From Flavobacterium anhuiense (GTDB lineage: Bacteria; Bacteroidota; Bacteroidia; Flavobacteriales; Flavobacteriaceae), in NCBI RefSeq assembly GCF_004151235.1, contig NZ_JUIV01000010.1, positions 1-64,000 of the forward strand: DNA of 64,000 bases, given 5' to 3'. A program made the position numbers and the translations under genes. The notes under the pieces are model-generated. The model was not told where the DNA came from. It did not search any database and worked only from the letters and a program-made list of their open reading frames with translations. Below are positions 1 through 64,000 of the stretch, piece by piece (position 1 is the first letter of the stretch; each line of letters starts with the position of its first letter).

Positions 1-2429
1 ACGAACTGTCCGCTTGCTTTTTCGATGTTTAGAACATCTGTATCGCATAAGTCAGAAGCTGTTGGGAACTGAGCCTGAGCTGTGGCTAGACCCGCAGTAT
101 CGCTGCATTCTAAAGTTACATTTAAAGCTGTTGGAGCAGTTGTCCATGTAGGCGCTGTTGTATCCCGAATGGTGATTACCTGAGTGAAAGTTCCAGAAGT
201 GTTTCCGCAGTCATCTTTTACAGTCCATGTGTTGGTGTAAGTTCCAGCGTTTCCGCATCCTTGAGAAGCTACGAACTGACCGCTTACTTTAGTGATGTTA
301 GAAACATCAGCATCGCAAAAGTCAGAAGCTGTTGGGAATAAAGCCTGAGCAGCTGCAAGTCCTGCAGTATTGCTGCATTCTACAGTTGCATTCAGCGAAC
401 CAGCAGAAGTTGTCCATGTTGGCGCAGTCGTGTCTTGAATAGTGATGACCTGAGTGAAAACTGTTGAAGTATTATTGCAGATGTCTTTAGCAGTCCAAGT
501 GTTGGTGTAAATTCCAGAATTGGCACAAGTTCCAGCGGCGAAAGTTCCGCTAACTTTTGTATAGGTTACAGTTCCGCCGCAATTGTCTGTGGCAACAGGA
601 GCCTGATTTTGTGCTGCTGTCAATCCTGCGGCATCATTGCATTCTAAAGTAACATTCAAAGCTGTTGGAGCAGTTGTCCAAGTCGGTGCTGTAGTATCCT
701 GAATGGTGATCACCTGAGTGAAAACTGCTGAAGTATTATTGCAGACGTCTTTAGCGGTCCAAGTGTTGGTGTATGTTCCAGAATTGGTACAAGTTCCAGC
801 AACGAAAGTTCCGCTTACCTTTGTATAGGTTACAGTTCCACCGCAATTGTCTGTAGCAACGGGAGCCTGATTTTGGGCTGTTGTCAATCCTGCCGTATCG
901 CTGCATTGTAAAGTTACATTTAGATTGCCTGCTGGAGTTGTCCAAGTTGGAGCAGTAGTGTCTTGAATAGTGATTACCTGAGTGAAAACTGTTGAAGTAT
1001 TAAGGCAGGCATCTTTAGCAGTCCAAGTGTTAGTGTAAGTTCCAGAATTGGCACAAGTTCCAGCGGAGAAAGGTCCGCTCACTTTTGTATAGGTTACAGT
1101 TCCACCGCAGTTGTCTGTAGCAACGGGAGCCTGATTCTGTGCAGCTGTCAATCCTGCAGAGTCACTGCATTGAAGCGTAACGTTTAATGAATTAGCTTGA
1201 GTTGTCCAAATTGGTGCTGTTGTGTCGTTAACAGTTACTATTTTTTCACAAGTAGAACTACATCCATTTAAAGTAGTAGTTAAGACTAATTTAAACGTTG
1301 TATTACAAGTAGAACCAGCTTGAACAGTCACGTTCTGTAAATTTGTCGCTGATGTGATTGTAGCACCATTTGCAGTCGCAGGAGGCAAAGACCAAGAATA
1401 GGTGGTCATACTGGCTGGAGCAGAATAAACATTAGAAGAAGATAAACATACAGGACCGGCAGTACCAGTAATAGAACAAGCAGTTGGAGTATTTACCGTT
1501 ACGGTTGCTTCACTTGTCGCAATATTACTTCCAGAGCATAAACCTGAATTAGAAAATATTGCTCTAAATTTTGTGGTTTCTGTTAAATTACCTGTATTGT
1601 AAGCTGTTAAACCTGCAGTATTAGCAATATCTACCCACACTGAAAATGGAGCAACAGATGATTGCCATTTAATTACGGTAGAACCAGCATTGAGACCTGT
1701 TATGGTTAAAGCAGCGCTAGCCCCTGAACATATAGTTGTGTTTGGTCCAACTGTTCCTTTTAATGGAATTCCAAAAGTAAGTGGAGTATTAGTACATAGA
1801 CTTGAATTAGGTGAGTTACCACTAACAGAAGCTAATTTTGTAACGTTAATTACACCAGGATTATTGGGATCACAAATGTTAATTCCCAAACTTCCAAAAG
1901 GAATATTAAACTCTAAAAATGTGGCGCCAGAATTACAATTGGCATTACCTGACTTAGCACCAAGACCTGCAGGAATAACATTAGTTTGAGTTTTAACACT
2001 GCCATTTCCCGTATATAAAGTAAAGCCATTTCCGTTAGAATTAATTTCTAAGATATACTCAGCACCAGCTACACTAATGGTTCCTCCAAATGAATCTGAG
2101 GTTAATCCTGTTGATGGGCTATTATCGGTATCTAAGTATAATCTAAAAAGTGCCGAACCACCATTACCAATGTCCATACCTAACCTTAAAACTTGATTTT
2201 GGGTATCAACTTTAGCACGAATCGTTCCAATGTTACATGTTGAAGAAGGGTTAGCTAATAGTACTGTGCTGTAAACCGTTCCAGTTGCATATTCATCACC
2301 AACTGCACCCGGACCAGGGCAGTAATTGCCATCATATGTATTTTGAGAATAGCCACTTGTAACAAATATTAAAAGCAACGTAATGTAAACGTATTTAATA
2401 TTCAAATTAATTAAAGTAATGTTTTTCAT
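1..2429 (-). CDS. Secreted HYR-repeat adhesin, N-terminal part (runs off the window)
   Basis: Open from an ATG at 2429 to the left window edge (809 codons, no stop), so the C-terminus is missing. Residues 1-29 form a signal peptide ending in SGYSQ. Residues about 30-200 look like a beta-sandwich rich in D, N and G. Ig-like and PKD-like segments follow (about 200-400). Then come HYR-like repeats, each opening DTTAP.WTT, at residues 402, 490, 578, 666 and 756 (88-90 residue period), with conserved cysteines in motifs such as ATDNCGG and AKDxC. Two repeat types occur: the first three carry NQAPVATDNCGG, the last two carry FPTASDxCD. Proteins of this build in flavobacteria are usually large cell-surface adhesins exported by T9SS. 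That export is inferred, because the sorting domain would lie outside the window. No clear promoter was seen upstream. Confidence 0.85.
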   Translation of the reverse strand, partial: MKNITLINLNIKYVYITLLLIFVTSGYSQNTYDGNYCPGPGAVGDEYATGTVYSTVLLANPSSTCNIGTIRAKVDTQNQVLRLGMDIGNGGSALFRLYLDTDNSPSTGLTSDSFGGTISVAGAEYILEINSNGNGFTLYTGNGSVKTQTNVIPAGLGAKSGNANCNSGATFLEFNIPFGSLGINICDPNNPGVINVTKLASVSGNSPNSSLCTNTPLTFGIPLKGTVGPNTTICSGASAALTITGLNAGSTVIKWQSSVAPFSVWVDIANTAGLTAYNTGNLTETTKFRAIFSNSGLCSGSNIATSEATVTVNTPTACSITGTAGPVCLSSSNVYSAPASMTTYSWSLPPATANGATITSATNLQNVTVQAGSTCNTTFKLVLTTTLNGCSSTCEKIVTVNDTTAPIWTTQANSLNVTLQCSDSAGLTAAQNQAPVATDNCGGTVTYTKVSGPFSAGTCANSGTYTNTWTAKDACLNTSTVFTQVITIQDTTAPTWTTPAGNLNVTLQCSDTAGLTTAQNQAPVATDNCGGTVTYTKVSGTFVAGTCTNSGTYTNTWTAKDVCNNTSAVFTQVITIQDTTAPTWTTAPTALNVTLECNDAAGLTAAQNQAPVATDNCGGTVTYTKVSGTFAAGTCANSGIYTNTWTAKDICNNTSTVFTQVITIQDTTAPTWTTSAGSLNATVECSNTAGLAAAQALFPTASDFCDADVSNITKVSGQFVASQGCGNAGTYTNTWTVKDDCGNTSGTFTQVITIRDTTAPTWTTAPTALNVTLECSDTAGLATAQAQFPTASDLCDTDVLNIEKASGQF
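177..1230 (-). repeat. Tandem coding repeats of 264-270 bp (HYR domains)
   Basis: Five in-frame repeats begin at minus-strand nucleotides 1226, 962, 698, 434 and 164. The spacing is exactly 264 nt for three intervals and 270 nt for the last. The anchor CACTCAGGT(A/G)ATCACC recurs with very few changes, and long blocks of the second to fourth units are almost identical at DNA level. Both the reading frame and the protein fold are kept, so this is a domain array and not a CRISPR or satellite. Confidence 0.85.
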
Positions 2430-3251
2430 AATCTCTAATTTTTTAATCTTTAGTAATTTTATTTTGAGATTCTTGAGTTATAATCCGTCTTAATTGATTA
2501 TAAATTGCCGAGGCGTTCTTAATAAAAATTATAGTAGTGACTTAAAGAATTGGGTTGTAGAAAAAATGAGTGTTTTTGTTTTTTTAGTTTTAGGTTAATG
2601 TTCAGTAAAAATCTCAAGAAGATGGAAAAACTGTTCTATTTATTTTTGTAATGGGACAAATAGGTTATTAATCACATCGTGCATTTCTAACAAAAAAATA
2701 ACTTACAATTTTGACACTTTTTAGGACCGTTGAAGTGACACTTTTTTATTTCTCATAAATTGTTTCTCTGTTTTGTGATATATTTAATTTTTTAACAGAA
2801 TCAAAGTTATATTAGAGTTTTTCTAATATGATTTTTTTATCTGTAACTAACCTAAAAACTCGTTGAAGTGTTGTTTTTTTATCAAAAATTGACTTAAAAA
2901 CACTTTTTTTTAACTCGAAAAAGTAAAATTTTTCCTTACTTTTTTTGCTTTATTCATGATATTGAGTTTCTTTGATGTGGATTAAATAATTAATAATCAG
3001 GTATTTAGTTAAAATATTGGAATATTGCAGAATATCGACTAAATACTAATTTTGTAGATGAAGTACATAAAATGGCAAAAAGTGAGTTTTCTAATTTTTG
3101 TAGTCCAAAAGGTTTATCGCTAATTTATTCTTGTTAAAATTTTGTTATAATGTTAACAGAAATAAAAAAAAGAAAAGGTTTAAAATTTCTTTTGTAAATT
3201 AGAACTTAATTAAAAAATGACCTGCAATTCAGGTTTTTAAATTTGCTACTT
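2430..3251. other. Long AT-rich gene-free stretch between divergent genes
   Basis: No convincing gene. It holds two copies of the direct repeat CGTTGAAGTG (about 2728 and 2861), each followed within a few bases by a T-run. An orphan hairpin lies at about 2921-2949 (AAAAAGTAA / TTACTTTTT). The promoter described at 3025-3054 is here, as is a short hairpin ACCTG-caatt-CAGGT followed by T5 at 3220-3238 in the leader of the polyphosphate operon. A 21-codon open frame at 3058 has no supporting evidence. Confidence 0.5.
3025..3054 (+). promoter_or_regulatory. Candidate promoter of the sixA-ppk1-ppx operon
   Basis: TTG at 3025-3027, 19 bases, then TAATTTTG at 3047-3054. This matches the Bacteroidota pattern TTG-N19-TAnnTTTG. 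It would give a leader of about 190 nt before sixA. Confidence 0.5.
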
Positions 3252-3737
3252 ATGAAAAATCTTATATTAATACGTCATGCCAAATCTAGCTGGGAAGCAC
3301 CATTGAAAGATTTCGATCGTCCATTAATGAAAAGAGGAATTTTAGATGCGCATGATGTTTCATTAAATATTTCAGAGTATCTTCCAAAAACGTATATTAT
3401 TTGGAGCAGCACTGCCGCGAGAGCTACAGAAACTGCTTTAATTTTTGCGCAAAACATATCTTATCCATTAGAAAGCATCATTTTTAGAGATGATTTATAC
3501 ACTTTTGACGAAAAGCAACTCGAAAAAGTTATTAAATCATGTGATAATAGTTTTGAAAGCGTTATTCTTTTTGGACATAACGAGGCTATTACAAATTTTG
3601 TTAATAAATTTGGGGATGTTTTTATAGAAAATGTACCAACTTCAGGCTTTGTATCGTTACAGTTTGATGTCGAAAGTTGGGACACGATCCATAAGGGCAA
3701 AACACATAAAACTATTTTCCCCAAAGATTTAAAATAA
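3252..3737 (+). CDS. sixA: SixA-type phosphohistidine phosphatase
   Basis: Product of 161 residues in the histidine phosphatase (phosphoglycerate mutase-like) superfamily. The phosphate-binding RHAKSSW motif begins at residue 8, and the second catalytic histidine is in LFGHNEAITNF. E. coli SixA removes phosphate from histidines of phosphorelay or PTS proteins. The short single-domain length fits SixA. The ATG at 3252 is preferred to an in-frame TTG at 3243, because homologues start directly at MKxLxLIRHAKS. The gene is followed after 5 bp by ppk1, so it is probably the first gene of a polyphosphate operon. Its partner protein cannot be told from the sequence. Confidence 0.88.
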   Translation: MKNLILIRHAKSSWEAPLKDFDRPLMKRGILDAHDVSLNISEYLPKTYIIWSSTAARATETALIFAQNISYPLESIIFRDDLYTFDEKQLEKVIKSCDNSFESVILFGHNEAITNFVNKFGDVFIENVPTSGFVSLQFDVESWDTIHKGKTHKTIFPKDLK

Positions 3738-3742
3738 TTACA

Positions 3743-5821
3743 GTGTACGAACAGAAATATATCGATAGAGAAAAAAGCTGGTTAGCGTTTAATGCAAGAG
3801 TACTTCAAGAAGCAGCAGACAATACAGTGCCACTTTTAGACAGACTGCGTTTTGTTGGAATTTTTTCAAACAACTTAGACGAATTTTTTAGAGTTCGGTA
3901 CGCAGCCATTCGACGACTAAGTCTCTCGGGTATTTCTGGCGAAAAATATTTAGGAGGTATTTCTGCTCACCAATTAATTAAAGATATTACTGAAATAGTA
4001 ATTCAGCAGCAATCTGAAAGTTTGCGTATTCTTGGAAATATTGAAGCAGAGCTAGAATCAGAGAATATTTTTATTATCAACGAAACACAGATTACACCAA
4101 AACAAGAGTGTTTCTTAAAGGACTTTTATACCCAAAAGTTAAGTCCTGAATTGGTAACCATCATTTTAAATGATTTAGCGGTTTTTCCAATTCTAAAAGA
4201 TACTTTAGGATATTTGGCAGTTCGTTTAGAATTAGCAAACGATGAGGTTCGTTATGCTTTAATTGAAATTCCAAAAAACATTAACAGATTTGTTGTTCTT
4301 CCTTCTGAAGACGAAAAACAATATGTCATTTTAATCGATGATGTGATTCGCTTTAAGCTAAAAAACATCTTTAATATATTTGATTATAAGAGCGTTTCTG
4401 CTCACATGATCAAAATTACTCGTGATGCGCAATTGGATATAGACAGCGATTTGAGTAAAAGTATGCTCGAAAAAATTTCAAATTCTGTAAAAGATCGCCG
4501 AATAGGAGAGCCAGTTCGTTTTATTTACGATAACTTAATTGAAGAAGATACCCTGCAATTTTTCTTAGATAAAATGAAAATTGTAGAAACAGACAGTATA
4601 ATTCCAGGAGGAAGGTATCATAATCGTCGTGATTATATGAGTTTTCCAAACCTTGGTAGATACGATTTGTTGTATAAGCCAAATGAGCCACTACCAGTTC
4701 CGGGTTTGAGTTTGGAGGGAAGTATTCTAGAAAAAATTTCTAAAAAAGATTATTTGGTGCATGCGCCCTATCAGTCATTTTCATATCTGACAAAATTCTT
4801 GCGTGAAGCAGCGTTAGATCCAAAAGTAACGAGTATTAAAATCACCTTATATCGTTTAGCTAAGAACTCTCAAATTATCAGTTCGTTGATAAACGCCGCC
4901 AAAAATGGCAAAAGAGTGGTGGTGCAAATCGAACTTCAGGCACGTTTTGATGAAGCTTCGAACATTTCGTATGCAGAACAAATGCAGACCGAGGGAATCG
5001 AACTTATTTTTGGTATCAAAGGACTGAAAGTGCACAGTAAAATTTGTGTAATCGAGAGATTGGAAGAGGGCAAAAACCGTCGTTATGGATTTATTTCAAC
5101 CGGAAATTTCAACGAATCAACAGCAAAAATTTATACCGATGTAACGCTTTTCACTTGCCATCAAGGAATTCTAAAAGACACATCCAAAATATTTGAGTTT
5201 TTTGATATTAATTATCGAGTACACAGATACAAACATTTAATTGTGTCACCTCATTATACCAGAACTAAATTCATTAAATTGATTGATCGTGAAATTCTTC
5301 ATGCGCTTGCTGGAAGAAAAACTCACATTAAATTAAAAATGAATAGTTTATCCGATTTTAAAATGATCGATAAATTATACGAAGCAAGTAATGCGGGAGT
5401 AAAAATCCAGCTTCAGGTAAGAGGAATTTGCTCCTTAATTCCAGGAATTCCAGGAATGAGCGAAAACATCGAAGCCATAAGTATCGTAGACAATTACTTG
5501 GAACATTCAAGAGTGTATATTTTCGGAAATGCTGGCTTGACCGAAGTTTACATTTCGTCTGCCGATTTTATGACCAGAAATTTAGACGGAAGAGTCGAAG
5601 TAACCTGCCCGATTTACGACCTTGAAATTAAAAAAGAACTGATTGATAATTTCAATATTGCATGGAAAGGAAATGTAAAAGTGAGATATCATTCTTATAA
5701 ATTAGATAATAAATATAAGCCTAAAAATCATCATGCCCCATTTAGAGCACAATTTGAAACCTATAAATATTATCAGAACAAAGTAGCCATACTTGAAGAG
5801 GTTGCTCAAAAAGTAAATTAA
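3743..5821 (+). CDS. ppk1: Polyphosphate kinase 1
   Basis: Product of 692 residues, normal length for PPK1, which reversibly moves the gamma-phosphate of ATP onto long polyphosphate chains. The N-terminal domain carries FSNNLDEFFRVR (residues 41-52). HAPYQSF (340-346) belongs to the nucleotide-binding head. The catalytic, autophosphorylated histidine is H431 in GLKVHSK, corresponding to E. coli H435. The C-terminal phospholipase-D-like half has SSADFMTRNLDGR. The start is a GTG at 3743, since no ATG or TTG lies nearby in frame. It sits between sixA and ppx, the usual pairing of synthesis and breakdown. Confidence 0.96.
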   Translation: MYEQKYIDREKSWLAFNARVLQEAADNTVPLLDRLRFVGIFSNNLDEFFRVRYAAIRRLSLSGISGEKYLGGISAHQLIKDITEIVIQQQSESLRILGNIEAELESENIFIINETQITPKQECFLKDFYTQKLSPELVTIILNDLAVFPILKDTLGYLAVRLELANDEVRYALIEIPKNINRFVVLPSEDEKQYVILIDDVIRFKLKNIFNIFDYKSVSAHMIKITRDAQLDIDSDLSKSMLEKISNSVKDRRIGEPVRFIYDNLIEEDTLQFFLDKMKIVETDSIIPGGRYHNRRDYMSFPNLGRYDLLYKPNEPLPVPGLSLEGSILEKISKKDYLVHAPYQSFSYLTKFLREAALDPKVTSIKITLYRLAKNSQIISSLINAAKNGKRVVVQIELQARFDEASNISYAEQMQTEGIELIFGIKGLKVHSKICVIERLEEGKNRRYGFISTGNFNESTAKIYTDVTLFTCHQGILKDTSKIFEFFDINYRVHRYKHLIVSPHYTRTKFIKLIDREILHALAGRKTHIKLKMNSLSDFKMIDKLYEASNAGVKIQLQVRGICSLIPGIPGMSENIEAISIVDNYLEHSRVYIFGNAGLTEVYISSADFMTRNLDGRVEVTCPIYDLEIKKELIDNFNIAWKGNVKVRYHSYKLDNKYKPKNHHAPFRAQFETYKYYQNKVAILEEVAQKVN

Positions 5822-5856
5822 TAATAAATACCAATTTTCAAAATCATAAAGTGAGC

Positions 5857-6747
5857 ATGATTAATATTAGGAAGTTTGCAGCGATAGATATCGGTTCAAA
5901 TGCCATGAGGCTTTTGATCGCTAACGTTGTGGAACAAGAAGGCAAAGAACCGCAGTTTAACAAAAGTTCCCTTGTTCGTGTGCCAATCCGTTTAGGGCAA
6001 GACGCCTTCACAGTTGGAGAAATTTCACCAGAAAATATAGATCGAATGGTAGATGCCATGAAAGCATTCAACCTTTTGATGAAAGTACATAAAGTAGAGC
6101 GTTATATGGCATTTGCAACTTCCGCAATGCGCGAAGCCTATAATGCAAAAGAAGTTGTGGCTTTAATTAAGAAAAAGGCCGACATAAAAATCGAGATTAT
6201 CGATGGTAAAAAAGAAGCAGCAATTATTGCTTCTACAGATTTGCATCACTTAATTAAATCTGACGAAACCTATCTTTTTGTGGATGTTGGAGGTGGAAGC
6301 ACCGAGTTCACCTTATTCTCTGACGGAAAAATGATTACTTCAAGATCTTTCAAAGCAGGAACCGTTCGTTTATTGAATAACATGGTGCATGATGTCGTTT
6401 GGGATGAAATTGAAAAATGGATTAAAACCAACACGGCAGATTACGATGAGGTAACGCTGATAGGTTCTGGAGGTAACATCAATAAGTTGTTTAAAATGTC
6501 TGGAAAACAGCAGGAAAAACCGCTTTCGTACATTTATGTTAACTCGCAATATGCATTCTTAAATTCATTGACTTACGAACAGAGAATTGCTGAATTAGGT
6601 TTGAATTCCGACCGTGCCGACGTAATTATCCATGCAACTCGTATTTATCTGAATGCGATGAAATGGAGTGGTGCGCGCCAGATTTATGTTCCTAAAATCG
6701 GACTTTCTGATGGTATCGTAAAAGCAATGTATTACGGTAAAATTTAA
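5857..6747 (+). CDS. ppx: Ppx/GppA family exopolyphosphatase
   Basis: Product of 296 residues with the actin-like ATPase fold. The first phosphate-binding loop is DIGSNAMRLLIAN (from residue 11) and the second is DVGGGSTEF near residue 143. It is short for the family and consists of only the two catalytic subdomains, lacking the C-terminal HD part of E. coli Ppx. The likely role is hydrolysis of polyphosphate or pppGpp. An upstream in-frame GTG at 5851 is possible, but the ATG at 5857 gives a more usual N-terminus. It is co-oriented with ppk1, 35 bp downstream. Confidence 0.9.
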   Translation: MINIRKFAAIDIGSNAMRLLIANVVEQEGKEPQFNKSSLVRVPIRLGQDAFTVGEISPENIDRMVDAMKAFNLLMKVHKVERYMAFATSAMREAYNAKEVVALIKKKADIKIEIIDGKKEAAIIASTDLHHLIKSDETYLFVDVGGGSTEFTLFSDGKMITSRSFKAGTVRLLNNMVHDVVWDEIEKWIKTNTADYDEVTLIGSGGNINKLFKMSGKQQEKPLSYIYVNSQYAFLNSLTYEQRIAELGLNSDRADVIIHATRIYLNAMKWSGARQIYVPKIGLSDGIVKAMYYGKI

Positions 6748-6761
6748 TACCTATTTTTTAA

Positions 6762-7343
6762 ATGAATAAAGGCAGACTTGAAGCTTTCAGTGATGGTGTT
6801 TTGGCTATCATTATAACGATTATGATTTTGGAAATTAAAGCGCCAGGTGGACATGAATTTGCAGATTTAAAACCGCTTATCCCAAAATTTTTAAGTTATA
6901 TTTTGAGTTTTATTTACGTCGGGATATACTGGAATAATCACCATTATTTGCTTCACAGTTTATCGAGAGTTAACGGAAAAGTGTTGTGGAGTAACCTGCA
7001 CTTTTTGTTTTGGCTGTCTTTAATTCCCGTTTCTACCGCTTGGATGGGAGAGCATAATTTTGAAAAAGCGGCAATGACAATGTATGGTGTTGTGTTGCTT
7101 CTTTCAGCAATCTCTTATATTGTTTTGCAGTACACAATTATGTGTAGCGAAGGAAAGAATTCTGCTTTGAGAAAAGCGCTTAACAAAGATTATAAAGGTA
7201 AAATCTCTTTAGTTTTATATGTTATCGGAATTGTTACGGCATTCTTTAACCAGTGGGTTTCTGGAGCAGCTTATTTTACAGTTGCAATGTTATGGCTTAT
7301 TCCAGACAAAAGAATCGGAAGGATTTTTTCTTCAAACGAATAA
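6762..7343 (+). CDS. TMEM175-like (DUF1211) potassium channel protein
   Basis: Product of 193 residues with about six hydrophobic segments. The N-terminus has the family signature R-x3-FSD-x-V-x-AI-x2-T followed by LEI (RLEAFSDGVLAIIIT). Prokaryotic TMEM175 proteins are tetrameric potassium channels with a single six-helix repeat, and the length agrees. It lies 14 bp after ppx and 3 bp before the Crp-type regulator, so all are probably co-transcribed. The substrate is inferred from the family only. Confidence 0.85.
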   Translation: MNKGRLEAFSDGVLAIIITIMILEIKAPGGHEFADLKPLIPKFLSYILSFIYVGIYWNNHHYLLHSLSRVNGKVLWSNLHFLFWLSLIPVSTAWMGEHNFEKAAMTMYGVVLLLSAISYIVLQYTIMCSEGKNSALRKALNKDYKGKISLVLYVIGIVTAFFNQWVSGAAYFTVAMLWLIPDKRIGRIFSSNE

Positions 7344-7346
7344 CAT

Positions 7347-7907
7347 ATGAAATCTGTATTTCAGTCCATTCAAGATTTTTCTGCCGATGAATTAAGTCTT
7401 TTAGACAGTTTGATTACATTTCGGACATTAAAAAAAGGAGAGCTTTTATTGACTGAAAATCAGGTTTGCAACGAAATAGTTTTTATCGAAAAAGGAATTC
7501 TCCGTTCTTTTTTTGTCAATCATAAGGGCGACGAAATCACCAATTGTTTTGCTTTTGAAAATGAATTTATGGCTTCTTTTGCAAGTTTTATTACAAAAGA
7601 AATAGCAGAAGAAAATATTCAAGCCCTTACCGATACAAAATTGCAGATTCTAGATAGAAAAGCTTTAGAGAAATTATACCAATCCGGTTTTAATTGGCAG
7701 GAAACTGGTAGAAAATTGACCGAATTAGAATTTGTAAATCTGCATAAAAGAATGGTTGCTTTTCAAAAACTATCGGGTGCGCAACGTTACGAAGAACTTT
7801 GTAAAAATCATCAAAAGTATATTCAGCTAATTCCGTTGCAATATTTAGCTTCTTATCTAGGAATTACCCCAAGACATTTAAGCCGAATTAGAAAAGCAGT
7901 GATTTGA
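7347..7907 (+). CDS. Crp/Fnr family transcriptional regulator
   Basis: Product of 186 residues. The N-terminal cyclic-nucleotide-binding-like beta-roll includes ENQVCNEIVFIEKGILRSFF. The C-terminal helix-turn-helix is QYLASYLGITPRHLSRIRK (about 163-181). It has no cysteine cluster like that of Fnr, and the cAMP-binding residues are not evident, so the ligand is unknown. This small Crp-like type is very common in Bacteroidota. It closes the polyphosphate/TMEM175 gene run and could control it, which is inference from position. Confidence 0.85.
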   Translation: MKSVFQSIQDFSADELSLLDSLITFRTLKKGELLLTENQVCNEIVFIEKGILRSFFVNHKGDEITNCFAFENEFMASFASFITKEIAEENIQALTDTKLQILDRKALEKLYQSGFNWQETGRKLTELEFVNLHKRMVAFQKLSGAQRYEELCKNHQKYIQLIPLQYLASYLGITPRHLSRIRKAVI

Positions 7908-7915
7908 TATTTTTG

Positions 7916-8040
7916 TTTCACGCAGATTTAAAATGATTTGAGCAGATTTTTATCTGATTCTTTATTCGTTTTAAACAGAAATCTGCGTAAATCTATCACA
8001 GATCAAAATATCTGCATAATTCTGCTCAATCTGCGTGAAA
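7916..8040. repeat. Palindromic intergenic element (CACGCAGATT type)
   Basis: A perfect 13-bp terminal inverted repeat, TTTCACGCAGATT (7916-7928) and AATCTGCGTGAAA (8028-8040), encloses a second inverted pair, TTGAGCAGA / TCTGCTCAA, and further ATCTGCGT copies. It is non-coding and fills most of the 345-bp gap between the Crp-type regulator and the oxidoreductase gene. The rest of the gap to 8252 is AT-rich. It resembles a small MITE or REP-like element. Confidence 0.65.
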
Positions 8041-8229
8041 AAGTGTTTTTTTAAGTTTACCAAAAGACTACGTGTTCAAATCAAGATTTGTTTTCTTGCT
8101 CTTTTATATGAGACTAAAATCTATATTTCTTTTAGGCTGAGATTGAAAAAAAAACTTTTAATCTCTGTAATCTGTGGCAAAAAAAAACTTTTCAGGACAT
8201 TTGTCCAGTAAAAGAAAATGTACTAATAG

Positions 8230-8237
8230 TATTTTTG
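8230..8237 (+). promoter_or_regulatory. Candidate -7 box upstream of the oxidoreductase gene
   Basis: TATTTTTG fits TAnnTTTG and lies 16 bp before the ATG at 8253. The nearest upstream TTG (8201-8203) is 26 bp away, longer than usual, so support is weak. Confidence 0.3.
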
Positions 8238-8252
8238 AAAAAAAACATAAGC

Positions 8253-8831
8253 ATGAAAAAAATACTAATTATAAACGGACACCCGAATTCAGAAAGCTTC
8301 AATTTTGGAATTGCAGAATCGTATCAAAAAGGTGCTGTAGCTTCTGGAGCAACAGTAGAAACCATTACAATTGCCAATTTAAATTTCAATCCAAATCTCA
8401 AATTTGGTTACCAAAAAAGAACAGATCTTGAGCCAGATTTATTAGAATCGTGGGAAAAAATAAAAAGAGCCGATCATTTAGTTTGGATTCATCCCGTTTG
8501 GTGGGGTGGACTCCCAGCGATAACGAAAGGATTTATAGATCGCTTGTTTTTGCCTGGAATGGCTTTCCAATATCGAGAAAATTCAGTTTGGTGGGATAAA
8601 TTGCTCAAAGGCAAAACAGCTCACATCATAACAACCCTAGATCAGCCAAGCTGGTATTATAGATTGTTTTTCGGAAGACCAAGTGTCAATCAGCTAAAAA
8701 AATCTACTTTAGAATTTTGTGGGGTAAAACCCGTCAAAGTAAGTTATATCGGAATTATAAAAGGTTCTAATGAAGAACAAAGAAAAAAATGGCTAGAAAA
8801 AGTCTATAATTTCGGAGTTAGAAACAAATAA
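8253..8831 (+). CDS. NAD(P)H-dependent oxidoreductase, flavodoxin-like fold
   Basis: Product of 192 residues of the NQO1/KefF/MdaB type. The FMN phosphate-binding segment is IINGHPNSESFNFGIAE near the N-terminus. WIHPVWWGGLPAITKGFIDR (from about residue 78) is the characteristic second flavin-binding loop. It probably reduces quinones or related electrophiles in the cytoplasm using NAD(P)H. The ATG at 8253 is chosen over a TTG at 8235, since homologues begin MKKILIINGHP. It appears to be a single-gene unit. Confidence 0.88.
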   Translation: MKKILIINGHPNSESFNFGIAESYQKGAVASGATVETITIANLNFNPNLKFGYQKRTDLEPDLLESWEKIKRADHLVWIHPVWWGGLPAITKGFIDRLFLPGMAFQYRENSVWWDKLLKGKTAHIITTLDQPSWYYRLFFGRPSVNQLKKSTLEFCGVKPVKVSYIGIIKGSNEEQRKKWLEKVYNFGVRNK

Positions 8832-8910
8832 TTTGAATGATTATTTTTAATAACATGAAACACAAAAAAATAATAGAATTTAAAAAGAAAAATTCGTGGC
8901 TATTAAAAGA

Positions 8911-10670
8911 TTAATCCTTCAAGTCCAATCCAAATGTTGTTCGTAAAAGTTCAATATTTGGGTTGATTTCCAAGAAACGATTATAGCGATCCTGATTGTT
9001 ATAGCTTCGTTTCATTTCTACTTTTTCATTTACAATTACTTCGATAGTAATGTCGTGATTATGTAAATGTCCTTTTAAATGTCCCAATAAACCATTCATT
9101 TGGCTTTCAAATTCCAGTTTAGAACCTTCGTTTGGCAACTCATACGTAATTCTTGTTCCATCCAAAATAGGATCGTTGATCAACAAGATAGATTCCATGA
9201 TCTTTAATCCCTTTTGACCTAAACGTTCTGCATATTTGTTCCAATGAAGACGCATATCGGTTTCATTAAATTCTTCGGTAGGTAAAACAGAAGAAGGTTT
9301 AACGTACGATTTGCTGCTTTCCTCCATTTCTTTTTTCTTCCGAATACTGGCAAGAGAAAAGGCAGAAACTTTTGGAGCACCGTTTGTATCTGTTTTCGGA
9401 GTTTCAGGAGCCTGAACTTTTGGACTTTCGGCAGGAACTTGAACTGTATTTTGGGTATTTACAGATGCGGCATTATTTTTTTCTTCCGAATTTGGAATTT
9501 GGGATTTTGTATTTGAATCTTCCTTACTTGGACTTTGAACTTCAACTATAGAATAGCCTCCGTTTTTAAAGTAAACGGGCGGAATTATGAATTGCTCAAC
9601 TTTTTTTTTTCTCCATCAAAGTTGATAGAGGCCAATTGCATCAAGCATAATTCAACTAAAAGTCGTTGATTCTGACTTAATTTGTATTTTAAATCGCAGT
9701 CATTTGCAATATCAATTCCTTTAAGTAAAAACTCTTGAGAACATTTTTGAGATTGAACCGCATACATTTGTTGCGCCTGTTCACCAACTTCTAATAAAGC
9801 AATAGTTGAAGGTGTTTTGCTTACCAATAAATCTCTGAAATGTGAAGCCAAACCAGCAATAAAATGATGTCCGTCAAAACCTTTGGCCAAGATATCATTG
9901 TATGCTAGTAAAAGTTTTGGAATCTCATTTTCCAAAAGTAAATCAGTAATCGAAATATAAGTTTCGTAATCTAAAACGTTTAGGTTTTCGGTTACTGCCT
10001 GACGCGTCAAGTTTGTTCCGCAGTACGAAACTACACGGTCAAAAATAGACAAAGCATCACGCATTGCACCATCTGCTTTTTGAGCAATAATGTGCAGTGC
10101 ATCATCTTCAAAAACGATTCCTTGACTTTCAGCAACATCTGCCAAATGTTCTTTAGCATCTTTTACCGTAATTCTTTTGAAATCAAAAATTTGACAGCGA
10201 GATAAAATCGTTGGAAGAATTTTGTGTTTTTCTGTTGTTGCTAAAATGAAAATAGCATGTTTTGGCGGTTCTTCTAATGTTTTAAGAAAAGCATTAAAAG
10301 CAGCCGAAGACAACATGTGAACCTCGTCAATAATATATACTTTATACTGTCCAGTTTGTGGCGGGATTCTAACCTGATCGATAAGGTTACGAATATCATC
10401 AACCGAGTTGTTTGAAGCAGCATCTAACTCAAAAACGTTAAAAGCAAAATCTTCGGTAGGATCATCATATCCAGGCTGATTTATCTTTCGAGCCAAGATA
10501 CGAGCGCAAGTAGTTTTACCAACTCCACGCGGTCCTGTAAATAAAAGAGCAGACGCTAAGTGATTGGTTTCAATAGCATTCAACAAAGTGTTGGTAATGG
10601 CTTTTTGCCCCACAACATCCTTAAAGGTCTGCGGACGATATTTACGTGCCGATACTACAAATTGTTCCAT
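8911..10670 (-). CDS. dnaX: DNA polymerase III tau subunit (full length, by -1 frameshift)
   Basis: Two overlapping frames together encode a complete tau of 586 residues. Frame 0 covers residues 1-357 (10670 to about 9600) and ends in three lysine codons. The -1 frame continues without a stop from 9600 to 8911: a Q/P/S/N-rich linker, then the C-terminal domain (LHWNKYAERLGQKG...). The junction is a run of ten A on the coding strand. Tau would dimerise the replicase and bind helicase and alpha subunit, while the 0-frame product would be the shorter gamma. The joined reading is inferred from frame continuity and the slip heptamer. A sequencing error in the homopolymer is the main alternative. 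Confidence 0.75.
9585..10670 (-). CDS. dnaX: DNA polymerase III gamma subunit (0-frame product of dnaX)
   Basis: Product of 361 residues, the ATPase of the clamp loader. The N-terminus SARKYRPQTFKDVVGQ is typical. Walker A is GPRGVGKTTCARILA, Walker B is VYIIDEVHMLS, and the sensor 1 segment is LATTEKHKILPTILSRCQ. The usual four-cysteine zinc site between Walker A and B seems absent: the segment reads INQPGYDDPTEDFAFN. After the collar domain the frame ends abruptly with KKKLSNS and a stop at 9585, just past the A10 run, as expected for a frameshift-terminated gamma. Confidence 0.92.
   Translation of the reverse strand: MEQFVVSARKYRPQTFKDVVGQKAITNTLLNAIETNHLASALLFTGPRGVGKTTCARILARKINQPGYDDPTEDFAFNVFELDAASNNSVDDIRNLIDQVRIPPQTGQYKVYIIDEVHMLSSAAFNAFLKTLEEPPKHAIFILATTEKHKILPTILSRCQIFDFKRITVKDAKEHLADVAESQGIVFEDDALHIIAQKADGAMRDALSIFDRVVSYCGTNLTRQAVTENLNVLDYETYISITDLLLENEIPKLLLAYNDILAKGFDGHHFIAGLASHFRDLLVSKTPSTIALLEVGEQAQQMYAVQSQKCSQEFLLKGIDIANDCDLKYKLSQNQRLLVELCLMQLASINFDGEKKKLSNS
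9598..9612 (-). other. Programmed -1 frameshift (or slippage) site in dnaX
   Basis: The coding strand has exactly ten A between GGAG and GTTGAG (plus-strand T run 9601-9610). In frame 0 the last codons read GAA AAA AAA AAG TTG, so the E. coli dnaX slip heptamer A-AAA-AAG is present in the correct phase. A -1 slip makes the next codon GTT and opens 229 further codons. Loss of one A or gain of two by RNA polymerase slippage would give the same product. Confidence 0.7.
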
Positions 10671-10689
10671 ATTCTCTTTTATTGGATAG

Positions 10690-10697
10690 CAAATATA
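10690..10697 (-). promoter_or_regulatory. Candidate -7 box of dnaX
   Basis: TATATTTG on the minus strand, 19 bp before the dnaX ATG. No clear TTG was found at the expected upstream spacing. Confidence 0.4.
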
Positions 10698-10850
10698 GAG
10701 TATAATTTAATGATTTAAAAATTTAAAAATTGAAAGATTTTTAAGTGATTGAATTGTAGAAAGAAAAAAATATTATCTCTTGCGTTTCAATAAAAAGTAA
10801 TACTTTTACTTCAAAACATTTAACAGCTTATTTATTATTAATTAGAAAAA

Positions 10851-11645
10851 ATGAATGCAAAAAAAATCGTCAGGCTCAGTAATATTATCGGAATTATTTC
10901 AATTCTTCTATTGGTTTATTGGGTATTTACGTTTATAACTATTGAAGTTTTTGGATTGAAAGTATTTCGAAAAAACATGACCGAAACTTTCTACCTAAGC
11001 GTGTTAGGAATCTTAGCTCTAATGTCGGGCTCTTTGATTGTGAATATAATGTTTAATCTAACGAGGATTGCTGAAAAAGATAAAGAAGAGGTTTTGCAGA
11101 AGAAAGCTGGCAAATTTAGAATTGTGGCTATGGTTTTAGGTTTTCCTATCATTTTAGTAGTTCTATTTGGGGGAAATTATCTCACTTCTATTAAAAAAGA
11201 AAAAATGCTTGTAGAATCTGCAAAGTCCATACTTGAAGCGAATAAAACAAACAGTGATAAATTGTTGGATTATAATTTTTCAAAAAAGTATATAAATGAA
11301 ACAGCAAATGTTTTGGAAATCTTATCTAAAACGGATAAAAATTTTCCAAATGTTGTTGTTTTGGTAAAAGATACAATAAAAGAAACTCCTGTGTTTCTAG
11401 GCTTTCAGGCATATCAGTCTATACATTCGAATGATACAATCAAACCTGCAAAAACTGGGTATCTTTATGAAACAACGAAAGAAGAAAGGGAATATCTTAA
11501 CAGTATTTTTGATAAAAATAGTAACGAATTAAGATATAGCTCGTACGACGGAAATTATGAACTATTTTATCCATACAAAAAGAATGGAAAAAGAATTGTT
11601 TTGTATTTTTCAGAACAGCAACGTTATGGTAAATTAGGAAGCTGA
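10851..11645 (+). CDS. Membrane protein of unknown function
   Basis: Product of 264 residues that I do not recognise. Three hydrophobic segments are visible (about residues 10-32, 48-70 and 92-112). A hydrophilic C-terminal domain of about 150 residues follows, with many K, E, Y and N and the segment TPVFLGFQAYQSIHSND. The topology suggests a membrane anchor with a soluble domain on one side. Codon use and A+T content match the neighbours. The ATG at 10851 is the first in frame. The NIPSNAP gene starts 14 bp downstream, so the two may be co-transcribed. No function is proposed. Confidence 0.75.
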   Translation: MNAKKIVRLSNIIGIISILLLVYWVFTFITIEVFGLKVFRKNMTETFYLSVLGILALMSGSLIVNIMFNLTRIAEKDKEEVLQKKAGKFRIVAMVLGFPIILVVLFGGNYLTSIKKEKMLVESAKSILEANKTNSDKLLDYNFSKKYINETANVLEILSKTDKNFPNVVVLVKDTIKETPVFLGFQAYQSIHSNDTIKPAKTGYLYETTKEEREYLNSIFDKNSNELRYSSYDGNYELFYPYKKNGKRIVLYFSEQQRYGKLGS

Positions 11646-11659
11646 TAAATTTATAAGGT

Positions 11660-12055
11660 ATGAAGAAGTATTTTCTACTACTAGTTTTGCTTGCGGCATT
11701 TACTGTAAAAGCGCAAAAAACTCGAACGAGTCCAATTTATCAATTGCGAATCTATGAGATTTTTGAAAGCAATAAAAAAGAATTTCACGAACGTTTTCGC
11801 GATCATGCCATGCGTATCATGAAGAAATACAACTTTAAGATTATTTCTATTTACGAATCAAAATCAGATAAGAAAACCGAGTTTGTTTATTTTCTGGAAT
11901 GGCCAAATGAAGCAACGATGAAAAAAGCTTGGGAAGATTTTAGAAAAGATCAGGAATGGATTGATATCAAAAAACTTTATACCGAAAAATATGGCGATGT
12001 TGTAGGCAATATCGAAGATCGGGTTTTGACTAAACTTGATTATTCGCCTAATTAA
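11660..12055 (+). CDS. Secreted NIPSNAP family protein
   Basis: Product of 131 residues. A signal peptide (residues 1-18, LLVLLAAFTVKAQ) precedes a single NIPSNAP-type ferredoxin-like fold: YQLRIYEI at the start, then FRDHAMRIMKKYNFKIISIYES, and FVYFLEWPNEATMKKAWEDF near the end. NIPSNAP proteins are small dimeric alpha/beta-barrel proteins whose bacterial roles are poorly known. Export to the periplasm is inferred from the signal sequence. A terminator hairpin follows directly. Confidence 0.85.
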   Translation: MKKYFLLLVLLAAFTVKAQKTRTSPIYQLRIYEIFESNKKEFHERFRDHAMRIMKKYNFKIISIYESKSDKKTEFVYFLEWPNEATMKKAWEDFRKDQEWIDIKKLYTEKYGDVVGNIEDRVLTKLDYSPN

Positions 12056-12078
12056 AGTTTTATAGATCGAATTTATTT

Positions 12079-12110
12079 AAACCTTAAATTGAAAAATTTG
12101 AGGTTTTTTT
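12079..12110 (+). terminator. Intrinsic terminator after the NIPSNAP gene
   Basis: Stem AACCTTAAATT / AATTTGAGGTT (one G-T pair) with a short A-rich loop and a T7 run, 24 bp after the stop codon. Confidence 0.7.
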
Positions 12111-12241
12111 ATGCACATCTTTTAAGAAAACAGCAAAATTCAATTAACTGAAAAACTTATAAAACTCACCGCAACATCATATAACCTTTTGATACTTAAT
12201 CTTTTTAATTTTAAAAACGTAAAATATTAAAAGAGAGTATT

Positions 12242-12718
12242 ATGAAAATGAGATCCATTTTATTAGGAATGAGCCTTAGTATTGCTTTGTTGTCATGCAA
12301 ACCGAGCGACGCCGATGTTGAAAAAGTAATCAATGAAAAATTAAATGATCCAGATATCCAAGTTACAGTGCATGAAGGCGTAGCTACAATTACTGGTGTT
12401 TGCGATGATGAAATTTTCAAAAAAAATATTGAAAAAAGCGTAAGAGCAACCAAAGGCGTTAAATCTGTGGTAAACACTTGCGAATTGGCGCGAGCGAATC
12501 AAGAACCAGCTGCAGCTACTGTAATTATAAATTCGGATGCTGATTTAGAAAAATCGGTTGGTAAAGTTGTAGATGCTTATGATGGCGTTAGTGCTACAGT
12601 TGTTGGCGGTATTGTCACGCTTTCGGGTGAAATTAAAAAAGACAAATTGCAGCCTTTAATGCAAAGCATACAGGAATTGCGTCCGAAAAAAGTAGACAAT
12701 AAATTAACTATTAAATAA
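12242..12718 (+). CDS. Lipoprotein with two BON domains
   Basis: Product of 158 residues. The signal peptide ends in the lipobox LLSC (cysteine near residue 19), so the mature protein is probably lipid-anchored in the periplasm. Two BON modules follow (about 25-85 and 92-155). Each has the typical V.G.V.L.G pattern, as in QVTVHEGVATITG and SATVVGGIVTLSG, and conserved spacing. BON domains occur in osmotic-stress proteins such as OsmY and are thought to bind phospholipid. The adjacent gene encodes a BON-LysM protein 7 bp downstream, so the pair likely acts together in envelope stress. The start is the ATG at 12242; a second ATG at 12248 is possible. Confidence 0.88.
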   Translation: MKMRSILLGMSLSIALLSCKPSDADVEKVINEKLNDPDIQVTVHEGVATITGVCDDEIFKKNIEKSVRATKGVKSVVNTCELARANQEPAAATVIINSDADLEKSVGKVVDAYDGVSATVVGGIVTLSGEIKKDKLQPLMQSIQELRPKKVDNKLTIK

Positions 12719-12725
12719 GGATGTT

Positions 12726-13097
12726 ATGAGTGTGCAAGATAAATACAGAGAAGTGACCAATTTGGCATCTGAATTAGGAATCGAAAATTTACAGGTAAGA
12801 GAGCAAAATAATGTGCTTTATATTGACGGAACAGCAAAATCTGCTGCAGATAAAAATAAGCTTTGGAATGCTTATGAAAAACTCGATCCAGAATATAGAT
12901 CGGCTGATGTAGTGATGAATATAGAAGTTGAAGAAGGTGTTTCTAGAGAATATACAGTAGAAATAGGAGATTCTCTTTCTAAGATTGGAAAAGCGTATGG
13001 AGTTTCTTGGCAAGATATTTTTGAAGCCAATAAAGATATTATTTCAAATCCTGATTTAATTCAGCCAGGTTGGAAATTGAAAATTCCGATAACCTAA
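12726..13097 (+). CDS. BON-LysM protein, Kbp (YgaU)-like
   Basis: Product of 123 residues with no signal peptide. The N-terminal BON-like domain (about 1-68, ENLQVREQNNVLYIDGTA) is followed by a LysM domain (about 73-122, YTVEIGDSLSKIGKAYGVSW ... GWKLKIP). This order matches E. coli Kbp (YgaU), a cytoplasmic potassium-binding protein of about 149 residues. Absence of an export signal supports that role over peptidoglycan binding. A strong terminator follows. Assignment as a potassium sensor is inference from architecture. Confidence 0.85.
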   Translation: MSVQDKYREVTNLASELGIENLQVREQNNVLYIDGTAKSAADKNKLWNAYEKLDPEYRSADVVMNIEVEEGVSREYTVEIGDSLSKIGKAYGVSWQDIFEANKDIISNPDLIQPGWKLKIPIT

Positions 13098-13114
13098 AAT
13101 TGGCAAATACCAAT

Positions 13115-13172
13115 AAAAAAAATCCAAATTCCAGTTTTGTATTAATACAATTGGAATTTGGATTTTTTATTT
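13115..13172. terminator. Bidirectional intrinsic terminator
   Basis: Perfect stem AATCCAAATTCCA / TGGAATTTGGATT with A-tract before and T-tract after, lying between convergent genes and therefore usable from both sides. Confidence 0.8.
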
Positions 13173-13198
13173 TAAAGCTCTGGATTGGATTTTTAAAA

Positions 13199-13492
13199 TT
13201 ACCTTCCCCTAATGCTTAAATTAAATAAAAACTTTGCGGTTTCCTGATCTGAATCGGCTGAAAAACCAGCAACATAAACTCCCTTTTTACCTGAAGTCGA
13301 CTTAATTCCGTATACAACTGCCTCATCTGCTGGGTCTGACTCACCCTCGTATCGATACACATGAACAATTTCAAATTTCTCAGGATTCTTTTTAATCGCG
13401 TCTGCATTTCGATTAAAATCGCACGTAAATCCTTTCTCATTCAATTGATCTAAAGCCTTTGAAACAGTTGCGTAATGATACATTCTTTTCAT
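13199..13492 (-). CDS. Small conserved protein of unknown function
   Basis: Product of 97 residues, beginning [22 protein letters not shown] and ending in [10 protein letters not shown]. It has an alpha/beta pattern, no signal peptide and no membrane segment. I recall similar proteins of about 100 residues in Flavobacteriia, sometimes labelled phosphoribosylpyrophosphate synthetase. At this size it cannot be that enzyme and shows none of its motifs, so that label should not be used. It is convergent with the BON-LysM gene across a shared terminator. Confidence 0.75.
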
Positions 13493-13589
13493 GATAAACT
13501 GAATTTAAAATTATAGAATTCTAAAGATAACTATTTTAAAATTAAAATGTTATGATAAAATTCATAAAATCTGAAATTTAAAATCATTA

Positions 13590-13616
13590 TTGTTAGTTCT
13601 TAAATCGCTACTTTTG
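13590..13616 (+). promoter_or_regulatory. Candidate promoter of rnpB
   Basis: TACTTTTG at 13609-13616 fits the -7 consensus, just before the RNA. A TTG at 13590-13592 stands 16 bp upstream, slightly shorter than the usual spacing. Confidence 0.55.
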
Positions 13617-13618
13617 CA

Positions 13619-13966
13619 GCGCAGACCGCCTTATCGTCGTTCCGTTCCGATAGCTATCGGGATCGGGAGGGAGGAAAGTCCGGACACCATAGAGAGGCAT
13701 AGCGGGTAACGCCCGTCGGTTCTCTCGTTTTTTGGAACGAGAGGATTAGGACAAGTGCAGCAGAAAGTATGTACAGGTAATGCTGTAGTGAAACCAGGTA
13801 AACTCTATGCGGTGAAATACCAAGTATATCGGCATTTAAGGGCTTCTCGTTCGTTGCCGAAGGGTAGGTAGATTGAGTCCATCAGTAATGGTGGATCTAG
13901 ATAAATGATAAGGTATTGTCTTGTTGTAAAATAAGACAAGAACAGAATCCGGCTTACAGGTCTGCA
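13619..13966 (+). ncRNA. rnpB: RNase P RNA, bacterial class A
   Basis: Catalytic RNA that removes tRNA 5' leaders. The P1 helix is GCAGACC (13621-13627) with GGTCTGC (13959-13965). The conserved 5' P4 strand appears in GAGGAAAGTCCGGACAC, and the 3' strand in ACAGAATCCGGCTTAC. The internal core has GGTAAACTC and GTGAAACCAGG. P3 contains the palindrome CCGATAGCTATCGG (13647-13660). A T-run directly after P1 serves as terminator. The ends are placed from P1 and may be off by a few bases. Confidence 0.95.
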
Positions 13967-13973
13967 TTTTTTA

Positions 13974-13981
13974 TATATTTG
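13974..13981 (+). promoter_or_regulatory. Candidate -7 box of the DAACS transporter gene
   Basis: TATATTTG sits inside the T-rich end of rnpB, 21 bp before the ATG at 14003. No good TTG is seen upstream, and the site partly overlaps the rnpB terminator. Confidence 0.4.
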
Positions 13982-14002
13982 TGAACTATCTAACTTATTT
14001 TC

Positions 14003-15250
14003 ATGAATATTACCACTCCAAATTCTTCTTCAAAAGCTAAAAAAAGTCTTTTTAGAACTGTCGTAACCAATCTTACTTTTTGGGTTTTAATCGCTATTAT
14101 TTCGGGTGTTTTACTCGGACATTTTTCTCCAGAAAATGGTGTGAAGATGGAATTTCTAGGCAAGAGATTTATTCAGCTTATTTCACTTTTTATTGGTCCG
14201 ATTATATTTTTGACTATTGTTTTGGGAATTTCGGGAATGGGAAATTTAAAAAAAGTAGGACGTATCGGGGTTAAAGCTTTAACTTACTTTGAAGTGGTTT
14301 CGACCGTTGCTCTTGCAATTGGTGTAGCAGTCGCTTATTTATTTAAACCTGGAAAAATTGATAAATCGGGATTGACTTTTGGCGACGCAAGCCAATATAC
14401 AAATGGAGCAGCAAAGGATTTTTCGTGGTTGCAGTTTTTCTTGTCCAATTTTACATTGCAAGTTTTGCTGGCAGCTATTATCTGTGGAATCGCACTAAAC
14501 TTTTATCAAAAAAGGGAGCAGACTATTTTGGTTCTTGAGCGATTTTCTAAAGTGGTTTTCTTCGGATTAAAATATGTAATGTATCTAGCTCCAATTGGCG
14601 CTTTTGGCGGAATGGCATATACAATCGGGAAATTTGGTTTGGCAACTTTGATTCCGCTAGGAAAATTGATGCTTTGCGTTTATCTAACTATGGCATTGTT
14701 TGTCTTTTTGGTTTTGGGAAGCATATTGAGATATTATAAAATCAGTATTCTTTCGATTTTAAAATATATAAAAGAAGAACTTTTACTCGTTCTCGGAACT
14801 TCATCTTCGGAAGCAGCGTTGCCAAGTATTATGGTAAAACTAGAAAGAATGGGATGCAGTAAATCGGTTGTGGGATTGGTGATTCCGACTGGTTATTCTT
14901 TTAATCTTGATGGAACTTCAATTTACCTTTCGATGTCGGTGCTTTTTATTGCGCAATTGTATGATGTGCATTTGAGTTTTTTCGAAATCCTGACCGTTAT
15001 CGGAATTCTGATGATTACTTCGAAAGGCGCAGCAGGAGTAACCGGAAGCGGGTTTATTGTTTTAGCATCAACTTTAACCGCATTGCATAAAATTCCAGTT
15101 GAAGGTTTAGCATTTTTATTGGGCGTAGATAAATTTATGAGCGAAGCCAGAGCAATTACCAATTTAATAGGAAACACAGTCGCAACGATAATCATTTCTA
15201 AAACAGAAAGAGATTTTACAGAATTGAATCTTGATCCTGTCTCGGAATGA
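14003..15250 (+). CDS. Dicarboxylate/amino acid:cation symporter (DAACS family)
   Basis: Product of 415 residues with eight or more hydrophobic segments and two re-entrant hairpins. HP1 carries the serine-rich LVLGTSSSEAALPSI. TM7 has YSFNLDGTSIYLSM, the NMDGT-like motif that binds sodium and substrate, here NLDGT. HP2 follows in LMITSKGAAGVTGSGF. The family (GltP, DctA) imports glutamate, aspartate or C4-dicarboxylates with protons or sodium. The substrate cannot be chosen from sequence. It starts 36 bp after rnpB. Confidence 0.92.
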   Translation: MNITTPNSSSKAKKSLFRTVVTNLTFWVLIAIISGVLLGHFSPENGVKMEFLGKRFIQLISLFIGPIIFLTIVLGISGMGNLKKVGRIGVKALTYFEVVSTVALAIGVAVAYLFKPGKIDKSGLTFGDASQYTNGAAKDFSWLQFFLSNFTLQVLLAAIICGIALNFYQKREQTILVLERFSKVVFFGLKYVMYLAPIGAFGGMAYTIGKFGLATLIPLGKLMLCVYLTMALFVFLVLGSILRYYKISILSILKYIKEELLLVLGTSSSEAALPSIMVKLERMGCSKSVVGLVIPTGYSFNLDGTSIYLSMSVLFIAQLYDVHLSFFEILTVIGILMITSKGAAGVTGSGFIVLASTLTALHKIPVEGLAFLLGVDKFMSEARAITNLIGNTVATIIISKTERDFTELNLDPVSE

Positions 15251-15550
15251 TTTTGCCACAAAGGCGCTAGGGCGCAAAGTTTTTTTTCTTTGAGTTTAAA
15301 ATTGCTCGCAAAGTCGCAAAGTTTTTTTGAGTTGACTCCAGCTTTAGCTGGAGGTTATGGTGAATTAAATTCAAAAGGCTTTAGCCAAACAGCTTCTAGT
15401 TTGGCTAAAGCCCTTGTCCTTCATTAATTTGAATAGCGTCCAGCTTTAGCTGGACGCTATTCAAATTAAATTTTATAAATAAACTTTGCGACTCCGTGAG
15501 ACTTTGCGAGATTAAAAAAACTTCGTGCCCTAGCGCCTTCGTGGCAAAAA
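15251..15550. repeat. Nested palindromic repeat cluster
   Basis: Outer arms TTTTGCCACAAAGGCGCTAG (15251-15270, continuing to 15273) and the complement at 15527-15549 match at 22 of 23 positions. Second-level arms of the GCGACTTTGCGAG type lie inside. At the centre are three separate palindromes: CTCCAGCTTTAGCTGGAG (15336-15353), GGCTTTAGCCAAAC / GTTTGGCTAAAGCC (15377-15412), and a perfect 42-bp palindrome at 15426-15467 with the same core CCAGCTTTAGCTGG. No coding potential. The whole stretch between the transporter and the next gene is made of these elements. Confidence 0.75.
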
Positions 15551-15553
15551 AAA

Positions 15554-15748
15554 CTACGATTCGTCTTTAGTTGTTCGCACCAAGCTAATGCCTGAGGTGA
15601 AAAAGACGATTCCTAATATTCCGTAAATGATAAGCGATTTTATATCTCTGGTTTCTCCAGATGTGCCGGCAAAAATAACGGCAGTATAAATAAGTCCTAC
15701 TATTCCGAGGATTGTAAGCAACCCGCCGAAAAATCTTTTTAGGTTCAT
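15554..15748 (-). CDS. Small two-helix membrane protein, unknown function
   Basis: Product of 64 residues: MNLKRFFGG, a hydrophobic helix (about 8-28), a short polar loop SGETRDIKS, a second helix (about 38-56), and the polar tail RTTKDES. The positive-inside pattern and composition look genuine, and similar small proteins are common in flavobacteria. It lies 97 bp downstream of the response regulator gene in the same direction. No known domain, so the call rests on coding character alone. Confidence 0.6.
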   Translation of the reverse strand: MNLKRFFGGLLTILGIVGLIYTAVIFAGTSGETRDIKSLIIYGILGIVFFTSGISLVRTTKDES

Positions 15749-15844
15749 GATTGTTAGATTTTAAAGTTCTCTAACAAAGTTAAATTTCGATAAGTTAATT
15801 GCTGTTATACAATTGCTTATGAAAAATTATATGATTTTCAGAAC

Positions 15845-16531
15845 TTATTTTTCTATTTTAAATTCCAATCCGATATTTCGAACACTTTCAATCTTGATTT
15901 TAGGATCTGAATTAAAATATTTTCTAAGTCTGCTGATAAAAACATCCATGCTTCTTCCTGAGAAATAATCGTCTTTTTTCCAGATCGACATTAAAATCTG
16001 ATCTCTTTTTAAGAGTTGATTATGATTCAAATATAAATATTCAATAAGAGAAGCTTCCATTTCAGTAAGCTGCTGAACGTGGTTTTTATTATTTAGAGTT
16101 AAACGTTCGTTATCAAAAATATACGAACCAATTTCGATGATATTATTTCCGTCTAAAGTTCTTTTTTGTTCAATTCTTTTTAGGATGTTCTGTAAACGAA
16201 GAACCAGTTCGTCAACTTCAAAAGGTTTTGCGATATAGTCGTCTGCGCCAAGTTTTAGACCGATGATTTTGTCTTCTTTGAGCTTTCTCGCCGTTAGAAA
16301 AATAAAAGGAATTTCTGGATTGATGGTAATGATTTTTTCTGCCAATGAAAACCCATCCATCTTGGGCATCATGACATCAAAAATGCAAATATCAAAAACC
16401 TGGTTTTTAAAATAGTCTAAAGCGATCTCGCCGTTTTCTGCCCAGATTACTTCAAATTGATGCAATTCAAGGTATTGTTTTAAAATCGCCGCAAAGTCAA
16501 AATCGTCTTCGGCTAAAAGTAATCTTTTCAA
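15845..16531 (-). CDS. OmpR-type response regulator (RprY-like)
   Basis: Product of 228 residues. The receiver domain (1-120) has the acidic pair ED at 8-9, phospho-acceptor D52 in FDVMMPKMDG, T80 and K102 in AKPFEVDE. The C-terminal winged helix (about 130-226) has LTEMEASLIEYL and the recognition segment SGRSMDVFISRLRKYF. The layout matches the RprY regulators of Bacteroides. The kinase gene lies 10 bp upstream in the same transcript. Likely targets are the divergent outer-membrane genes at 18040-21641, an inference from position. Confidence 0.92.
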   Translation of the reverse strand: MKRLLLAEDDFDFAAILKQYLELHQFEVIWAENGEIALDYFKNQVFDICIFDVMMPKMDGFSLAEKIITINPEIPFIFLTARKLKEDKIIGLKLGADDYIAKPFEVDELVLRLQNILKRIEQKRTLDGNNIIEIGSYIFDNERLTLNNKNHVQQLTEMEASLIEYLYLNHNQLLKRDQILMSIWKKDDYFSGRSMDVFISRLRKYFNSDPKIKIESVRNIGLEFKIEK

Positions 16532-16541
16532 AATAAGGGAA

Positions 16542-17900
16542 TTAAACTTTTAATAAAATAGTAAACTGAGCGCCTTTTCCTAATTCGCTAATAACATTAA
16601 CAGAACCCTGATGTGCTTTTACGATTTGGTCAACATAGTACAATCCTAAACCTAAGCCTTTTGTATTGTGCAGGTTTCCTTGTTCGACACGATAAAATTT
16701 TTCAAAAAGAAATGCTTGTTTGTTTTTGGCAATTCCAATTCCGTCATCTTCAAAACTAATTGAAAATTGTTTTTCTACAATTTTGGTTTTTACTGTAATT
16801 GTGTTCGAACCGTATTTTACAGCATTTTCCAGAACATTCAAGAAAGCAGTCGTTAAATGAAATTTATCTAAAACTAGAATTGTTTTTTCCGTCTGAAAAT
16901 CGGTTTTCAAAATAATTTTAGGGAAAGCAATCTTAAAATCATTTACAATAGAAAGGAGAAAATCTTCTGCTTCTATTTTTTCTTTCTGCAATTCAATTTC
17001 GTTTTCAGCCAATGAATTAGCCATAACCTGGTCAATCAGATTCTGAAGACGATTATTCTGGCGCGAAATGGTATTTACAATCGAATTGAAATTTTCGTCG
17101 TTGTCACGAATATTTTTCTGAGCTAGAATCTTTGTCGAAATTCCTAAAGTTGCCAGAGGCGTTTTAAGTTCGTGTGTGATATTATTGATAAAATCGGTTT
17201 TAACGTCGCTGACTTTTTTCTGTTTAATCAAAGCTTTTAAGGCAATGACAAAAAGCGTGATTAAAGTCAGAATTGAAAATAGAGATAGAATCAAAATAAA
17301 AGTCATTCGTCTCAGAATAATCATTTCCCAATCAATAACAGATACATACATTGAATCTTCTGTTAATAATTGATATTCCTGATTCTCAAATGTTCCGTTG
17401 GTTGTTCCAACATAATTTCTCACTAAAAAAGCATGATTTAAAGAAGCAAGATTTCCGTATAGTTTGTTTTGAATAAAAGGCTTTTCGGAAAAAATAGTAT
17501 CAGCTTTTTGAGCGTTTTTGTACAAAATAAATTTGTTGAGGACAATAGCAAAATCAATCTTGAAATTAGGTAAATCCCTTTCAAATTTTCGCTGAATTTC
17601 TTGTGTTACGGCACTCTGATATTCATTTTGTAAAACACCAATTTTGATATCCAGTTTGGTGTTTTTTCCTTTTATATATTTTTCTGAAAGACTTTTGTAA
17701 AGTGCTTCCTTTCTGGCAACAAAAGCCGAATCAATATCGCTGTAATTGTTTGAAATCTGAGCAATTTCATTTTTAATCTGTGTATGAAACTGCGCCACTT
17801 TATATTCGTAGGCTGTTTTTACCAGATAACACTGCACGGTCATAAGCACAACTAGTGCAACGACAGAAAATGCGATTAGTAAATTGATTCTTTGTTTCAT
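16542..17900 (-). CDS. Sensor histidine kinase (RprX-like)
   Basis: Product of 452 residues from the ATG at 17900; an upstream ATG at 17945 would add an unlikely hydrophilic extension before the first membrane helix. TM1 is at about 5-26. A periplasmic sensor region of about 165 residues with no recognised domain follows, then TM2 at about 198-224. The HisKA domain has H243 in NITHELKTPLATL. The ATPase domain has N-box NVLENAVKYG, G1 DDGIGIAK and G2 GLGLGLYYV. It is paired with the regulator gene downstream. The signal is unknown. Confidence 0.92.
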   Translation of the reverse strand: MKQRINLLIAFSVVALVVLMTVQCYLVKTAYEYKVAQFHTQIKNEIAQISNNYSDIDSAFVARKEALYKSLSEKYIKGKNTKLDIKIGVLQNEYQSAVTQEIQRKFERDLPNFKIDFAIVLNKFILYKNAQKADTIFSEKPFIQNKLYGNLASLNHAFLVRNYVGTTNGTFENQEYQLLTEDSMYVSVIDWEMIILRRMTFILILSLFSILTLITLFVIALKALIKQKKVSDVKTDFINNITHELKTPLATLGISTKILAQKNIRDNDENFNSIVNTISRQNNRLQNLIDQVMANSLAENEIELQKEKIEAEDFLLSIVNDFKIAFPKIILKTDFQTEKTILVLDKFHLTTAFLNVLENAVKYGSNTITVKTKIVEKQFSISFEDDGIGIAKNKQAFLFEKFYRVEQGNLHNTKGLGLGLYYVDQIVKAHQGSVNVISELGKGAQFTILLKV

Positions 17901-18039
17901 ACTCTTTCGGAATTCTGTTTCAAAAATACAGATTTTACCATACAAATGGCAGATTAACTCTGCATTAACCTATGATTAACTTTCGGAACTAGGTTTTAAA
18001 AGCACTTTTGTGGCAACATAAATCAATTTCAATTTTAAA

Positions 18040-20154
18040 ATGAACATTTACCAGCCCTTAAAAAATCTAATTACACTTTTACTTTTTTGCCTTTCATGTA
18101 TTGCAAATGCCCAAAACGAAACACCAAAAGATTCAATTTCAAATCAATTAGATGAAATTGTAATCAGTCAGGAGAAAAAGACGTTTACAAACTCAAAAGG
18201 AAATATAAAAGTTGACGTTGCCAATTCGGTTTACAATTCAATTCCAAATCCCGTCGACTTGCTTTCAAAACTGCCAAATGTTCTAGTAAACTCAGATCGT
18301 GAAAATATATCTATAGTTGGAAAAGGAACGCCGTTGATTTATATTGATAATCAGAGAGTAGGAATGAACGAACTGAACGCGCTGTCTGTGAGCGATATTA
18401 AAACAGTCGAAATTATTAAAAATCCGTCTTCAAAATATGAAGCTGAAGGCCGTGCAGTGATTTTAATCACAAGAAAATTAAGCAAAAAAGACAGTTTTAA
18501 AACTGAAATTTCTGAAGTAGCATCTTTTAAAAGAAACTATAATAATTATTTAGGTTTCAATTCCAGTTTTAAAAAAGGTAAATTAGAGTGGAAAGCCAAT
18601 TTCAATTATAATAAATTGAATCCTTGGGAAAATCATACTTTAGAATATGAGATTCCAAAAGCTTTAATTGTTTCTAATTATAATGTAATGGCAATTACAA
18701 AACGCAATCAATATGTTTTTGGAGGTGGCGTATTTTACAAAATAAAAGAGGAAGATTATTTTTCAATTAATGTAAATGGAAAACTGCAAAATGATACTTT
18801 CGACATCAATACTTTTACTTATAATAAAAATCAAAATCAGGAAAACAATGTTTTTACTCTAAGTGATAATGCAAGTAAAAAGAATTTTGTAAATGCTTTT
18901 ATGAATTATTCTAAAAAGATTAAATCGATTGATACACAGTTTTTTACTGGTTTTCAATATTCAAATTTTAATCAGCACTTAGAAAGTTTAGTTTCCAATA
19001 ATTATAATGAAACCAATTTTGAATTATCGCAAAACCGTGATCAGAAATTTAATGTTGATGTCTTTTCGGGAAGAATTGATTTGGAGAAAAAGTTTAAAAA
19101 TGAAATGAATCTGGAATACGGCGGATTGTATTTGAAAGCGAAATCAAAATCTGATGCAACGATTTTGGATTTTGAAAAAAAGAAAAATGAAGTTTCAAAT
19201 TATGATTTTAAAGAAGAAAACTTGGCAGCATATATTCAGTTTTCGGGAAAACTCAAAAAAATAGACTTCTCATTGGGATTAAGGACAGAGAATACCGATG
19301 TCTATTCAAAGTTTAGAACAGAAGTTTCACCTTCAATCGATAAGAATTACACTAATTTATTTCCTAAAGCCGATCTTACATTTTCTATAGACAGTATAAA
19401 AAGCATCAATGTAAATTATGCGAAAAGCATTGTGAGGCCAAAATATTCTTCATTAAGCCAAATTGCAACTTATATCAATCCGTATTTTTTGTACGGAAGC
19501 AGTTTAAATTTAGGTCCAGCATTTGTCGATGAAGTTTCGAGTTCATTTCAATACCGCGACAAAACTTTAAAATTGAGTTATTTTCAAACCAAAAACGTGA
19601 CCAATCCAAGTTTTATCTTTAATGAAGAAACACATGTGCTAACTATTAACGATGTAAATTTTAAACGAGAAACTGGTTTTACAATAGATTTAGCACTTCC
19701 ATTTACCTATAAATTCTGGACAACAACCAATAATTTTGTTTTTGTAAAAAGTAAGGTTGAAGACGACACAGCGGTTTTGCATCCTTCGAAACCATATTTA
19801 TATTATTACTCTAACAATACATTCAAACTGCCTAAAGATTTTACTTTCGTTTTATCTTTTTGGGGATTGACCAAACAAAATGATGGAATTTTTGAACGAA
19901 AAGCCAATTTTATAGTCGATTTGTCGATGGTAAAAGCATTTGGCAAAAACTGGAATTGTACTTTAAATTATAATGATATTTTTAAAACCACGAGTTACAC
20001 CGATGGTTTTACAGTGAACGATATAAATGCGAAGTTTAAATATTGGGTCGATGCAAGTGAGATTTCAATTGCAATTCGTTATTCTTTTGGGAAAGTAAAG
20101 GATTCTGAGTTTAAAGAAAAAAGCGTTAATGAAAGTGAAAATAGAATCAAATAA
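18040..20154 (+). CDS. TonB-dependent receptor-like outer-membrane beta-barrel protein
   Basis: Product of 704 residues. The signal peptide ends ANAQ (about residue 25). A plug-like domain (about 35-150) includes PVDLLSKLPNVLV, LIYIDNQRV and VEIIKNPSSKYEAEG, the pattern of the outer-membrane beta-barrel (OMP_b-brl_3) family. The barrel runs to the end and ends in the strand ISIAIRYSFGK. The carboxypeptidase-like N-terminal domain common in this family is absent. The gene diverges from the two-component system across 139 bp, in which CACTTTTG at about 18003-18013 is a near-match to a -7 box. The substrate is unknown. Confidence 0.87.
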   Translation: MNIYQPLKNLITLLLFCLSCIANAQNETPKDSISNQLDEIVISQEKKTFTNSKGNIKVDVANSVYNSIPNPVDLLSKLPNVLVNSDRENISIVGKGTPLIYIDNQRVGMNELNALSVSDIKTVEIIKNPSSKYEAEGRAVILITRKLSKKDSFKTEISEVASFKRNYNNYLGFNSSFKKGKLEWKANFNYNKLNPWENHTLEYEIPKALIVSNYNVMAITKRNQYVFGGGVFYKIKEEDYFSINVNGKLQNDTFDINTFTYNKNQNQENNVFTLSDNASKKNFVNAFMNYSKKIKSIDTQFFTGFQYSNFNQHLESLVSNNYNETNFELSQNRDQKFNVDVFSGRIDLEKKFKNEMNLEYGGLYLKAKSKSDATILDFEKKKNEVSNYDFKEENLAAYIQFSGKLKKIDFSLGLRTENTDVYSKFRTEVSPSIDKNYTNLFPKADLTFSIDSIKSINVNYAKSIVRPKYSSLSQIATYINPYFLYGSSLNLGPAFVDEVSSSFQYRDKTLKLSYFQTKNVTNPSFIFNEETHVLTINDVNFKRETGFTIDLALPFTYKFWTTTNNFVFVKSKVEDDTAVLHPSKPYLYYYSNNTFKLPKDFTFVLSFWGLTKQNDGIFERKANFIVDLSMVKAFGKNWNCTLNYNDIFKTTSYTDGFTVNDINAKFKYWVDASEISIAIRYSFGKVKDSEFKEKSVNESENRIK

Positions 20155-20226
20155 AAAAGTAGGTTAATTCTTTCTTTTTCGGAATAGTATTTGTGTGCTT
20201 AATTTTAAAAATTAAATACACAAATA
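20155..20226 (+). promoter_or_regulatory. Leader with hairpin, first copy of a duplicated intergenic region
   Basis: GTTAATTCTTTCTTTTTCGG is followed by a hairpin with arms TTAATTT / AAATTAA extended by TGTGT / ACACA, ending a few bases before the ATG at 20227. The same arrangement precedes the next gene with a changed but still paired outer stem. Confidence 0.55.
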
Positions 20227-20895
20227 ATGAAGTTTTATAAATTTAAAAAGGAGATTTTTTCAGTTTTAGTAATGTTGTCATTTTCAATTGTAAACGCGCA
20301 AGCTATTAGAGGATTTGGAAATGTTACAGCTTATAGTGTTAACAATGATTTTAAAAAAGGTGCAATTGTCGATATTGGTGGAGGAGCAGAATTTGAGTTC
20401 CATCCTTTATTTAAACCAGAAGTAAGCCTTAGTTATTCTCTTATGGGACTCAACGATCAAGAGTTTTATGATTTTGACACTAATACTTTAGAAAAACTAT
20501 ATGGAGATGTTTATATGCTAAACTTTACTGTAGGGCCTAAAATATACTTTTGGTACAGCGGAGAAACTTTTGATACCGCTGCCTGCTCATATTACATAAT
20601 CCCAAAATTAAACATGTCAAGAATTGTTGCGAATGGGAATTATCAATTTATAGATTATGACGATCCACAGAATAATTTAATTCAAAAAGGACACAGAGCA
20701 GATTGGCAGCATTCTTTTGGTTTAACTCTTGGAATGGAATTTCCAATATTTAATTCAGATGCTATAGCTCTAAGTGTTACAGTAAATAAAATTAATATGG
20801 GAAAAACTTTAAATAGACTTCCTTACAACAATACAGATTATGGCACTTTATTAGCTGGAGCAGGAATTAGTTATTATTTTGGAATTAAAAAGTAA
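20227..20895 (+). CDS. Small outer-membrane beta-barrel protein, copy 1
   Basis: Product of 222 residues. Signal peptide MKFYKFKKEIFSVLVMLSFS to about residue 25 (VNAQ). The rest alternates hydrophobic and polar residues as in an 8- to 10-strand barrel: EVSLSYSLMGL, YYIIPKLNMSRI, FGLTLGMEFPI, and the C-terminal strand GAGISYYFGIKK. It is a paralogue of the next gene, with shared positions such as the signal region, YDxDxxxLEKL, YYI(I/M)PKLN and NRI-type strands. It lies directly after the TonB-type barrel gene. The function is unknown; a surface structural or binding role is only inference. Confidence 0.8.
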   Translation: MKFYKFKKEIFSVLVMLSFSIVNAQAIRGFGNVTAYSVNNDFKKGAIVDIGGGAEFEFHPLFKPEVSLSYSLMGLNDQEFYDFDTNTLEKLYGDVYMLNFTVGPKIYFWYSGETFDTAACSYYIIPKLNMSRIVANGNYQFIDYDDPQNNLIQKGHRADWQHSFGLTLGMEFPIFNSDAIALSVTVNKINMGKTLNRLPYNNTDYGTLLAGAGISYYFGIKK

Positions 20896-20957
20896 GTTAA
20901 TTCTTTCTTTTTTGGAATGATTTTTGAATATTTAATTTTAAATTAAATATTTGAATG
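20896..20957 (+). promoter_or_regulatory. Leader with hairpin, second copy
   Basis: GTTAATTCTTTCTTTTTTGG is followed by the near-perfect palindrome AATATTTAATTT-TAAATTAAATATT just before the start codon. It corresponds base for base to the leader at 20155-20226, but the outer stem sequence has changed on both sides. Confidence 0.55.
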
Positions 20958-21641
20958 ATGAAATTTTATAATCTAAGAAATGCTGTTTTATGCCTACTAT
21001 TTTTATTGTGTTTTTTTAATGTCAAAGCTCAAGAAATGAGAGCTTTTGGTAATTATTCTATGTATTTTGGGAATAAAAATACTGGAACAATAAGAAGTGT
21101 AGAGGCAGGAATAGATTACGGAGATTTTCCATCAGTAGCTTTTCAGCTTTCAGCAAGTTATTTAAACTCTGATAATAAAGACAAAGAACATTATGATTAT
21201 GATAATTATGTTTTGGAAAAACTATCTACAAAAGGTTCTGCTATAAATTCTAGTTTAGGTTTAAAAGTTTATAATGTTTTTTTAGATCAGGATGAAGAAA
21301 AGACCTTTATTTATTATATAATGCCAAAATTGAATCTAGCGCGAATACGAGCAACAGAAAATTTCAGTAGCACTGATTATTTTTACCCTTCCCATTCTTT
21401 TGATGAAGAACGAAGTATTTCAAGCTGGCAAGTTTATTTTGGAATAGAAATTGGCTATGAATTTTTTCTTTCTGAGAATAATTCAAATTCGATTGCAGTT
21501 TGTGCTTCTTATAATCGAATAAATCTAACGAAAGGCTTAAGCAAGATTTCTCATGAAAATTTTCAATATGGAAGACATGATAGCTATGGAGTGGGACTTT
21601 CTTTTTATCTAGGAGTAAAAAAGCCATCAAAGAAAAATTAA
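20955..21641 (+). CDS. Small outer-membrane beta-barrel protein, copy 2
   Basis: Product of 228 residues (227 if the second ATG at 20958 is used, which aligns with the start of copy 1). The signal peptide ends VKAQ (about residue 25). Barrel-like strands follow, including FIYYIMPKLNLARIRA and the C-terminal YGVGLSFYLGVKK. It has the same domain plan and similar length as the preceding gene, which points to tandem duplication followed by strong divergence. A terminator follows at once, so this is the last gene of the outer-membrane cluster. Confidence 0.8.
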   Translation: MMKFYNLRNAVLCLLFLLCFFNVKAQEMRAFGNYSMYFGNKNTGTIRSVEAGIDYGDFPSVAFQLSASYLNSDNKDKEHYDYDNYVLEKLSTKGSAINSSLGLKVYNVFLDQDEEKTFIYYIMPKLNLARIRATENFSSTDYFYPSHSFDEERSISSWQVYFGIEIGYEFFLSENNSNSIAVCASYNRINLTKGLSKISHENFQYGRHDSYGVGLSFYLGVKKPSKKN

Positions 21642-21684
21642 GAAGAGAAAAACTATTAATTTTAAGAGTTTTCTCTTCTTTTTA
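21640..21684. terminator. Bidirectional intrinsic terminator
   Basis: Stem AGAAGAGAAAAACT / AGTTTTCTCTTCT with flanking A and T tracts between convergent genes (21641 plus, 21687 minus). Confidence 0.7.
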
Positions 21685-21686
21685 AG

Positions 21687-22109
21687 TTATTGTTTTATAT
21701 ATATTCCAGGCATTAAACCTGTAGATTCAATTTCAGATTCTGATATTCGTATAAAGCTAAATTTTTTGCTAGGTGCATCATTTAGGCAATTATACTTTAT
21801 GCTATAATAATCTATTAATTCAACTTCCTGAACATTTGGAGTTTGATAATTACCATACTCTTTTAAGTAATATCTCTCATAATCAAATATTTCAGTAGTA
21901 GCAGAAGTATATTTTTGCATAGGATATTTGTATAACAAATCGTCTTCAGTAAATTGAATCATTCTGTCTTTGTTGTCTTTCCAAGTTCCCTGAATCCAAA
22001 CTGGCGGATCCATATATCGTGGTCCGTTGTAATTTTTTTCTTTATAATCATCATCTTTCGAACAAGAGATTAAGGAAATGAAAGCAAGTGATAAAAGGAA
22101 TTTTTTCAT
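21687..22109 (-). CDS. Small lipoprotein of unknown function
   Basis: Product of 140 residues from the ATG at 22109, preferred over 22127 because it starts directly with the signal peptide MKKFLLSLAFISLISCSK. The lipobox is LISC with C16, so the protein should be lipid-anchored. The mature part has PPVWIQGTWKDNKDRMIQFTEDDLL, recalling the lipocalin-like small lipoproteins of Bacteroidota, but no firm family match is claimed. It is convergent with the outer-membrane gene cluster. Confidence 0.78.
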   Translation of the reverse strand: MKKFLLSLAFISLISCSKDDDYKEKNYNGPRYMDPPVWIQGTWKDNKDRMIQFTEDDLLYKYPMQKYTSATTEIFDYERYYLKEYGNYQTPNVQEVELIDYYSIKYNCLNDAPSKKFSFIRISESEIESTGLMPGIYIKQ

Positions 22110-22269
22110 GATTTGAATTTTATACAAAAAAATGTAGAAAATCTATACAGAAATAACCGTTTAGGACTTTTTTATAATATATTAAGACATTTTTGATTTT
22201 AAAAATTAGTCAAAAGAAACCCCTTGTAAAATTCATAACAAGAGGGCAATATATTAAAAAATGAAAAAA

Positions 22270-22875
22270 CTATCCTTCGTCTTCTTCAGATTCTTTTATA
22301 GAAAGATCGTGAGGTAATTCTTCATCATCGTCTGTAGAATTCAATTCAAAAAAACTAAAGAAAGAGCCGCCGTAACTTTTCTGAAAAGAAAAATTACTCA
22401 TATGCTCAAGTTTTGTATATTTTGAATGCTCAATAATCATCATTCCATCATCTTCAAGTAAACCTCTTTCAAAAACGGTCGAAACAATTTTTTCAAAAGT
22501 TGCCTGATCTAATCCGTAAGGCGGATCTGCGAAAATAATATCGTAAGTCGTTTTAGAATTTTCTAAGAATTTAAAAACATCGCTTTTAGTTGCAGCAATA
22601 TCAAAATCGTATTCTGATGAAACTTGTTTAATGAATTTAACGCATCCAAAATCGCCATCAACAGAGGTAATTGGTGCGCTTCCGCGTGAAGCGAATTCGT
22701 AACTAATGTTTCCCGTTCCCGAAAAAAGATCTAAAACCTTTAAGCTGTCAAAATGAAAATGATTATTCAAAACATTAAACAATGCTTCTTTACTCATATC
22801 AGTCGTTGGTCTTACAGGTAGATTTTTTGGCGGATTAATACGGCGTCCTTTGTATTTTCCTGAAATGATTCTCAT
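22270..22875 (-). CDS. rsmD: RsmD family 16S rRNA guanine-N2 methyltransferase
   Basis: Product of 201 residues. The N-terminus MRIISGKYKGRRINPP and RPTTDMSKEALFNVL are the RsmD signature. The SAM-binding motif is VLDLFSGTGNISYEFASRG, and the catalytic motif is IIFADPPYGL (DPPY, near residue 117). E. coli RsmD methylates G966 of 16S rRNA. A highly acidic C-terminal tail (about 175-201, STDDDEELP...EEDEG) is an addition beyond the E. coli enzyme. The start overlaps the stop of the upstream DUF3822 gene by 4 bp, indicating coupled translation. Confidence 0.93.
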   Translation of the reverse strand: MRIISGKYKGRRINPPKNLPVRPTTDMSKEALFNVLNNHFHFDSLKVLDLFSGTGNISYEFASRGSAPITSVDGDFGCVKFIKQVSSEYDFDIAATKSDVFKFLENSKTTYDIIFADPPYGLDQATFEKIVSTVFERGLLEDDGMMIIEHSKYTKLEHMSNFSFQKSYGGSFFSFFELNSTDDDEELPHDLSIKESEEDEG

Positions 22876-23693
22876 GATTGAAATAAGATATAATGTTTTT
22901 GATTTTGAGCGGTAGTAAAGCTGTTTCTTTCTTTTAGGTTTGAGACATCCATAAAAGAAATATGGCGCACATATTTGTAAGCTATAGCATAAAATGGATC
23001 GTTTTCTGAAATGGTTCCTAATAATTCTAATTTGAAACTTTCAGGATTCATGCTCATTTGCTCAGCCGTAAATAAAATGTAGTAGATAAAATCTTCTGGA
23101 GTATTGTATTCGAACGTATTAAACAATAAAAGTTTTTGATTCTGCACCACGATAATTTCAAAATTACCAGGATTAAAATTCACAATCATTTTCTTGTCGT
23201 CATTGTTTCGTGAATTGTCCAGGATTTTTTCGACCAAAATGGTATTAGCGTGTTTAGAATCAAAAGATCCTACATTGTCAATCAGGAAATTGTTGATATT
23301 CACATACGGAATATAAACTGAATTCATCTGATAATTAGGGATTTGATCAAAAGTAAAGTGATCTGTTTCAAATACTTTTGTAGTGTATTGCAGATAACTT
23401 CCTAAATAGTTTTCATCAAACAAAGCAGTTGGTACAAAAGTCGAAAGATTGTTATTATGAATAACCATTACTTCGTCGTAAGTCTCTTTCAATTCAGGAT
23501 TATTCTTGAATGCTTCGTTGAATAAATCTTCAATTTTTGCAGTTTTAGTTGACGTGTCAAATTTTATTTCTTTGAAAGAAATTATAATATTGTTTAAAGT
23601 ATCAAAACAGCAATATGAAAATCCAGTCAGTGAAACCTGAATAGAAAGTTTTCTGTAATTTTTTGAAGTAATGTTAGTATTTTGTAATGACAT
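22872..23693 (-). CDS. DUF3822 family protein
   Basis: Product of 273 residues from the ATG at 23693 (MSLQNTNITSKNYRKLSIQ). The longer frame to 23750 reads into AT-rich upstream DNA. It matches the Bacteroidota family found next to rsmD: a possible actin-like ATPase fold with LSIQVSLTGFSYCCFD at the start and MIVNFNPGNFEIIVVQNQKLLLFNTF in the second half. The molecular function is unknown. The four-base overlap with rsmD suggests a shared transcript and perhaps a role in ribosome biogenesis, which is inference. Confidence 0.82.
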   Translation of the reverse strand: MSLQNTNITSKNYRKLSIQVSLTGFSYCCFDTLNNIIISFKEIKFDTSTKTAKIEDLFNEAFKNNPELKETYDEVMVIHNNNLSTFVPTALFDENYLGSYLQYTTKVFETDHFTFDQIPNYQMNSVYIPYVNINNFLIDNVGSFDSKHANTILVEKILDNSRNNDDKKMIVNFNPGNFEIIVVQNQKLLLFNTFEYNTPEDFIYYILFTAEQMSMNPESFKLELLGTISENDPFYAIAYKYVRHISFMDVSNLKERNSFTTAQNQKHYILFQS

Positions 23694-23844
23694 AGTTGAT
23701 TTACAATTCGTTACCTGTTTTAAATCAAGAAAGAATTTAAGCGACCACAAACTTACAAATTAAAAAGGAACAATTATAATTGCAATTTCAAAAAACAATT
23801 TAAGAGTAAAGTTAGTAATACGTTACATTACCATTAATTTTTTG

Positions 23845-23977
23845 AACCATATAAGTTATATAAGTTCATTTAAAATAAATCTCAAACTAAATTGACTTAT
23901 ATGATTTAAAAAATCATATAAGTCAATTTATAAAAATAAAATGCGAGCTTAAATTGACTTATATGACTTATATGGTT
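23845..23977. repeat. Palindromic element with AACCATATAAGT ends, copy 1
   Basis: Left arm AACCATATAAGTTATATAAG (from 23845) pairs with a right arm ending CTTATATGGTT at 23977, with one or two mismatches. A second, independent palindrome at 23891-23931 (TTGACTTATATGATTT / AAATCATATAAGTCAA) is nested inside. It occupies the gap between the DUF3822 gene and the helicase gene. The rest of the 361-bp gap is plain AT-rich sequence. Confidence 0.7.
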
Positions 23978-24054
23978 TAATTTATTTGAGTTTAAAGTTT
24001 GGAATTTGGAATTTAAAATTTAAAAAGACGACCTTTGTATTTAAATATTATTTT

Positions 24055-25464
24055 ATGAATTCTGCACAGTTTTACGGTATTTTACAAAAGCGATTTCCTT
24101 TTCCTCCAACCTATAAACAGGATATTTTTTTTCAGAAAATTGCCATTTTCCTGACTGAACCTCAAAACGACACTATTTTTGTTTTGAAAGGATATGCCGG
24201 AACGGGAAAAACAACTGTTATTTCTACTATTGTCAATAATTTAGGCGATATTAATAAAAAGTACGTTTTATTAGCGCCAACGGGACGTGCAGCAAAAGTA
24301 ATTGCCAATTATTCTAATAATCCAGCTTTTACGATTCATAAAAAAATATATTTTCCGAAGAAATCTTCTGGAGGCGGAGTAGCATTTACCAAACAAGTCA
24401 ACAAACATAAAAACACCATTTTTATCGTCGACGAGGCTTCGATGATTTCAGACAGTACTTTAGACAGTGGTTCGCTTCTAGACGATTTGATTAATTATGT
24501 GTATTCTGGGCAAAACTGTAAAATGATTCTTTTGGGAGATACGGCGCAGCTTCCGCCAGTCAATCTGGATGTAAGTCCAGCTTTGGATATTGATACTTTA
24601 GGTTTCCATTATAGTAAAGAAATTGAACATATAGAATTGGACGAAGTAATGCGTCAGGAAGAAAGTTCTGGGATTCTATATAATGCGACAGAATTGCGAG
24701 AATTGCTTAAAGAAAGCTTTATAACTGAGTTCAAGTTTAATGTAAAGAAGTTTAAAGATATTGTTCGCTTGACGGATGGTTATGATATTCAAGATGCGAT
24801 AAATTCGGCTTACAGCAATTATAGTATTGAGGACACTGCTTTTATTGTTCGTTCTAATAAAAGAGCAAATCAGTACAATGAACAGATTAGAAGCCGTATT
24901 TTATTTAAAGAAAGCGAACTTTCGGTTGGTGATTTTTTAATGGTCGTAAAAAATAATTATTTCTGGCTGAAAGAAACCGATGAAGCTGGATTTATTGCCA
25001 ACGGTGATATTATTGAAGTTCTGGAACTTTTTGGTATTAAAGAATTGTACGGATTTAAGTTTGCAAAAGTAAAAATCAGAATGGTCGATTATCCAGAACA
25101 AAAGCCTTTTGAAACGGTTTTAATTTTAGATACTTTAACCAGCGAATCGCCTTCTTTAACGTACGAAGAATCAAATCGTCTATACGAAGAAGTGATGAAA
25201 GATTATGAAGACGAGCCAACCAAATACAAGAGATTTCAAAAGGTAAAAGAAAACGAATATTTCAACGGACTTCAAGTTAAATTTTCATACGCAATAACCT
25301 GTCATAAATCGCAAGGTGGACAATGGAATACGGTGTTTATCGAGCAGCCTTTCCTGCCAAACGGAATTGATACTGATTATATTAGATGGCTTTACACCGC
25401 TATGACACGTGCTAAAAATAAGCTATATTTGATAGGATTTAAGGACGAGAGTTTTGAAGAATAA
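24055..25464 (+). CDS. RecD-like superfamily 1 DNA helicase
   Basis: Product of 469 residues from the ATG at 24055 (MNSAQFYGILQKRFPF); the frame is open further upstream into repeat DNA, which is unlikely to be coding. Walker A is GYAGTGKTT (46-54), Walker B FIVDEASMIS, motif III LGDTAQLPPV. The C-terminal helicase motifs are TCHKSQGGQW and RWLYTAMTRAKNKLYLIGF. It resembles the stand-alone RecD2/exonuclease V alpha-type ATPases of Bacteroidota, 5'-3' helicases in DNA repair or recombination. It lacks the long N-terminal domain of true RecD2. No RecB or RecC gene is nearby. Confidence 0.88.
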   Translation: MNSAQFYGILQKRFPFPPTYKQDIFFQKIAIFLTEPQNDTIFVLKGYAGTGKTTVISTIVNNLGDINKKYVLLAPTGRAAKVIANYSNNPAFTIHKKIYFPKKSSGGGVAFTKQVNKHKNTIFIVDEASMISDSTLDSGSLLDDLINYVYSGQNCKMILLGDTAQLPPVNLDVSPALDIDTLGFHYSKEIEHIELDEVMRQEESSGILYNATELRELLKESFITEFKFNVKKFKDIVRLTDGYDIQDAINSAYSNYSIEDTAFIVRSNKRANQYNEQIRSRILFKESELSVGDFLMVVKNNYFWLKETDEAGFIANGDIIEVLELFGIKELYGFKFAKVKIRMVDYPEQKPFETVLILDTLTSESPSLTYEESNRLYEEVMKDYEDEPTKYKRFQKVKENEYFNGLQVKFSYAITCHKSQGGQWNTVFIEQPFLPNGIDTDYIRWLYTAMTRAKNKLYLIGFKDESFEE

Positions 25465-25466
25465 TT

Positions 25467-25550
25467 GTTTGCCACGAATTACGAATTAGCACGAATTATT
25501 TTTTTTAAAGTTATGTAAATTAGTGTAATTCGTGAAATTCGTGGCAAAAA
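25467..25550. repeat. Palindromic element with GCCACGAATT ends
   Basis: Terminal inverted repeat TTTGCCACGAATT / AATTCGTGGCAAA with internal ACGAATT copies, filling the gap between the helicase and dioxygenase genes. The end sequence TTGCCAC is shared with the outer arms of the element at 15251-15550. Confidence 0.65.
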
Positions 25551-25563
25551 AAAGTTTTACCAA

Positions 25564-26394
25564 ATGACAACATTAAACGACTTACATTCGATTTCGTCGA
25601 CGTTTTCGAATACAGATAAAATGCCCGTTCTGTTTTTAGGACACGGCAGCCCAATGAATGCTATTGAAGAAAATCAGTTTGTGACTGGTTTCCGTGATTT
25701 GGCAAAAACATTGCCACAACCCAACGCTATTTTATGTGTTTCGGCACATTGGTTTACAAAGGGAACAAAAGTAACTTCGATGGAAATGCCAAGAACCATT
25801 CACGATTTTGGAGGTTTTCCGCAAGCGCTTTTTGATGTGCAGTATCCAGCAAAAGGAAGTCCAGAATTAGCTATCGAAACTCAAAAACTCTTAGATCCTG
25901 TTATGGTTGAACTAGATGAGCATTGGGGACTAGATCATGGCGCTTGGAGCGTGATTAAACATTTGTATCCAAACGCAGATGTTCCCGTAATTCAGCTAAG
26001 CATCGATTATACAAAATCAGGACAATATCATTTTGAATTGGCTCAAAAACTGCAGGCACTTCGCTATAAAGGCGTTTTAATTATCGGAAGCGGTAATATT
26101 GTCCATAATCTTAGAATGGTCGATTTTAGAAATTTTGATAAAGACAATTACGGTTACGATTGGGCAATTGAAGCAAGAGAAACTGTAAATAACTATTTGT
26201 TGGATGGAAATTTCCAGCCTTTAATAGATTTCGAAAAATTAAATAAGGCCGTTCAATTGGCAGTTCCAACACCAGAACATTATCTTCCGTTGTTGTATAC
26301 TTTAGGTTTAAAAGATAAAACTGATGAATTGGATTTGTTTAATGATAAACTATTAGCAGGTTCTCTAAGTATGACTTCTGTAAAAATTGTATAA
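25564..26394 (+). CDS. ygiD: Extradiol ring-cleavage dioxygenase, YgiD (4,5-DOPA dioxygenase) type
   Basis: Product of 276 residues of the LigB superfamily. Metal-binding and catalytic segments are MPVLFLGHGSPMNAI, ILCVSAHWFTKGT, HWGLDHGAWSVIKHLYP and LIIGSGNIVHNLR. These supply the conserved histidines of the non-haem metal site. The family uses zinc or iron to open catechol-like rings such as DOPA. The physiological substrate in flavobacteria is unknown. It ends one base before the convergent propeller gene, with no visible terminator between. Confidence 0.9.
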   Translation: MTTLNDLHSISSTFSNTDKMPVLFLGHGSPMNAIEENQFVTGFRDLAKTLPQPNAILCVSAHWFTKGTKVTSMEMPRTIHDFGGFPQALFDVQYPAKGSPELAIETQKLLDPVMVELDEHWGLDHGAWSVIKHLYPNADVPVIQLSIDYTKSGQYHFELAQKLQALRYKGVLIIGSGNIVHNLRMVDFRNFDKDNYGYDWAIEARETVNNYLLDGNFQPLIDFEKLNKAVQLAVPTPEHYLPLLYTLGLKDKTDELDLFNDKLLAGSLSMTSVKIV

Positions 26395-26395
26395 T

Positions 26396-27730
26396 TTATT
26401 TTCTCAAGTTGTAAGCATAAAGATAACCATCGGCACTTCCGTAAAAAATAACATTATTGCTGATGAATGGAGAAGAAACAATGGAACCTAATTTGTAAAA
26501 CTCATCCATAACCTTTTGATTTTCGGCATAAATGGACAAGTCAGCTTTTTTGGCTGCAAATCCAAAATCTAAAAGATTGTTATTGAGAGTGCTTGCCGCA
26601 TATTTATTTCTGTTTTCGGTAGAAATGGTATTCGATTCTTTTCCGTCAGAAAGCAAGTTTAAGCTAAAGAAATTCCCCGAAAAATCTCCAAAATAAATTG
26701 TATTTCCAGCAATTGCAGGTGAAGAATAAACATATCCGTTTCCTTTAAATCGGTATTTTTCTTTTCCTATTTTTGCATCTAAAGCCAGAAGCGCATAAGT
26801 ATCTGAAGTTCCAACATAAACCGTATTATCTTTAATAACAGCTGAACTTAGAATCCAAGAGTTTTCAGCATTGTATTTCCAGATTAATTTTCCTGTTTCA
26901 GCATCAAGCGCGAACAAATAAGGGTCTCTTGCGCCAAAATAAACGACACCATCATAAACTGTTGCAGAAGCCTGAATTCCTGTAAAACCCGTTTTAATTT
27001 CAGTAGAAAACTTCCATTTTTCTTTTCCTGTTTTACAATCCAAAGCATAAAAAACGCCATCCCATCCGCCAAAATAAACGGTACTTTTGTCTAAAACTGG
27101 AGTGCTGTGTATGGCTGCTTTTGTCTGGAAATTCCATTTTAGAGTTCCATTTTTAGCATCAACGGCATACATGTTTCCATCACTGCTTCCGAAAATTGCC
27201 AATGCAGAATTATGGTCTACATAAATTACTGGTGTCGAAAGATAAAAATCCCATAAATCGGCCATAAGCAAATCGCTTGGTTTCATGCCCCACATTCCGA
27301 TTTCGCTATACCAGTGTTCGCCTTTGGTTGTAAAACGCCAAATTTCTTTTCCTGTTTTAGCATTTACAGCATAATAATGCCCATCAAAACTTCCGAAATA
27401 AACAATGTTATGGTAAATACTCGCAGAACTGTGAACGGCTCCATTGGTTTTAAATTTCCATTTTAAGTTTCCAGATTTTTCATCGACAGCATAAAAATAG
27501 CCATCTTCACTGCCAATATAGGCGATTCCGTTTTGAACGATTGGAGAAGAAAAGATTTTACCATCTGTTTTAAATTTCCATTTTAAATCTTGTAAAGGCT
27601 GATATCCTTTTCCTGAAAAAATTCGATTAGAAAACGGATTTAAGATATTTGACTTGCCATTTTGTGAGAAAGCATTTAAATTTAGAATTAAAAAGAAATA
27701 GAGCAGGAGAGAAGTAAAGTTTCTTTTCAT
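26396..27730 (-). CDS. Secreted PQQ-like beta-propeller repeat protein
   Basis: Product of 444 residues. A signal peptide (about 1-22, LNAFSQ) precedes about seven blades, each with the pattern V.NG.(A/V)Y.GS.DG..YA(V/L)D...G...W.F. Examples are AYIGSEDGYFYAVDEKSGNLKWKF and VYFGARDPYLFALDAETGKLIWKY, shown here in part. It has no partner dehydrogenase domain, so it is a binding scaffold like BamB rather than a PQQ enzyme. The repeats recall periplasmic assembly proteins. The ligand is not known. Confidence 0.87.
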   Translation of the reverse strand: MKRNFTSLLLYFFLILNLNAFSQNGKSNILNPFSNRIFSGKGYQPLQDLKWKFKTDGKIFSSPIVQNGIAYIGSEDGYFYAVDEKSGNLKWKFKTNGAVHSSASIYHNIVYFGSFDGHYYAVNAKTGKEIWRFTTKGEHWYSEIGMWGMKPSDLLMADLWDFYLSTPVIYVDHNSALAIFGSSDGNMYAVDAKNGTLKWNFQTKAAIHSTPVLDKSTVYFGGWDGVFYALDCKTGKEKWKFSTEIKTGFTGIQASATVYDGVVYFGARDPYLFALDAETGKLIWKYNAENSWILSSAVIKDNTVYVGTSDTYALLALDAKIGKEKYRFKGNGYVYSSPAIAGNTIYFGDFSGNFFSLNLLSDGKESNTISTENRNKYAASTLNNNLLDFGFAAKKADLSIYAENQKVMDEFYKLGSIVSSPFISNNVIFYGSADGYLYAYNLRK

Positions 27731-28154
27731 GTTTTTTCTTATAAAAGTAAAAATATTTATAAGATATTAAAATACAATGCTTTGAGAAATATGTTATAAA
27801 TATATTTTAGAAAGCTCCTTGATAATGGAATATTTGTCTTTATATAAAAATAACGAATGAACTCGTCAAAGTTTTCCAATCGTTTCCATTTATGTAATAT
27901 TGGTCTATAAGTTTATAATCTTATAATTTGTTTAAATAATAAATTTGGTGCGACAGCAAAATGTTTTGTCTAAATTTGTTTATTTTTGTGTAAGTAATTG
28001 TTTGTCAGTTGATTATTTTGTTTTTATCTTCTTTTTAAGTAGTTTTTTAAATGCCTTTTGTGATTAACTGGTGATAAATTTAAAAAATGATAGAAGATGT
28101 TTACAAATGAAGTAAGAGTGCGGCATCAGCACTATAATCACTGATAAAAATAAG
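27731..28154. other. AT-rich intergenic region between divergent genes
   Basis: A 424-bp gap with no coding frame of note. It carries a candidate promoter for the methyltransferase at 27945-27978 and a second -7-like box TATTTTTG at 27981-27988. No repeat element or terminator was seen. Confidence 0.5.
27945..27978 (+). promoter_or_regulatory. Candidate promoter of the methyltransferase gene
   Basis: TTG at 27945-27947, 23 bases, TAAATTTG at 27971-27978. The spacing is at the long end for Bacteroidota, and the leader would be about 170 nt. Confidence 0.4.
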
Positions 28155-28967
28155 ATGAATCCAAACAAAGCATTATGGGAAAAAGGCGATTTTACACGTG
28201 TTGCAGAATCTATGAGAGAAAGCGGTGCGGAATTGGTTGCCAAAATTGGAATTAAAGAAAATAGTGACGTTTTAGATCTCGGCTGCGGCGATGGTACTAC
28301 TGCAATACCTTCGGCAAAAGTAGGAGCCAATGTTTTAGGTGTTGATATAGCAAGAAATTTAGTTGAAGCTGGCAATCTTCGAGCAAAAAAGGAAGGATTA
28401 GATAATATTGTATTTAAAGAAGGTGACGCAACTGATTTGAATGAATTGAAAAATCAATCTTTCGATGTTACGATGAGTATTTTCGGAGCAATGTTTGCAC
28501 CAAAACCTTTTGATGTTGCCAAAGAAATGGTTCGTGTCACAAAACCTGGAGGTAAAATTATTATGGGTAATTGGATACCGGGAGATCCAACGTTGATTGC
28601 TCAAATCCTAAAAATTAGTGCAGAATTTACTCCTCCGCCTCCTGAGGGTTTTGTAAGCCCAATGCTTTGGGGTATTGAGGATAACGTAATCGAAAGATTC
28701 ACAAATGCGGATGTTCCTAAAGAAAATATTTCTTTTGAGAGAGATACCTTTACATTTAAAGCTGCATTCCCGCCTTCGGAGTGGCTAAATCGATTAAAAA
28801 CGTACTATGGCCCAACTATGAATGCTTTTGAAGCTGCAGAACAAAATGGAAAAACTTCGGATTTGTATGCTAAACTTGAAGGATTAGTTAATAGCCAAAA
28901 CCAAAGTAATGATCAAAATTCTACATTAATTCCAGCAACTTATCTTCGTGTCACAGTTTTGGTTTAA
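28155..28967 (+). CDS. Class I SAM-dependent methyltransferase
   Basis: Product of 270 residues. The SAM-binding motif I is VLDLGCGDGTT (residues 39-49). Motif II is VLGVDIARNLVEAG, motif III near KEGDATDLN, and the post-motif is VRVTKPGGKIIMGNW. The fold is of the UbiE/type 11 group acting on small molecules. The acceptor is not evident. It stands alone with its own candidate promoter. Confidence 0.88.
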   Translation: MNPNKALWEKGDFTRVAESMRESGAELVAKIGIKENSDVLDLGCGDGTTAIPSAKVGANVLGVDIARNLVEAGNLRAKKEGLDNIVFKEGDATDLNELKNQSFDVTMSIFGAMFAPKPFDVAKEMVRVTKPGGKIIMGNWIPGDPTLIAQILKISAEFTPPPPEGFVSPMLWGIEDNVIERFTNADVPKENISFERDTFTFKAAFPPSEWLNRLKTYYGPTMNAFEAAEQNGKTSDLYAKLEGLVNSQNQSNDQNSTLIPATYLRVTVLV

Positions 28968-29120
28968 TTTTTTGGCTTAGTATTCCTGAAGATGATTTTC
29001 GTCCTTTACAGAAATAGAAAAACAGAAATTTAAAAGTAATTTTTGCATATTTGCAAACACTTAAGATTGGTGAAAATTAAATTACTAAATTTTGAGTTTT
29101 AAACTCAGTAAAATATAAGA

Positions 29121-29855
29121 ATGAAAATAATAGCGGTAATTCCAGCCAGATATGCTTCAACACGTTTTCCTGCAAAACTAATGCAGGATTTAGGAGGTAA
29201 AACAGTAATTCTAAGAACCTACGAAGCAACAGTTTCAACAAAATTATTTGATGATGTTTTTGTTGTAACCGATTCTGATTTGATTTTTGGTGAAATTGTT
29301 TCTAATGGCGGAAAAGCAATTATGAGCATCAAAGAACATGAATCAGGAAGTGATAGAATTGCTGAAGCTATTGCCGATCTTGATGTTGATATTGTGGTAA
29401 ATGTGCAAGGTGATGAACCTTTTACAGAAGCAGAACCTTTAGCACAGGTTTTATCGGTCTTTAAAAATGATCCTGATAAGAAAATTGACTTGGCTTCGTT
29501 AATGCGTGAAATTACAGATGAAGAGGAAATCAACAATCCGAATAATGTGAAAGTGGTGGTAGATCAGTCACAGTTTGCATTATATTTTTCACGTTCTGTA
29601 ATTCCGTATCCGAGAGAGAAAAATGTTGGAGTACGATATTTTCAGCACATCGGAATTTATGCTTTTAGAAAACAAGCTTTATTAGACTTTTATAGTCTTC
29701 CAATGAAATCTTTAGAAGCTTCTGAGAAGTTGGAGCAATTACGTTATTTAGAGTTCGGAAAGCGTATTAAAATGGTTGAAACCACTCATGTTGGAATTGG
29801 AATTGATACGGCTGAGGATTTGGAAAGAGCTCGTGCGATGCTGAAGGATCTTTAA
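29121..29855 (+). CDS. kdsB: 3-deoxy-manno-octulosonate cytidylyltransferase (CMP-KDO synthetase)
   Basis: Product of 244 residues, the normal length. It activates KDO with CTP for the inner core of lipopolysaccharide. The N-terminal nucleotide-binding motif is [25 protein letters not shown] (from about residue 91) holds the magnesium-binding aspartate. [18 protein letters not shown] and the C-terminal [13 protein letters not shown] are family signatures. The gene is monocistronic with a shared terminator downstream. Confidence 0.96.
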
Positions 29856-29882
29856 TTAATTTGAATAACATTATCCACAATC

Positions 29883-29983
29883 TTGTCATTTCGACGAAGG
29901 AGAAATCTCCGCGAGAAACTCCACAATGCTGATCAATCTTTGTCGAGCTACTTATGGAGATTTCTCCTTCGTCGAAATGACAA
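29883..29983. repeat. Perfect 28-bp inverted repeat element
   Basis: Arms at 29883-29910 (beginning TTGTCATTTCGACGAAGGAG) and 29956-29983 are exact reverse complements, with a 45-bp centre. It is non-coding, between kdsB and the E1 gene. Perfect arms of this length suggest a recent insertion or strong selection on the structure. Confidence 0.75.
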
Positions 29984-30010
29984 AACTGTGTGACACTTTG
30001 GGTAAAAACA

Positions 30011-30040
30011 AAAAAAACTCCAAATTCTTGGAGCTTTTTT
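30011..30040. terminator. Bidirectional intrinsic terminator
   Basis: Stem AAAACTCCAA / TTGGAGCTTTT with A-tract and T-tract on either side, between convergent kdsB and the E1 gene. Confidence 0.75.
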
Positions 30041-30059
30041 AATATCTAAAAATCGTATT

Positions 30060-32474
30060 TTACTGGTATAAAGTAGGATACTTAGAAGGATTAACTTCGT
30101 GCATCATATCATAAACTTTTTCATAAATGTCTTCTGCTGAAGGTTTAGAGAAATAATCTCCATCAGTTCCGTAAGCAGGTCTATGTGCTTTTGCAGCTAA
30201 AGTTTGAGGTTTGCTATCCAGATGTTTGTATGAATCTTGTTCTTCTAAAATCTGTTGTAAAATGAATGCTGAAGCTCCTCCAGGAACATCCTCGTCAATT
30301 ACTAAAAGACGGTTTGTTTTTGCAATACTTTTTACAATGTCTTTGCTAACATCAAACGGAAGTAAAGATTGAATATCGATCACTTCGCATTCAATTCCTT
30401 TTTCTGCTAATTCATTAGCGGCTTGCATAACCAATCTTAAAGTTGATCCGTAAGAAACTAAAGTAATATCTGAACCTTCTCTTAAAGTCTCTACAACTCC
30501 AATTGGCGTTTTGAATTCACCAAAGTTCAAAGGAGTTTTTTCTTTTAAACGATATCCGTTCAAACATTCGATAACCAAAGCAGGTTCGTCACATTCTAAC
30601 AAAGTGTTGTAGAAACCAGCTGCTTGCGTCATGTCTCTTGGAACCAAAACGTGAATTCCGCGAATCGCATTGATAATCATTCCCATTGGAGAACCAGAAT
30701 GCCAAATTCCTTCCAAACGGTGTCCACGAGTTCTAATAATTAATGGCGCTTTCTGTTTTCCAACAGTTCTATATTGTAAAGTAGCTAAATCGTCACTCAT
30801 GATCTGAATAGCGTACAATAAATAATCTAAATACTGAATTTCAGCAATCGGACGTAATCCTCTCAATGCCATTCCGATTCCCTGACCAATAATAGTCGCT
30901 TCACGAATTCCGACATCGGCAACACGAAGTTCTCCGTATTTTTCCTGCATTCCTTCAAGACCTTGATTTACGTCTCCGATGTTTCCAACATCTTCACCGA
31001 AAATTAAAGTTTCTGGATATTTTGCAAACAGGGCATCAAAGTTATCACGAAGAATCATTCTTCCATCCAAATCTGGTTTTGCATTTTCTGCATATTTAGG
31101 AAGAACTTTTTGTACAGAAAATACATTCTGAGCCGATTCTGAATGCTGATTGCTGCTGAATTTTTCCTGAGTTTCATTCAAGAATTTTGTAATCCAGTTA
31201 GATAAAAGAACTTTGCTGTTTGGCACTTCAATAAAGCGAAGAATCTTTCTAGCATAAACCAATAATTCCTTTTTTAAAGGCGCTTTAATTGCAGCCAATT
31301 CAGAAATTAATTTTTTGATTCTTTCTTTATGATTGATGCTTGCTTCAGCAATTTGTTCCAATAAAGCTAAGAGATTCTTTTGTTCGTCAATAATAGGATT
31401 AATGAAGTTATTCCAAGCTTCTTTTTTAGCTTCTAAAACTTCTTTCTTTAATTCGAAATCAAGTTCTGCCAATTCCTCTGGAGAAGCAATATTAATGGCA
31501 ATCATCCAAAGACGCATTTGACGAATACAGTCAAAATCTCTTTCCCAAGCCAGTCTTTCTGCACTTTTGTAACGTTCGTGAGAACCAGAAGTAGAGTGGC
31601 CTTGCGGTTGTGTCAATTCGTTTACGTGAATTAAAACAGGAATGTGTTCTTCGCGCGCAATTGCTCCGGCTCTTTCATAAGTCGAAACCAATTCGGCATA
31701 ATCCCAGCCTTTAACTCTAAAGATTTCATAACCTTTAGAATCTTCATCGCGCTGATATCCTTTTAATATTTCAGAAATATTTTCTTTAGTAGTCTGATGT
31801 TTAGCATGAACAGAAATTCCGTATTCGTCATCCCAAACACTCATTACCATCGGAACTTGTAGAACTCCTGCAGCATTTATAGTTTCAAAAAATAAACCTT
31901 CAGAAGTACTTGCATTACCAATTGTTCCCCAAGCTACTTCATTTCCGTTAACTGAAAATTTATCTTTGATAGTGATTCCGTCAACGTTTCTGTAGATTTT
32001 TGATGCTTGAGCCAAACCAAGCAATCTTGGCATTTGTCCTGCTGTTGGAGATATATCTGAACTTGAATTTTTTTGTTTTGTTAAATCTTTCCAAGAACCA
32101 TCTTCGTTTAAACTGTGCGTTACAAAGTGTCCGCCCATTTGTCTTCCTGCAGACATTGGATCAAAAGCTAAATCGGTATGACCATATAAACCAGCAAAAA
32201 ACTGTTTAGCGTCCAATTCGCCGATAGCCATCATAAAAGTTTGGTCGCGATAGTATCCAGAACGGAAATCTCCGTTTTTAAAAGCTTTTGCCATTGCCAG
32301 CTGCGGAACTTCTTTTCCGTCTCCGAAAATACCAAATTTAGCTTTTCCTGTTAATACTTCTTTTCGACCTAAAAGACTACATTCACGGCTTGTTACCGCA
32401 ATTCTATAGTCATTCAATACCTCAGTTTTGAAATCTTCAAATGTCAGTGTAGTATTGTTTTTTTCTTTTATCAT
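30060..32474 (-). CDS. Fused alpha/beta E1 subunit of a branched-chain-type 2-oxoacid dehydrogenase
   Basis: Product of 804 residues. The alpha half (about 1-400) is a thiamine-diphosphate-binding E1 alpha with YYRDQTFMMA and AGRQMGGHF. The beta half (about 470-804) has LIFGEDVGNIGDVNQGLEGM, ADVGIREATIIGQGIGMAL and the C-terminal domain with EVIDIQSLLPFDVSKDI. Such fusions decarboxylate 2-oxoacids and load the acyl group on lipoyl-E2. No E2 or E3 gene is nearby. The metal motif is unusual: GNASTSEG (186-193) and WDDEYGIS (214-221) replace the canonical GDG and NN sites. The fusion and good conservation elsewhere argue against a pseudogene. The substrate is inferred only. Confidence 0.88.
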   Translation of the reverse strand: MIKEKNNTTLTFEDFKTEVLNDYRIAVTSRECSLLGRKEVLTGKAKFGIFGDGKEVPQLAMAKAFKNGDFRSGYYRDQTFMMAIGELDAKQFFAGLYGHTDLAFDPMSAGRQMGGHFVTHSLNEDGSWKDLTKQKNSSSDISPTAGQMPRLLGLAQASKIYRNVDGITIKDKFSVNGNEVAWGTIGNASTSEGLFFETINAAGVLQVPMVMSVWDDEYGISVHAKHQTTKENISEILKGYQRDEDSKGYEIFRVKGWDYAELVSTYERAGAIAREEHIPVLIHVNELTQPQGHSTSGSHERYKSAERLAWERDFDCIRQMRLWMIAINIASPEELAELDFELKKEVLEAKKEAWNNFINPIIDEQKNLLALLEQIAEASINHKERIKKLISELAAIKAPLKKELLVYARKILRFIEVPNSKVLLSNWITKFLNETQEKFSSNQHSESAQNVFSVQKVLPKYAENAKPDLDGRMILRDNFDALFAKYPETLIFGEDVGNIGDVNQGLEGMQEKYGELRVADVGIREATIIGQGIGMALRGLRPIAEIQYLDYLLYAIQIMSDDLATLQYRTVGKQKAPLIIRTRGHRLEGIWHSGSPMGMIINAIRGIHVLVPRDMTQAAGFYNTLLECDEPALVIECLNGYRLKEKTPLNFGEFKTPIGVVETLREGSDITLVSYGSTLRLVMQAANELAEKGIECEVIDIQSLLPFDVSKDIVKSIAKTNRLLVIDEDVPGGASAFILQQILEEQDSYKHLDSKPQTLAAKAHRPAYGTDGDYFSKPSAEDIYEKVYDMMHEVNPSKYPTLYQ

Positions 32475-32664
32475 AATCTTGTAGGGTCATGTTGTTTATG
32501 TCGCGAAATTACTTAAAAACAATCAATAATCATAATTCTTTAAACTAAATATAATTTAATTATTTGTATTCAAATCTAGAAACTACGTATTTTATTTATG
32601 TGATTTTTATGTAAAATTTAATTTTATTGATAATTTCGCAAGTTTTTATTTAATTTTCATTTGA

Positions 32665-35493
32665 TTAAAACCATTTTCGGGTAAAAAGAGTAACTAACGT
32701 TTTTGGCGAAAATGTGATGATAAATCGTATTTTTTCATTGTATTTAGGTTGTGATATTTCCCATCCGTTATTAGAATAAACAGGAAAATAGAGTTCAAAG
32801 TAATCAGGAACAAGGTTTAAACGTACTCCAGAGTCGTAAGCAAAGAACTCACTTTGATGTTTATTTTTCAAAAAACCAATGTCTCCATAAAGTTCTACCC
32901 AGTTCCATATCGCATAACTTGCGTTTAGAGTTGTCATCCATTGGTTAGCGTATGAAGGCTCTAATTGTGACTTGAAACCTCCTTCGGCAATTACATATTG
33001 CTGACTAAAAAATCCTGTACTTTCTGATCTCCCAAACAAATTGTAATCAAATAAATAATCTGTTGGACGGTCTAAACCAAAACTAAAATAATCTGAGTTT
33101 GTTGTGTTATAAACAAAACTTCCAGCGTATAATCTTAAATTTAACTTCTTGTTGTTTTCAAATAATCTTCTGTATTCTACTTCTCCTGCAACCTTTCCGA
33201 ATCCACTAGAAAACTGCAAATCGGTCATAAAGTTAAAATGATCAATTAATTCAGTTTTAGTATTAGAATAACGGGCATTAAATATGGAATAATTTGGTTC
33301 TGAATTGTCTGTAATGTAATCGCTTGCTTCACGATTTACGATAACCTGGCGGAACATAAACATTTGCTTTCTGTTGTCTCTGAAATCTTTTTCGCGAATG
33401 CGAAATACTACCATCGGATTTAATCTTAAATAAGTTGCATCTGGTGCATAATGAAAATAATTCTGACTGATAGAATATCGAACATTAAATAAAGTGCTGT
33501 TTCTATAATACTGATTCCAAGAAAAGGCAGATGAACCAGAAATTGTACCTGCTTTGATTGAATAAGCCGGATTAATATCAAAATTAAAAGGTTTGTCTAA
33601 AATAGTTTTATTATGAAAACGGATTCCTGGGGTGAAACCATCATAATAATTATAATTTAATGTCGGAATGTATAAAATCTGATTGTAATCTGGATCTTCC
33701 AAATCTTTAGTAAAATTAAATTTTACAGGACGATTCAGTGAAACACTTTTTAAAGATCTCCAGTTGTTTCTTTGATTATACTCAGGAACTTCATTATCGT
33801 AATTAATGACAATTTTTTCCGCATTTTTTCGGCTGAATTCATAAACAGAATCTTTTTTGGTAGGCTCAATCCATTCTTTAAAAACGACTTCTTTCTTTTT
33901 AATTCCATAAATAGGAATAGGAGCGTAGATTCCAGTTTTGCTTTTAACCGAAAATTTTACGCTGTCTGTAGTTCTTGAAACATCCGAAAATTTATAATCT
34001 ATAATATCTCTCGAATCAATAATGGTTTTAAAGAACCAATCGATATTTTTTGGACTTTTTTGAGTTAAGATTTTTTCAAAATCATAACGGTTTGATTGTC
34101 CAAATTGGTTAAGATTGTAAAACTCTTTTACGCTTTTAGGTACAATATCATGATTAAGATAATCGTCTAAATAGCTTAAACTTAAGCCAGCGCGATATTT
34201 ACTGGCAATCTGTTCATTAAATTTTATCAGTGTGTTTTTTGGGTCTCCTAAAGGCTGATCCAGATTTTTACGAGCCATTAACATATAGTAATAGCTGTAT
34301 TGTTCATTAAAAGTTAGGTTCGTAATGTTATAACTTTTAAAAAGCTTCATATCTGAAAGTTTTCCCAGCATTTTTTCATCTTGATGATGCTCTTCCATAT
34401 ATTTCATCATCGTATATATCTGGATTCCATCATAAACCCAATTGTCTTTTCTTGGATCTAAGCGCAGACTGTTTTTGAGGTAATTGTTTAAAAAAGTCTT
34501 TAAAAATTGAATCTCAAACATAAAATCATCTTCAAACGGACTAATAAACGAAGGCAGCTGATTTAAGCCATAAAACGGATTTCGGTCATAATCTATCTGA
34601 GAAACCGTAATTCTCTCGTGTGGATATTTGCCAATAAATTTTTCAGCGTAAGAAACTACTCGATTAATAATAATGGCTTTCTGGAATTCGTCTATTTTTT
34701 TGTTTTTTAAATTTGTCAGAACCTGTAAAGAGCCATTATCGTAGCTTCTAAAACTGTTTTTCTTTTCGATATAAAGACTAAAATCGGTTCTGTTTTTTCC
34801 AGAGAAAGAATAAATATTGTAGCTCTGATTGGTTGAATCTTTTGAAACCGAATTTAAATCGGTAGTGATAGAATACTGATTCGGAATTTTAATTTCCACT
34901 TCGTAATCACTCACCGCATTAGCAATATCATCTAGATTGAAATTATTGTACTTTACAAAAAAGCCATTTTCAAATCGCGCAGGACTTAAAAACCAATTTT
35001 TTAATGCCATACCGCCATTTTGAGTAAATCCAAAATGAGTGAATTTGTCGTTCGGTATTTTTACAATGTAATTGAGATGTAAAACGATTTTTTCATTAGG
35101 AAGAAGCTTGCGATTTAATCTTACGGTAATATAATCAGGATCTTCGGCGCTTCTTTCCCATTCCAAAGCCGAAAAATTGGTTTCGGTTAGATTTATAATG
35201 GTTGTTTTTCCTCGATCTACTGCCTTAGCTAAATGAAAACCTCTGTAAAACTCATCAGAAAAACGTTTTGCCAAAGGCGTATTTTTGTCAGCAAAAGCAT
35301 TATTCCAATCATTCAAAACAATCGAAACCAAAGTGTCGTTTGTAGTATTATGATACGTAATATCCTGTTTTATATTCAGTGTCTTAAGCTCAAGATTTAC
35401 CGCCACTTCCATCTTAGATTGATGTTGTGCAGTTAGTTTTATCGAAAATGATAAAACTATAATGAGGCAAATAATTTTATAAAGTGCTTTCAA
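32665..35493 (-). CDS. M1-like peptidase without zinc site, fused to an outer-membrane beta-barrel
   Basis: Product of 942 residues with a signal peptide (1-22, KLTAQ). Residues 25-250 resemble the N-terminal beta domain of M1 aminopeptidases. Residues 255-430 resemble the thermolysin-like domain, but the GxMEN position reads GLNQL (309-313), the HExxH position reads TFLNNYLKNS (near 333-342), and the WLxEG position is WVYDG (352-356). Residues about 600-942 look like an outer-membrane barrel with many aromatic beta strands, ending in the OmpA-type last residue F (TLFTRKWF). It is therefore likely a non-catalytic, surface- or periplasm-facing domain tethered to a barrel. The function is unknown. 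Confidence 0.78.
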   Translation of the reverse strand: MKALYKIICLIIVLSFSIKLTAQHQSKMEVAVNLELKTLNIKQDITYHNTTNDTLVSIVLNDWNNAFADKNTPLAKRFSDEFYRGFHLAKAVDRGKTTIINLTETNFSALEWERSAEDPDYITVRLNRKLLPNEKIVLHLNYIVKIPNDKFTHFGFTQNGGMALKNWFLSPARFENGFFVKYNNFNLDDIANAVSDYEVEIKIPNQYSITTDLNSVSKDSTNQSYNIYSFSGKNRTDFSLYIEKKNSFRSYDNGSLQVLTNLKNKKIDEFQKAIIINRVVSYAEKFIGKYPHERITVSQIDYDRNPFYGLNQLPSFISPFEDDFMFEIQFLKTFLNNYLKNSLRLDPRKDNWVYDGIQIYTMMKYMEEHHQDEKMLGKLSDMKLFKSYNITNLTFNEQYSYYYMLMARKNLDQPLGDPKNTLIKFNEQIASKYRAGLSLSYLDDYLNHDIVPKSVKEFYNLNQFGQSNRYDFEKILTQKSPKNIDWFFKTIIDSRDIIDYKFSDVSRTTDSVKFSVKSKTGIYAPIPIYGIKKKEVVFKEWIEPTKKDSVYEFSRKNAEKIVINYDNEVPEYNQRNNWRSLKSVSLNRPVKFNFTKDLEDPDYNQILYIPTLNYNYYDGFTPGIRFHNKTILDKPFNFDINPAYSIKAGTISGSSAFSWNQYYRNSTLFNVRYSISQNYFHYAPDATYLRLNPMVVFRIREKDFRDNRKQMFMFRQVIVNREASDYITDNSEPNYSIFNARYSNTKTELIDHFNFMTDLQFSSGFGKVAGEVEYRRLFENNKKLNLRLYAGSFVYNTTNSDYFSFGLDRPTDYLFDYNLFGRSESTGFFSQQYVIAEGGFKSQLEPSYANQWMTTLNASYAIWNWVELYGDIGFLKNKHQSEFFAYDSGVRLNLVPDYFELYFPVYSNNGWEISQPKYNEKIRFIITFSPKTLVTLFTRKWF

Positions 35494-35623
35494 ATAATGG
35501 CTTAAAAATTATCAGACATACTTATGTACGGACATAATGAAGTTACGGATTTTTGTAAAAATAGTATAAAAAAAGCTGTTTAAAAAAACAGCTCTCAATT
35601 TTTACGTATTTGCAATATAATTT

Positions 35624-35703
35624 AACCATATAAGTGATAAAAGTGTTTTTAACGCAAAGCTTAAAAACATACTTTTAAATGAACTTATATCACTTATATG
35701 GTT
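35624..35703. repeat. Palindromic element with AACCATATAAGT ends, copy 2
   Basis: A perfect 16-bp terminal inverted repeat, AACCATATAAGTGATA (35624-35639) and TATCACTTATATGGTT (35688-35703). It shares its outer 12 bases with the element at 23845-23977 but has a different, shorter centre. It lies between the barrel-fusion gene and the LOG gene. Confidence 0.72.
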
Positions 35704-35710
35704 TTGAAAA

Positions 35711-36439
35711 TTAGAAATTCGGACTTAAATCGTACTTTTTGTAGAATTTATCCAATGCCTCAACAACTTCGTCTTCAGTATCTACAATTTTAAATAAATT
35801 CAAATCTTCAGGGCTTACGGTATGCATTTTTTCAACCAAAACAGTTTTGACCCATTCAATCAAGCCAGACCAGAACTCAACTCCAACCAAAATAATCGGG
35901 AACTTTCCAATTTTCTTAGTCTGAATCAAAGTGATCGCTTCAAACATTTCGTCTAAAGTTCCAAAACCTCCTGGCATAACCACAAAACCTTGCGAATATT
36001 TTACGAACATTACTTTTCTCACAAAGAAATAGTCGAAATTCAAGTTTTTATCGTGATCAATATATGGGTTAAAATGCTGCTCAAACGGAAGTTCGATATT
36101 TAAACCAACCGAAGTTCCTCCTCCTAAATGCGCACCTTTATTTCCAGCTTCCATAATTCCGGGACCACCTCCTGTAATCACACCGTAACCTGCTTTACTG
36201 ATTTTATAAGCGATTTTTTCAGCCAGCTGATAGTACTTGTCATCTGGTTTTGTTCTTGCCGATCCAAAAATAGAAACACAAGGACCAATACGTCCCATTG
36301 CTTCGTAACCATTTACAAACTCAGACATAATTTTAAAAATTGCCCAGCTGTCATTGGTTTTAATTTCATTCCACGTTTTTTGCTTTAAACGATCCTGAAT
36401 TACTTTATCTTCATCATTATCAAAATCTTCTAATCTCAT
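35711..36439 (-). CDS. LOG family protein (nucleoside monophosphate phosphoribohydrolase)
   Basis: Product of 242 residues, Rossmann-type. The family signature PGGFGTLDEMFE is near residue 165, with GGGPGIMEAGNKGAHLGGG (phosphate binding) earlier and SIFGSARTKPDDKYY at the start. LOG proteins cleave adenosine-like monophosphates to base and ribose 5-phosphate; plant members activate cytokinins, while E. coli PpnN has a different N- and C-terminal build. This one has a short N-terminal extension of about 50 residues. It is the only gene between uvrA and the barrel-fusion gene. Confidence 0.9.
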   Translation of the reverse strand: MRLEDFDNDEDKVIQDRLKQKTWNEIKTNDSWAIFKIMSEFVNGYEAMGRIGPCVSIFGSARTKPDDKYYQLAEKIAYKISKAGYGVITGGGPGIMEAGNKGAHLGGGTSVGLNIELPFEQHFNPYIDHDKNLNFDYFFVRKVMFVKYSQGFVVMPGGFGTLDEMFEAITLIQTKKIGKFPIILVGVEFWSGLIEWVKTVLVEKMHTVSPEDLNLFKIVDTEDEVVEALDKFYKKYDLSPNF

Positions 36440-36480
36440 TTTAGGTATTTTAATTTATTATTTTATTTATGTCTTTTTTG

Positions 36481-36502
36481 TCATCCTGAGCGTAGTCGAA
36501 GG
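36481..36502. repeat. Single arm of the CCTGAGCGxAGTCGAAGG repeat
   Basis: TCATCCTGAGCGTAGTCGAA (continuing GG) is almost the same as either arm of the element at 51052-51130, but no second arm is present here. Confidence 0.55.
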
Positions 36503-36614
36503 AAGGAGCTAGTTCCTGCTGTCCACTATATTCCCGATAAACAAAAACTACGGCTAAAAAGCCTTGTTTTTCTAAATCGGGAGATGCCGCTCCCATCAGG
36601 GCTAGGGCAGTTGG
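36503..36614 (-). repeat. Two-box intergenic element with central hairpin (possible structured RNA)
   Basis: Read on the minus strand: box 1 is CCCTAGCCCTGATGGGAGCG followed by GCATCT. A hairpin follows (CCCGAT 36581-36576 with ATCGGG 36538-36533, inner stem AAAAAC / GTTTTT and GGCT / AGCC). Then box 2, ATAGTGGACAGCAGGAACTA followed by GCTCC. I recall the two boxes with a variable hairpin between them from many Flavobacteriia intergenic regions, but this could not be checked here. It is non-coding, between uvrA and the LOG gene. Confidence 0.55.
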
Positions 36615-36830
36615 TTTCAAATAAACATTGGTTTTAATTGAAACATGTTTTCTTTAAAAAAGCATGGATTTTTCAAAAAAAGCGGACACTAAATTAACGC
36701 TTTTTTCTAGAATTGTTATAAAAAACAGGAATTATAATCCAAAAGTAATGTTATGATAATAATCAAATTCGGTTTTTTGATTCATTATCAGGTGTATAGT
36801 ATCTGTAAAACTGAAAGTTTTTTAGATTTA

Positions 36831-36864
36831 ATCTTTGTCAAAGTTTAAAAACTTTGACAAAGAT
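36831..36864. repeat. Perfect 16-bp palindrome after uvrA
   Basis: ATCTTTGTCAAAGTTT (36831-36846) and AAACTTTGACAAAGAT (36849-36864) with a 2-nt loop, 7 bp past the uvrA stop. It has no T-run, so it is a weak terminator at best and may be a repeat. The rest of the 36440-36871 gap, apart from this and the two elements above, is AT-rich with a GTTTCA / TGAAAC pair at about 36614-36644. Confidence 0.6.
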
Positions 36865-36871
36865 GTTGTTT

Positions 36872-39703
36872 CTACTCTAGTTCTTTTTTCAAAAACTTAG
36901 CCGTATAACTCTTTTTATTCTGAGCCACTTCTTCTGGAGTTCCTTTAGCAACCAATTGTCCACCGCCTTTTCCGCCTTCTGGACCAATATCAATAATATA
37001 ATCGGCAAGTTTAATAACATCCATATTATGTTCGATGACAAGAATTGTATTTCCTTTGTCAACCAATTTATTGATTACTTCCATTAAAACGCGAATGTCT
37101 TCAAAGTGTAATCCTGTTGTAGGTTCGTCGAGAATATAAAATGTATTTCCAGTATCTTTTTTAGATAATTCTCCCGCTAGTTTTATACGTTGCGCTTCAC
37201 CACCAGAAAGTGTTGTGCTTTGTTGACCAAGTGTAATATAACCTAATCCAACATCTTGAATGGTTTTAATTTTTCTATGAATCTTCGGAATATTTTCAAA
37301 AAATGGAACTGCTTCATCAACCGTCATATCCAAAACATCGGAGATAGATTTTCCTTTGTATCTAATTTCTAAAGTTTCTCTATTAAAACGTTTTCCCTGA
37401 CACGTTTCACATTCTACGTAAACATCTGGTAAAAAGTTCATTTCGATTGTTCTTACACCAGAACCTTCGCAGGTTTCACAACGCCCACCTTTTACGTTAA
37501 AACTAAAACGTCCCGCTTTGTAACCACGAATCATACTTTCAGAAGTCATCGTAAATAGATTTCTGATTTCTGTGAAAACCTCTGTATATGTCGCTGGATT
37601 CGAACGTGGTGTTCTTCCAATCGGACTTTGGTCAATATCAATTACTTTGTCAATATGTTCTAAACCTTCAATCTTTTTATAAGGTTGCGGTTTTTTTACG
37701 CCATTAAAATAATACGCATTCAGAATCGGATAAAGCGTCTCATTAATCAAAGTTGATTTACCGCTTCCAGAAACTCCAGTAACACAGGCTAATTGTCCTA
37801 ACGGAATTTCAATAGAAACATTTTTTAAGTTATTTCCAGTTGCTCCAGTCAGTTTTAAGAATTTGCCATTTCCTTTTCTTCTTTTCTTCGGAATATCAAA
37901 TTTCATTTTACCATTCAAATATTGAGCGGTAATAGTGTCTGAAGCTAAAGTCTCTTTTGGAGTTCCTATACTAATAATTTCTCCTCCGTATTTTCCAGCT
38001 TTAGGACCAATATCAATTACATAATCAGCCGTTTCGATCATGTCTTTGTCGTGTTCAACAACAATAACCGAATTTCCGATATCGCGTAATTGTTCCAGAG
38101 AATGAATCAGTTTTTCGTTATCTCTTTGGTGCAGACCAATACTTGGTTCATCCAAAATATAAAGAACTCCAACGAGCTGAGAACCAATTTGTGTTGCCAG
38201 ACGAATACGCTGTGCTTCACCACCAGAAAGCGATTTTGAGCTTCGGCTTAAAGCTAGATAATTCAAACCAACATTCATCAAGAAATTCAAGCGGTCTTTG
38301 ATTTCTTTTACGACTTCAGAAGCGATTAAAAGCTGCTTGTCAGTTAAATGGCTATTTAGATCATGAAACCACGCTGTCAAATCTGAGATATCCATATCAC
38401 ACAATTCGGTGATATTTTTTTCATTTACTCTAAAAAATAATGCTTCTTTTTTAAGACGAGAACCATCGCAAACAGGGCAATTGATTTCGTCCATAAAATC
38501 TTTTGCCCAACGCTTTATGCTCGTTGTAGCACTTTCGTCATATTGGTTTTTGATAAAATTAGAAATTCCTTCAAAATCGATTTTATATTCTCTTGTAACA
38601 CCAAGATCTTTTGAGTTGATAGAAAATTTATCCTTTCCGCCGTACAAAATCATTTGCATGGCTTCTTCCGGAATTTTTTCAATCGGATCAGTTATTTTAA
38701 ATCCGAATTTTTCTCCAATGGTTTCCAATTGCTTGAATATCCATGAAGATTTGTATTCGCCAAGAGGCGCAAAACCACCTGCTTTTATAGATAATTTCGG
38801 ATTTGGAATGATCTTCTTGACGTTTATTTCGTGTACAGTTCCCAATCCGTTACAATGCGGACAAGCTCCTTTTGGAGAGTTAAATGAAAATAAATTCGGT
38901 TCTGGATTTTGATACGATATTCCTGTTGAAGGACACATTAAGTTTCTACTGAAATAACGCACTTCATTAGAATCCTGATCCAAAATCATCAAAACATCTT
39001 CACCGTGATGCATAGCTGTATTGATGCTTTCCGATAATCTTTTTTGCGTATCAGGATTATCTTCAATCACCATTCTGTCTACAACAATCTCAATATCATG
39101 AGTTTTGTAACGATCCAATTTCATTCCGGCAACCAAATCTTGAACTTCACCATTTACACGAACTTTCAAGAATCCTTGTTTGGTAATCTGCTGAAATAAT
39201 TCTGCATAATGTCCTTTTCTGGCTTTAATAACTGGAGCCAGAATATTGATTCGTTTTCCTTTATAGTCCTGAATAATCAGATCTTTAATCTGTTCATCAG
39301 AATACGAAACCATTTTTTCGCCTGTGTTGTAACTGTATGCATCTGCGCCACGCGCGTATAGAAGTCTAAGAAAATCGTAAATTTCAGTAATTGTTCCAAC
39401 CGTAGAGCGCGGACTTTTACTGGTAGTTTTTTGTTCAATTGCGATTACGGGAGAAAGTCCGTCGATTTTATCAACATCTGGACGTTCTAATCCGCCAAGG
39501 AATTGTCTTGCGTAAGCTGAAAACGTTTCAACATAACGACGCTGACCTTCAGCATAAATGGTATCAAATGCCAAAGAGGATTTTCCCGAACCTGATAAAC
39601 CAGTAATGACAACCAGTTTTTCACGCGGAATAGATATATCGATATTTTTTAGATTATGAACTCTTGCACCAAGAACTTCAATAGTATTGTCTTTATCTAA
39701 CAT
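36872..39703 (-). CDS. uvrA: UvrA, excinuclease ABC subunit A
   Basis: Product of 943 residues, the standard length. It scans DNA for damage in nucleotide excision repair. The first Walker A is [14 protein letters not shown] and the second is [17 protein letters not shown] signatures are [13 protein letters not shown] and [13 protein letters not shown]. Zinc-binding cysteine pairs are in [17 protein letters not shown] and CETCEGSG ... CETCQGK. The ATG at 39703 fits the usual N-terminus; an upstream TTG at 39715 is less likely. A -7 box lies 17 bp upstream. Confidence 0.97.
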
Positions 39704-39719
39704 AATTTTGAGCAAAACG

Positions 39720-39727
39720 CAAAGTTA
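39720..39727 (-). promoter_or_regulatory. Candidate -7 box of uvrA
   Basis: TAACTTTG on the minus strand, with a predicted leader of about 10 nt. No TTG at the usual distance. Confidence 0.4.
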
Positions 39728-39787
39728 CCACTTTGATTTGTTCTTTTAGTGCTCGATAGCAAAAGTTTATGTTACAATTAATAACAA

Positions 39788-39818
39788 AAAACGCTGATTT
39801 AAAATCAGCGTTTTCTTT
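39788..39818 (-). terminator. Intrinsic terminator of fic, starting inside its stop codon
   Basis: Stem AAAACGCTGATTT / AAATCAGCGTTTT read on the minus strand, with T-tract after; A-rich on the other side. The left arm includes the last codons and the TGA of the fic gene. Confidence 0.75.
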
Positions 39819-40758
39819 TTCGGGTTGCCATATAGTTTTCAATTGCTTCTTTGGTGGTATACCAGTTTCTGCCTTCTTTGTAAGCATCTATTTTTCCTGT
39901 TCTGGCCAATAAACTTACATATTCTTGGCCGTACGGAGTATCAGGCTCACTAACAATGTTTTGAATAGATTGATAATCATAATTGCTTCCTGGCATTGCA
40001 CCTAAATATATATTAAGCGTTCTTTCGAGTGCCTGACACATCAAAAGTGTCAATTTTTGGTAATTTCCATTATTAGCTTGATTGAGCGCTTCGTAGTATT
40101 TCTTGCGATCATTTTTTAAAATAATGGCAGGAGGAAAACCGCATCGAATCAATAATAAATTCATGCTTAAACGAACGGTACGACCATTTCCATCAAAAAA
40201 AGGATGAATCCAGACCAGTTTATGATGATAGATTGTTGCCAATTCTATATCGTTTAAACCTAACGGATTTTTATTGATAAACTCGATTAATTCGTCTAAA
40301 TAATCTGAAACTTTATTTGCATTTGGTGGCATAAAATTAGCACCAGAAATTCGGACGCCTCCATTACGAATTCTGCCCGCGAAATCTTCTTCGATAGAAC
40401 GCATTACTAATCCATGTATAGAAAGAATATCGATGCTTCTTAGCTTATATTCTTCATCTACAATTGAATAAAGATAATCAATAGCTTTGTCGTGATTATG
40501 AGTTTCAAAATGTTCGCGAAGCGATTTCCCTTTAATGGTAATTCCTTCTTGGATAACCATTTGGGTTTCTCTCAGACTTAATGTATTTCCTTCAATACTA
40601 TTAGAGTTATAAGTCCATTCTAAAGAAAGGCTTTCTCGTATTTTATTCAACGCAATATTGGGCAATGGTCTGCTGTTTTGTAGTTCTTGCCTTTTTTGGT
40701 ACAATCTATCAAAGGTTGATTGAAATTCTTCTCTGTATGTTAGGTCAATATTAAACAT
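39805..40758 (-). CDS. Fic family protein (probable AMP transferase) with N-terminal inhibitory helix and wHTH
   Basis: Product of 317 residues. The Fic core has the full active-site motif HPFFDGNGRTVR (185-196). The N-terminal part carries the self-inhibitory motif SxxxEG (S52 to G57 in NSNSIEGN), which marks class II Fic proteins. The flap region is GGVRISGANFMPP. The C-terminal 45 residues look like a winged helix or excisionase-type DNA-binding module (LARTGKIDAYKEGRNWYTTK). Fic enzymes add AMP to hydroxyl side chains; the target is unknown. No separate antitoxin is seen, which fits in-cis inhibition. The -7 box is only 7 bp before the ATG, so the mRNA may be leaderless. Confidence 0.92.
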   Translation of the reverse strand: MFNIDLTYREEFQSTFDRLYQKRQELQNSRPLPNIALNKIRESLSLEWTYNSNSIEGNTLSLRETQMVIQEGITIKGKSLREHFETHNHDKAIDYLYSIVDEEYKLRSIDILSIHGLVMRSIEEDFAGRIRNGGVRISGANFMPPNANKVSDYLDELIEFINKNPLGLNDIELATIYHHKLVWIHPFFDGNGRTVRLSMNLLLIRCGFPPAIILKNDRKKYYEALNQANNGNYQKLTLLMCQALERTLNIYLGAMPGSNYDYQSIQNIVSEPDTPYGQEYVSLLARTGKIDAYKEGRNWYTTKEAIENYMATRKRKR

Positions 40759-40765
40759 AATCCTA

Positions 40766-40773
40766 CAAAGATA
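40766..40773 (-). promoter_or_regulatory. Candidate -7 box of fic
   Basis: TATCTTTG on the minus strand. The ATG follows after 7 bp, implying a leaderless or very short leader. The -33 region falls within the inverted repeat at 40778-40819. Confidence 0.5.
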
Positions 40774-40777
40774 CTTC

Positions 40778-40819
40778 TTAATATCGGATAAATAAAATTT
40801 TTAACGTATCCGATATTAA
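40778..40819. promoter_or_regulatory. Perfect 13-bp inverted repeat on the fic promoter, possible operator
   Basis: TTAATATCGGATA (40778-40790) and TATCCGATATTAA (40807-40819), 16 bp apart. The proximal arm is 4 bp upstream of the -7 box, and the pair brackets the -33 region. It ends 3 bp before the stop codon of the CLC gene and has no T-run, so it is not a normal terminator. Confidence 0.5.
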
Positions 40820-40822
40820 CGT

Positions 40823-42607
40823 TTATTCAATCGTCATAGAACGGAGTTTTGTTCTATAAGCTTCGAGTGCTATCGATTTGGAAATAAATCCGTGGTATTT
40901 TCCATCTCTTAAAACAGGAAGGAAAGCAGATTTTGTAGTTTCAAATTTTCGCATTACAATTTCCATGCTGTCGAGTGTAGAAATTGTCGCAGCAGGCGCT
41001 TTCATTACGTCTCTAATAAAAGTGTATTTAACTCGGTAAGAATTAAAAATGATTTCTCGAATATCATTAAAATGAACTACTCCAACCAAATCTTTGTCTT
41101 GATTGACAACTGCAAAAACTACTTGATTGGAATGCGAAATAAGATCTACTAATTTACTTAGATTTTCGTCTGGGTGAACTGTCAAATAATCGCATTGAAT
41201 AATTGAGTCAATGTCTAAAGTCGATAGGATATTAGAATCTTTATTGCTTGTAAACGCATGTCCTTTTTTGGCTAATCCTTTTACGTCAAGCGAATATTTT
41301 TCGAAACGTTTAGAAATGGCAAAACTAATGGAAGAAACGATCATAAGCGGAATCATCAATCCGTAGCCTCCTGTAATTTCTGCAATTAAGAAGATTGCTG
41401 TTAGAGGCGCATGAAATAAACCGCTAAGAATCCCAGCCATTCCAACCATTGTGAAATTACTGATAGGAAGTTTAGATAAACCTATCATAGTAACAAGTTT
41501 AGAAAAGAAATATCCTAGATAAGATCCTAAGAATAGAGAAGGAGCAAAGTTTCCTCCATTTCCTCCGCTTCCAAGCGTTAATCCAGAAGCAAAAACTTTA
41601 ACCATCATAGTAGCGCCAATAAATAAAAGCAAAACCCATTGATTGTTTCTAAAATCAGCAAATAAAGTATTGTCTAATAAATGCCCTGGATCGGCGTCAG
41701 ATAAGGTTTTAATGCTTTCGTATCCCTCACCAAATAGGGTTGGAAAAATAAAAATTAATAACGCCAATAACGATGAGCCAATTAAAGCTTTTTTATAAGG
41801 ATTGATTTGCTGTTTGGCAAAATAATGCTCGACTCTTTGAAAGTTTCTTGAGTAATAGATAGCAACCAGTCCAGTTAGAACTCCCAAAATAACATAAAAC
41901 GGAATATTATGATAATCAAAAGATTCTTGTTTTTTAAAGCTCAAAAGAATGCTTTCGTCCAAAACAATTGCAGAAACCAAAGCGCCCGTTGCCGCAGAAA
42001 TCATAATAGGCGTAAAAGCAGAAATGCTGACATCTACCAATAAAACCTCAATAGCAAAAAGAACACCTGCAATTGGAGCGTTAAAAGCCGCCGCAATTCC
42101 AGCAGCTACACCACATCCAATCAGCAAAGTTCGATCCTTATACTGCATCTTATAATTTTGGGCATAATTTGAGCCAAAAGCTGCACCAGTAATTACAATC
42201 GGACTTTCTAAACCTGCAGAACCTCCTAAACCAACTGTTAATGAACTTGTCACAATTTGGGCATACATCTGCTTTCTCGGAATAATACTGGCTTTTTTCG
42301 CCACTGCATAAAGTATTTGCGAAGTTCCTTTTTGAATGCTTCCGTTAAGCACTTTATTTACAACAAAAACGGTTAATGTAATACCAATTATTGGCAGGAT
42401 ACTGTTAATGAAACTCAATTTCAAGATTCCATTAATGTATGTTGCAAATGAGAATACACTATGCGCGAAAGTTTTAAGTACGATAACCGCAAGTGAACAA
42501 GATATTCCGATAAGAACGCTTGACAAAAAAAGAAACTGCTTTGGAGTCATTAAGGATTGTGCCAAAGCAATGATGCTTTCGAGTCTTCTGAAATATTTTT
42601 TTAGCAT
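40823..42607 (-). CDS. CLC-type chloride channel or antiporter with C-terminal CBS domains
   Basis: Product of 594 residues. About ten to twelve membrane segments lie in residues 20-440. Selectivity motifs are GLGGSAGLESP (position of GxEGP, the gating glutamate kept) and GSGGNGGNFAPSLFLG (GGxFxPxL type). GLFHAPLTAIFLIAEITGGY is typical of helix N-O. Two CBS domains fill about 455-590. The protein moves chloride or fluoride-like anions, either as channel or H+/Cl- exchanger. It follows the ggt gene by 72 bp and has its own -7 box. Confidence 0.92.
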   Translation of the reverse strand: MLKKYFRRLESIIALAQSLMTPKQFLFLSSVLIGISCSLAVIVLKTFAHSVFSFATYINGILKLSFINSILPIIGITLTVFVVNKVLNGSIQKGTSQILYAVAKKASIIPRKQMYAQIVTSSLTVGLGGSAGLESPIVITGAAFGSNYAQNYKMQYKDRTLLIGCGVAAGIAAAFNAPIAGVLFAIEVLLVDVSISAFTPIMISAATGALVSAIVLDESILLSFKKQESFDYHNIPFYVILGVLTGLVAIYYSRNFQRVEHYFAKQQINPYKKALIGSSLLALLIFIFPTLFGEGYESIKTLSDADPGHLLDNTLFADFRNNQWVLLLFIGATMMVKVFASGLTLGSGGNGGNFAPSLFLGSYLGYFFSKLVTMIGLSKLPISNFTMVGMAGILSGLFHAPLTAIFLIAEITGGYGLMIPLMIVSSISFAISKRFEKYSLDVKGLAKKGHAFTSNKDSNILSTLDIDSIIQCDYLTVHPDENLSKLVDLISHSNQVVFAVVNQDKDLVGVVHFNDIREIIFNSYRVKYTFIRDVMKAPAATISTLDSMEIVMRKFETTKSAFLPVLRDGKYHGFISKSIALEAYRTKLRSMTIE

Positions 42608-42631
42608 TCTGTTTTAAAATTATCGTTCTTA

Positions 42632-42639
42632 CAAAATTA
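42632..42639 (-). promoter_or_regulatory. Candidate -7 box of the CLC gene
   Basis: TAATTTTG on the minus strand, 24 bp before the ATG. No clear TTG upstream. Confidence 0.4.
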
Positions 42640-42679
42640 GTTTATAATGTTAGATTAAAAAAATAAAAACTTAAGACTA

Positions 42680-44368
42680 TTAAAAACCAACGGCTTTATC
42701 ATCGCCTCTAAAGTCAGCTCCGCCTTCTAGATTTTTGTTTGGCAAAACCAAAATAGCATCTACTTTTCCGATAATTGGAGTTGGTTTTTCGTTGATGATG
42801 TAGCTTTTTGCTTTAAGCTGATCAATTGTTTTTGTTTCAAAAGTATTGGGTTCGAAAGTAATTAAATCTGGCAGCCATTGATGGTGGAAACGTGGAGCAT
42901 TAACGGCTTCTTGCATGCTTAGATTGTATTCGTAAACATTTAGAATTGTCTGTAAAACAGAAGTAATAATCGTTGAACCTCCCGGAGTTCCTACAACCAT
43001 AAATAATTTTCCGTCTTTTTCTACAATGGTTGGCGTCATAGAACTTAACATTCTTTTTTGCGGAGCGATACTGTTGGCTTCATTTCCAACCAAACCAAAC
43101 ATGTTTGGAGAACCTGGTTTGGCACTAAAATCGTCCATTTCGTTATTTAAAAAGAAACCTAATTCGTCACAATAATATTTTGAACCATAACCATCATTTA
43201 AAGTTGTTGTAGCAGCAATAGCATTCCCGAATTGATCTACAATTGAATAGTGTGTTGTTTCTGTGCTTTCGGCATAATTCACTTTTCCTTCTTTTATTTC
43301 GCTAGATAAAGTTGCTTTTTCAGGATTAAAGCTAGCCATTCTTTCACGAAGGTAACTTTCATCTAATAGTTCTTTCAGCGGAATCTTGACAAAATCTGGA
43401 TCGCCTAAAAAGTAGCTTCTGTCTGCATACGCTCTTCTTTCAGCCTCAACAATAACCTGAATGGCATCTGGTGAATTATGTCCCATTTTGGCTAAATCAT
43501 AAGGCTCGAGCATCTTTAAAATTTGAGCCAAACAGATTCCGCCACTGCTTGGTGGAGCCATTGAAGTAATCTTTAAACCTTTATAAGTAAACTGTAATGG
43601 TTTTCTCCATTTCGCTTCATATTTCGCTAAATCCTGCATCGTGATAATACCGCCTTTTTCCTTTAAATAATTAACTAGGATTTTAGCAGTTTCACCTTTA
43701 TAAAATTCATTTCTTCCTTTTTTCTGAATTCTTCTTAAAGTTTTGGCCAATGCTGGATATTTGATCGTATCGTTTTCTTTGAAACTGCCAGATAAAAGCG
43801 AATTTTCTCCATTTACTTTTACAATGCTTTCATGATAATCTTTTAAGCTTTTCTCTTGTTTTTTTGTTACTACAACACCTCTTTCTGCTAAAGCAATTAC
43901 AGGTTCAAGGATTTTAGAAATAGGCATTGTACCATATTTTTTATGAACCGCAAAAACGCCTGCAATTGTTCCTGGAACGCCAATGGCAAGTGCTGTTTGA
44001 GTACTTTTTCCTTTTATTACATTTCCTTCGCTATCCAAAAACATATCTTTTGTAGCAGCCAGAGGAGCTTTTTCACGATAATCTATAGAACCTACTTCGC
44101 CATTTGCTTTTCTGTAAACCATAAAACCGCCGCCGCCGATATTTCCAGCAAACGGAAAAGCAACTGCAAGCGCTAATTCTGTTCCGACCATGGCGTCAAA
44201 AGCGTTTCCGCCATTTTTCATAATATCAGAACCGATTTTTGAAGCTTCCTCGCGTGCAGAAACCACCATGGCTCTTGTAACAACTAATCCTGTCGGATTT
44301 GGATCTGTCTGTTGTGCATTGCTGCTGCTTATATATAAAAGTGCTATTAAAAATGTAATTTTTTTCAT
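42680..44368 (-). CDS. ggt: Gamma-glutamyltransferase
   Basis: Product of 562 residues from the ATG at 44368 (an upstream TTG at 44374 is less likely). The signal peptide ends SNAQ at about residue 19. The protein is made as a proenzyme that cuts itself before T371 in TTHYSIVDQFGN, giving the small subunit with the nucleophile. GTPGGSTIITSV and SSMTPTIV are active-site signatures. It transfers or hydrolyses gamma-glutamyl groups of glutathione in the periplasm. The stop of acpH is 21 bp upstream, so the two are probably co-transcribed. Confidence 0.95.
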   Translation of the reverse strand: MKKITFLIALLYISSSNAQQTDPNPTGLVVTRAMVVSAREEASKIGSDIMKNGGNAFDAMVGTELALAVAFPFAGNIGGGGFMVYRKANGEVGSIDYREKAPLAATKDMFLDSEGNVIKGKSTQTALAIGVPGTIAGVFAVHKKYGTMPISKILEPVIALAERGVVVTKKQEKSLKDYHESIVKVNGENSLLSGSFKENDTIKYPALAKTLRRIQKKGRNEFYKGETAKILVNYLKEKGGIITMQDLAKYEAKWRKPLQFTYKGLKITSMAPPSSGGICLAQILKMLEPYDLAKMGHNSPDAIQVIVEAERRAYADRSYFLGDPDFVKIPLKELLDESYLRERMASFNPEKATLSSEIKEGKVNYAESTETTHYSIVDQFGNAIAATTTLNDGYGSKYYCDELGFFLNNEMDDFSAKPGSPNMFGLVGNEANSIAPQKRMLSSMTPTIVEKDGKLFMVVGTPGGSTIITSVLQTILNVYEYNLSMQEAVNAPRFHHQWLPDLITFEPNTFETKTIDQLKAKSYIINEKPTPIIGKVDAILVLPNKNLEGGADFRGDDKAVGF

Positions 44369-44389
44369 GTTCAATAAAATTAAATTGGC

Positions 44390-44974
44390 TTAAAGAGAAA
44401 GCAGTTTTTCTTTGGCTTGTGCTCTCATTTCTTCAAAAAACAATGTAAATTCTTCTTCAAATTCATCATAAAATTCCGTAAGTTCTTCTACAGCAAACTG
44501 CATTTGAGAAACATTTTTGGATCTTCTATCCATTTGGGTTAATATATGTTGGATTCCTTCGGTTGTACGATAACTCAAAAGCCAGTTTCTTTCAATCATG
44601 TAAGGCATTAAACCTTGAGTTTTTTCGGTTAAAATGTCATAATTATCATGTAAAGAATGGTAAAATCGTTTCACAAAAAGTTCTAATTTTTCATCCGAAT
44701 ATTTTTCCCAGTTTTTGGCTAGAAAATGATCATAAACAATATCTACAATTACACCAGCATAATGATGGTATCGGTCATGCAGGCGTTTGGTGCTGGTTCT
44801 AAAAATATCGTGAGAATCGGTATAGGTATCTATGAATCGATGCAGTAAAATTCCTTTTTGAACATCTTCAGGAAAATGCTCAAATTGTTTTCCGCGAATT
44901 CCGTCTGCCATAAAATTCCCGATTTTAATTAAATCATTGTCTCCAGAAAGATATATATGGGCTAAGAAATTCAT
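44390..44974 (-). CDS. acpH: Acyl carrier protein phosphodiesterase (AcpH) family
   Basis: Product of 194 residues. The N-terminus MNFLAHIYLSGDNDLIKIGN followed by FMADGIRGK, and ILLHRFIDTYTDSH, are the AcpH signature with the metal-binding H and D residues of an HD-like fold. E. coli AcpH removes the 4'-phosphopantetheine arm from ACP. The C-terminal helix is rich in E and F. It is the first gene of a probable acpH-ggt transcript. Confidence 0.9.
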   Translation of the reverse strand: MNFLAHIYLSGDNDLIKIGNFMADGIRGKQFEHFPEDVQKGILLHRFIDTYTDSHDIFRTSTKRLHDRYHHYAGVIVDIVYDHFLAKNWEKYSDEKLELFVKRFYHSLHDNYDILTEKTQGLMPYMIERNWLLSYRTTEGIQHILTQMDRRSKNVSQMQFAVEELTEFYDEFEEEFTLFFEEMRAQAKEKLLSL

Positions 44975-44982
44975 TTTTTTAT

Positions 44983-45121
44983 AAGTTTCTAAGAATCGAA
45001 GTTTTTTAAGATTCTGAGTTATTTTAGTAAATGTATAAAAACTTTTTTAAATCATTTTGTTATAAAAATAACGAGATACAAGTAGTTTCCTAATAGGTTA
45101 AAATTAAAATCTTAGAAACTT
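44983..45121. repeat. Degenerate palindromic element (AAGTTTCTAAGA type)
   Basis: AAGTTTCTAAGA (44983-44994) and TCTTAGAAACTT (45110-45121) are exact reverse complements, with further weaker matches such as TTAGTAACT inside. It fills the gap between acpH and glmM; the glmM promoter begins just beyond its right end. Confidence 0.55.
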
Positions 45122-45148
45122 AGCACCTTAGTAACTCGGTAACTTTTT

Positions 45149-45156
45149 TATATTTG
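45149..45156 (+). promoter_or_regulatory. Candidate -7 box of glmM
   Basis: TATATTTG, 26 bp before the ATG at 45183. A TTA stands 18 bp upstream in place of TTG. Confidence 0.5.
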
Positions 45157-45182
45157 TAAAAAAATAACCCTAACTCACAAAA

Positions 45183-46571
45183 ATGACTCTAATAAAATCT
45201 ATTTCTGGAATCCGCGGAACGATCGGAGGAAAAGTAGGAGACAATTTAACTCCTGTTGATGCAGTAAAATTTGCGTCGGCTTACGGAACTTTCTTAAAAA
45301 ACAATATTTCTAAAGATAAATTGACAGTTGTAATTGGCCGTGATGCAAGAATCTCGGGACCAATGATTCATAATTTAGTTGTGAATACTTTAATTGGTTT
45401 AGGTATCGATGTTATCGATCTTGGACTTTCTACAACGCCAACTGTTGAAGTGGCTGTTCCTTTGGAAAAAGCTGACGGTGGAATTATTTTAACAGCTTCT
45501 CATAATCCAAAACAATGGAATGCTTTAAAATTATTAAATGCTAAAGGTGAATTTTTAAGCGGTGCAGACGGAGCAAAAATTCTTGAAATTGCTGAAGCCG
45601 AAGCTTTTGATTTTTCGGATGTGGATAGTTTAGGCGAAGTTATTTCAAATGATGCTTATATGGATATTCATATCGATGAAGTTTTAAACTTGCCATTGGT
45701 AGATATCGAAGTAGTAAAAGAAGCTAAATTCAAGGTTGTTGTTGATGGTGTAAATTCATCAGGAGGAATTATTATTCCGAAGCTTCTAAAATTAATGGGA
45801 GTGGAAGTGGTTGAATTGTACTGTGAGCCAAACGGACATTTCCCGCATAATCCAGAGCCTTTAAAAGAGCATTTAACTGATATTTCTGAGCTTGTTGTAA
45901 AAGAAAAAGCAGATTTTGGTATCGTCGTAGATCCAGATGTAGATCGTTTGGCTTTTATCAGTGAAGACGGTGAAATGTTTGGAGAAGAATATACTTTGGT
46001 TGCTGTTGCAGATTATGTTTTAAGCAAAACTCCAGGAAATACAGTTTCTAACATGTCATCTTCTCGTGCTTTAAGAGATGTTACCAAAGCGCACGGCGGA
46101 AGCTATGAAGCAAGTGCTGTAGGTGAGGTGAACGTGGTAGAGTTGATGAAGAAAAACAATGCTATCATCGGTGGTGAAGGAAACGGAGGAATTATCTATC
46201 CTGAATTGCACTACGGAAGAGACAGTTTGGTTGGAGTTGCTTTGTTCCTGACGCATTTGGCAAACAAAAAAATGTCGGTTTCTGCTTTGAGAGCTTCTTA
46301 TCCAGAATACTACATGAGCAAAAACAAAATTGAATTGACGCCACAAATTGATGTTGATGCGATTTTAACTCAAATGACTGAGAAATACAAAAACGAAGAT
46401 ATTTCGACAATTGACGGTGTGAAAATTGATTTTGCTACAGAATGGGTTCATTTAAGAAAATCAAATACAGAACCAATTATTCGTATTTATACTGAGGCAC
46501 CTTCTCAAGCAGCTGCAGATCAATTGGCACTTCGAATTATTGATGAGATTAAAGTAATTGCTGGAATTTAA
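45183..46571 (+). CDS. glmM: Phosphoglucosamine mutase
   Basis: Product of 462 residues of the phosphohexomutase superfamily. The phosphoserine is S106 in GGIILTASHNPKQWNALK. The metal loop is DPDVDRL (near 246). The sugar-binding loop is GGEGNGG, and the C-terminal phosphate-binding loop is RKSNTEPIIRIYTEA. It converts glucosamine-6-phosphate to glucosamine-1-phosphate for peptidoglycan and LPS. In Bacteroidota this group may also act as phosphomannomutase, so GlmM is the best but not the only reading. It has its own promoter and terminator. Confidence 0.9.
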   Translation: MTLIKSISGIRGTIGGKVGDNLTPVDAVKFASAYGTFLKNNISKDKLTVVIGRDARISGPMIHNLVVNTLIGLGIDVIDLGLSTTPTVEVAVPLEKADGGIILTASHNPKQWNALKLLNAKGEFLSGADGAKILEIAEAEAFDFSDVDSLGEVISNDAYMDIHIDEVLNLPLVDIEVVKEAKFKVVVDGVNSSGGIIIPKLLKLMGVEVVELYCEPNGHFPHNPEPLKEHLTDISELVVKEKADFGIVVDPDVDRLAFISEDGEMFGEEYTLVAVADYVLSKTPGNTVSNMSSSRALRDVTKAHGGSYEASAVGEVNVVELMKKNNAIIGGEGNGGIIYPELHYGRDSLVGVALFLTHLANKKMSVSALRASYPEYYMSKNKIELTPQIDVDAILTQMTEKYKNEDISTIDGVKIDFATEWVHLRKSNTEPIIRIYTEAPSQAAADQLALRIIDEIKVIAGI

Positions 46572-46589
46572 GATTTCAGTTTTTAAAAT

Positions 46590-46617
46590 AAAAAAGCTCT
46601 TCGGAGCTTTTTTTATT
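46590..46617 (+). terminator. Intrinsic terminator of glmM with TTCG loop
   Basis: Stem AAAAAGCTC / GAGCTTTTT closed by a stable TTCG tetraloop and followed by a T-run. Confidence 0.9.
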
Positions 46618-46624
46618 TAAAAAA

Positions 46625-46881
46625 CATTCCGTTAGGAATGTCTCATTGGTAGAAAAAAAATGGCGTTGTTTATATTTGTGTCCTGTAGGGACACGTGATT
46701 TTTTTCGAATTGAATGCATTTCCGATTAATCAGACGTTCCTACGGAACGTGTAACTCTTACTTAAAATCTGATATCTACCGATGAGACATTCCTAACGGA
46801 ATGAATTTTACATAAAAACCTGTTTAGAAATTCTAAAGATTCTTTTGTTTATTCAAAAACTAATTTATTCCTAACGGAATG
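46625..46881. repeat. Cluster of five REP-like palindromes, nested
   Basis: CATTCCGTTAGGAATG (46625-46640), GTGTCCTGTAGGGACAC (46678-46694), ACGTTCCTACGGAACGT (46734-46750), CATTCCTAACGGAATG (46788-46803) and ATTCCTAACGGAAT (46867-46880). The first unit with its flank (46625-46653) is the reverse complement of 46775-46803 with one mismatch, so the whole forms a large palindrome with smaller ones inside. No coding content. It separates glmM from the glucanase gene. Confidence 0.75.
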
Positions 46882-46883
46882 AA

Positions 46884-48368
46884 TTAGTTCTTAATTATTT
46901 TAATCGATTTTTTAATATTTCCATACGAAGCGTTTACAATGTAAACTCCTTTTGGAAGCTTGTCTCCAATTTTAATATCTTGATTCGTAAAATAATCTGC
47001 AGAAGAAAAACAGACATCTCCTTTCATATCAATTATTTTGATCGTTAAAGGTTCAGTAGTGTTTGATTTAATATGCAAAGTGGCTTGCGTTTTTACAGGA
47101 TTTGGATAAATAGTAAAGCTCTCTTTTTCTAGCTCATTATCTTTAACGCCAAGATTGGCAACAGCAAAATCGATGAAATTAAAATTGAAGTCATTTGATT
47201 TGAATTTGATTTTTAAATACACCTCGCCTTTTGGTAAAAAAACATCATTTACCGTTTTATTAGCAAAAGTCTGCCAGTCACCTGTTGGTGGAAATGTTTC
47301 ATCGGCTTTTACCACAACGTCATTTACTAGAATGTCAAATTTGCCTGTCAATACGGGAGATGCCACTCTAAAAGTTAAGTTGTAGGTTCCAGCATTGGCA
47401 ACATTCAGCATAAATTCGTTCCAGTCTCCTTCATTGATGAAACAAACATTTTGCCCCGTTCCAGAATCTGTTGTTGCTTGTAAACCAGTTCCTTTTCTTC
47501 TGTAATGTTTATTGGCAATGACACGTCCAGGTACATTCATTTTTTTTGTTGTATAAGGAACATTGATATATTCAGTTCCAATTGGTCTTAAGACACCACT
47601 TGTAGCACTTAACAATTGTCCTTCTAACATATCAGTCCAAGTTGGATTTACTCTTCCAGAAAACCATGAATAACGAAAAATATCTGGATCATTTTCATAG
47701 CTGGTTAAAATTTGTTTCATGAAAGCTGTTTTTTCATCAGCGGTCTGTATAACTCTATTGGCAAACTCCGTAATCCAAAGCGGGCGATTGAATTGTTTTA
47801 AAATTCCTGTTACTCCAATCACAGATCCAGCAGTGGCATCATAAGTATGAAAAGCGATATAATCAACTTTACAGTTCGGGCATAATTGAAAAAACTGATT
47901 GTGCCAAACAACAGGGTCAGAAATTCCTCCGTAATTATTGGGGCCATTATAAGCTGGTGAGGCGCTTACAATTTCTAGATTTTTTGCAGCAGCGATTTTT
48001 TCAATATTTGCCCATGCATTTACTGCTTCTTGTGGTGTTAATCTTGCGCCGTCGGTAAAATTAGGTTCATTAAACGCCAGAAGATATTTGGCTCCAGGTT
48101 TTATTTTATTTATGAAAGTTTGTACGTCATTATCGTTGACTTTTCCCCATGCCATTGGAACAAACTCAACGCCGAGAGATTCATAAGTAGCTCGCAAATC
48201 GGCATCAGGTTCTGGGGACCAGTTGTACCACCAAGAAAGGCCTGGTTTTAAAACCTGCATATCGGCTTGGGAGTGGTATCCGTAAGCAATTCCTCGTTTC
48301 GGACTTTGGGCGAAGACAGAAAAAAAGAGCACCGATACGAAAAATGAAAAAAATAGTTTTTGGATCAT
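46884..48368 (-). CDS. Secreted GH128-like beta-1,3-glucanase with CBM6-like domain and T9SS tail
   Basis: Product of 494 residues. Signal peptide 1-20 (FSVFAQ). The glycosyl hydrolase core (about 25-270) has the acid/base E101 in LLAFNEPN and nucleophile E201 in LWITEFANR, as in family GH128. A carbohydrate-binding CBM6-like beta-sandwich covers about 285-405 (GDWNEFMLNVANAGTYNLTF). The last 75 residues are a type A T9SS sorting domain (FTIYPNPVKTQATLHI ... LPKGVYIVNASYG). It is therefore secreted and likely attacks laminarin or fungal beta-glucan. No sugar uptake genes are next to it. Confidence 0.92.
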   Translation of the reverse strand: MIQKLFFSFFVSVLFFSVFAQSPKRGIAYGYHSQADMQVLKPGLSWWYNWSPEPDADLRATYESLGVEFVPMAWGKVNDNDVQTFINKIKPGAKYLLAFNEPNFTDGARLTPQEAVNAWANIEKIAAAKNLEIVSASPAYNGPNNYGGISDPVVWHNQFFQLCPNCKVDYIAFHTYDATAGSVIGVTGILKQFNRPLWITEFANRVIQTADEKTAFMKQILTSYENDPDIFRYSWFSGRVNPTWTDMLEGQLLSATSGVLRPIGTEYINVPYTTKKMNVPGRVIANKHYRRKGTGLQATTDSGTGQNVCFINEGDWNEFMLNVANAGTYNLTFRVASPVLTGKFDILVNDVVVKADETFPPTGDWQTFANKTVNDVFLPKGEVYLKIKFKSNDFNFNFIDFAVANLGVKDNELEKESFTIYPNPVKTQATLHIKSNTTEPLTIKIIDMKGDVCFSSADYFTNQDIKIGDKLPKGVYIVNASYGNIKKSIKIIKN

Positions 48369-48410
48369 GGGTTAATGATTTTAGGTTCTTTTAGATAATT
48401 AGAGAAGAGC

Positions 48411-48418
48411 CAAATTTA
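48411..48418 (-). promoter_or_regulatory. Candidate -7 box of the glucanase gene
   Basis: TAAATTTG on the minus strand, 42 bp before the ATG. A TTG lies 24 bp further upstream, slightly long. Confidence 0.4.
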
Positions 48419-48515
48419 AATTGTTTCCTTTTTTTATCCATTCAAAAAAATCATTACAAAAACACATCAAATCTGATATACAAAGCCCATTTATGTAGTA
48501 TTACTCGGTTTTAAA

Positions 48516-48556
48516 AGAAAAAAGTCCGAAAAGCAGCATCTGTTTTTTCGGATTTT
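48516..48556 (-). terminator. Intrinsic terminator of the acyltransferase gene
   Basis: Minus-strand stem ATCCGAAAA / TTTTCGGAC with an 11-nt loop and T6 run, 22 bp beyond the stop codon. Confidence 0.7.
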
Positions 48557-48578
48557 CGGTTAAATTATTTTCGAAATA

Positions 48579-49451
48579 TTATTCTATACGGTGTTTCCAT
48601 CTTTTGTGCGTCCATAAATAAAACTCGGGAGCTTCTAGAATTTGTTTTTCTACTTCTTTAAGATACATTTCAGTAATTTTAAAGTTTTCTACTTCTTTCG
48701 GATTATCAGCAAGCGGAATAAATGTAGCCTCATAATAGCCTCTTCTAACTTTTTTAACCTCTACAAATAGAACTGCTAAATCATATTTTTTTGCTAATGT
48801 TTCGGCGCCTGTATGCACAGGAACTTCAACTCCCATAAATTTCATCGAATGAAAAATCCTTTCCATCTTTGGCGATTGGTCGCTTGCTAAACCATACAGA
48901 CTTAAAATACCCTCACGTTGGTTCTTTGCCATTGTTGGAATTGCTTTTCGGGTTTCGATCATCTCGGTATTGTATTTAGAACGGATTTTTCGAATTAATT
49001 TGTCAAAATAAGGATTAGCTAGCCTTTTGTAAACAGCAACTCCTTGAAATCCAAGTTTAGGATTTATCGTTAAAAGCCACTCGTAACTTGCATAATGTGA
49101 AGCTACCAAAATCACGCTTTTTCCCTTTTTAGCATAATCGCGAACAAGATCTATATTGGTTACATGAAATCTTCTTTCCATTTCCTCTGGAGACATGCTC
49201 ATGGTTTTTACCATTTCTAAAAACAGGTCACACATATGTTTGTAGAATTTCTTTTCTACAACTTTTCTTTCTGCATTGCTCAAATGAGGCAAAGTAAGCG
49301 CTAGATTTTCGCGCACTACTTTTTTACGATACCCGATAACTCTGTACACTAAAAAATATACAAAATCTGAGAATAGGTAAAATACAGGAAAGGGAAGTAT
49401 AGAGATAAGCCAAAGTAACGGGTAGGCTAAAATATAAACAAGAAATTGCAT
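48579..49451 (-). CDS. LpxL/HtrB-like lipid A acyltransferase
   Basis: Product of 290 residues with an N-terminal membrane helix (about 5-33). The catalytic HX4(D/E) motif is SHYASYEW (near residue 117). Later come AVYKRLANPYFDKLIRKIR, GLASDQSPK and the C-terminal FYLWTHKRWKHR, all typical of the LpxL/LpxM family. It adds a secondary acyl chain to lipid A at the inner membrane. Whether it is the lauroyl- or myristoyl-type enzyme cannot be told. It has its own -7 box and terminator. Confidence 0.9.
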   Translation of the reverse strand: MQFLVYILAYPLLWLISILPFPVFYLFSDFVYFLVYRVIGYRKKVVRENLALTLPHLSNAERKVVEKKFYKHMCDLFLEMVKTMSMSPEEMERRFHVTNIDLVRDYAKKGKSVILVASHYASYEWLLTINPKLGFQGVAVYKRLANPYFDKLIRKIRSKYNTEMIETRKAIPTMAKNQREGILSLYGLASDQSPKMERIFHSMKFMGVEVPVHTGAETLAKKYDLAVLFVEVKKVRRGYYEATFIPLADNPKEVENFKITEMYLKEVEKQILEAPEFYLWTHKRWKHRIE

Positions 49452-49465
49452 GTAATTTTTTTTTA

Positions 49466-49473
49466 CAAAGATA
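49466..49473 (-). promoter_or_regulatory. Candidate -7 box of the acyltransferase gene
   Basis: TATCTTTG on the minus strand, 14 bp before the ATG. The same octamer is used upstream of fic. Confidence 0.45.
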
Positions 49474-49563
49474 AATTAAAAATGATTAGCGATTGATATT
49501 TTGCTTTCTTGCTAACTTATCTTTAAGAATGATTATATTTACAATTCACAATAATTATTATTT

Positions 49564-50202
49564 ATGAATATTATTTTAATAGCGATTATCGTTGCGAACG
49601 TTGTTATTAGTTACAAAGGTTTTAACGATCTTTATTTTTTTAGAAAATACGAATTTCATGTAGGAAGCATTCGTTCAGGAGAGCAAATCAGAATGCTGTC
49701 TTCTGGTTTTCTGCATGTTGATATGATGCATTTGATTTTTAATATGCTGACTTTGTATTTTTTTGCACCTGTAGTTTTAGGTTGGCTTGGTAATTTTTCT
49801 TTCATCTTGGTGTATTTTGGAAGTTTAATTTTCGGAAGCCTTCTTACCATGCTCTTTCATAAAAATGATTATAGTTATAGAGCTGTTGGAGCCTCTGGCG
49901 CCGTAACTGGAGTTTTATATTCGGCCATATTGCTGCAGCCTGACATGATGCTCGGAATATTTTATGTCATTCCGATGCCGGCTTATCTTTTCGGAATTTT
50001 GTACTTATTGTACTCAATTTATGGAATGAAGGCCAAAAATGACAATATTGGGCATACAGCACACTTTGGAGGTGCTATAGGCGGTTATTTAATTACTTTG
50101 ATAAAAATGCCATCATTATTTACAGACCATACGTTGATGGTAATTCTGCTTGCAATTCCGATTTTGATACTTTTTGGAATGGCAAAATTGGGAAAACTGT
50201 AA
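49564..50202 (+). CDS. Rhomboid family intramembrane serine protease
   Basis: Product of 212 residues with six membrane segments. Catalytic serine S111 is in GASGAVTG, catalytic H167 in HTAHFGGAIGG, and the oxyanion residues H56 and N60 are in HVDMMHLIFN. It cleaves membrane proteins near or in the bilayer. The substrate is unknown. It diverges from the acyltransferase gene; the SIMPL-protein gene lies 51 bp downstream and may share its transcript. Confidence 0.93.
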   Translation: MNIILIAIIVANVVISYKGFNDLYFFRKYEFHVGSIRSGEQIRMLSSGFLHVDMMHLIFNMLTLYFFAPVVLGWLGNFSFILVYFGSLIFGSLLTMLFHKNDYSYRAVGASGAVTGVLYSAILLQPDMMLGIFYVIPMPAYLFGILYLLYSIYGMKAKNDNIGHTAHFGGAIGGYLITLIKMPSLFTDHTLMVILLAIPILILFGMAKLGKL

Positions 50203-50253
50203 GCTTGGCACAACTTTTGGAATGCTCTTGTCAAACATTAAAATTTAACAAAA

Positions 50254-50946
50254 ATGAAAAAACTAGTATTATTTTTAACAATCATGTTTATGACTATGTC
50301 TTACGGCCAAGAAATCAAACAAATACCTCTAATTAATGTTAATGGAGAAGGAAAAGTAAAAGTAGCACCTGATCAGGTTTGTATTTCAGCTTCTGTTGAA
50401 ACAAAAGGGAATAATGCTAAGGATGTTAAAAAACAAAATGATGAAAAGATGGATGCTGTTTTAAAATTCATCAAAAAAATGAATATCCCCACAGCAGATT
50501 TCAAAACAAAACAAGTAGCTCTTAATCCGCAGTACGATTATGAGAAAAAGAAAACTTCTTATAACGCTACACAAACTGTAGAAATCGTAGTAAAAGATTT
50601 GTCTAAGTATGATGAATTAATGGAAGGATTGGTTCAGCAAGGAATCAATAGAATTGACAGAGTTTCTTTTGAATCATCTAAATTAGCGCAGTACGAGTCT
50701 GAAGCAAGAAAATTAGCGATGAAAGATGCTAAAGTAAAAGCTGAAGAATACGTTTCTGTTTTAGGACAAAAAGTGGGTAAAGCGTTTACAATCTCTGATA
50801 ACTCTCAAGTTTACCGTCCACAGCCAATGTATGCTGCTATGAGAATGAAAGAAGCAGATGCAATGGGAGGAGCTTCAAACGAAACTCTAGCAATTGGCGA
50901 AATCGAAATTACAGCAAATGTTAGCGTAAGTTTTGTGTTAGACTAA
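50254..50946 (+). CDS. Secreted SIMPL domain (DUF541) protein
   Basis: Product of 230 residues. Signal peptide 1-18 (MTMSYGQ). The mature part is a single SIMPL/DUF541 domain: VNGEGKVKVAPDQVCISASV at the start, the central YNATQTVEIVVKDLSKYDEL, and ESEARKLAMKDAKVKAEEYV. E. coli YggE and Brucella BP26 are relatives; BP26 forms large channel-like rings. The role here is likely envelope or oxidative-stress related, by family only. Confidence 0.9.
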   Translation: MKKLVLFLTIMFMTMSYGQEIKQIPLINVNGEGKVKVAPDQVCISASVETKGNNAKDVKKQNDEKMDAVLKFIKKMNIPTADFKTKQVALNPQYDYEKKKTSYNATQTVEIVVKDLSKYDELMEGLVQQGINRIDRVSFESSKLAQYESEARKLAMKDAKVKAEEYVSVLGQKVGKAFTISDNSQVYRPQPMYAAMRMKEADAMGGASNETLAIGEIEITANVSVSFVLD

Positions 50947-50972
50947 ACGTTTCTAAAATTCCAAAATATTTT

Positions 50973-51013
50973 AAAATCCAAATTCCAATTTATACTGGGA
51001 TTTGGATTTTTTA
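50973..51013 (+). terminator. Intrinsic terminator after the SIMPL gene
   Basis: Stem AAAATCCAAATTCCA / TGGGATTTGGATTTT (one mismatch) and T-run. The arm sequence is nearly the same as in the terminator at 13115-13172. Confidence 0.75.
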
Positions 51014-51051
51014 TTTTGGATTTTTCCTAAGGATTCACGTATAGTTTGTTG

Positions 51052-51130
51052 TCCTGAGCGGAGTCGAAGGATTTTGTGCAAAATCATTATTGTGTGCTCA
51101 TCGATATGTGTCCTTCGACTCCGCTCAGGA
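51052..51130. repeat. Inverted repeat element (CCTGAGCGGAGTCGAAGG)
   Basis: CCTGAGCGGAGTCGAAGGA at about 51053-51071 and its complement TCCTTCGACTCCGCTCAGG at about 51111-51129, with a 39-bp AT-rich centre. Non-coding, between convergent genes. A lone arm of the same family is at 36481-36502. Confidence 0.7.
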
Positions 51131-51174
51131 AGACATAAAATGAGAATTGGAATTTGGAATTTCAGTTTTGGAAT

Positions 51175-52545
51175 TTAAACAGTCTTTAGCGGAAGCGTAA
51201 ACCTAAACGTACTTCCTTTTCCTTGTTCGCTTTCTACCGAGATTTCTCCTTTATGAATGTTTACGAACTCTTTGCAGAGCAGCAATCCGAGTCCGCTTCC
51301 GAGTTCGTTTTCGGTGCCTTTCTGAAGCACTTTTCCGTTAATTTTAAATAACTTTTCTTTGATGTAATCAGGAACTCCAATTCCATTATCCGTAATAGAG
51401 ATTTCTGCTTTCTGATTGGTTTTAATCAGTTTTAGTTTAACTTCTCCATTTTTACCTGTAAATTTAATAGCATTGCTCAGTAAATTGCGCAAAATGGTGC
51501 TAATCATATTTTTATCAACTTCTGCCTCAAGCAAAAAAGCCGATTCAAATGTGATGTCTATATTTTTACTTAAAGCGACATTTCTGCTTAGTTCAATATT
51601 TTCCTCAATTAAAGCATTTAGCAATATATTTTTAGGATGAAAAGTAATCATTCCCGTTTGGACTTTAGACCATTCCAAAAGATTTTCGAGCAGCTTATAA
51701 ATGTTTTTATTTGAGTCATGCAGCAGTTCCGATATTTCTTTTATTTCTTCACGGCTGTACTGTTCTATATTTTCCAGCAAAATTTCAGAAAGGGAAACCG
51801 ATGATCCTAAAGGTCCTCTTAAATCATGTGAAATAATAGAGAAAAACTGGTTTTTGTCATCCAAAAGCTTTTTGATTTTATGATCTTGTCTTTCTTTTAC
51901 CAAAAGCAAAAAGCCAACAATTCCGATTAAAGTTAGAAGAAACAAACAGATGCTGTAAAAGCTATCAAAAGTATCGTTAGAAATAATAAGATCTTGCGGA
52001 TGCAAGTATCTGTGGACTATTCGTATTGCAATTAGAATTTCAAATCCTGTATAGCACAAAACATAAAAAGTCTTGAAAAAGCTTTTTTCTTTTTCTGTGA
52101 AATAAATAATTGTAGGCAATAAATAGATAGTAAAAACACCAATGCCGCCAATGATAACACGAGTATTCATTGAAGCATAAAAAAGTGTTGAAATATTAAA
52201 AAGCAATATCGCTATTGCTGTAATGGCTATCTGAATTTGAAACTGTCTTTTTGCACGAGCTTTAATGAGCGATAACATGGCAAGTGTTTCGAAACAGCAG
52301 GCGCCAAAAATCATCGAATTGGCAATATTTATAGAAGCAAAATCTGGAATAATATTTCGTAAAAGAGCCAATATCCAAGCAAGAGTCAGTATTAATTTAC
52401 CTAAACCGAACCATTTTAATATTTTTCTATTATCGCTAGTAGCGTACGAAAAAGAAAAACTGAATATAAGGATGCAGGTAAAAAAATTACCCCAGAAATA
52501 AAGCAGAAAAATGGTTTTTGGATCTACTGGTAAAAGTTCAAACAT
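51175..52545 (-). CDS. Sensor histidine kinase with multi-helix membrane sensor
   Basis: Product of 456 residues. Residues 10-215 contain about seven hydrophobic helices with short loops and no periplasmic domain, suggesting an intramembrane or 7TM-type sensor. HisKA has H240 in FSIISHDLRGPLG. The ATPase domain has NLLSNAIKFTGKNGEV (N box), ITDNGIGVPD (G1) and GSGLGLLLCKEF (G2). No response regulator gene is adjacent, so it is an orphan kinase. The frame ends with FRFTLPLKTV. Confidence 0.9.
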   Translation of the reverse strand: MFELLPVDPKTIFLLYFWGNFFTCILIFSFSFSYATSDNRKILKWFGLGKLILTLAWILALLRNIIPDFASINIANSMIFGACCFETLAMLSLIKARAKRQFQIQIAITAIAILLFNISTLFYASMNTRVIIGGIGVFTIYLLPTIIYFTEKEKSFFKTFYVLCYTGFEILIAIRIVHRYLHPQDLIISNDTFDSFYSICLFLLTLIGIVGFLLLVKERQDHKIKKLLDDKNQFFSIISHDLRGPLGSSVSLSEILLENIEQYSREEIKEISELLHDSNKNIYKLLENLLEWSKVQTGMITFHPKNILLNALIEENIELSRNVALSKNIDITFESAFLLEAEVDKNMISTILRNLLSNAIKFTGKNGEVKLKLIKTNQKAEISITDNGIGVPDYIKEKLFKINGKVLQKGTENELGSGLGLLLCKEFVNIHKGEISVESEQGKGSTFRFTLPLKTV

Positions 52546-52577
52546 TAAAAGGGTTTTGCTTTTTGGAAATCGATTTT

Positions 52578-52585
52578 ACAAATAT
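52578..52585 (-). promoter_or_regulatory. Candidate -7 box of the orphan kinase gene
   Basis: TATATTTG on the minus strand, 32 bp before the ATG. Confidence 0.4.
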
Positions 52586-52761
52586 ACAAATAAAGTAAAC
52601 ATTCAGACCTGAGTTGGCGGTTCATGAGCTGTGCTCTTGCATATTTAACAATTAGTTTTCTTTAGAATCTTTACTGTTTTTTTTAAATTTACATATAGTT
52701 AAATTATTAAAAAGGGAAACAAATTAAAAGAAAGAATTAAATTACATGTTGATTGATTTCT

Positions 52762-52769
52762 TAGCTTTG
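52762..52769 (+). promoter_or_regulatory. Candidate -7 box of the YheT-type hydrolase gene
   Basis: TAGCTTTG, 26 bp before the ATG at 52796. No TTG at proper spacing. Confidence 0.4.
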
Positions 52770-52795
52770 TAAAAAGTACCACAAAACTTCTTGTT

Positions 52796-53773
52796 ATGCC
52801 ACTAATTGAACAATCAGAATATAATGCTCCTTCGATTATTCATCGCAACAGGCATATTTCTACCATTTATGCTGCCTTGATAAAAAAGTTCGAAGTGCCT
52901 CAATATACAAGAGAAAAGCATGAATTGAATGACGGAGATTTTATCAACATCGATTATATTTTAAGCGACTCAAAAAAAGCAGTCATTTTATGCCATGGCT
53001 TAGAAGGCGATTCGCGCAGAACATATAATAATAGCTGTGCGGCCTATTTTCTGCAGAAAGGTTTTTCGGTTTTTGCTTGGAACAATCGCACTTGCGGTGG
53101 AGAAATGAACCGACTTCCAAGATTGTACCATCATGGAGCAGTTGACGATCTTGATGAAGTGGTTCAGTTTGCTTTGAAAAAAGGAATTGAAGATATCTAT
53201 TTGATAGGATATTCGATGGGAGGCATTCAGTTGCTTAATTATTTGGGTTGGACAAAAATTGATCAGCGTATAAAAGCTGCAGTTTCAATTTCGGTTCCTA
53301 CTCATATTGCTACTAGTGCAAAAGTGCTTAAGCAAGGTTTTAATAGAGTGTATCTAAAGAATTTTACCATTGATATTAAAAAGAAATTGAAATATAAAGC
53401 AGCTCAATTTCCTGATTTTATTAATAGTGATCAAATTGATAATATCTCGACTTTTGATGAAGTCGATCAGTATTTTACGGCACCGCTTCATGGATTTGCG
53501 AGTCGCGATGATTATTACGAACGCGTTTCTCCTGAGTTTTCTCTGAAAAACATTACAACTCCGGTTTTAATTATTAATTCGCTAGACGATCCATTTCTGG
53601 GCGAAAGATGTTACCCGAGAACAATTGCCAAAGACAGCGCCTACGTGTATCTGGAAACGCCTAAATATGGCGGACATTGTGCTTTTCCGCTACGTGATTC
53701 TGAATATTCATATGCTGAGAAAAGAGCTTTTGAGTTTTTCGAATCTTTCAGGTCTAACAATACTTTGGTCTAG
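52796..53773 (+). CDS. Alpha/beta hydrolase of the YheT family
   Basis: Product of 325 residues. The nucleophile elbow is GYSMGG (near residue 140). The oxyanion segment is ILCHGLEGDSRRTYN, and FSVFAWNNRTCGGEMN is the family-specific loop. The acid is in LIINSLDDPFLG, and the catalytic histidine in KYGGHCAF. E. coli YheT is an uncharacterised esterase-like protein of the same group. A terminator for this gene lies inside the end of the convergent gene. Confidence 0.9.
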   Translation: MPLIEQSEYNAPSIIHRNRHISTIYAALIKKFEVPQYTREKHELNDGDFINIDYILSDSKKAVILCHGLEGDSRRTYNNSCAAYFLQKGFSVFAWNNRTCGGEMNRLPRLYHHGAVDDLDEVVQFALKKGIEDIYLIGYSMGGIQLLNYLGWTKIDQRIKAAVSISVPTHIATSAKVLKQGFNRVYLKNFTIDIKKKLKYKAAQFPDFINSDQIDNISTFDEVDQYFTAPLHGFASRDDYYERVSPEFSLKNITTPVLIINSLDDPFLGERCYPRTIAKDSAYVYLETPKYGGHCAFPLRDSEYSYAEKRAFEFFESFRSNNTLV

Positions 53774-53782
53774 AAATAAATT

Positions 53783-54550
53783 TTATTCATCGCCAGAATT
53801 CTCAATTTCAGATGGCGATTTTTTTCTAATGCTGGTATTCAGATAAAAAAACAATCGTATCGTGTGATTCATATCATATTGATATCCGGAATATTTTTGC
53901 TGATAGACATTCATATAGCCAAAATCGTAACTCCATTTCGGATTAATATTTTTTCTGATTCCGATAAAAAAGCGGTTTTGATCAAAAGTATTATAGATAA
54001 CTTCTTCCCCAAAATGCAGTAAAATTTCATCTGAAAGAACCATTTGAGGCCAAGATTTTTTATCAGAAATCCGGAAAGTAAAACTCATCAGGTAACGAAT
54101 TCTATTGGTGAAACGCCAATCGCCACTGGATCTATCATTGACGATTTTTTCCTGCCAGCGCTGTTCATTTCGCAAGCGCTGCAAAATGCTTACATTTCCA
54201 AATTTCGTATTTAATTGGGCCTGCTGATAAATTCTATTTTCATCTGAAAAAGTACTCCAGTCAGGATTTGACGGAGCAAGCCACATGTGCGCATATCCTA
54301 GATTTAAGGAAATATTTGAATTTGGAATATAGCTGATTCCACCTCTTATAAAGTAAAAACTGGGATCAGATACAAAATCATTTCGTCTAATATGAAAGTC
54401 ACCAATCACGCCCCAATGGTCTGCAAATTTGGTAACCGTGTTTATAGAAACCCAAGTTTGAAGCTGCTGGTTAATTTCTTTTTTTTGAGTTTGTCCAAAT
54501 GCATTTAAATAAAGCAAGAAAATCAGGATTCCTATAAAATAAGTCTTCAT
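53783..54550 (-). CDS. DUF2490 family outer-membrane-like protein
   Basis: Product of 255 residues. The signal peptide ends AFGQ (residue 20). About ten amphipathic beta strands follow, such as WGVIGDFHIRRNDF, ISLNLGYAHMWLAPS, NRIRYLMSFTFRI and RFFIGIRKNI. This is typical of DUF2490, a small barrel-like family common in Bacteroidota. Its tail SPSEIENSGDE is hydrophilic, and the coding end overlaps a terminator used by the opposite gene. The function is unknown. Confidence 0.85.
   Translation of the reverse strand: MKTYFIGILIFLLYLNAFGQTQKKEINQQLQTWVSINTVTKFADHWGVIGDFHIRRNDFVSDPSFYFIRGGISYIPNSNISLNLGYAHMWLAPSNPDWSTFSDENRIYQQAQLNTKFGNVSILQRLRNEQRWQEKIVNDRSSGDWRFTNRIRYLMSFTFRISDKKSWPQMVLSDEILLHFGEEVIYNTFDQNRFFIGIRKNINPKWSYDFGYMNVYQQKYSGYQYDMNHTIRLFFYLNTSIRKKSPSEIENSGDE
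53789..53826 (+). terminator. Terminator of the YheT-type gene, inside the convergent coding region
   Basis: ATCGCCA (53789-53795) and TGGCGAT (53813-53819) followed by seven T. It lies within the last codons of the DUF2490 gene. Confidence 0.65.
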
Positions 54551-54724
54551 AAAAAAGCACGATAGAAATTAATTAAAAAAGTAAATTTCTTTAAAATCGG
54601 TAATAAAGAATCAATTATTAGCGTAAAGATATTCTTTTTTAACGAGAAATTATATCGTATATTTAAGTTTTAATTTGTTTTATATCAAGTGTTTAAATGT
54701 TTTTTAAAGAGAATATTTAAACAA

Positions 54725-54766
54725 TTAAACAAGTTTTTTAATCATTTGATTAAAAAACTTGTTTAA
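54725..54766. promoter_or_regulatory. Perfect 20-bp inverted repeat, probable operator of the efflux operon
   Basis: TTAAACAAGTTTTTTAATCA (54725-54744) and its exact complement (54747-54766), 2 bp apart. The right arm contains the TTG (54759-54761) of the candidate promoter. A bound TetR dimer, or a pair of dimers, would block RNA polymerase. It has no T-run, so it is not a terminator. Confidence 0.65.
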
Positions 54767-54791
54767 GATATTTGCAAAAAACTTAACTTTG
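54759..54791 (+). promoter_or_regulatory. Candidate promoter of the tetR-efflux operon
   Basis: TTG at 54759-54761, 22 bases, TAACTTTG at 54784-54791, 17 bp before the ATG. Confidence 0.6.
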
Positions 54792-54808
54792 CCTTTAAAT
54801 TATTTAAT

Positions 54809-55435
54809 ATGAGTACTTCAGCATCTGAGAAAAAAGATTCTTCTACAGAAGAAAAGATAAAAACAGCAGCTAAAACTGTTTTTTATAAAAAAGGTTTTGC
54901 CGCAACGCGAACGAGAGATATTGCTGAGGAAGCAGGTTTGAATCTTGCTTTGCTTAATTATTATTTTAGAAGCAAGGCTAAACTTTTTGAGATCATAATG
55001 GCAGAAACTTTTGCTGGTTTTATAGGAAGTATGAAAGTGATTTTGGATGATGAGAAAACTTCTTTGGAACAAAAAGTAATAACTATTGCCGAGCGATATA
55101 TTGATTTTATCAGCGTAGAACCAGAAATTCCAACCTTTATTTTAACTGAAATCCGTAATAATCCAGAAGAACTTTTAAAAAGACTGCCGATTAAAGAAAT
55201 CGTAAATGATTCTGTTTTTATTAAACAATTTCAAGAAGCAGTTCAAAATAAAGAAATAACAGAACCTAATCCGTTGCATTTTTTGATGAATCTGTTGGGA
55301 TTGGTCGTTTTTCCATTTATAGTCAAACCCATTATTATGGGAAGCAGAAATTTGGAAACAGAACAGTTTCATGCGCTAATGCAAGAGCGTAAGAAAAAAA
55401 TTCCGATATGGATTAATATGATGTTTAAAGCCTAA
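54809..55435 (+). CDS. TetR/AcrR family regulator (CecR-like)
   Basis: Product of 208 residues. The N-terminal HTH (about 15-60) is FAATRTRDIAEEAGLNLALL followed by NYYFRSKAKLFEIIM, strongly conserved for TetR. The C-terminal ligand-binding domain is all-helical with hydrophobic patches (LLGLVVFPFIVKPII). It is the first gene of a seven-gene run encoding an efflux system, the order found for E. coli cecR-ybhGFSR. It probably represses its own operon through the palindrome upstream and releases it on binding a drug-like ligand. The ligand is not known. Confidence 0.92.
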   Translation: MSTSASEKKDSSTEEKIKTAAKTVFYKKGFAATRTRDIAEEAGLNLALLNYYFRSKAKLFEIIMAETFAGFIGSMKVILDDEKTSLEQKVITIAERYIDFISVEPEIPTFILTEIRNNPEELLKRLPIKEIVNDSVFIKQFQEAVQNKEITEPNPLHFLMNLLGLVVFPFIVKPIIMGSRNLETEQFHALMQERKKKIPIWINMMFKA

Positions 55436-55465
55436 TAGTAACCAGAAGTTTTAATTTATACTGTA

Positions 55466-56707
55466 ATGAAAAGGAAATTATACTTTAAATATATTGGAAT
55501 CTTGTCCTTTATAACAGCACAGGCACAAATCTTGACAATTGATCAAAGTTATCAGTTGGCTGTTGAGAATTATCCTTTAATCAAACAATATGAACTTATT
55601 GAAAAAAGCAAAGAATATACTTTGAGTAACGCCAATAAAGCTTATCTGCCTCAAATAAGCATAACCGCAATTGAAGGATACGTTTTTGGAGATTTTCCAA
55701 CTTTGGGAAGTTCAGGAAGCGACAGCAAATTTAAATTTATTGGTCTCGGGCAAGTCAATCAGACTATTTGGGATGGAGGCGCTACCAAAACGCAGAAAAA
55801 GATTATTGAAGCATCTTCAAACGCAGATAAGGCTTCTGTAGAAGTCTCGCTTTACGATTTACGTTCTCGTGTAAATCAGCTTTATTTTGGAGTATTGCTT
55901 ATTGACGAGCAATTGAAACAGCTTCAGATACAAAATGCCATTATTGCCAATAATATTGATAAGGTTAAAAAACTTCATGAAAATGGTTTGGCCTATAAAA
56001 CGGATGTTGACGAAATGAAAGCCGAACAGCTGAATCTTAGCAGACAGAAAAAAGACTTTGAGTATACTAAAGCAGGTTACCAAACGATGCTTTCTTATTT
56101 GATAGGCAAAAACGTCAGTCAAGAAAAATTTGGTAAACCTTTCAATTCTTCTAGTCTCGACACCATTATCAAACGTCCCGAACAACAGCTTTTTGCCAGT
56201 CAGCGGAATTTGGTAAATGCACAATCCGAAATGCAAAAAGTCAGTCTTATGCCTAAAGTTGGCTTACTGGGCGCAGGCGTAGTTTTGGCACCAGGAATTA
56301 ATTTAGGAACTAATAAAATTTCTACCGTTGGAGTTGCTGGAGTAAGTGTTGGATGGGATATAAAGGGATTATATAAAAATTCAAACGAAAAACATCTGAC
56401 TCAGCAGAATTTGAAAAAAATAGATGTTCAGGAAGAGACATTTTTATTTAATACCAGATTTCAAATGAATCAAAAAACGGCTGATATAGAACGACAGAAA
56501 GCCATTTTGAAAGATGATGATGAAATTGTAAAACTTCGTCAGACTATTCGCGAAGGATATCAGCTGAAATACGACACTGGCGCTGGCCCGCTAATCGATT
56601 TATTGAATGCGACAGAAAAAGAAGGAAATGCACGAGCGGAAAAAGCTCTGCACGAAATTCAATTGCTTATGGCAGAATACGAGTATCAAACAATCAAAGG
56701 AAATTAA
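55466..56707 (+). CDS. TolC family outer-membrane efflux protein
   Basis: Product of 413 residues. The signal peptide ends AQAQ (about 21). TolC-like helical repeats follow: LTIDQSYQLAVENYPLIKQYE at the start, NQTIWDGGATKTQKKI, DLRSRVNQLYFGVLLIDEQL and the second-half IREGYQLKYDTGAGPLIDLL. The conserved turn is GLAYKTDVDEMKAEQL. It forms the outer-membrane duct for the downstream ABC transporter. It starts 30 bp after tetR. It is short for the family, which is common in Bacteroidota. Confidence 0.92.
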   Translation: MKRKLYFKYIGILSFITAQAQILTIDQSYQLAVENYPLIKQYELIEKSKEYTLSNANKAYLPQISITAIEGYVFGDFPTLGSSGSDSKFKFIGLGQVNQTIWDGGATKTQKKIIEASSNADKASVEVSLYDLRSRVNQLYFGVLLIDEQLKQLQIQNAIIANNIDKVKKLHENGLAYKTDVDEMKAEQLNLSRQKKDFEYTKAGYQTMLSYLIGKNVSQEKFGKPFNSSSLDTIIKRPEQQLFASQRNLVNAQSEMQKVSLMPKVGLLGAGVVLAPGINLGTNKISTVGVAGVSVGWDIKGLYKNSNEKHLTQQNLKKIDVQEETFLFNTRFQMNQKTADIERQKAILKDDDEIVKLRQTIREGYQLKYDTGAGPLIDLLNATEKEGNARAEKALHEIQLLMAEYEYQTIKGN

Positions 56708-56718
56708 TACTAAACACT

Positions 56719-57621
56719 ATGAAAAAGATAAAGCTTTTATATTTTTTTATTCCAGCAATATTCATGTTTTCATGCAATAATAAAGAAAATGATTTTGATG
56801 CTTCGGGATCTTTTGAAGCTGTTGAAACCATTTTGTCAGCAGAAGCAAACGGTCAGATTTTGCAATTGAATGTAGAAGAAGGCCAGCAATTAGAAGCAGG
56901 ACAAAAAGTGGGTTTTATAGACAGTACACAGCTTGCTATAAATAAAATGCAATTGCGCCAGAATGAAAAAGCAATTTTAAGCGGAAGACCACAAATACAA
57001 ATTCAGACTGAAAGTTTAAAAAGACAGCTTGACAATGCCATTTTAGACCGTAACAGAACTGAAAAATTGGTGAAAGGCGGAGTAGCTTCTCAAAAGCAAT
57101 TGGATGATATAAACTCTAAAGTAGCCGCTTTGCAAGCGCAAATAAACGCGCAGAAAAGTTCTCTCGAAACTACAAATGAAAATTTGACTCAGCAAGGAAA
57201 TACGGTTGGAGTTCAGCTAAAAGGAATTGAAGATCAATTGAGCAAAAGCGTAATTGTAAATCCGATAAAAGGAACCGTTTTGGCAAAATATGCGGAGCAG
57301 TATGAAATGGCTGTAATTGGAAAACCGTTATACAAAATTGCCAATTTGGAAACACTCGACTTGAGAGCATATATTACGGGAACCCAATTGCCACAAATTA
57401 AAATTGGACAGCAAGTTAAAGTGCGAATTGATAAAGGAGAAAAGAAATACAAAGAATATCAAGGTACAATTGCATGGATTTCAAACAAATCTGAGTTTTC
57501 GCCAAAAACAATTCCGACCAAAGACGAACGAGCTAATTTAGTTTACGCCATAAAAGTAAGAGTGAAAAATGATGGTTATCTAAAAATTGGAATGTACGGA
57601 GAAGTGCTTTGGTCAAAATAA
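56719..57621 (+). CDS. HlyD/YbhG-type periplasmic adaptor, lipoprotein
   Basis: Product of 300 residues. Lipobox MFSC (cysteine near residue 19). The lipoyl-like segment is ETILSAEANGQILQLNVEEG, followed by a coiled-coil hairpin (about 80-170, rich in Q, L and K), and the return lipoyl half IVNPIKGTVLAKYAEQYEMA. The beta-barrel domain follows. It bridges the inner-membrane permease and TolC protein. It lies 11 bp after the tolC-like gene. Confidence 0.92.
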   Translation: MKKIKLLYFFIPAIFMFSCNNKENDFDASGSFEAVETILSAEANGQILQLNVEEGQQLEAGQKVGFIDSTQLAINKMQLRQNEKAILSGRPQIQIQTESLKRQLDNAILDRNRTEKLVKGGVASQKQLDDINSKVAALQAQINAQKSSLETTNENLTQQGNTVGVQLKGIEDQLSKSVIVNPIKGTVLAKYAEQYEMAVIGKPLYKIANLETLDLRAYITGTQLPQIKIGQQVKVRIDKGEKKYKEYQGTIAWISNKSEFSPKTIPTKDERANLVYAIKVRVKNDGYLKIGMYGEVLWSK

Positions 57622-57632
57622 AACAATAGTTT

Positions 57633-58583
57633 ATGCCTGCAGTTGCATTAAAAAATATTACTAAAAAATATGGTGATTTTGTCGCTGTAGATGAGGTGTC
57701 TTTTGAGGTTCAGAAAGGAGAGCTTTTTGGATTAATTGGTCCCGATGGTGCTGGAAAAACGTCGATTTTTAGAATCTTAACGACATTGCTTTTGGCGGAA
57801 GGAGGAATTGCAACTGTTGAAGGACATGATGTTGCAAAAGAGTTTCAGGAAATTAGAAATAAAGTAGGCTATATGCCTGGAAAATTCTCCTTGTATCAGG
57901 ATTTGACAGTAAAAGAAAATCTCGAGTTTTTTGCTACTATTTTCGGAACTACAATTGAAGAAAATTATGATTTGATTAAAGATATTTACGATCAGATAAA
58001 ACCTTTTAACGACAGACGTGCCGGAAAACTTTCGGGTGGAATGAAGCAAAAATTGGCTTTGTGCTGCGCATTGATTCATAAACCTGAGATTTTATTTTTG
58101 GACGAGCCTACTACTGGTGTAGATGTGGTTTCTCGAAGCGAATTTTGGGAAATGCTGGCAAAACTTAAAAAGCAAAATATCACAATCGTAGTTTCGACTC
58201 CTTACATGGATGAAGCAAAATTATGCGATCGGATTGCGCTTATCCAAAACGGAAAAATAATGACAGTTGACGAGCCACAGCAAATTATAAACAGTTTTCC
58301 TAAACCGCTTTTTGCTGTAAAAGCAAAGAATATTTATAAGCTTCTGCAAAATCTAAGAACTGAAAAAGAAGTTGAAAACTGTGATGCATTTGGAGAATTT
58401 CTTCATCTTACATTGACTTCAGAACTTGCGGATGAAGAGAAAGTTAGAACTATCGCTCAAAAATACAATCCCGAAGATTTAGAAGTAAAAAAAATAGAAC
58501 CAACAATTGAAGACAGTTTTATTCACCTAATGCGAGAACAAAACGATTCTAGAGAACCAAAAGAAATGCTGGATGGAAAATAA
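57633..58583 (+). CDS. ABC transporter ATPase, first of a pair (YbhF N-half-like)
   Basis: Product of 316 residues. Walker A GPDGAGKTS (36-44), signature LSGGMKQK (133-140), Walker B ILFLDEP (153-159). The switch-loop histidine is replaced by proline: VVSTPYMDEA with P190. This half therefore probably contributes a weakly active site. E. coli YbhF is one chain with two ATPase domains; here the two are separate genes. The C-terminal 80 residues after the core are of the DUF4162-like kind. It overlaps the next gene by 11 bp. Confidence 0.92.
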   Translation: MPAVALKNITKKYGDFVAVDEVSFEVQKGELFGLIGPDGAGKTSIFRILTTLLLAEGGIATVEGHDVAKEFQEIRNKVGYMPGKFSLYQDLTVKENLEFFATIFGTTIEENYDLIKDIYDQIKPFNDRRAGKLSGGMKQKLALCCALIHKPEILFLDEPTTGVDVVSRSEFWEMLAKLKKQNITIVVSTPYMDEAKLCDRIALIQNGKIMTVDEPQQIINSFPKPLFAVKAKNIYKLLQNLRTEKEVENCDAFGEFLHLTLTSELADEEKVRTIAQKYNPEDLEVKKIEPTIEDSFIHLMREQNDSREPKEMLDGK

Positions 58584-59316
58584 AGCTATAATTTGTAAAG
58601 ATCTAACCAAACAGTTTGGCGATTTCAAAGCGGTTGATAAAATTAGCTTTGAAGTGAGCGAAGGCGAGATTTTTGGCTTTTTGGGCGCTAATGGAGCTGG
58701 AAAAACAACAGCAATGCGAATTCTCTGCGGACTTTCTTTACCTACTTCGGGAGAAGCTAGCGTAGCCGGTTTTGATGTGTATCGACAGCAGGAAAAAATC
58801 AAGAAGAATATTGGTTATATGAGTCAGAAGTTTTCGTTGTATGATAATCTGACCATTTTGGAAAATATTGAGTTTTTTGCAGGTGTTTATGGCGTTTCAA
58901 GACCCGAAATTAAAGAAAGAAGTAAGGATTTGATTTTGACTTTAGGTTTAGAAAAAGAAGCTAAAAAACTGGTTGGAGGATTGCCATTAGGATGGAAACA
59001 GAAATTGGCTTTTTCTGTTGCCGTATTTCATCGGCCTAAAATTGTTTTTCTAGACGAACCTACAGGCGGTGTTGACCCAATAACGAGACGCCAATTTTGG
59101 GAAATGATTTATCAGGCAGCAGCAGACGGAATTACGGTTTTTGTCACCACACATTATATGGACGAAGCCGAATATTGCGACCGAATCAGTATTATGGTTG
59201 ATGGACGCATGGCTGCAATAGATTCTCCTTCGGCATTAAAAAAACGCTTCAATGCCGTTTCTATGGATGAGGTTTTTTATGAACTGGCGCGAAATGCCAA
59301 AAGAACATCAGATTAG
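58573..59316 (+). CDS. ABC transporter ATPase, second of a pair (YbhF C-half-like)
   Basis: Product of 247 residues. Walker A GANGAGKTT (38-46), Walker B IVFLDEP (157-163), intact switch histidine H194 in VTTHYMDEA. The signature loop is unusual: LPLGWKQK (137-144) in place of LSGGxxQR. Together with the proline in the partner, the two ATPases are degenerate in complementary ways, so the heterodimer would have unequal nucleotide sites. The start overlaps the end of the first ATPase gene; the permease gene begins 1 bp after. Confidence 0.92.
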   Translation: MENKAIICKDLTKQFGDFKAVDKISFEVSEGEIFGFLGANGAGKTTAMRILCGLSLPTSGEASVAGFDVYRQQEKIKKNIGYMSQKFSLYDNLTILENIEFFAGVYGVSRPEIKERSKDLILTLGLEKEAKKLVGGLPLGWKQKLAFSVAVFHRPKIVFLDEPTGGVDPITRRQFWEMIYQAAADGITVFVTTHYMDEAEYCDRISIMVDGRMAAIDSPSALKKRFNAVSMDEVFYELARNAKRTSD

Positions 59317-59317
59317 T

Positions 59318-60424
59318 ATGAAAAGATTACTGGCTTTTATTCGGAAAGAATTTTATCATGTTTTCAGAGACAAAAGAACGTTATTGATTCTCTTTGGACT
59401 TCCTGTTGCGCAGATTGTTCTTTTTGGTTTTGCATTGAGCAGCGAGGTCAAAAATATCGGAATTGCCATTCAGGATAATTCGCACGATATTCATACCGAG
59501 AAAATGATACAACAGATACAGTCTAGTTCTTATTTTCATGTTGAAAATCCGATTTTGAATTACCATGATATTGAAAACAGATTTAAAGATGGAAGTATTA
59601 AATGTGCCGTTATTTTTCCGTCTAATTTTGGTTCTGATGTGCAACGTCTCGGAGGGGCAAAAATTCAGGTAATTGCAGATGCATCAGATCCTAATACGGC
59701 AACAATTGTGACCAATTATTTAAACGCAATTGTTAGAGATTATCAGCAGGAATTAAATCCGTCTGCGAAGTTAAATTATCAAATAATTCCAGAATTAAGA
59801 CAGCTTTATAATGAAGAGCAAAACGGTTCGCTCAATTTTATTCCAGGCGTAATTGCCTTGATTTTTATGATTGTCAGTACAGCTTTGACTTCTGTTTCTG
59901 TTGTGCGCGAAAAAGAGCTCGGAACCATGGAAATTTTGCTTGTATCGCCTTTCAAGCCCATCATGGTTTTAATTGCAAAAGCAATTCCGTTTTTAGTGCT
60001 TTCCATAATCAACTTTATCATTATTATATTTCTTTCAGTATATCTGCTTGATGTTGAGATTAAAGGGAGTTTTCTGCTTCTTTTTGCAGAAAGTATTTTG
60101 TTCATTATCACTTGTCTTTCTCTTGGTTTGTTGATTTCAAATGTTACCAATTCGCAACAAACTGCGATGCTTATATCGATGATGGGAATGATGGTGCCGA
60201 CTTTGATTCTGACTGGTTTTATGTTTCCAATCGAAAATATGCCTTGGATATTTCAAGCGATTTCTCATTTAATTCCGTCGCATTATTATTACATCATTGT
60301 AAAAGCTGTAATGCTCAAAGGTTTGGGGTTTTCATACATCTGGAAAGAAACTCTAATATTGGCAGTAATGACCGTTTTATTGCTTACGATCTCTTTGAAA
60401 AAATTTAAAATTAGATTGTCATGA
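59318..60424 (+). CDS. ABC-2 type permease, first (YbhS-like)
   Basis: Product of 368 residues from the ATG at 59318 (MKRLLAFIRKEFYHVFRDKR), which follows the upstream stop directly; earlier in-frame starts lie inside the ATPase gene. One N-terminal helix, a periplasmic domain of about 140 residues, then five helices. EKELGTMEILLVSPFKP (about residue 195) is the coupling motif of the ABC-2 family. It overlaps the second permease gene by 4 bp (ATGA). Substrates of such systems include drugs and cations. Confidence 0.92.
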   Translation: MKRLLAFIRKEFYHVFRDKRTLLILFGLPVAQIVLFGFALSSEVKNIGIAIQDNSHDIHTEKMIQQIQSSSYFHVENPILNYHDIENRFKDGSIKCAVIFPSNFGSDVQRLGGAKIQVIADASDPNTATIVTNYLNAIVRDYQQELNPSAKLNYQIIPELRQLYNEEQNGSLNFIPGVIALIFMIVSTALTSVSVVREKELGTMEILLVSPFKPIMVLIAKAIPFLVLSIINFIIIIFLSVYLLDVEIKGSFLLLFAESILFIITCLSLGLLISNVTNSQQTAMLISMMGMMVPTLILTGFMFPIENMPWIFQAISHLIPSHYYYIIVKAVMLKGLGFSYIWKETLILAVMTVLLLTISLKKFKIRLS

Positions 60425-61545
60425 AAGTGCTGCGTTTTATATTACAGAAAGAATTTCGACAAATCTTTAGAGATAAAACCATATTGGCCATGATGTTTTT
60501 TGTGCCGACAATACAGCTCATCATTTTACCGCTTGCCGCTAATTTTGAAGTAAAAAGTGTAAACATTGTTTATGTAGATCACGATCACAGTTCGTATTCA
60601 CAAAAATTAATCAATAAAATAGGCTCTTCGGGATACTTTCATATTGTAGGAGCTCCAGCATCGTATTGGGAAGGCATGAAGTTCATTGAAACGGGAGATG
60701 CCGATTTAATTTTAGAAGTTCCTTCTGGATTTGAACGAAACTTGGTAAGAGAAGGCAGCCAGAAAGTAAATATGGCTGCAGACGCCATTAACGGAACCAA
60801 ATCAAATATTGGAAATGCTTATTTGAATGTTGTGCTGGCAGATTTTAGTAATGATTTGGATATAAGGTTTAAAATGCCGCCACAATCGGCTTCTGTTTCG
60901 CCATCCTTAATTACTTTAAATAGCACAAATTGGTACAATCCGAGATCGGAATATAAATATTATATGGTTCCAGGAATTCTAGTTTTATTACTCACTTTAA
61001 TTGGTGGATTTATTACGGCATTAAATATTGTAAAAGAAAAAGAAATTGGTACAATTGAACAGATTAATGTAACGCCAATTCAGAAATGGCAATTTATTTT
61101 AGGAAAACTTATTCCTTTTTGGATTGTCGGAATGATTGTATTTACAGTTGGCCTTATTGTAATGTACTTGATTTATGGAATATTTCCACAAGGCAGTTTC
61201 TTAGTGTTGTATCTTTTTGCAGGAGTTTATCTGACTGCTTTATTAGGATTAGGGCTTTTGATTTCGACATTTGCCGATACACAATTGCAAGCTATGTTTA
61301 TTGCTTTTTTCTTTATGATGATTTTTATGCTGATGAGCGGTTTCTTTACCAGTACCGACAGCATGCCGAATTGGGCAAGAACCATTTCAGAATTTACACC
61401 TGTAACGCATTTTATAAAAGTGGTTCGGCTTATTGTTCTAAAAGGAAGCGGTCTGCAAGAAGTTGGAAGAGAGCTTTTATACTTATTTATTTTTGCTATT
61501 GTTTTGAATTCGTTGGCGATTTATAATTATAGAAAAACAAGTTAA
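60421..61545 (+). CDS. ABC-2 type permease, second (YbhR-like)
   Basis: Product of 374 residues with the same topology as the first: N-terminal helix (LAMMFFVPTIQLIILPLA), periplasmic domain, and five C-terminal helices, with the motif EKEIGTIEQINVTPIQKW. It is the last gene of the efflux operon and is followed by a long gap with repeats but no strong hairpin terminator. It would pair with the first permease to form the heterodimeric channel. Confidence 0.92.
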   Translation: MKVLRFILQKEFRQIFRDKTILAMMFFVPTIQLIILPLAANFEVKSVNIVYVDHDHSSYSQKLINKIGSSGYFHIVGAPASYWEGMKFIETGDADLILEVPSGFERNLVREGSQKVNMAADAINGTKSNIGNAYLNVVLADFSNDLDIRFKMPPQSASVSPSLITLNSTNWYNPRSEYKYYMVPGILVLLLTLIGGFITALNIVKEKEIGTIEQINVTPIQKWQFILGKLIPFWIVGMIVFTVGLIVMYLIYGIFPQGSFLVLYLFAGVYLTALLGLGLLISTFADTQLQAMFIAFFFMMIFMLMSGFFTSTDSMPNWARTISEFTPVTHFIKVVRLIVLKGSGLQEVGRELLYLFIFAIVLNSLAIYNYRKTS

Positions 61546-61580
61546 TAGAAAGATGCCGATTACGCAATGATAGGCAATGA

Positions 61581-61740
61581 TAGCGCGGATTTGCAATCCG
61601 TGCCCACAAAGATTGGTTAGTTTAGTCTCTTTGTAAATATAAAAAAGTGTATTATTTTGTGAATTTTTGCCTTAATGATTTGTTTTTGTTTCTTATTGTT
61701 GCGGGCACGTACACGGATTGCGAGTCCGTGCTAACGGCAC
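61581..61740. repeat. Palindromic repeats (GCACGGATT...AATCCGTGC type)
   Basis: CGGATTTGCAATCCG at about 61586-61600 and CACGGATTGCGAGTCCGTG at about 61712-61730 are each palindromic. The flanking TGCCC and GGGCA make them face each other as an inverted pair. They resemble REP sequences associated with REP-linked transposases, though no transposase gene is present here. Confidence 0.6.
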
Positions 61741-62176
61741 TAATAGTTTTAGTTTGGCTATGCTGGTATATCCCTATTTATTATATTTAATCCACAAAAT
61801 AGTAGAATGAGAAGGGGCTTCTGTTTCCTTTTGAAATTTAAATAAACGACATTAAAAGCTTATTTTCTTCGCTAATATACTTTGACTTAATTTCTCGTGT
61901 TTTATTTTTAAGATCTAAAAAAAAAAAGTAAAGTGTTGTTATATAAAGTGTTATAGGAAATGCAATAAAAAGTATTATGATAAAAAATATTGAAATAATA
62001 TTTTTTTGATTTTAATTTGTAATGAAAAAGCGGTAAATTTTAGTGTATATTGCTGTTTTTTAGTGTGTTATGTTTTTGTGTTTAAGTGTTGTTATATTGT
62101 AGTACGGAAAACCGTATTTAAATCATAATTAAAAAGACTACTTTTGCTTTTTTTAACATGGAAATAATTACATCTT
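61741..62176. other. AT-rich gap before the FN3 gene
   Basis: No gene found. It contains a short inverted repeat TACGG-aaaa-CCGTA (62103-62116) just upstream of a -7 box at 62139-62146, and otherwise very AT-rich sequence. Confidence 0.5.
62139..62146 (+). promoter_or_regulatory. Candidate -7 box of the FN3 protein gene
   Basis: TACTTTTG, identical to the rnpB -7 box, 30 bp before the ATG at 62177. No TTG at ideal spacing. Confidence 0.5.
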
Positions 62177-64000
62177 ATGTCCCCAAATAAGTATTTTTTT
62201 TTCTTTTTATTGTTTGTATCGTTATCTTATTCACAGACCAAACGTGCTGCTGTTGTGGTAAATGCCAGAGCGCAAAAGGATAAAATCTTAATTCGTTGGG
62301 CTGTCAATTCTCCAATTGAATGGCAAAAAGCAAATAAAAAAGGTTTTGTAATTACCAGAACTACAGTTTTACGTGACGGAAATGTTCTATCTAAACCAGA
62401 AAAAGTCCGCCTAACTCTAAAACCATTAACTCCCGAACCCTTAGATTCTTGGATTGACTTTGTCCAGAAAGACAATAATGCCGCTATTATTGCTCAATCT
62501 ATTTATGGTGAAAGTTTTGAAGTAACCGACTCCAAAGAAGGTGCTTTGTCAAGAATTGTTAACATGGCAGATGAACTTGATCAACGCTATACTTTTGCTT
62601 TATATGCTGCAGATATGAGTTTTGAAGGAGCAGTAAAAGCAGGCTGGGGTTATATTGATACAAATATTAAGTCTAATGAAGTTTATGCCTATCAGATAAG
62701 CGTTTTTGAAAGTCCACAGGTAAAAGAATCATCTTATATGATTGGTTTAAAAGACTACTCTGTTCTGCCTGCTCCAACAGATTTTATTGCGGTTCCCGAT
62801 GATAAAAAAGTATTGCTTTCTTGGGATTATGAAACCTTCAAAAGAATCTATACTTCGTTCATGGTAGAGAAATCTGCAGATGGAATCAATTACACACCAA
62901 TCTCAAATACGGCTATTGTTAATTTAAATGACAAAGACGAGCATCCTTCTAAAAACATGTATTTTGTAGATACTCTAAGTGTAAATGATAAGGTGTATCA
63001 TTATAGATTATACGGTATAACATCATTTGGAGAAAAAGGAGAATTTACAAAACCAATTACAGCCAAGGGTGTTGCGGCTATTGTAACTCCTGCAAGGCTT
63101 GTAGACTACAATATTATAAATTCAAATGAAGTTAATCTTGAATGGGATTATCCAAAAGAATCAGAAGGTTTTATTCAAGGTTATGAAATTAATTTAGCCA
63201 ATAATGATAAAGGACCTTATAAGGTTGTATCTAAACTTATTCCGCCATCTGAAAGAAAACTTAATTTTAAAGATAATCTGTATCCATCTAACTATTTTAC
63301 GATTTCTGTAGTTGGAAAAAATAATCAAAGACTAACCTCGCAAAGTATGTTGGTACAGCCAGTTGACTCTATACCGCCAGCCAAACCAATTGGACTTGAA
63401 GGTGTTATTGATAGTCTCGGAACGGTAAGACTTAAATGGAAGCCAAATCTGGAAAAAGATTTAAGAGGGTATAGAATATTAAGAGCCAATACGACAGGCG
63501 AGGAGTTTGTAGATATTTACCATCAATCTTATATCGGTACAGAGTATAAGGACAGTGTGAGTTTGAAAATGACAAACAGTAAAGTCTATTACAGAATTGC
63601 TGCTGAAGATATGCGTTACAATATCTCTGATCCTTCTGATATTTTAGTATTAGATAAACCAGATAAAATTCCGCCAGCAGCACCTATTTTTAAAGATTAT
63701 GAGAATAAAGATGGCAAAGTGCATTTGAAATGGATACGAAGTTATAGTGAAGATGTTGTTGCTCATAGTTTAAGAAGAAGAGAAAAAGGTCAGGAAAAAT
63801 GGCTTGAAATTAAACAGATCAATGACACGATTCAGGAATTTACAGATGATAGGGTAGAAAACAGAAAGACCTATCAGTATGCGATTTTAGCCAAAGATAA
63901 AAGTAATCTCTGGTCATCACTAGAACATTCAGTAGTAACTGTTAGCGTACTAGATTTTACTCCTGTAAAAGTCATTACATTTTTGCAGGGAACAGCTGAT
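62177..64000 (+). CDS. Secreted protein with fibronectin type III domains, N-terminal part (runs off the window)
   Basis: Open for 608 codons to the window edge with no stop, so the C-terminus is missing. Signal peptide MSPNKYFFFFLLFVSLSYSQ. After a region of about 170 residues (IRWAVNSPIEWQKANKKGFV), several FN3-like modules follow. They show the pattern PAPTDFIAVPDDKKVLLSWDY, then NEVNLEWDYPKESEGFIQGYEI, LGTVRLKWKPNLEKDLRGYRIL and GKVHLKWIRSYSEDVV (each quoted in part), beginning roughly at residues 196, 315, 415 and 510. Such proteins are usually exported or surface-exposed. Carbohydrate or protein binding is possible but not shown. Confidence 0.85.
   Translation, partial: MSPNKYFFFFLLFVSLSYSQTKRAAVVVNARAQKDKILIRWAVNSPIEWQKANKKGFVITRTTVLRDGNVLSKPEKVRLTLKPLTPEPLDSWIDFVQKDNNAAIIAQSIYGESFEVTDSKEGALSRIVNMADELDQRYTFALYAADMSFEGAVKAGWGYIDTNIKSNEVYAYQISVFESPQVKESSYMIGLKDYSVLPAPTDFIAVPDDKKVLLSWDYETFKRIYTSFMVEKSADGINYTPISNTAIVNLNDKDEHPSKNMYFVDTLSVNDKVYHYRLYGITSFGEKGEFTKPITAKGVAAIVTPARLVDYNIINSNEVNLEWDYPKESEGFIQGYEINLANNDKGPYKVVSKLIPPSERKLNFKDNLYPSNYFTISVVGKNNQRLTSQSMLVQPVDSIPPAKPIGLEGVIDSLGTVRLKWKPNLEKDLRGYRILRANTTGEEFVDIYHQSYIGTEYKDSVSLKMTNSKVYYRIAAEDMRYNISDPSDILVLDKPDKIPPAAPIFKDYENKDGKVHLKWIRSYSEDVVAHSLRRREKGQEKWLEIKQINDTIQEFTDDRVENRKTYQYAILAKDKSNLWSSLEHSVVTVSVLDFTPVKVITFLQGTAD

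Follow-up and report, generated by a model that had tools for sequence, protein, structure and literature searches.

Known dnaX and slippage systems

Two-ORF dnaX genes that can yield tau only by recoding are already in the literature. Antonov et al. 2013 (PMC3711429), in the accessible part of their text, list 17 such genes, nine of them with ten A, and suggest transcriptional realignment. The gene described here, from Flavobacterium anhuiense, is of that published kind: gamma lies in frame 0, tau follows after a -1 frameshift at the DNA level, a poly-A stretch marks the junction, and the arrangement is kept in the genus. Thermus thermophilus dnaX is similar in carrying an A-run (A9) with stops near it in the other frames, and a mixture of mRNAs is proposed here as for that gene; according to the available portion of PMC1088944, however, tau is the templated product in Thermus, whereas gamma is templated here. 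In Escherichia coli the same heptamer, A_AAA_AAG, occurs in the same phase, but the passages of PMC5009743 at hand describe a site with only six A and a strong downstream fold, where tau is in frame 0 and gamma arises by the shift. A preliminary description of the Flavobacterium locus had said that the phase matches that of the E. coli heptamer exactly; this holds for the phase, and run length and the protein read directly differ. The mxiE gene of Shigella flexneri also needs transcriptional slippage for its longer product, although it is an unrelated gene and its run is of U (PMC1088944, same portion).

Within the open-access literature, a search by titles and the starts of abstracts found no paper on dnaX slippage in Flavobacterium or Bacteroidota beyond the general papers cited, and the parts of the literature so covered held no description of a phylum-wide run or of a swap between relatives. 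Relatives that keep the run with an uninterrupted tau frame, and role swapping between the two products, are likewise not described in the accessible part of PMC3711429. The informative points about the present gene are the breadth of the run's conservation and the number of times that the two proteins have exchanged roles.

The dnaX junction and its two predicted products

The window analysed is the whole 64,000-nucleotide stretch of contig NZ_JUIV01000010.1, and its dnaX gene lies on the minus strand. Frame 0 (9585..10670, minus strand) encodes a gamma protein of 361 residues comprising the ATPase core, lid and domain III, as identified from the ORF, TIGR02397 and Pfam. At the junction the coding strand reads GAA AAA AAA AAG TTG AGC AAT TCA TAA. 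Its run of A is exactly ten long, is in phase 1 and lies at 9601..9610 (minus strand; T10 on the plus strand). The frame-0 stop TAA, the fifth codon past the last codon of the run, is at 9585..9587 (minus strand). A third-frame stop, TGA at 9596..9598 (minus strand), comes into frame upon addition of two A or loss of one. The tau-specific C-terminal part (8911..9600, minus strand) is open in the -1 frame. Recoding in silico with one added A joined the frames into a tau of 586 residues ending at 8911, and with two added A gave a product of 358 residues. The ten A, the slip-site phase A_AAA_AAG, the 361-residue gamma and the 586-residue tau after a slip had all been proposed from the raw sequence and hold; only the placement of the five codons GAA to TTG, previously given as 9598-9612, was one base off and is corrected to 9597-9611.

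Both parts of the gene are genuine coding sequence. Gamma alone scored 381 bits against TIGR02397, the dnaX N-terminal model (cut-off 250), and 616.2 bits against NF011531, the NCBI (NCBIfam) full-length gamma/tau equivalog model, under its cut-off of 685; the joined 586-residue protein matched NF011531 end to end (residues 1-584) at 701.7 bits. With ATPase core and full-length family model both matched, the protein belongs to DnaX (Pol III gamma/tau). Pfam matches extend to residue 348, and none of the 19 listed Pfam families has its best stretch past that residue; the tau C-terminal domain is, however, covered by NCBIfam. The tau-specific part is under purifying selection: its median dN/dS was 0.13 for L001 against 40 of the 96 other tau-by-shift loci, namely those with dS between 0.1 and 1.5, and in the same 40 pairs differences fell mostly at the third position of the tau-frame codons (1509, 1140 and 3253 at positions 1, 2 and 3).

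The genome is AT-rich, and matches to A10 are not rare in it (70 on the forward and 172 on the reverse strand, counting overlaps). Rarity was dropped as an argument for this reason, and the evidence lies in conservation. The window holds a second long run, A11 at 61917-61927, outside every listed ORF of at least 80 residues (the previous ORF ends at 61545).

Conservation within Flavobacterium

The search matched 388 of 398 genomes of the genus, the source genome included. Among the matches listed, the frame was closed after 362-424 codons (upstream extension included) in 149 of 150, the one open frame being the 609 codons of genome G035. More distant members of the genus were split in 35 of 36 cases (361-381), the remaining gene being broken over two contigs. 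Altogether dnaX was split in 184 of the 186 genus genomes examined among the matches listed, with one continuous and one undecided; 202 other matching genomes lie outside this set. Of 94 distinct genus loci, 90 have A10 in phase 1 with tau reached by +1, and the base after the run is G in 84 and T in 6, so the A_AAA_AAG phase occurs in 84 of the 94. The other four comprise two A9, one A12, and the G035 locus (A10, tau in frame 0). The comparison with related Flavobacterium genes that had been proposed as a check thus found run length and split frames both kept, which lends good support to the earlier proposal that gamma is read directly and tau requires slippage.

The G035 locus (L093) is the single case of tau in frame 0 among the genus genomes seen. 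It keeps A10 and has the frame-0 spacing after the run, and might be explained as an ancestral form, as a reversal or as a genome wrongly placed. The two A9 loci are L123 (G800) and L141 (Flavobacterium sp. YO12), one of them in a single-contig genome; here the shorter run reflects either a mistake in sequencing or true variation, with tau then needing -1 or +2.

The same run in relatives with an uninterrupted frame

In the other genera of the family, the frame is uninterrupted in 135 of the 148 matches listed (68 more genomes matched) and split in 13. Every one of the 165 family loci read had at least A9, with tau reached by +1 in 102, in frame 0 in 55 and in the other direction in 8. The frame-0 relatives typically read GAA AAA AAA AAT AGC at the junction, so that adding one A brings in TAG immediately, and adding two brings in TAA a few codons later. 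An uninterrupted frame in relatives that lack the A-run had been named in advance as the observation that would speak against slippage. No such relative was among these 165 loci, all 55 with tau in frame 0 having A9 or more; they do occur farther off in the phylum.

The distance from the run to the motif ATAATNCC separates the two classes. Among A10 phase-1 loci that carry the motif (39 loci without it were left out), it is 12, 9 or 15 nt in 86 of 86 tau-by-shift loci and 13, 10, 16 or 20 nt in 40 of 40 frame-0 loci. The indel therefore lies outside the run, which is unchanged, and Flavobacterium is one nucleotide shorter downstream of it. An alignment of three junction sequences serves as illustration only. 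This difference of one nucleotide just after the run would swap the templated and the slipped product, and in most other Flavobacteriaceae examined, where the same A10 sits in the tau frame, slippage would yield gamma.

A second family, f4, was split in 57 of the 57 matches listed. It is probably Weeksellaceae, judging by the similar junction of named Chryseobacterium and Halpernia loci. In the f4 loci read, the codon phase of the run differs from that in Flavobacterium, for which reason this split is probably an independent swap.

Distribution across the phylum and changes on the tree

From loci L001-L293, removal of three paralogues, 11 loci without a start motif (by script) and five duplicates left 274; because twenty were picked for odd frame length and many others as best matches, class frequencies among them are not those of a random sample. 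Near the same place, at codons 351-412, 250 of the 274 distinct loci have a run of A9-A14, exactly A10 in 213, and such runs of A9 or longer occur in 62 of 80 clusters at 80% identity. In other stretches of these dnaX genes, codons 1-325 held a longest A run of 5-6 in 231 of 274 loci and of 9 in 2, and the 600 nt past the run held one of 8 in 32, of 9 in 2 and of 10 in 1. Five run-bearing loci are of about 60% GC, with AAA in just 22 of 72 Lys codons. The run-bearing loci include genera with an uninterrupted tau frame, and comparison of these sequences indicates that the A-run is older than the genus Flavobacterium.

The 24 loci without A9 or longer include Bacteroidaceae, several other Bacteroidales and distant members of the phylum. 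In L169, L174, L176, L190, L215, L234 and L235 (several Bacteroidales and family f23) there is no A-run of nine or more at this place, and for most of them tau would be the sole product unless there is another route to gamma. In the Bacteroidaceae dnaX L180, the longest run near codon 370 is one of seven G, in place of the ten A of its relatives. Both other frames again meet a stop a short way on, and this may be a slippage site that was replaced.

A FastTree tree built from the N-terminal 330 residues requires a minimum of 29 changes in the state of tau (frame 0 or shifted) among the 250 run-bearing loci. For the 213 A10 loci the minimum is 19, whereas 30 shuffles of the labels gave a mean of 68. 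Tree error would inflate both minima.

Mechanism

Together these data make programmed transcriptional slippage quite probable as the means by which dnaX yields two proteins. RNA polymerase would slip on the ten A and produce a mixture of mRNAs. The templated A10 transcript would give gamma (361 residues), transcripts with A9 or A12 a near-identical gamma of 358 residues, and those with A11 or A8, which join the frames, tau of 586 residues or one residue less. Since the two non-tau frames close within a few codons, each slip product would be either gamma or tau. Over the 62 clusters the run stands in phase 1 in 28, phase 0 in 9 and phase 2 in 25, and the base after it may be G, C or T; with all three phases in use and that base variable, it is the polymer and not the heptamer that is conserved. 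The junction thus has the A or T run of at least nine, conserved as a polymer, that is looked for in transcriptional slippage. Both non-tau frames are closed within 5 codons in 210 of 250 loci, as against 11% of 7500 control positions. The third frame is irrelevant to a -1 ribosomal slip and matters only if slippage adds two bases or removes one, and it is closed within 5 codons in 20 of 22 clusters with tau by +1 (control 38%, p=6e-7) and within 10 codons in 30 of 37 tau-frame-0 clusters (control 52%, p=0.0005). Counting against slippage, one of the two frames shows no earlier closure than the control (p=0.13) in the three clusters where tau lies in the other direction. Ten loci need this opposite direction (-1 or +2 nt), eight of them with run lengths other than 10 and so open to assembly or homopolymer error; L226 (G659) is an A10 locus of this sort, and a second genome, G743, has the same search figures. 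Relatives with opposite shift directions at the same run are given as a sign of transcriptional slippage in the accessible part of PMC3711429.

A split created by homopolymer sequencing or assembly error, or by decay into a pseudogene, would leave only one real frame. Homopolymers are error-prone, and some relatives do show A9, A11, A12, A13 or A14. Yet the same A10 and the same split recur in 90 of 94 genus loci, the ATAATNCC spacing places the indel outside the run, and the tau part is under purifying selection. An artefact or pseudogene is hardly credible on these grounds; conservation led us to reject sequencing error, which is very unlikely to have caused the split. A more serious alternative is that every mRNA carries A10 and that tau is made by E. 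coli-like -1 programmed ribosomal frameshifting at A_AAA_AAG. The heptamer X_XXY_YYZ is in the correct phase in the window, and the base after the run is G in 84 of the 90 A10 tau-by-shift genus loci, but T in the other six, and phase and next base vary across the phylum clusters. The only Lys tRNAs found were three with UUU (55 matches, one not typed by ARAGORN, with 150 of 491 first-look candidates scored), and the E. coli mechanism needs tRNA-Lys UUU only (PMC5009743, passages at hand). A -1 ribosomal slip would also account for the +1 nt needed by 22 of the 25 shifted clusters; against this, the opposite direction is required in ten loci, the run has more A than the heptamer calls for, and the third frame is closed too.

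The stimulatory elements of a ribosomal shift were also sought. A Shine-Dalgarno-like GGAG abuts the run in the window, and the motif is present in 22 of 62 clusters. In E. coli the spacing between such a motif and the slip site is wider than that of the GGAG here. Strong downstream folds (z < -2) are slightly enriched (11 of 62 clusters against 7.5% of 186 controls, p about 0.006), but RNAalifold gave no consensus pair, and hence no consensus hairpin, in the 70 nt past the run for the 28 genus loci analysed, out of 54 thinned ones. The fold downstream of the run in the window has a z of -0.88, and 60 of 98 Flavobacterium-type loci, at 50 nt each, average -4.8 kcal/mol with a mean z of -0.29. 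The real E. coli site has a z of -0.22 and yet folds at -19.7 kcal/mol, far more strongly than the Flavobacterium-type mean; the shuffle z-score misses this known site and is thus a weak test. A conserved RNA stimulator was set aside given the absent consensus pair in the 28 genus loci and the weak folds, the weak cluster-wide excess of strong folds standing against that decision. Ribosomal frameshifting as the source of tau is accordingly unlikely. It is quite improbable, too, that both processes act, with RNA polymerase slipping and ribosomes also slipping on A-rich mRNA so as to set the ratio jointly. Run and in-phase heptamer do coexist in Flavobacterium, but outside that genus neither phase nor next base is kept, and nothing there requires a ribosomal part. 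The conserved polymer, the early stops, the loci of opposite direction (less firmly, given their run lengths) and the lack of a consensus pair in the 28 genus loci instead point to RNA-polymerase slippage, as in Thermus. The preliminary description had named that mechanism last, as an alternative; it fits better than the ribosomal shift, since run length is kept while phase, next base, Shine-Dalgarno-like motif and hairpin are not. Its stress on an in-phase E. coli heptamer stands for this gene and does not extend to relatives, in which phase and last base vary; no consensus hairpin accompanies the heptamer in the 28 genus loci, and ten A exceed what it needs.

Implications for Bacteroidota

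We lean towards a broader reading, in which dnaX across much of Bacteroidota carries, as an ancestral device, a run of about ten A for transcriptional slippage. It would fix the supply of both clamp-loader proteins so robustly that templated and slipped product have swapped many times (at least 19 for the A10 loci), Flavobacterium representing one swap fixed in nearly the whole genus. One practical consequence is that a single-frame gene finder would report a short DnaX and miss tau in Flavobacterium and in the family that seems to hold Chryseobacterium. If the ancestral reading is true, slipped (+1) and templated transcripts would be made in comparable amounts, because swaps are easy only when the two products are similar in amount, a point made for dnaX in general in the available passages of PMC5009743. 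The repeated swap would then be a natural experiment in which both arrangements must supply workable amounts of gamma and tau. Its prediction is RNA-polymerase slippage at a high and similar level, measurable by simple cDNA sequencing.
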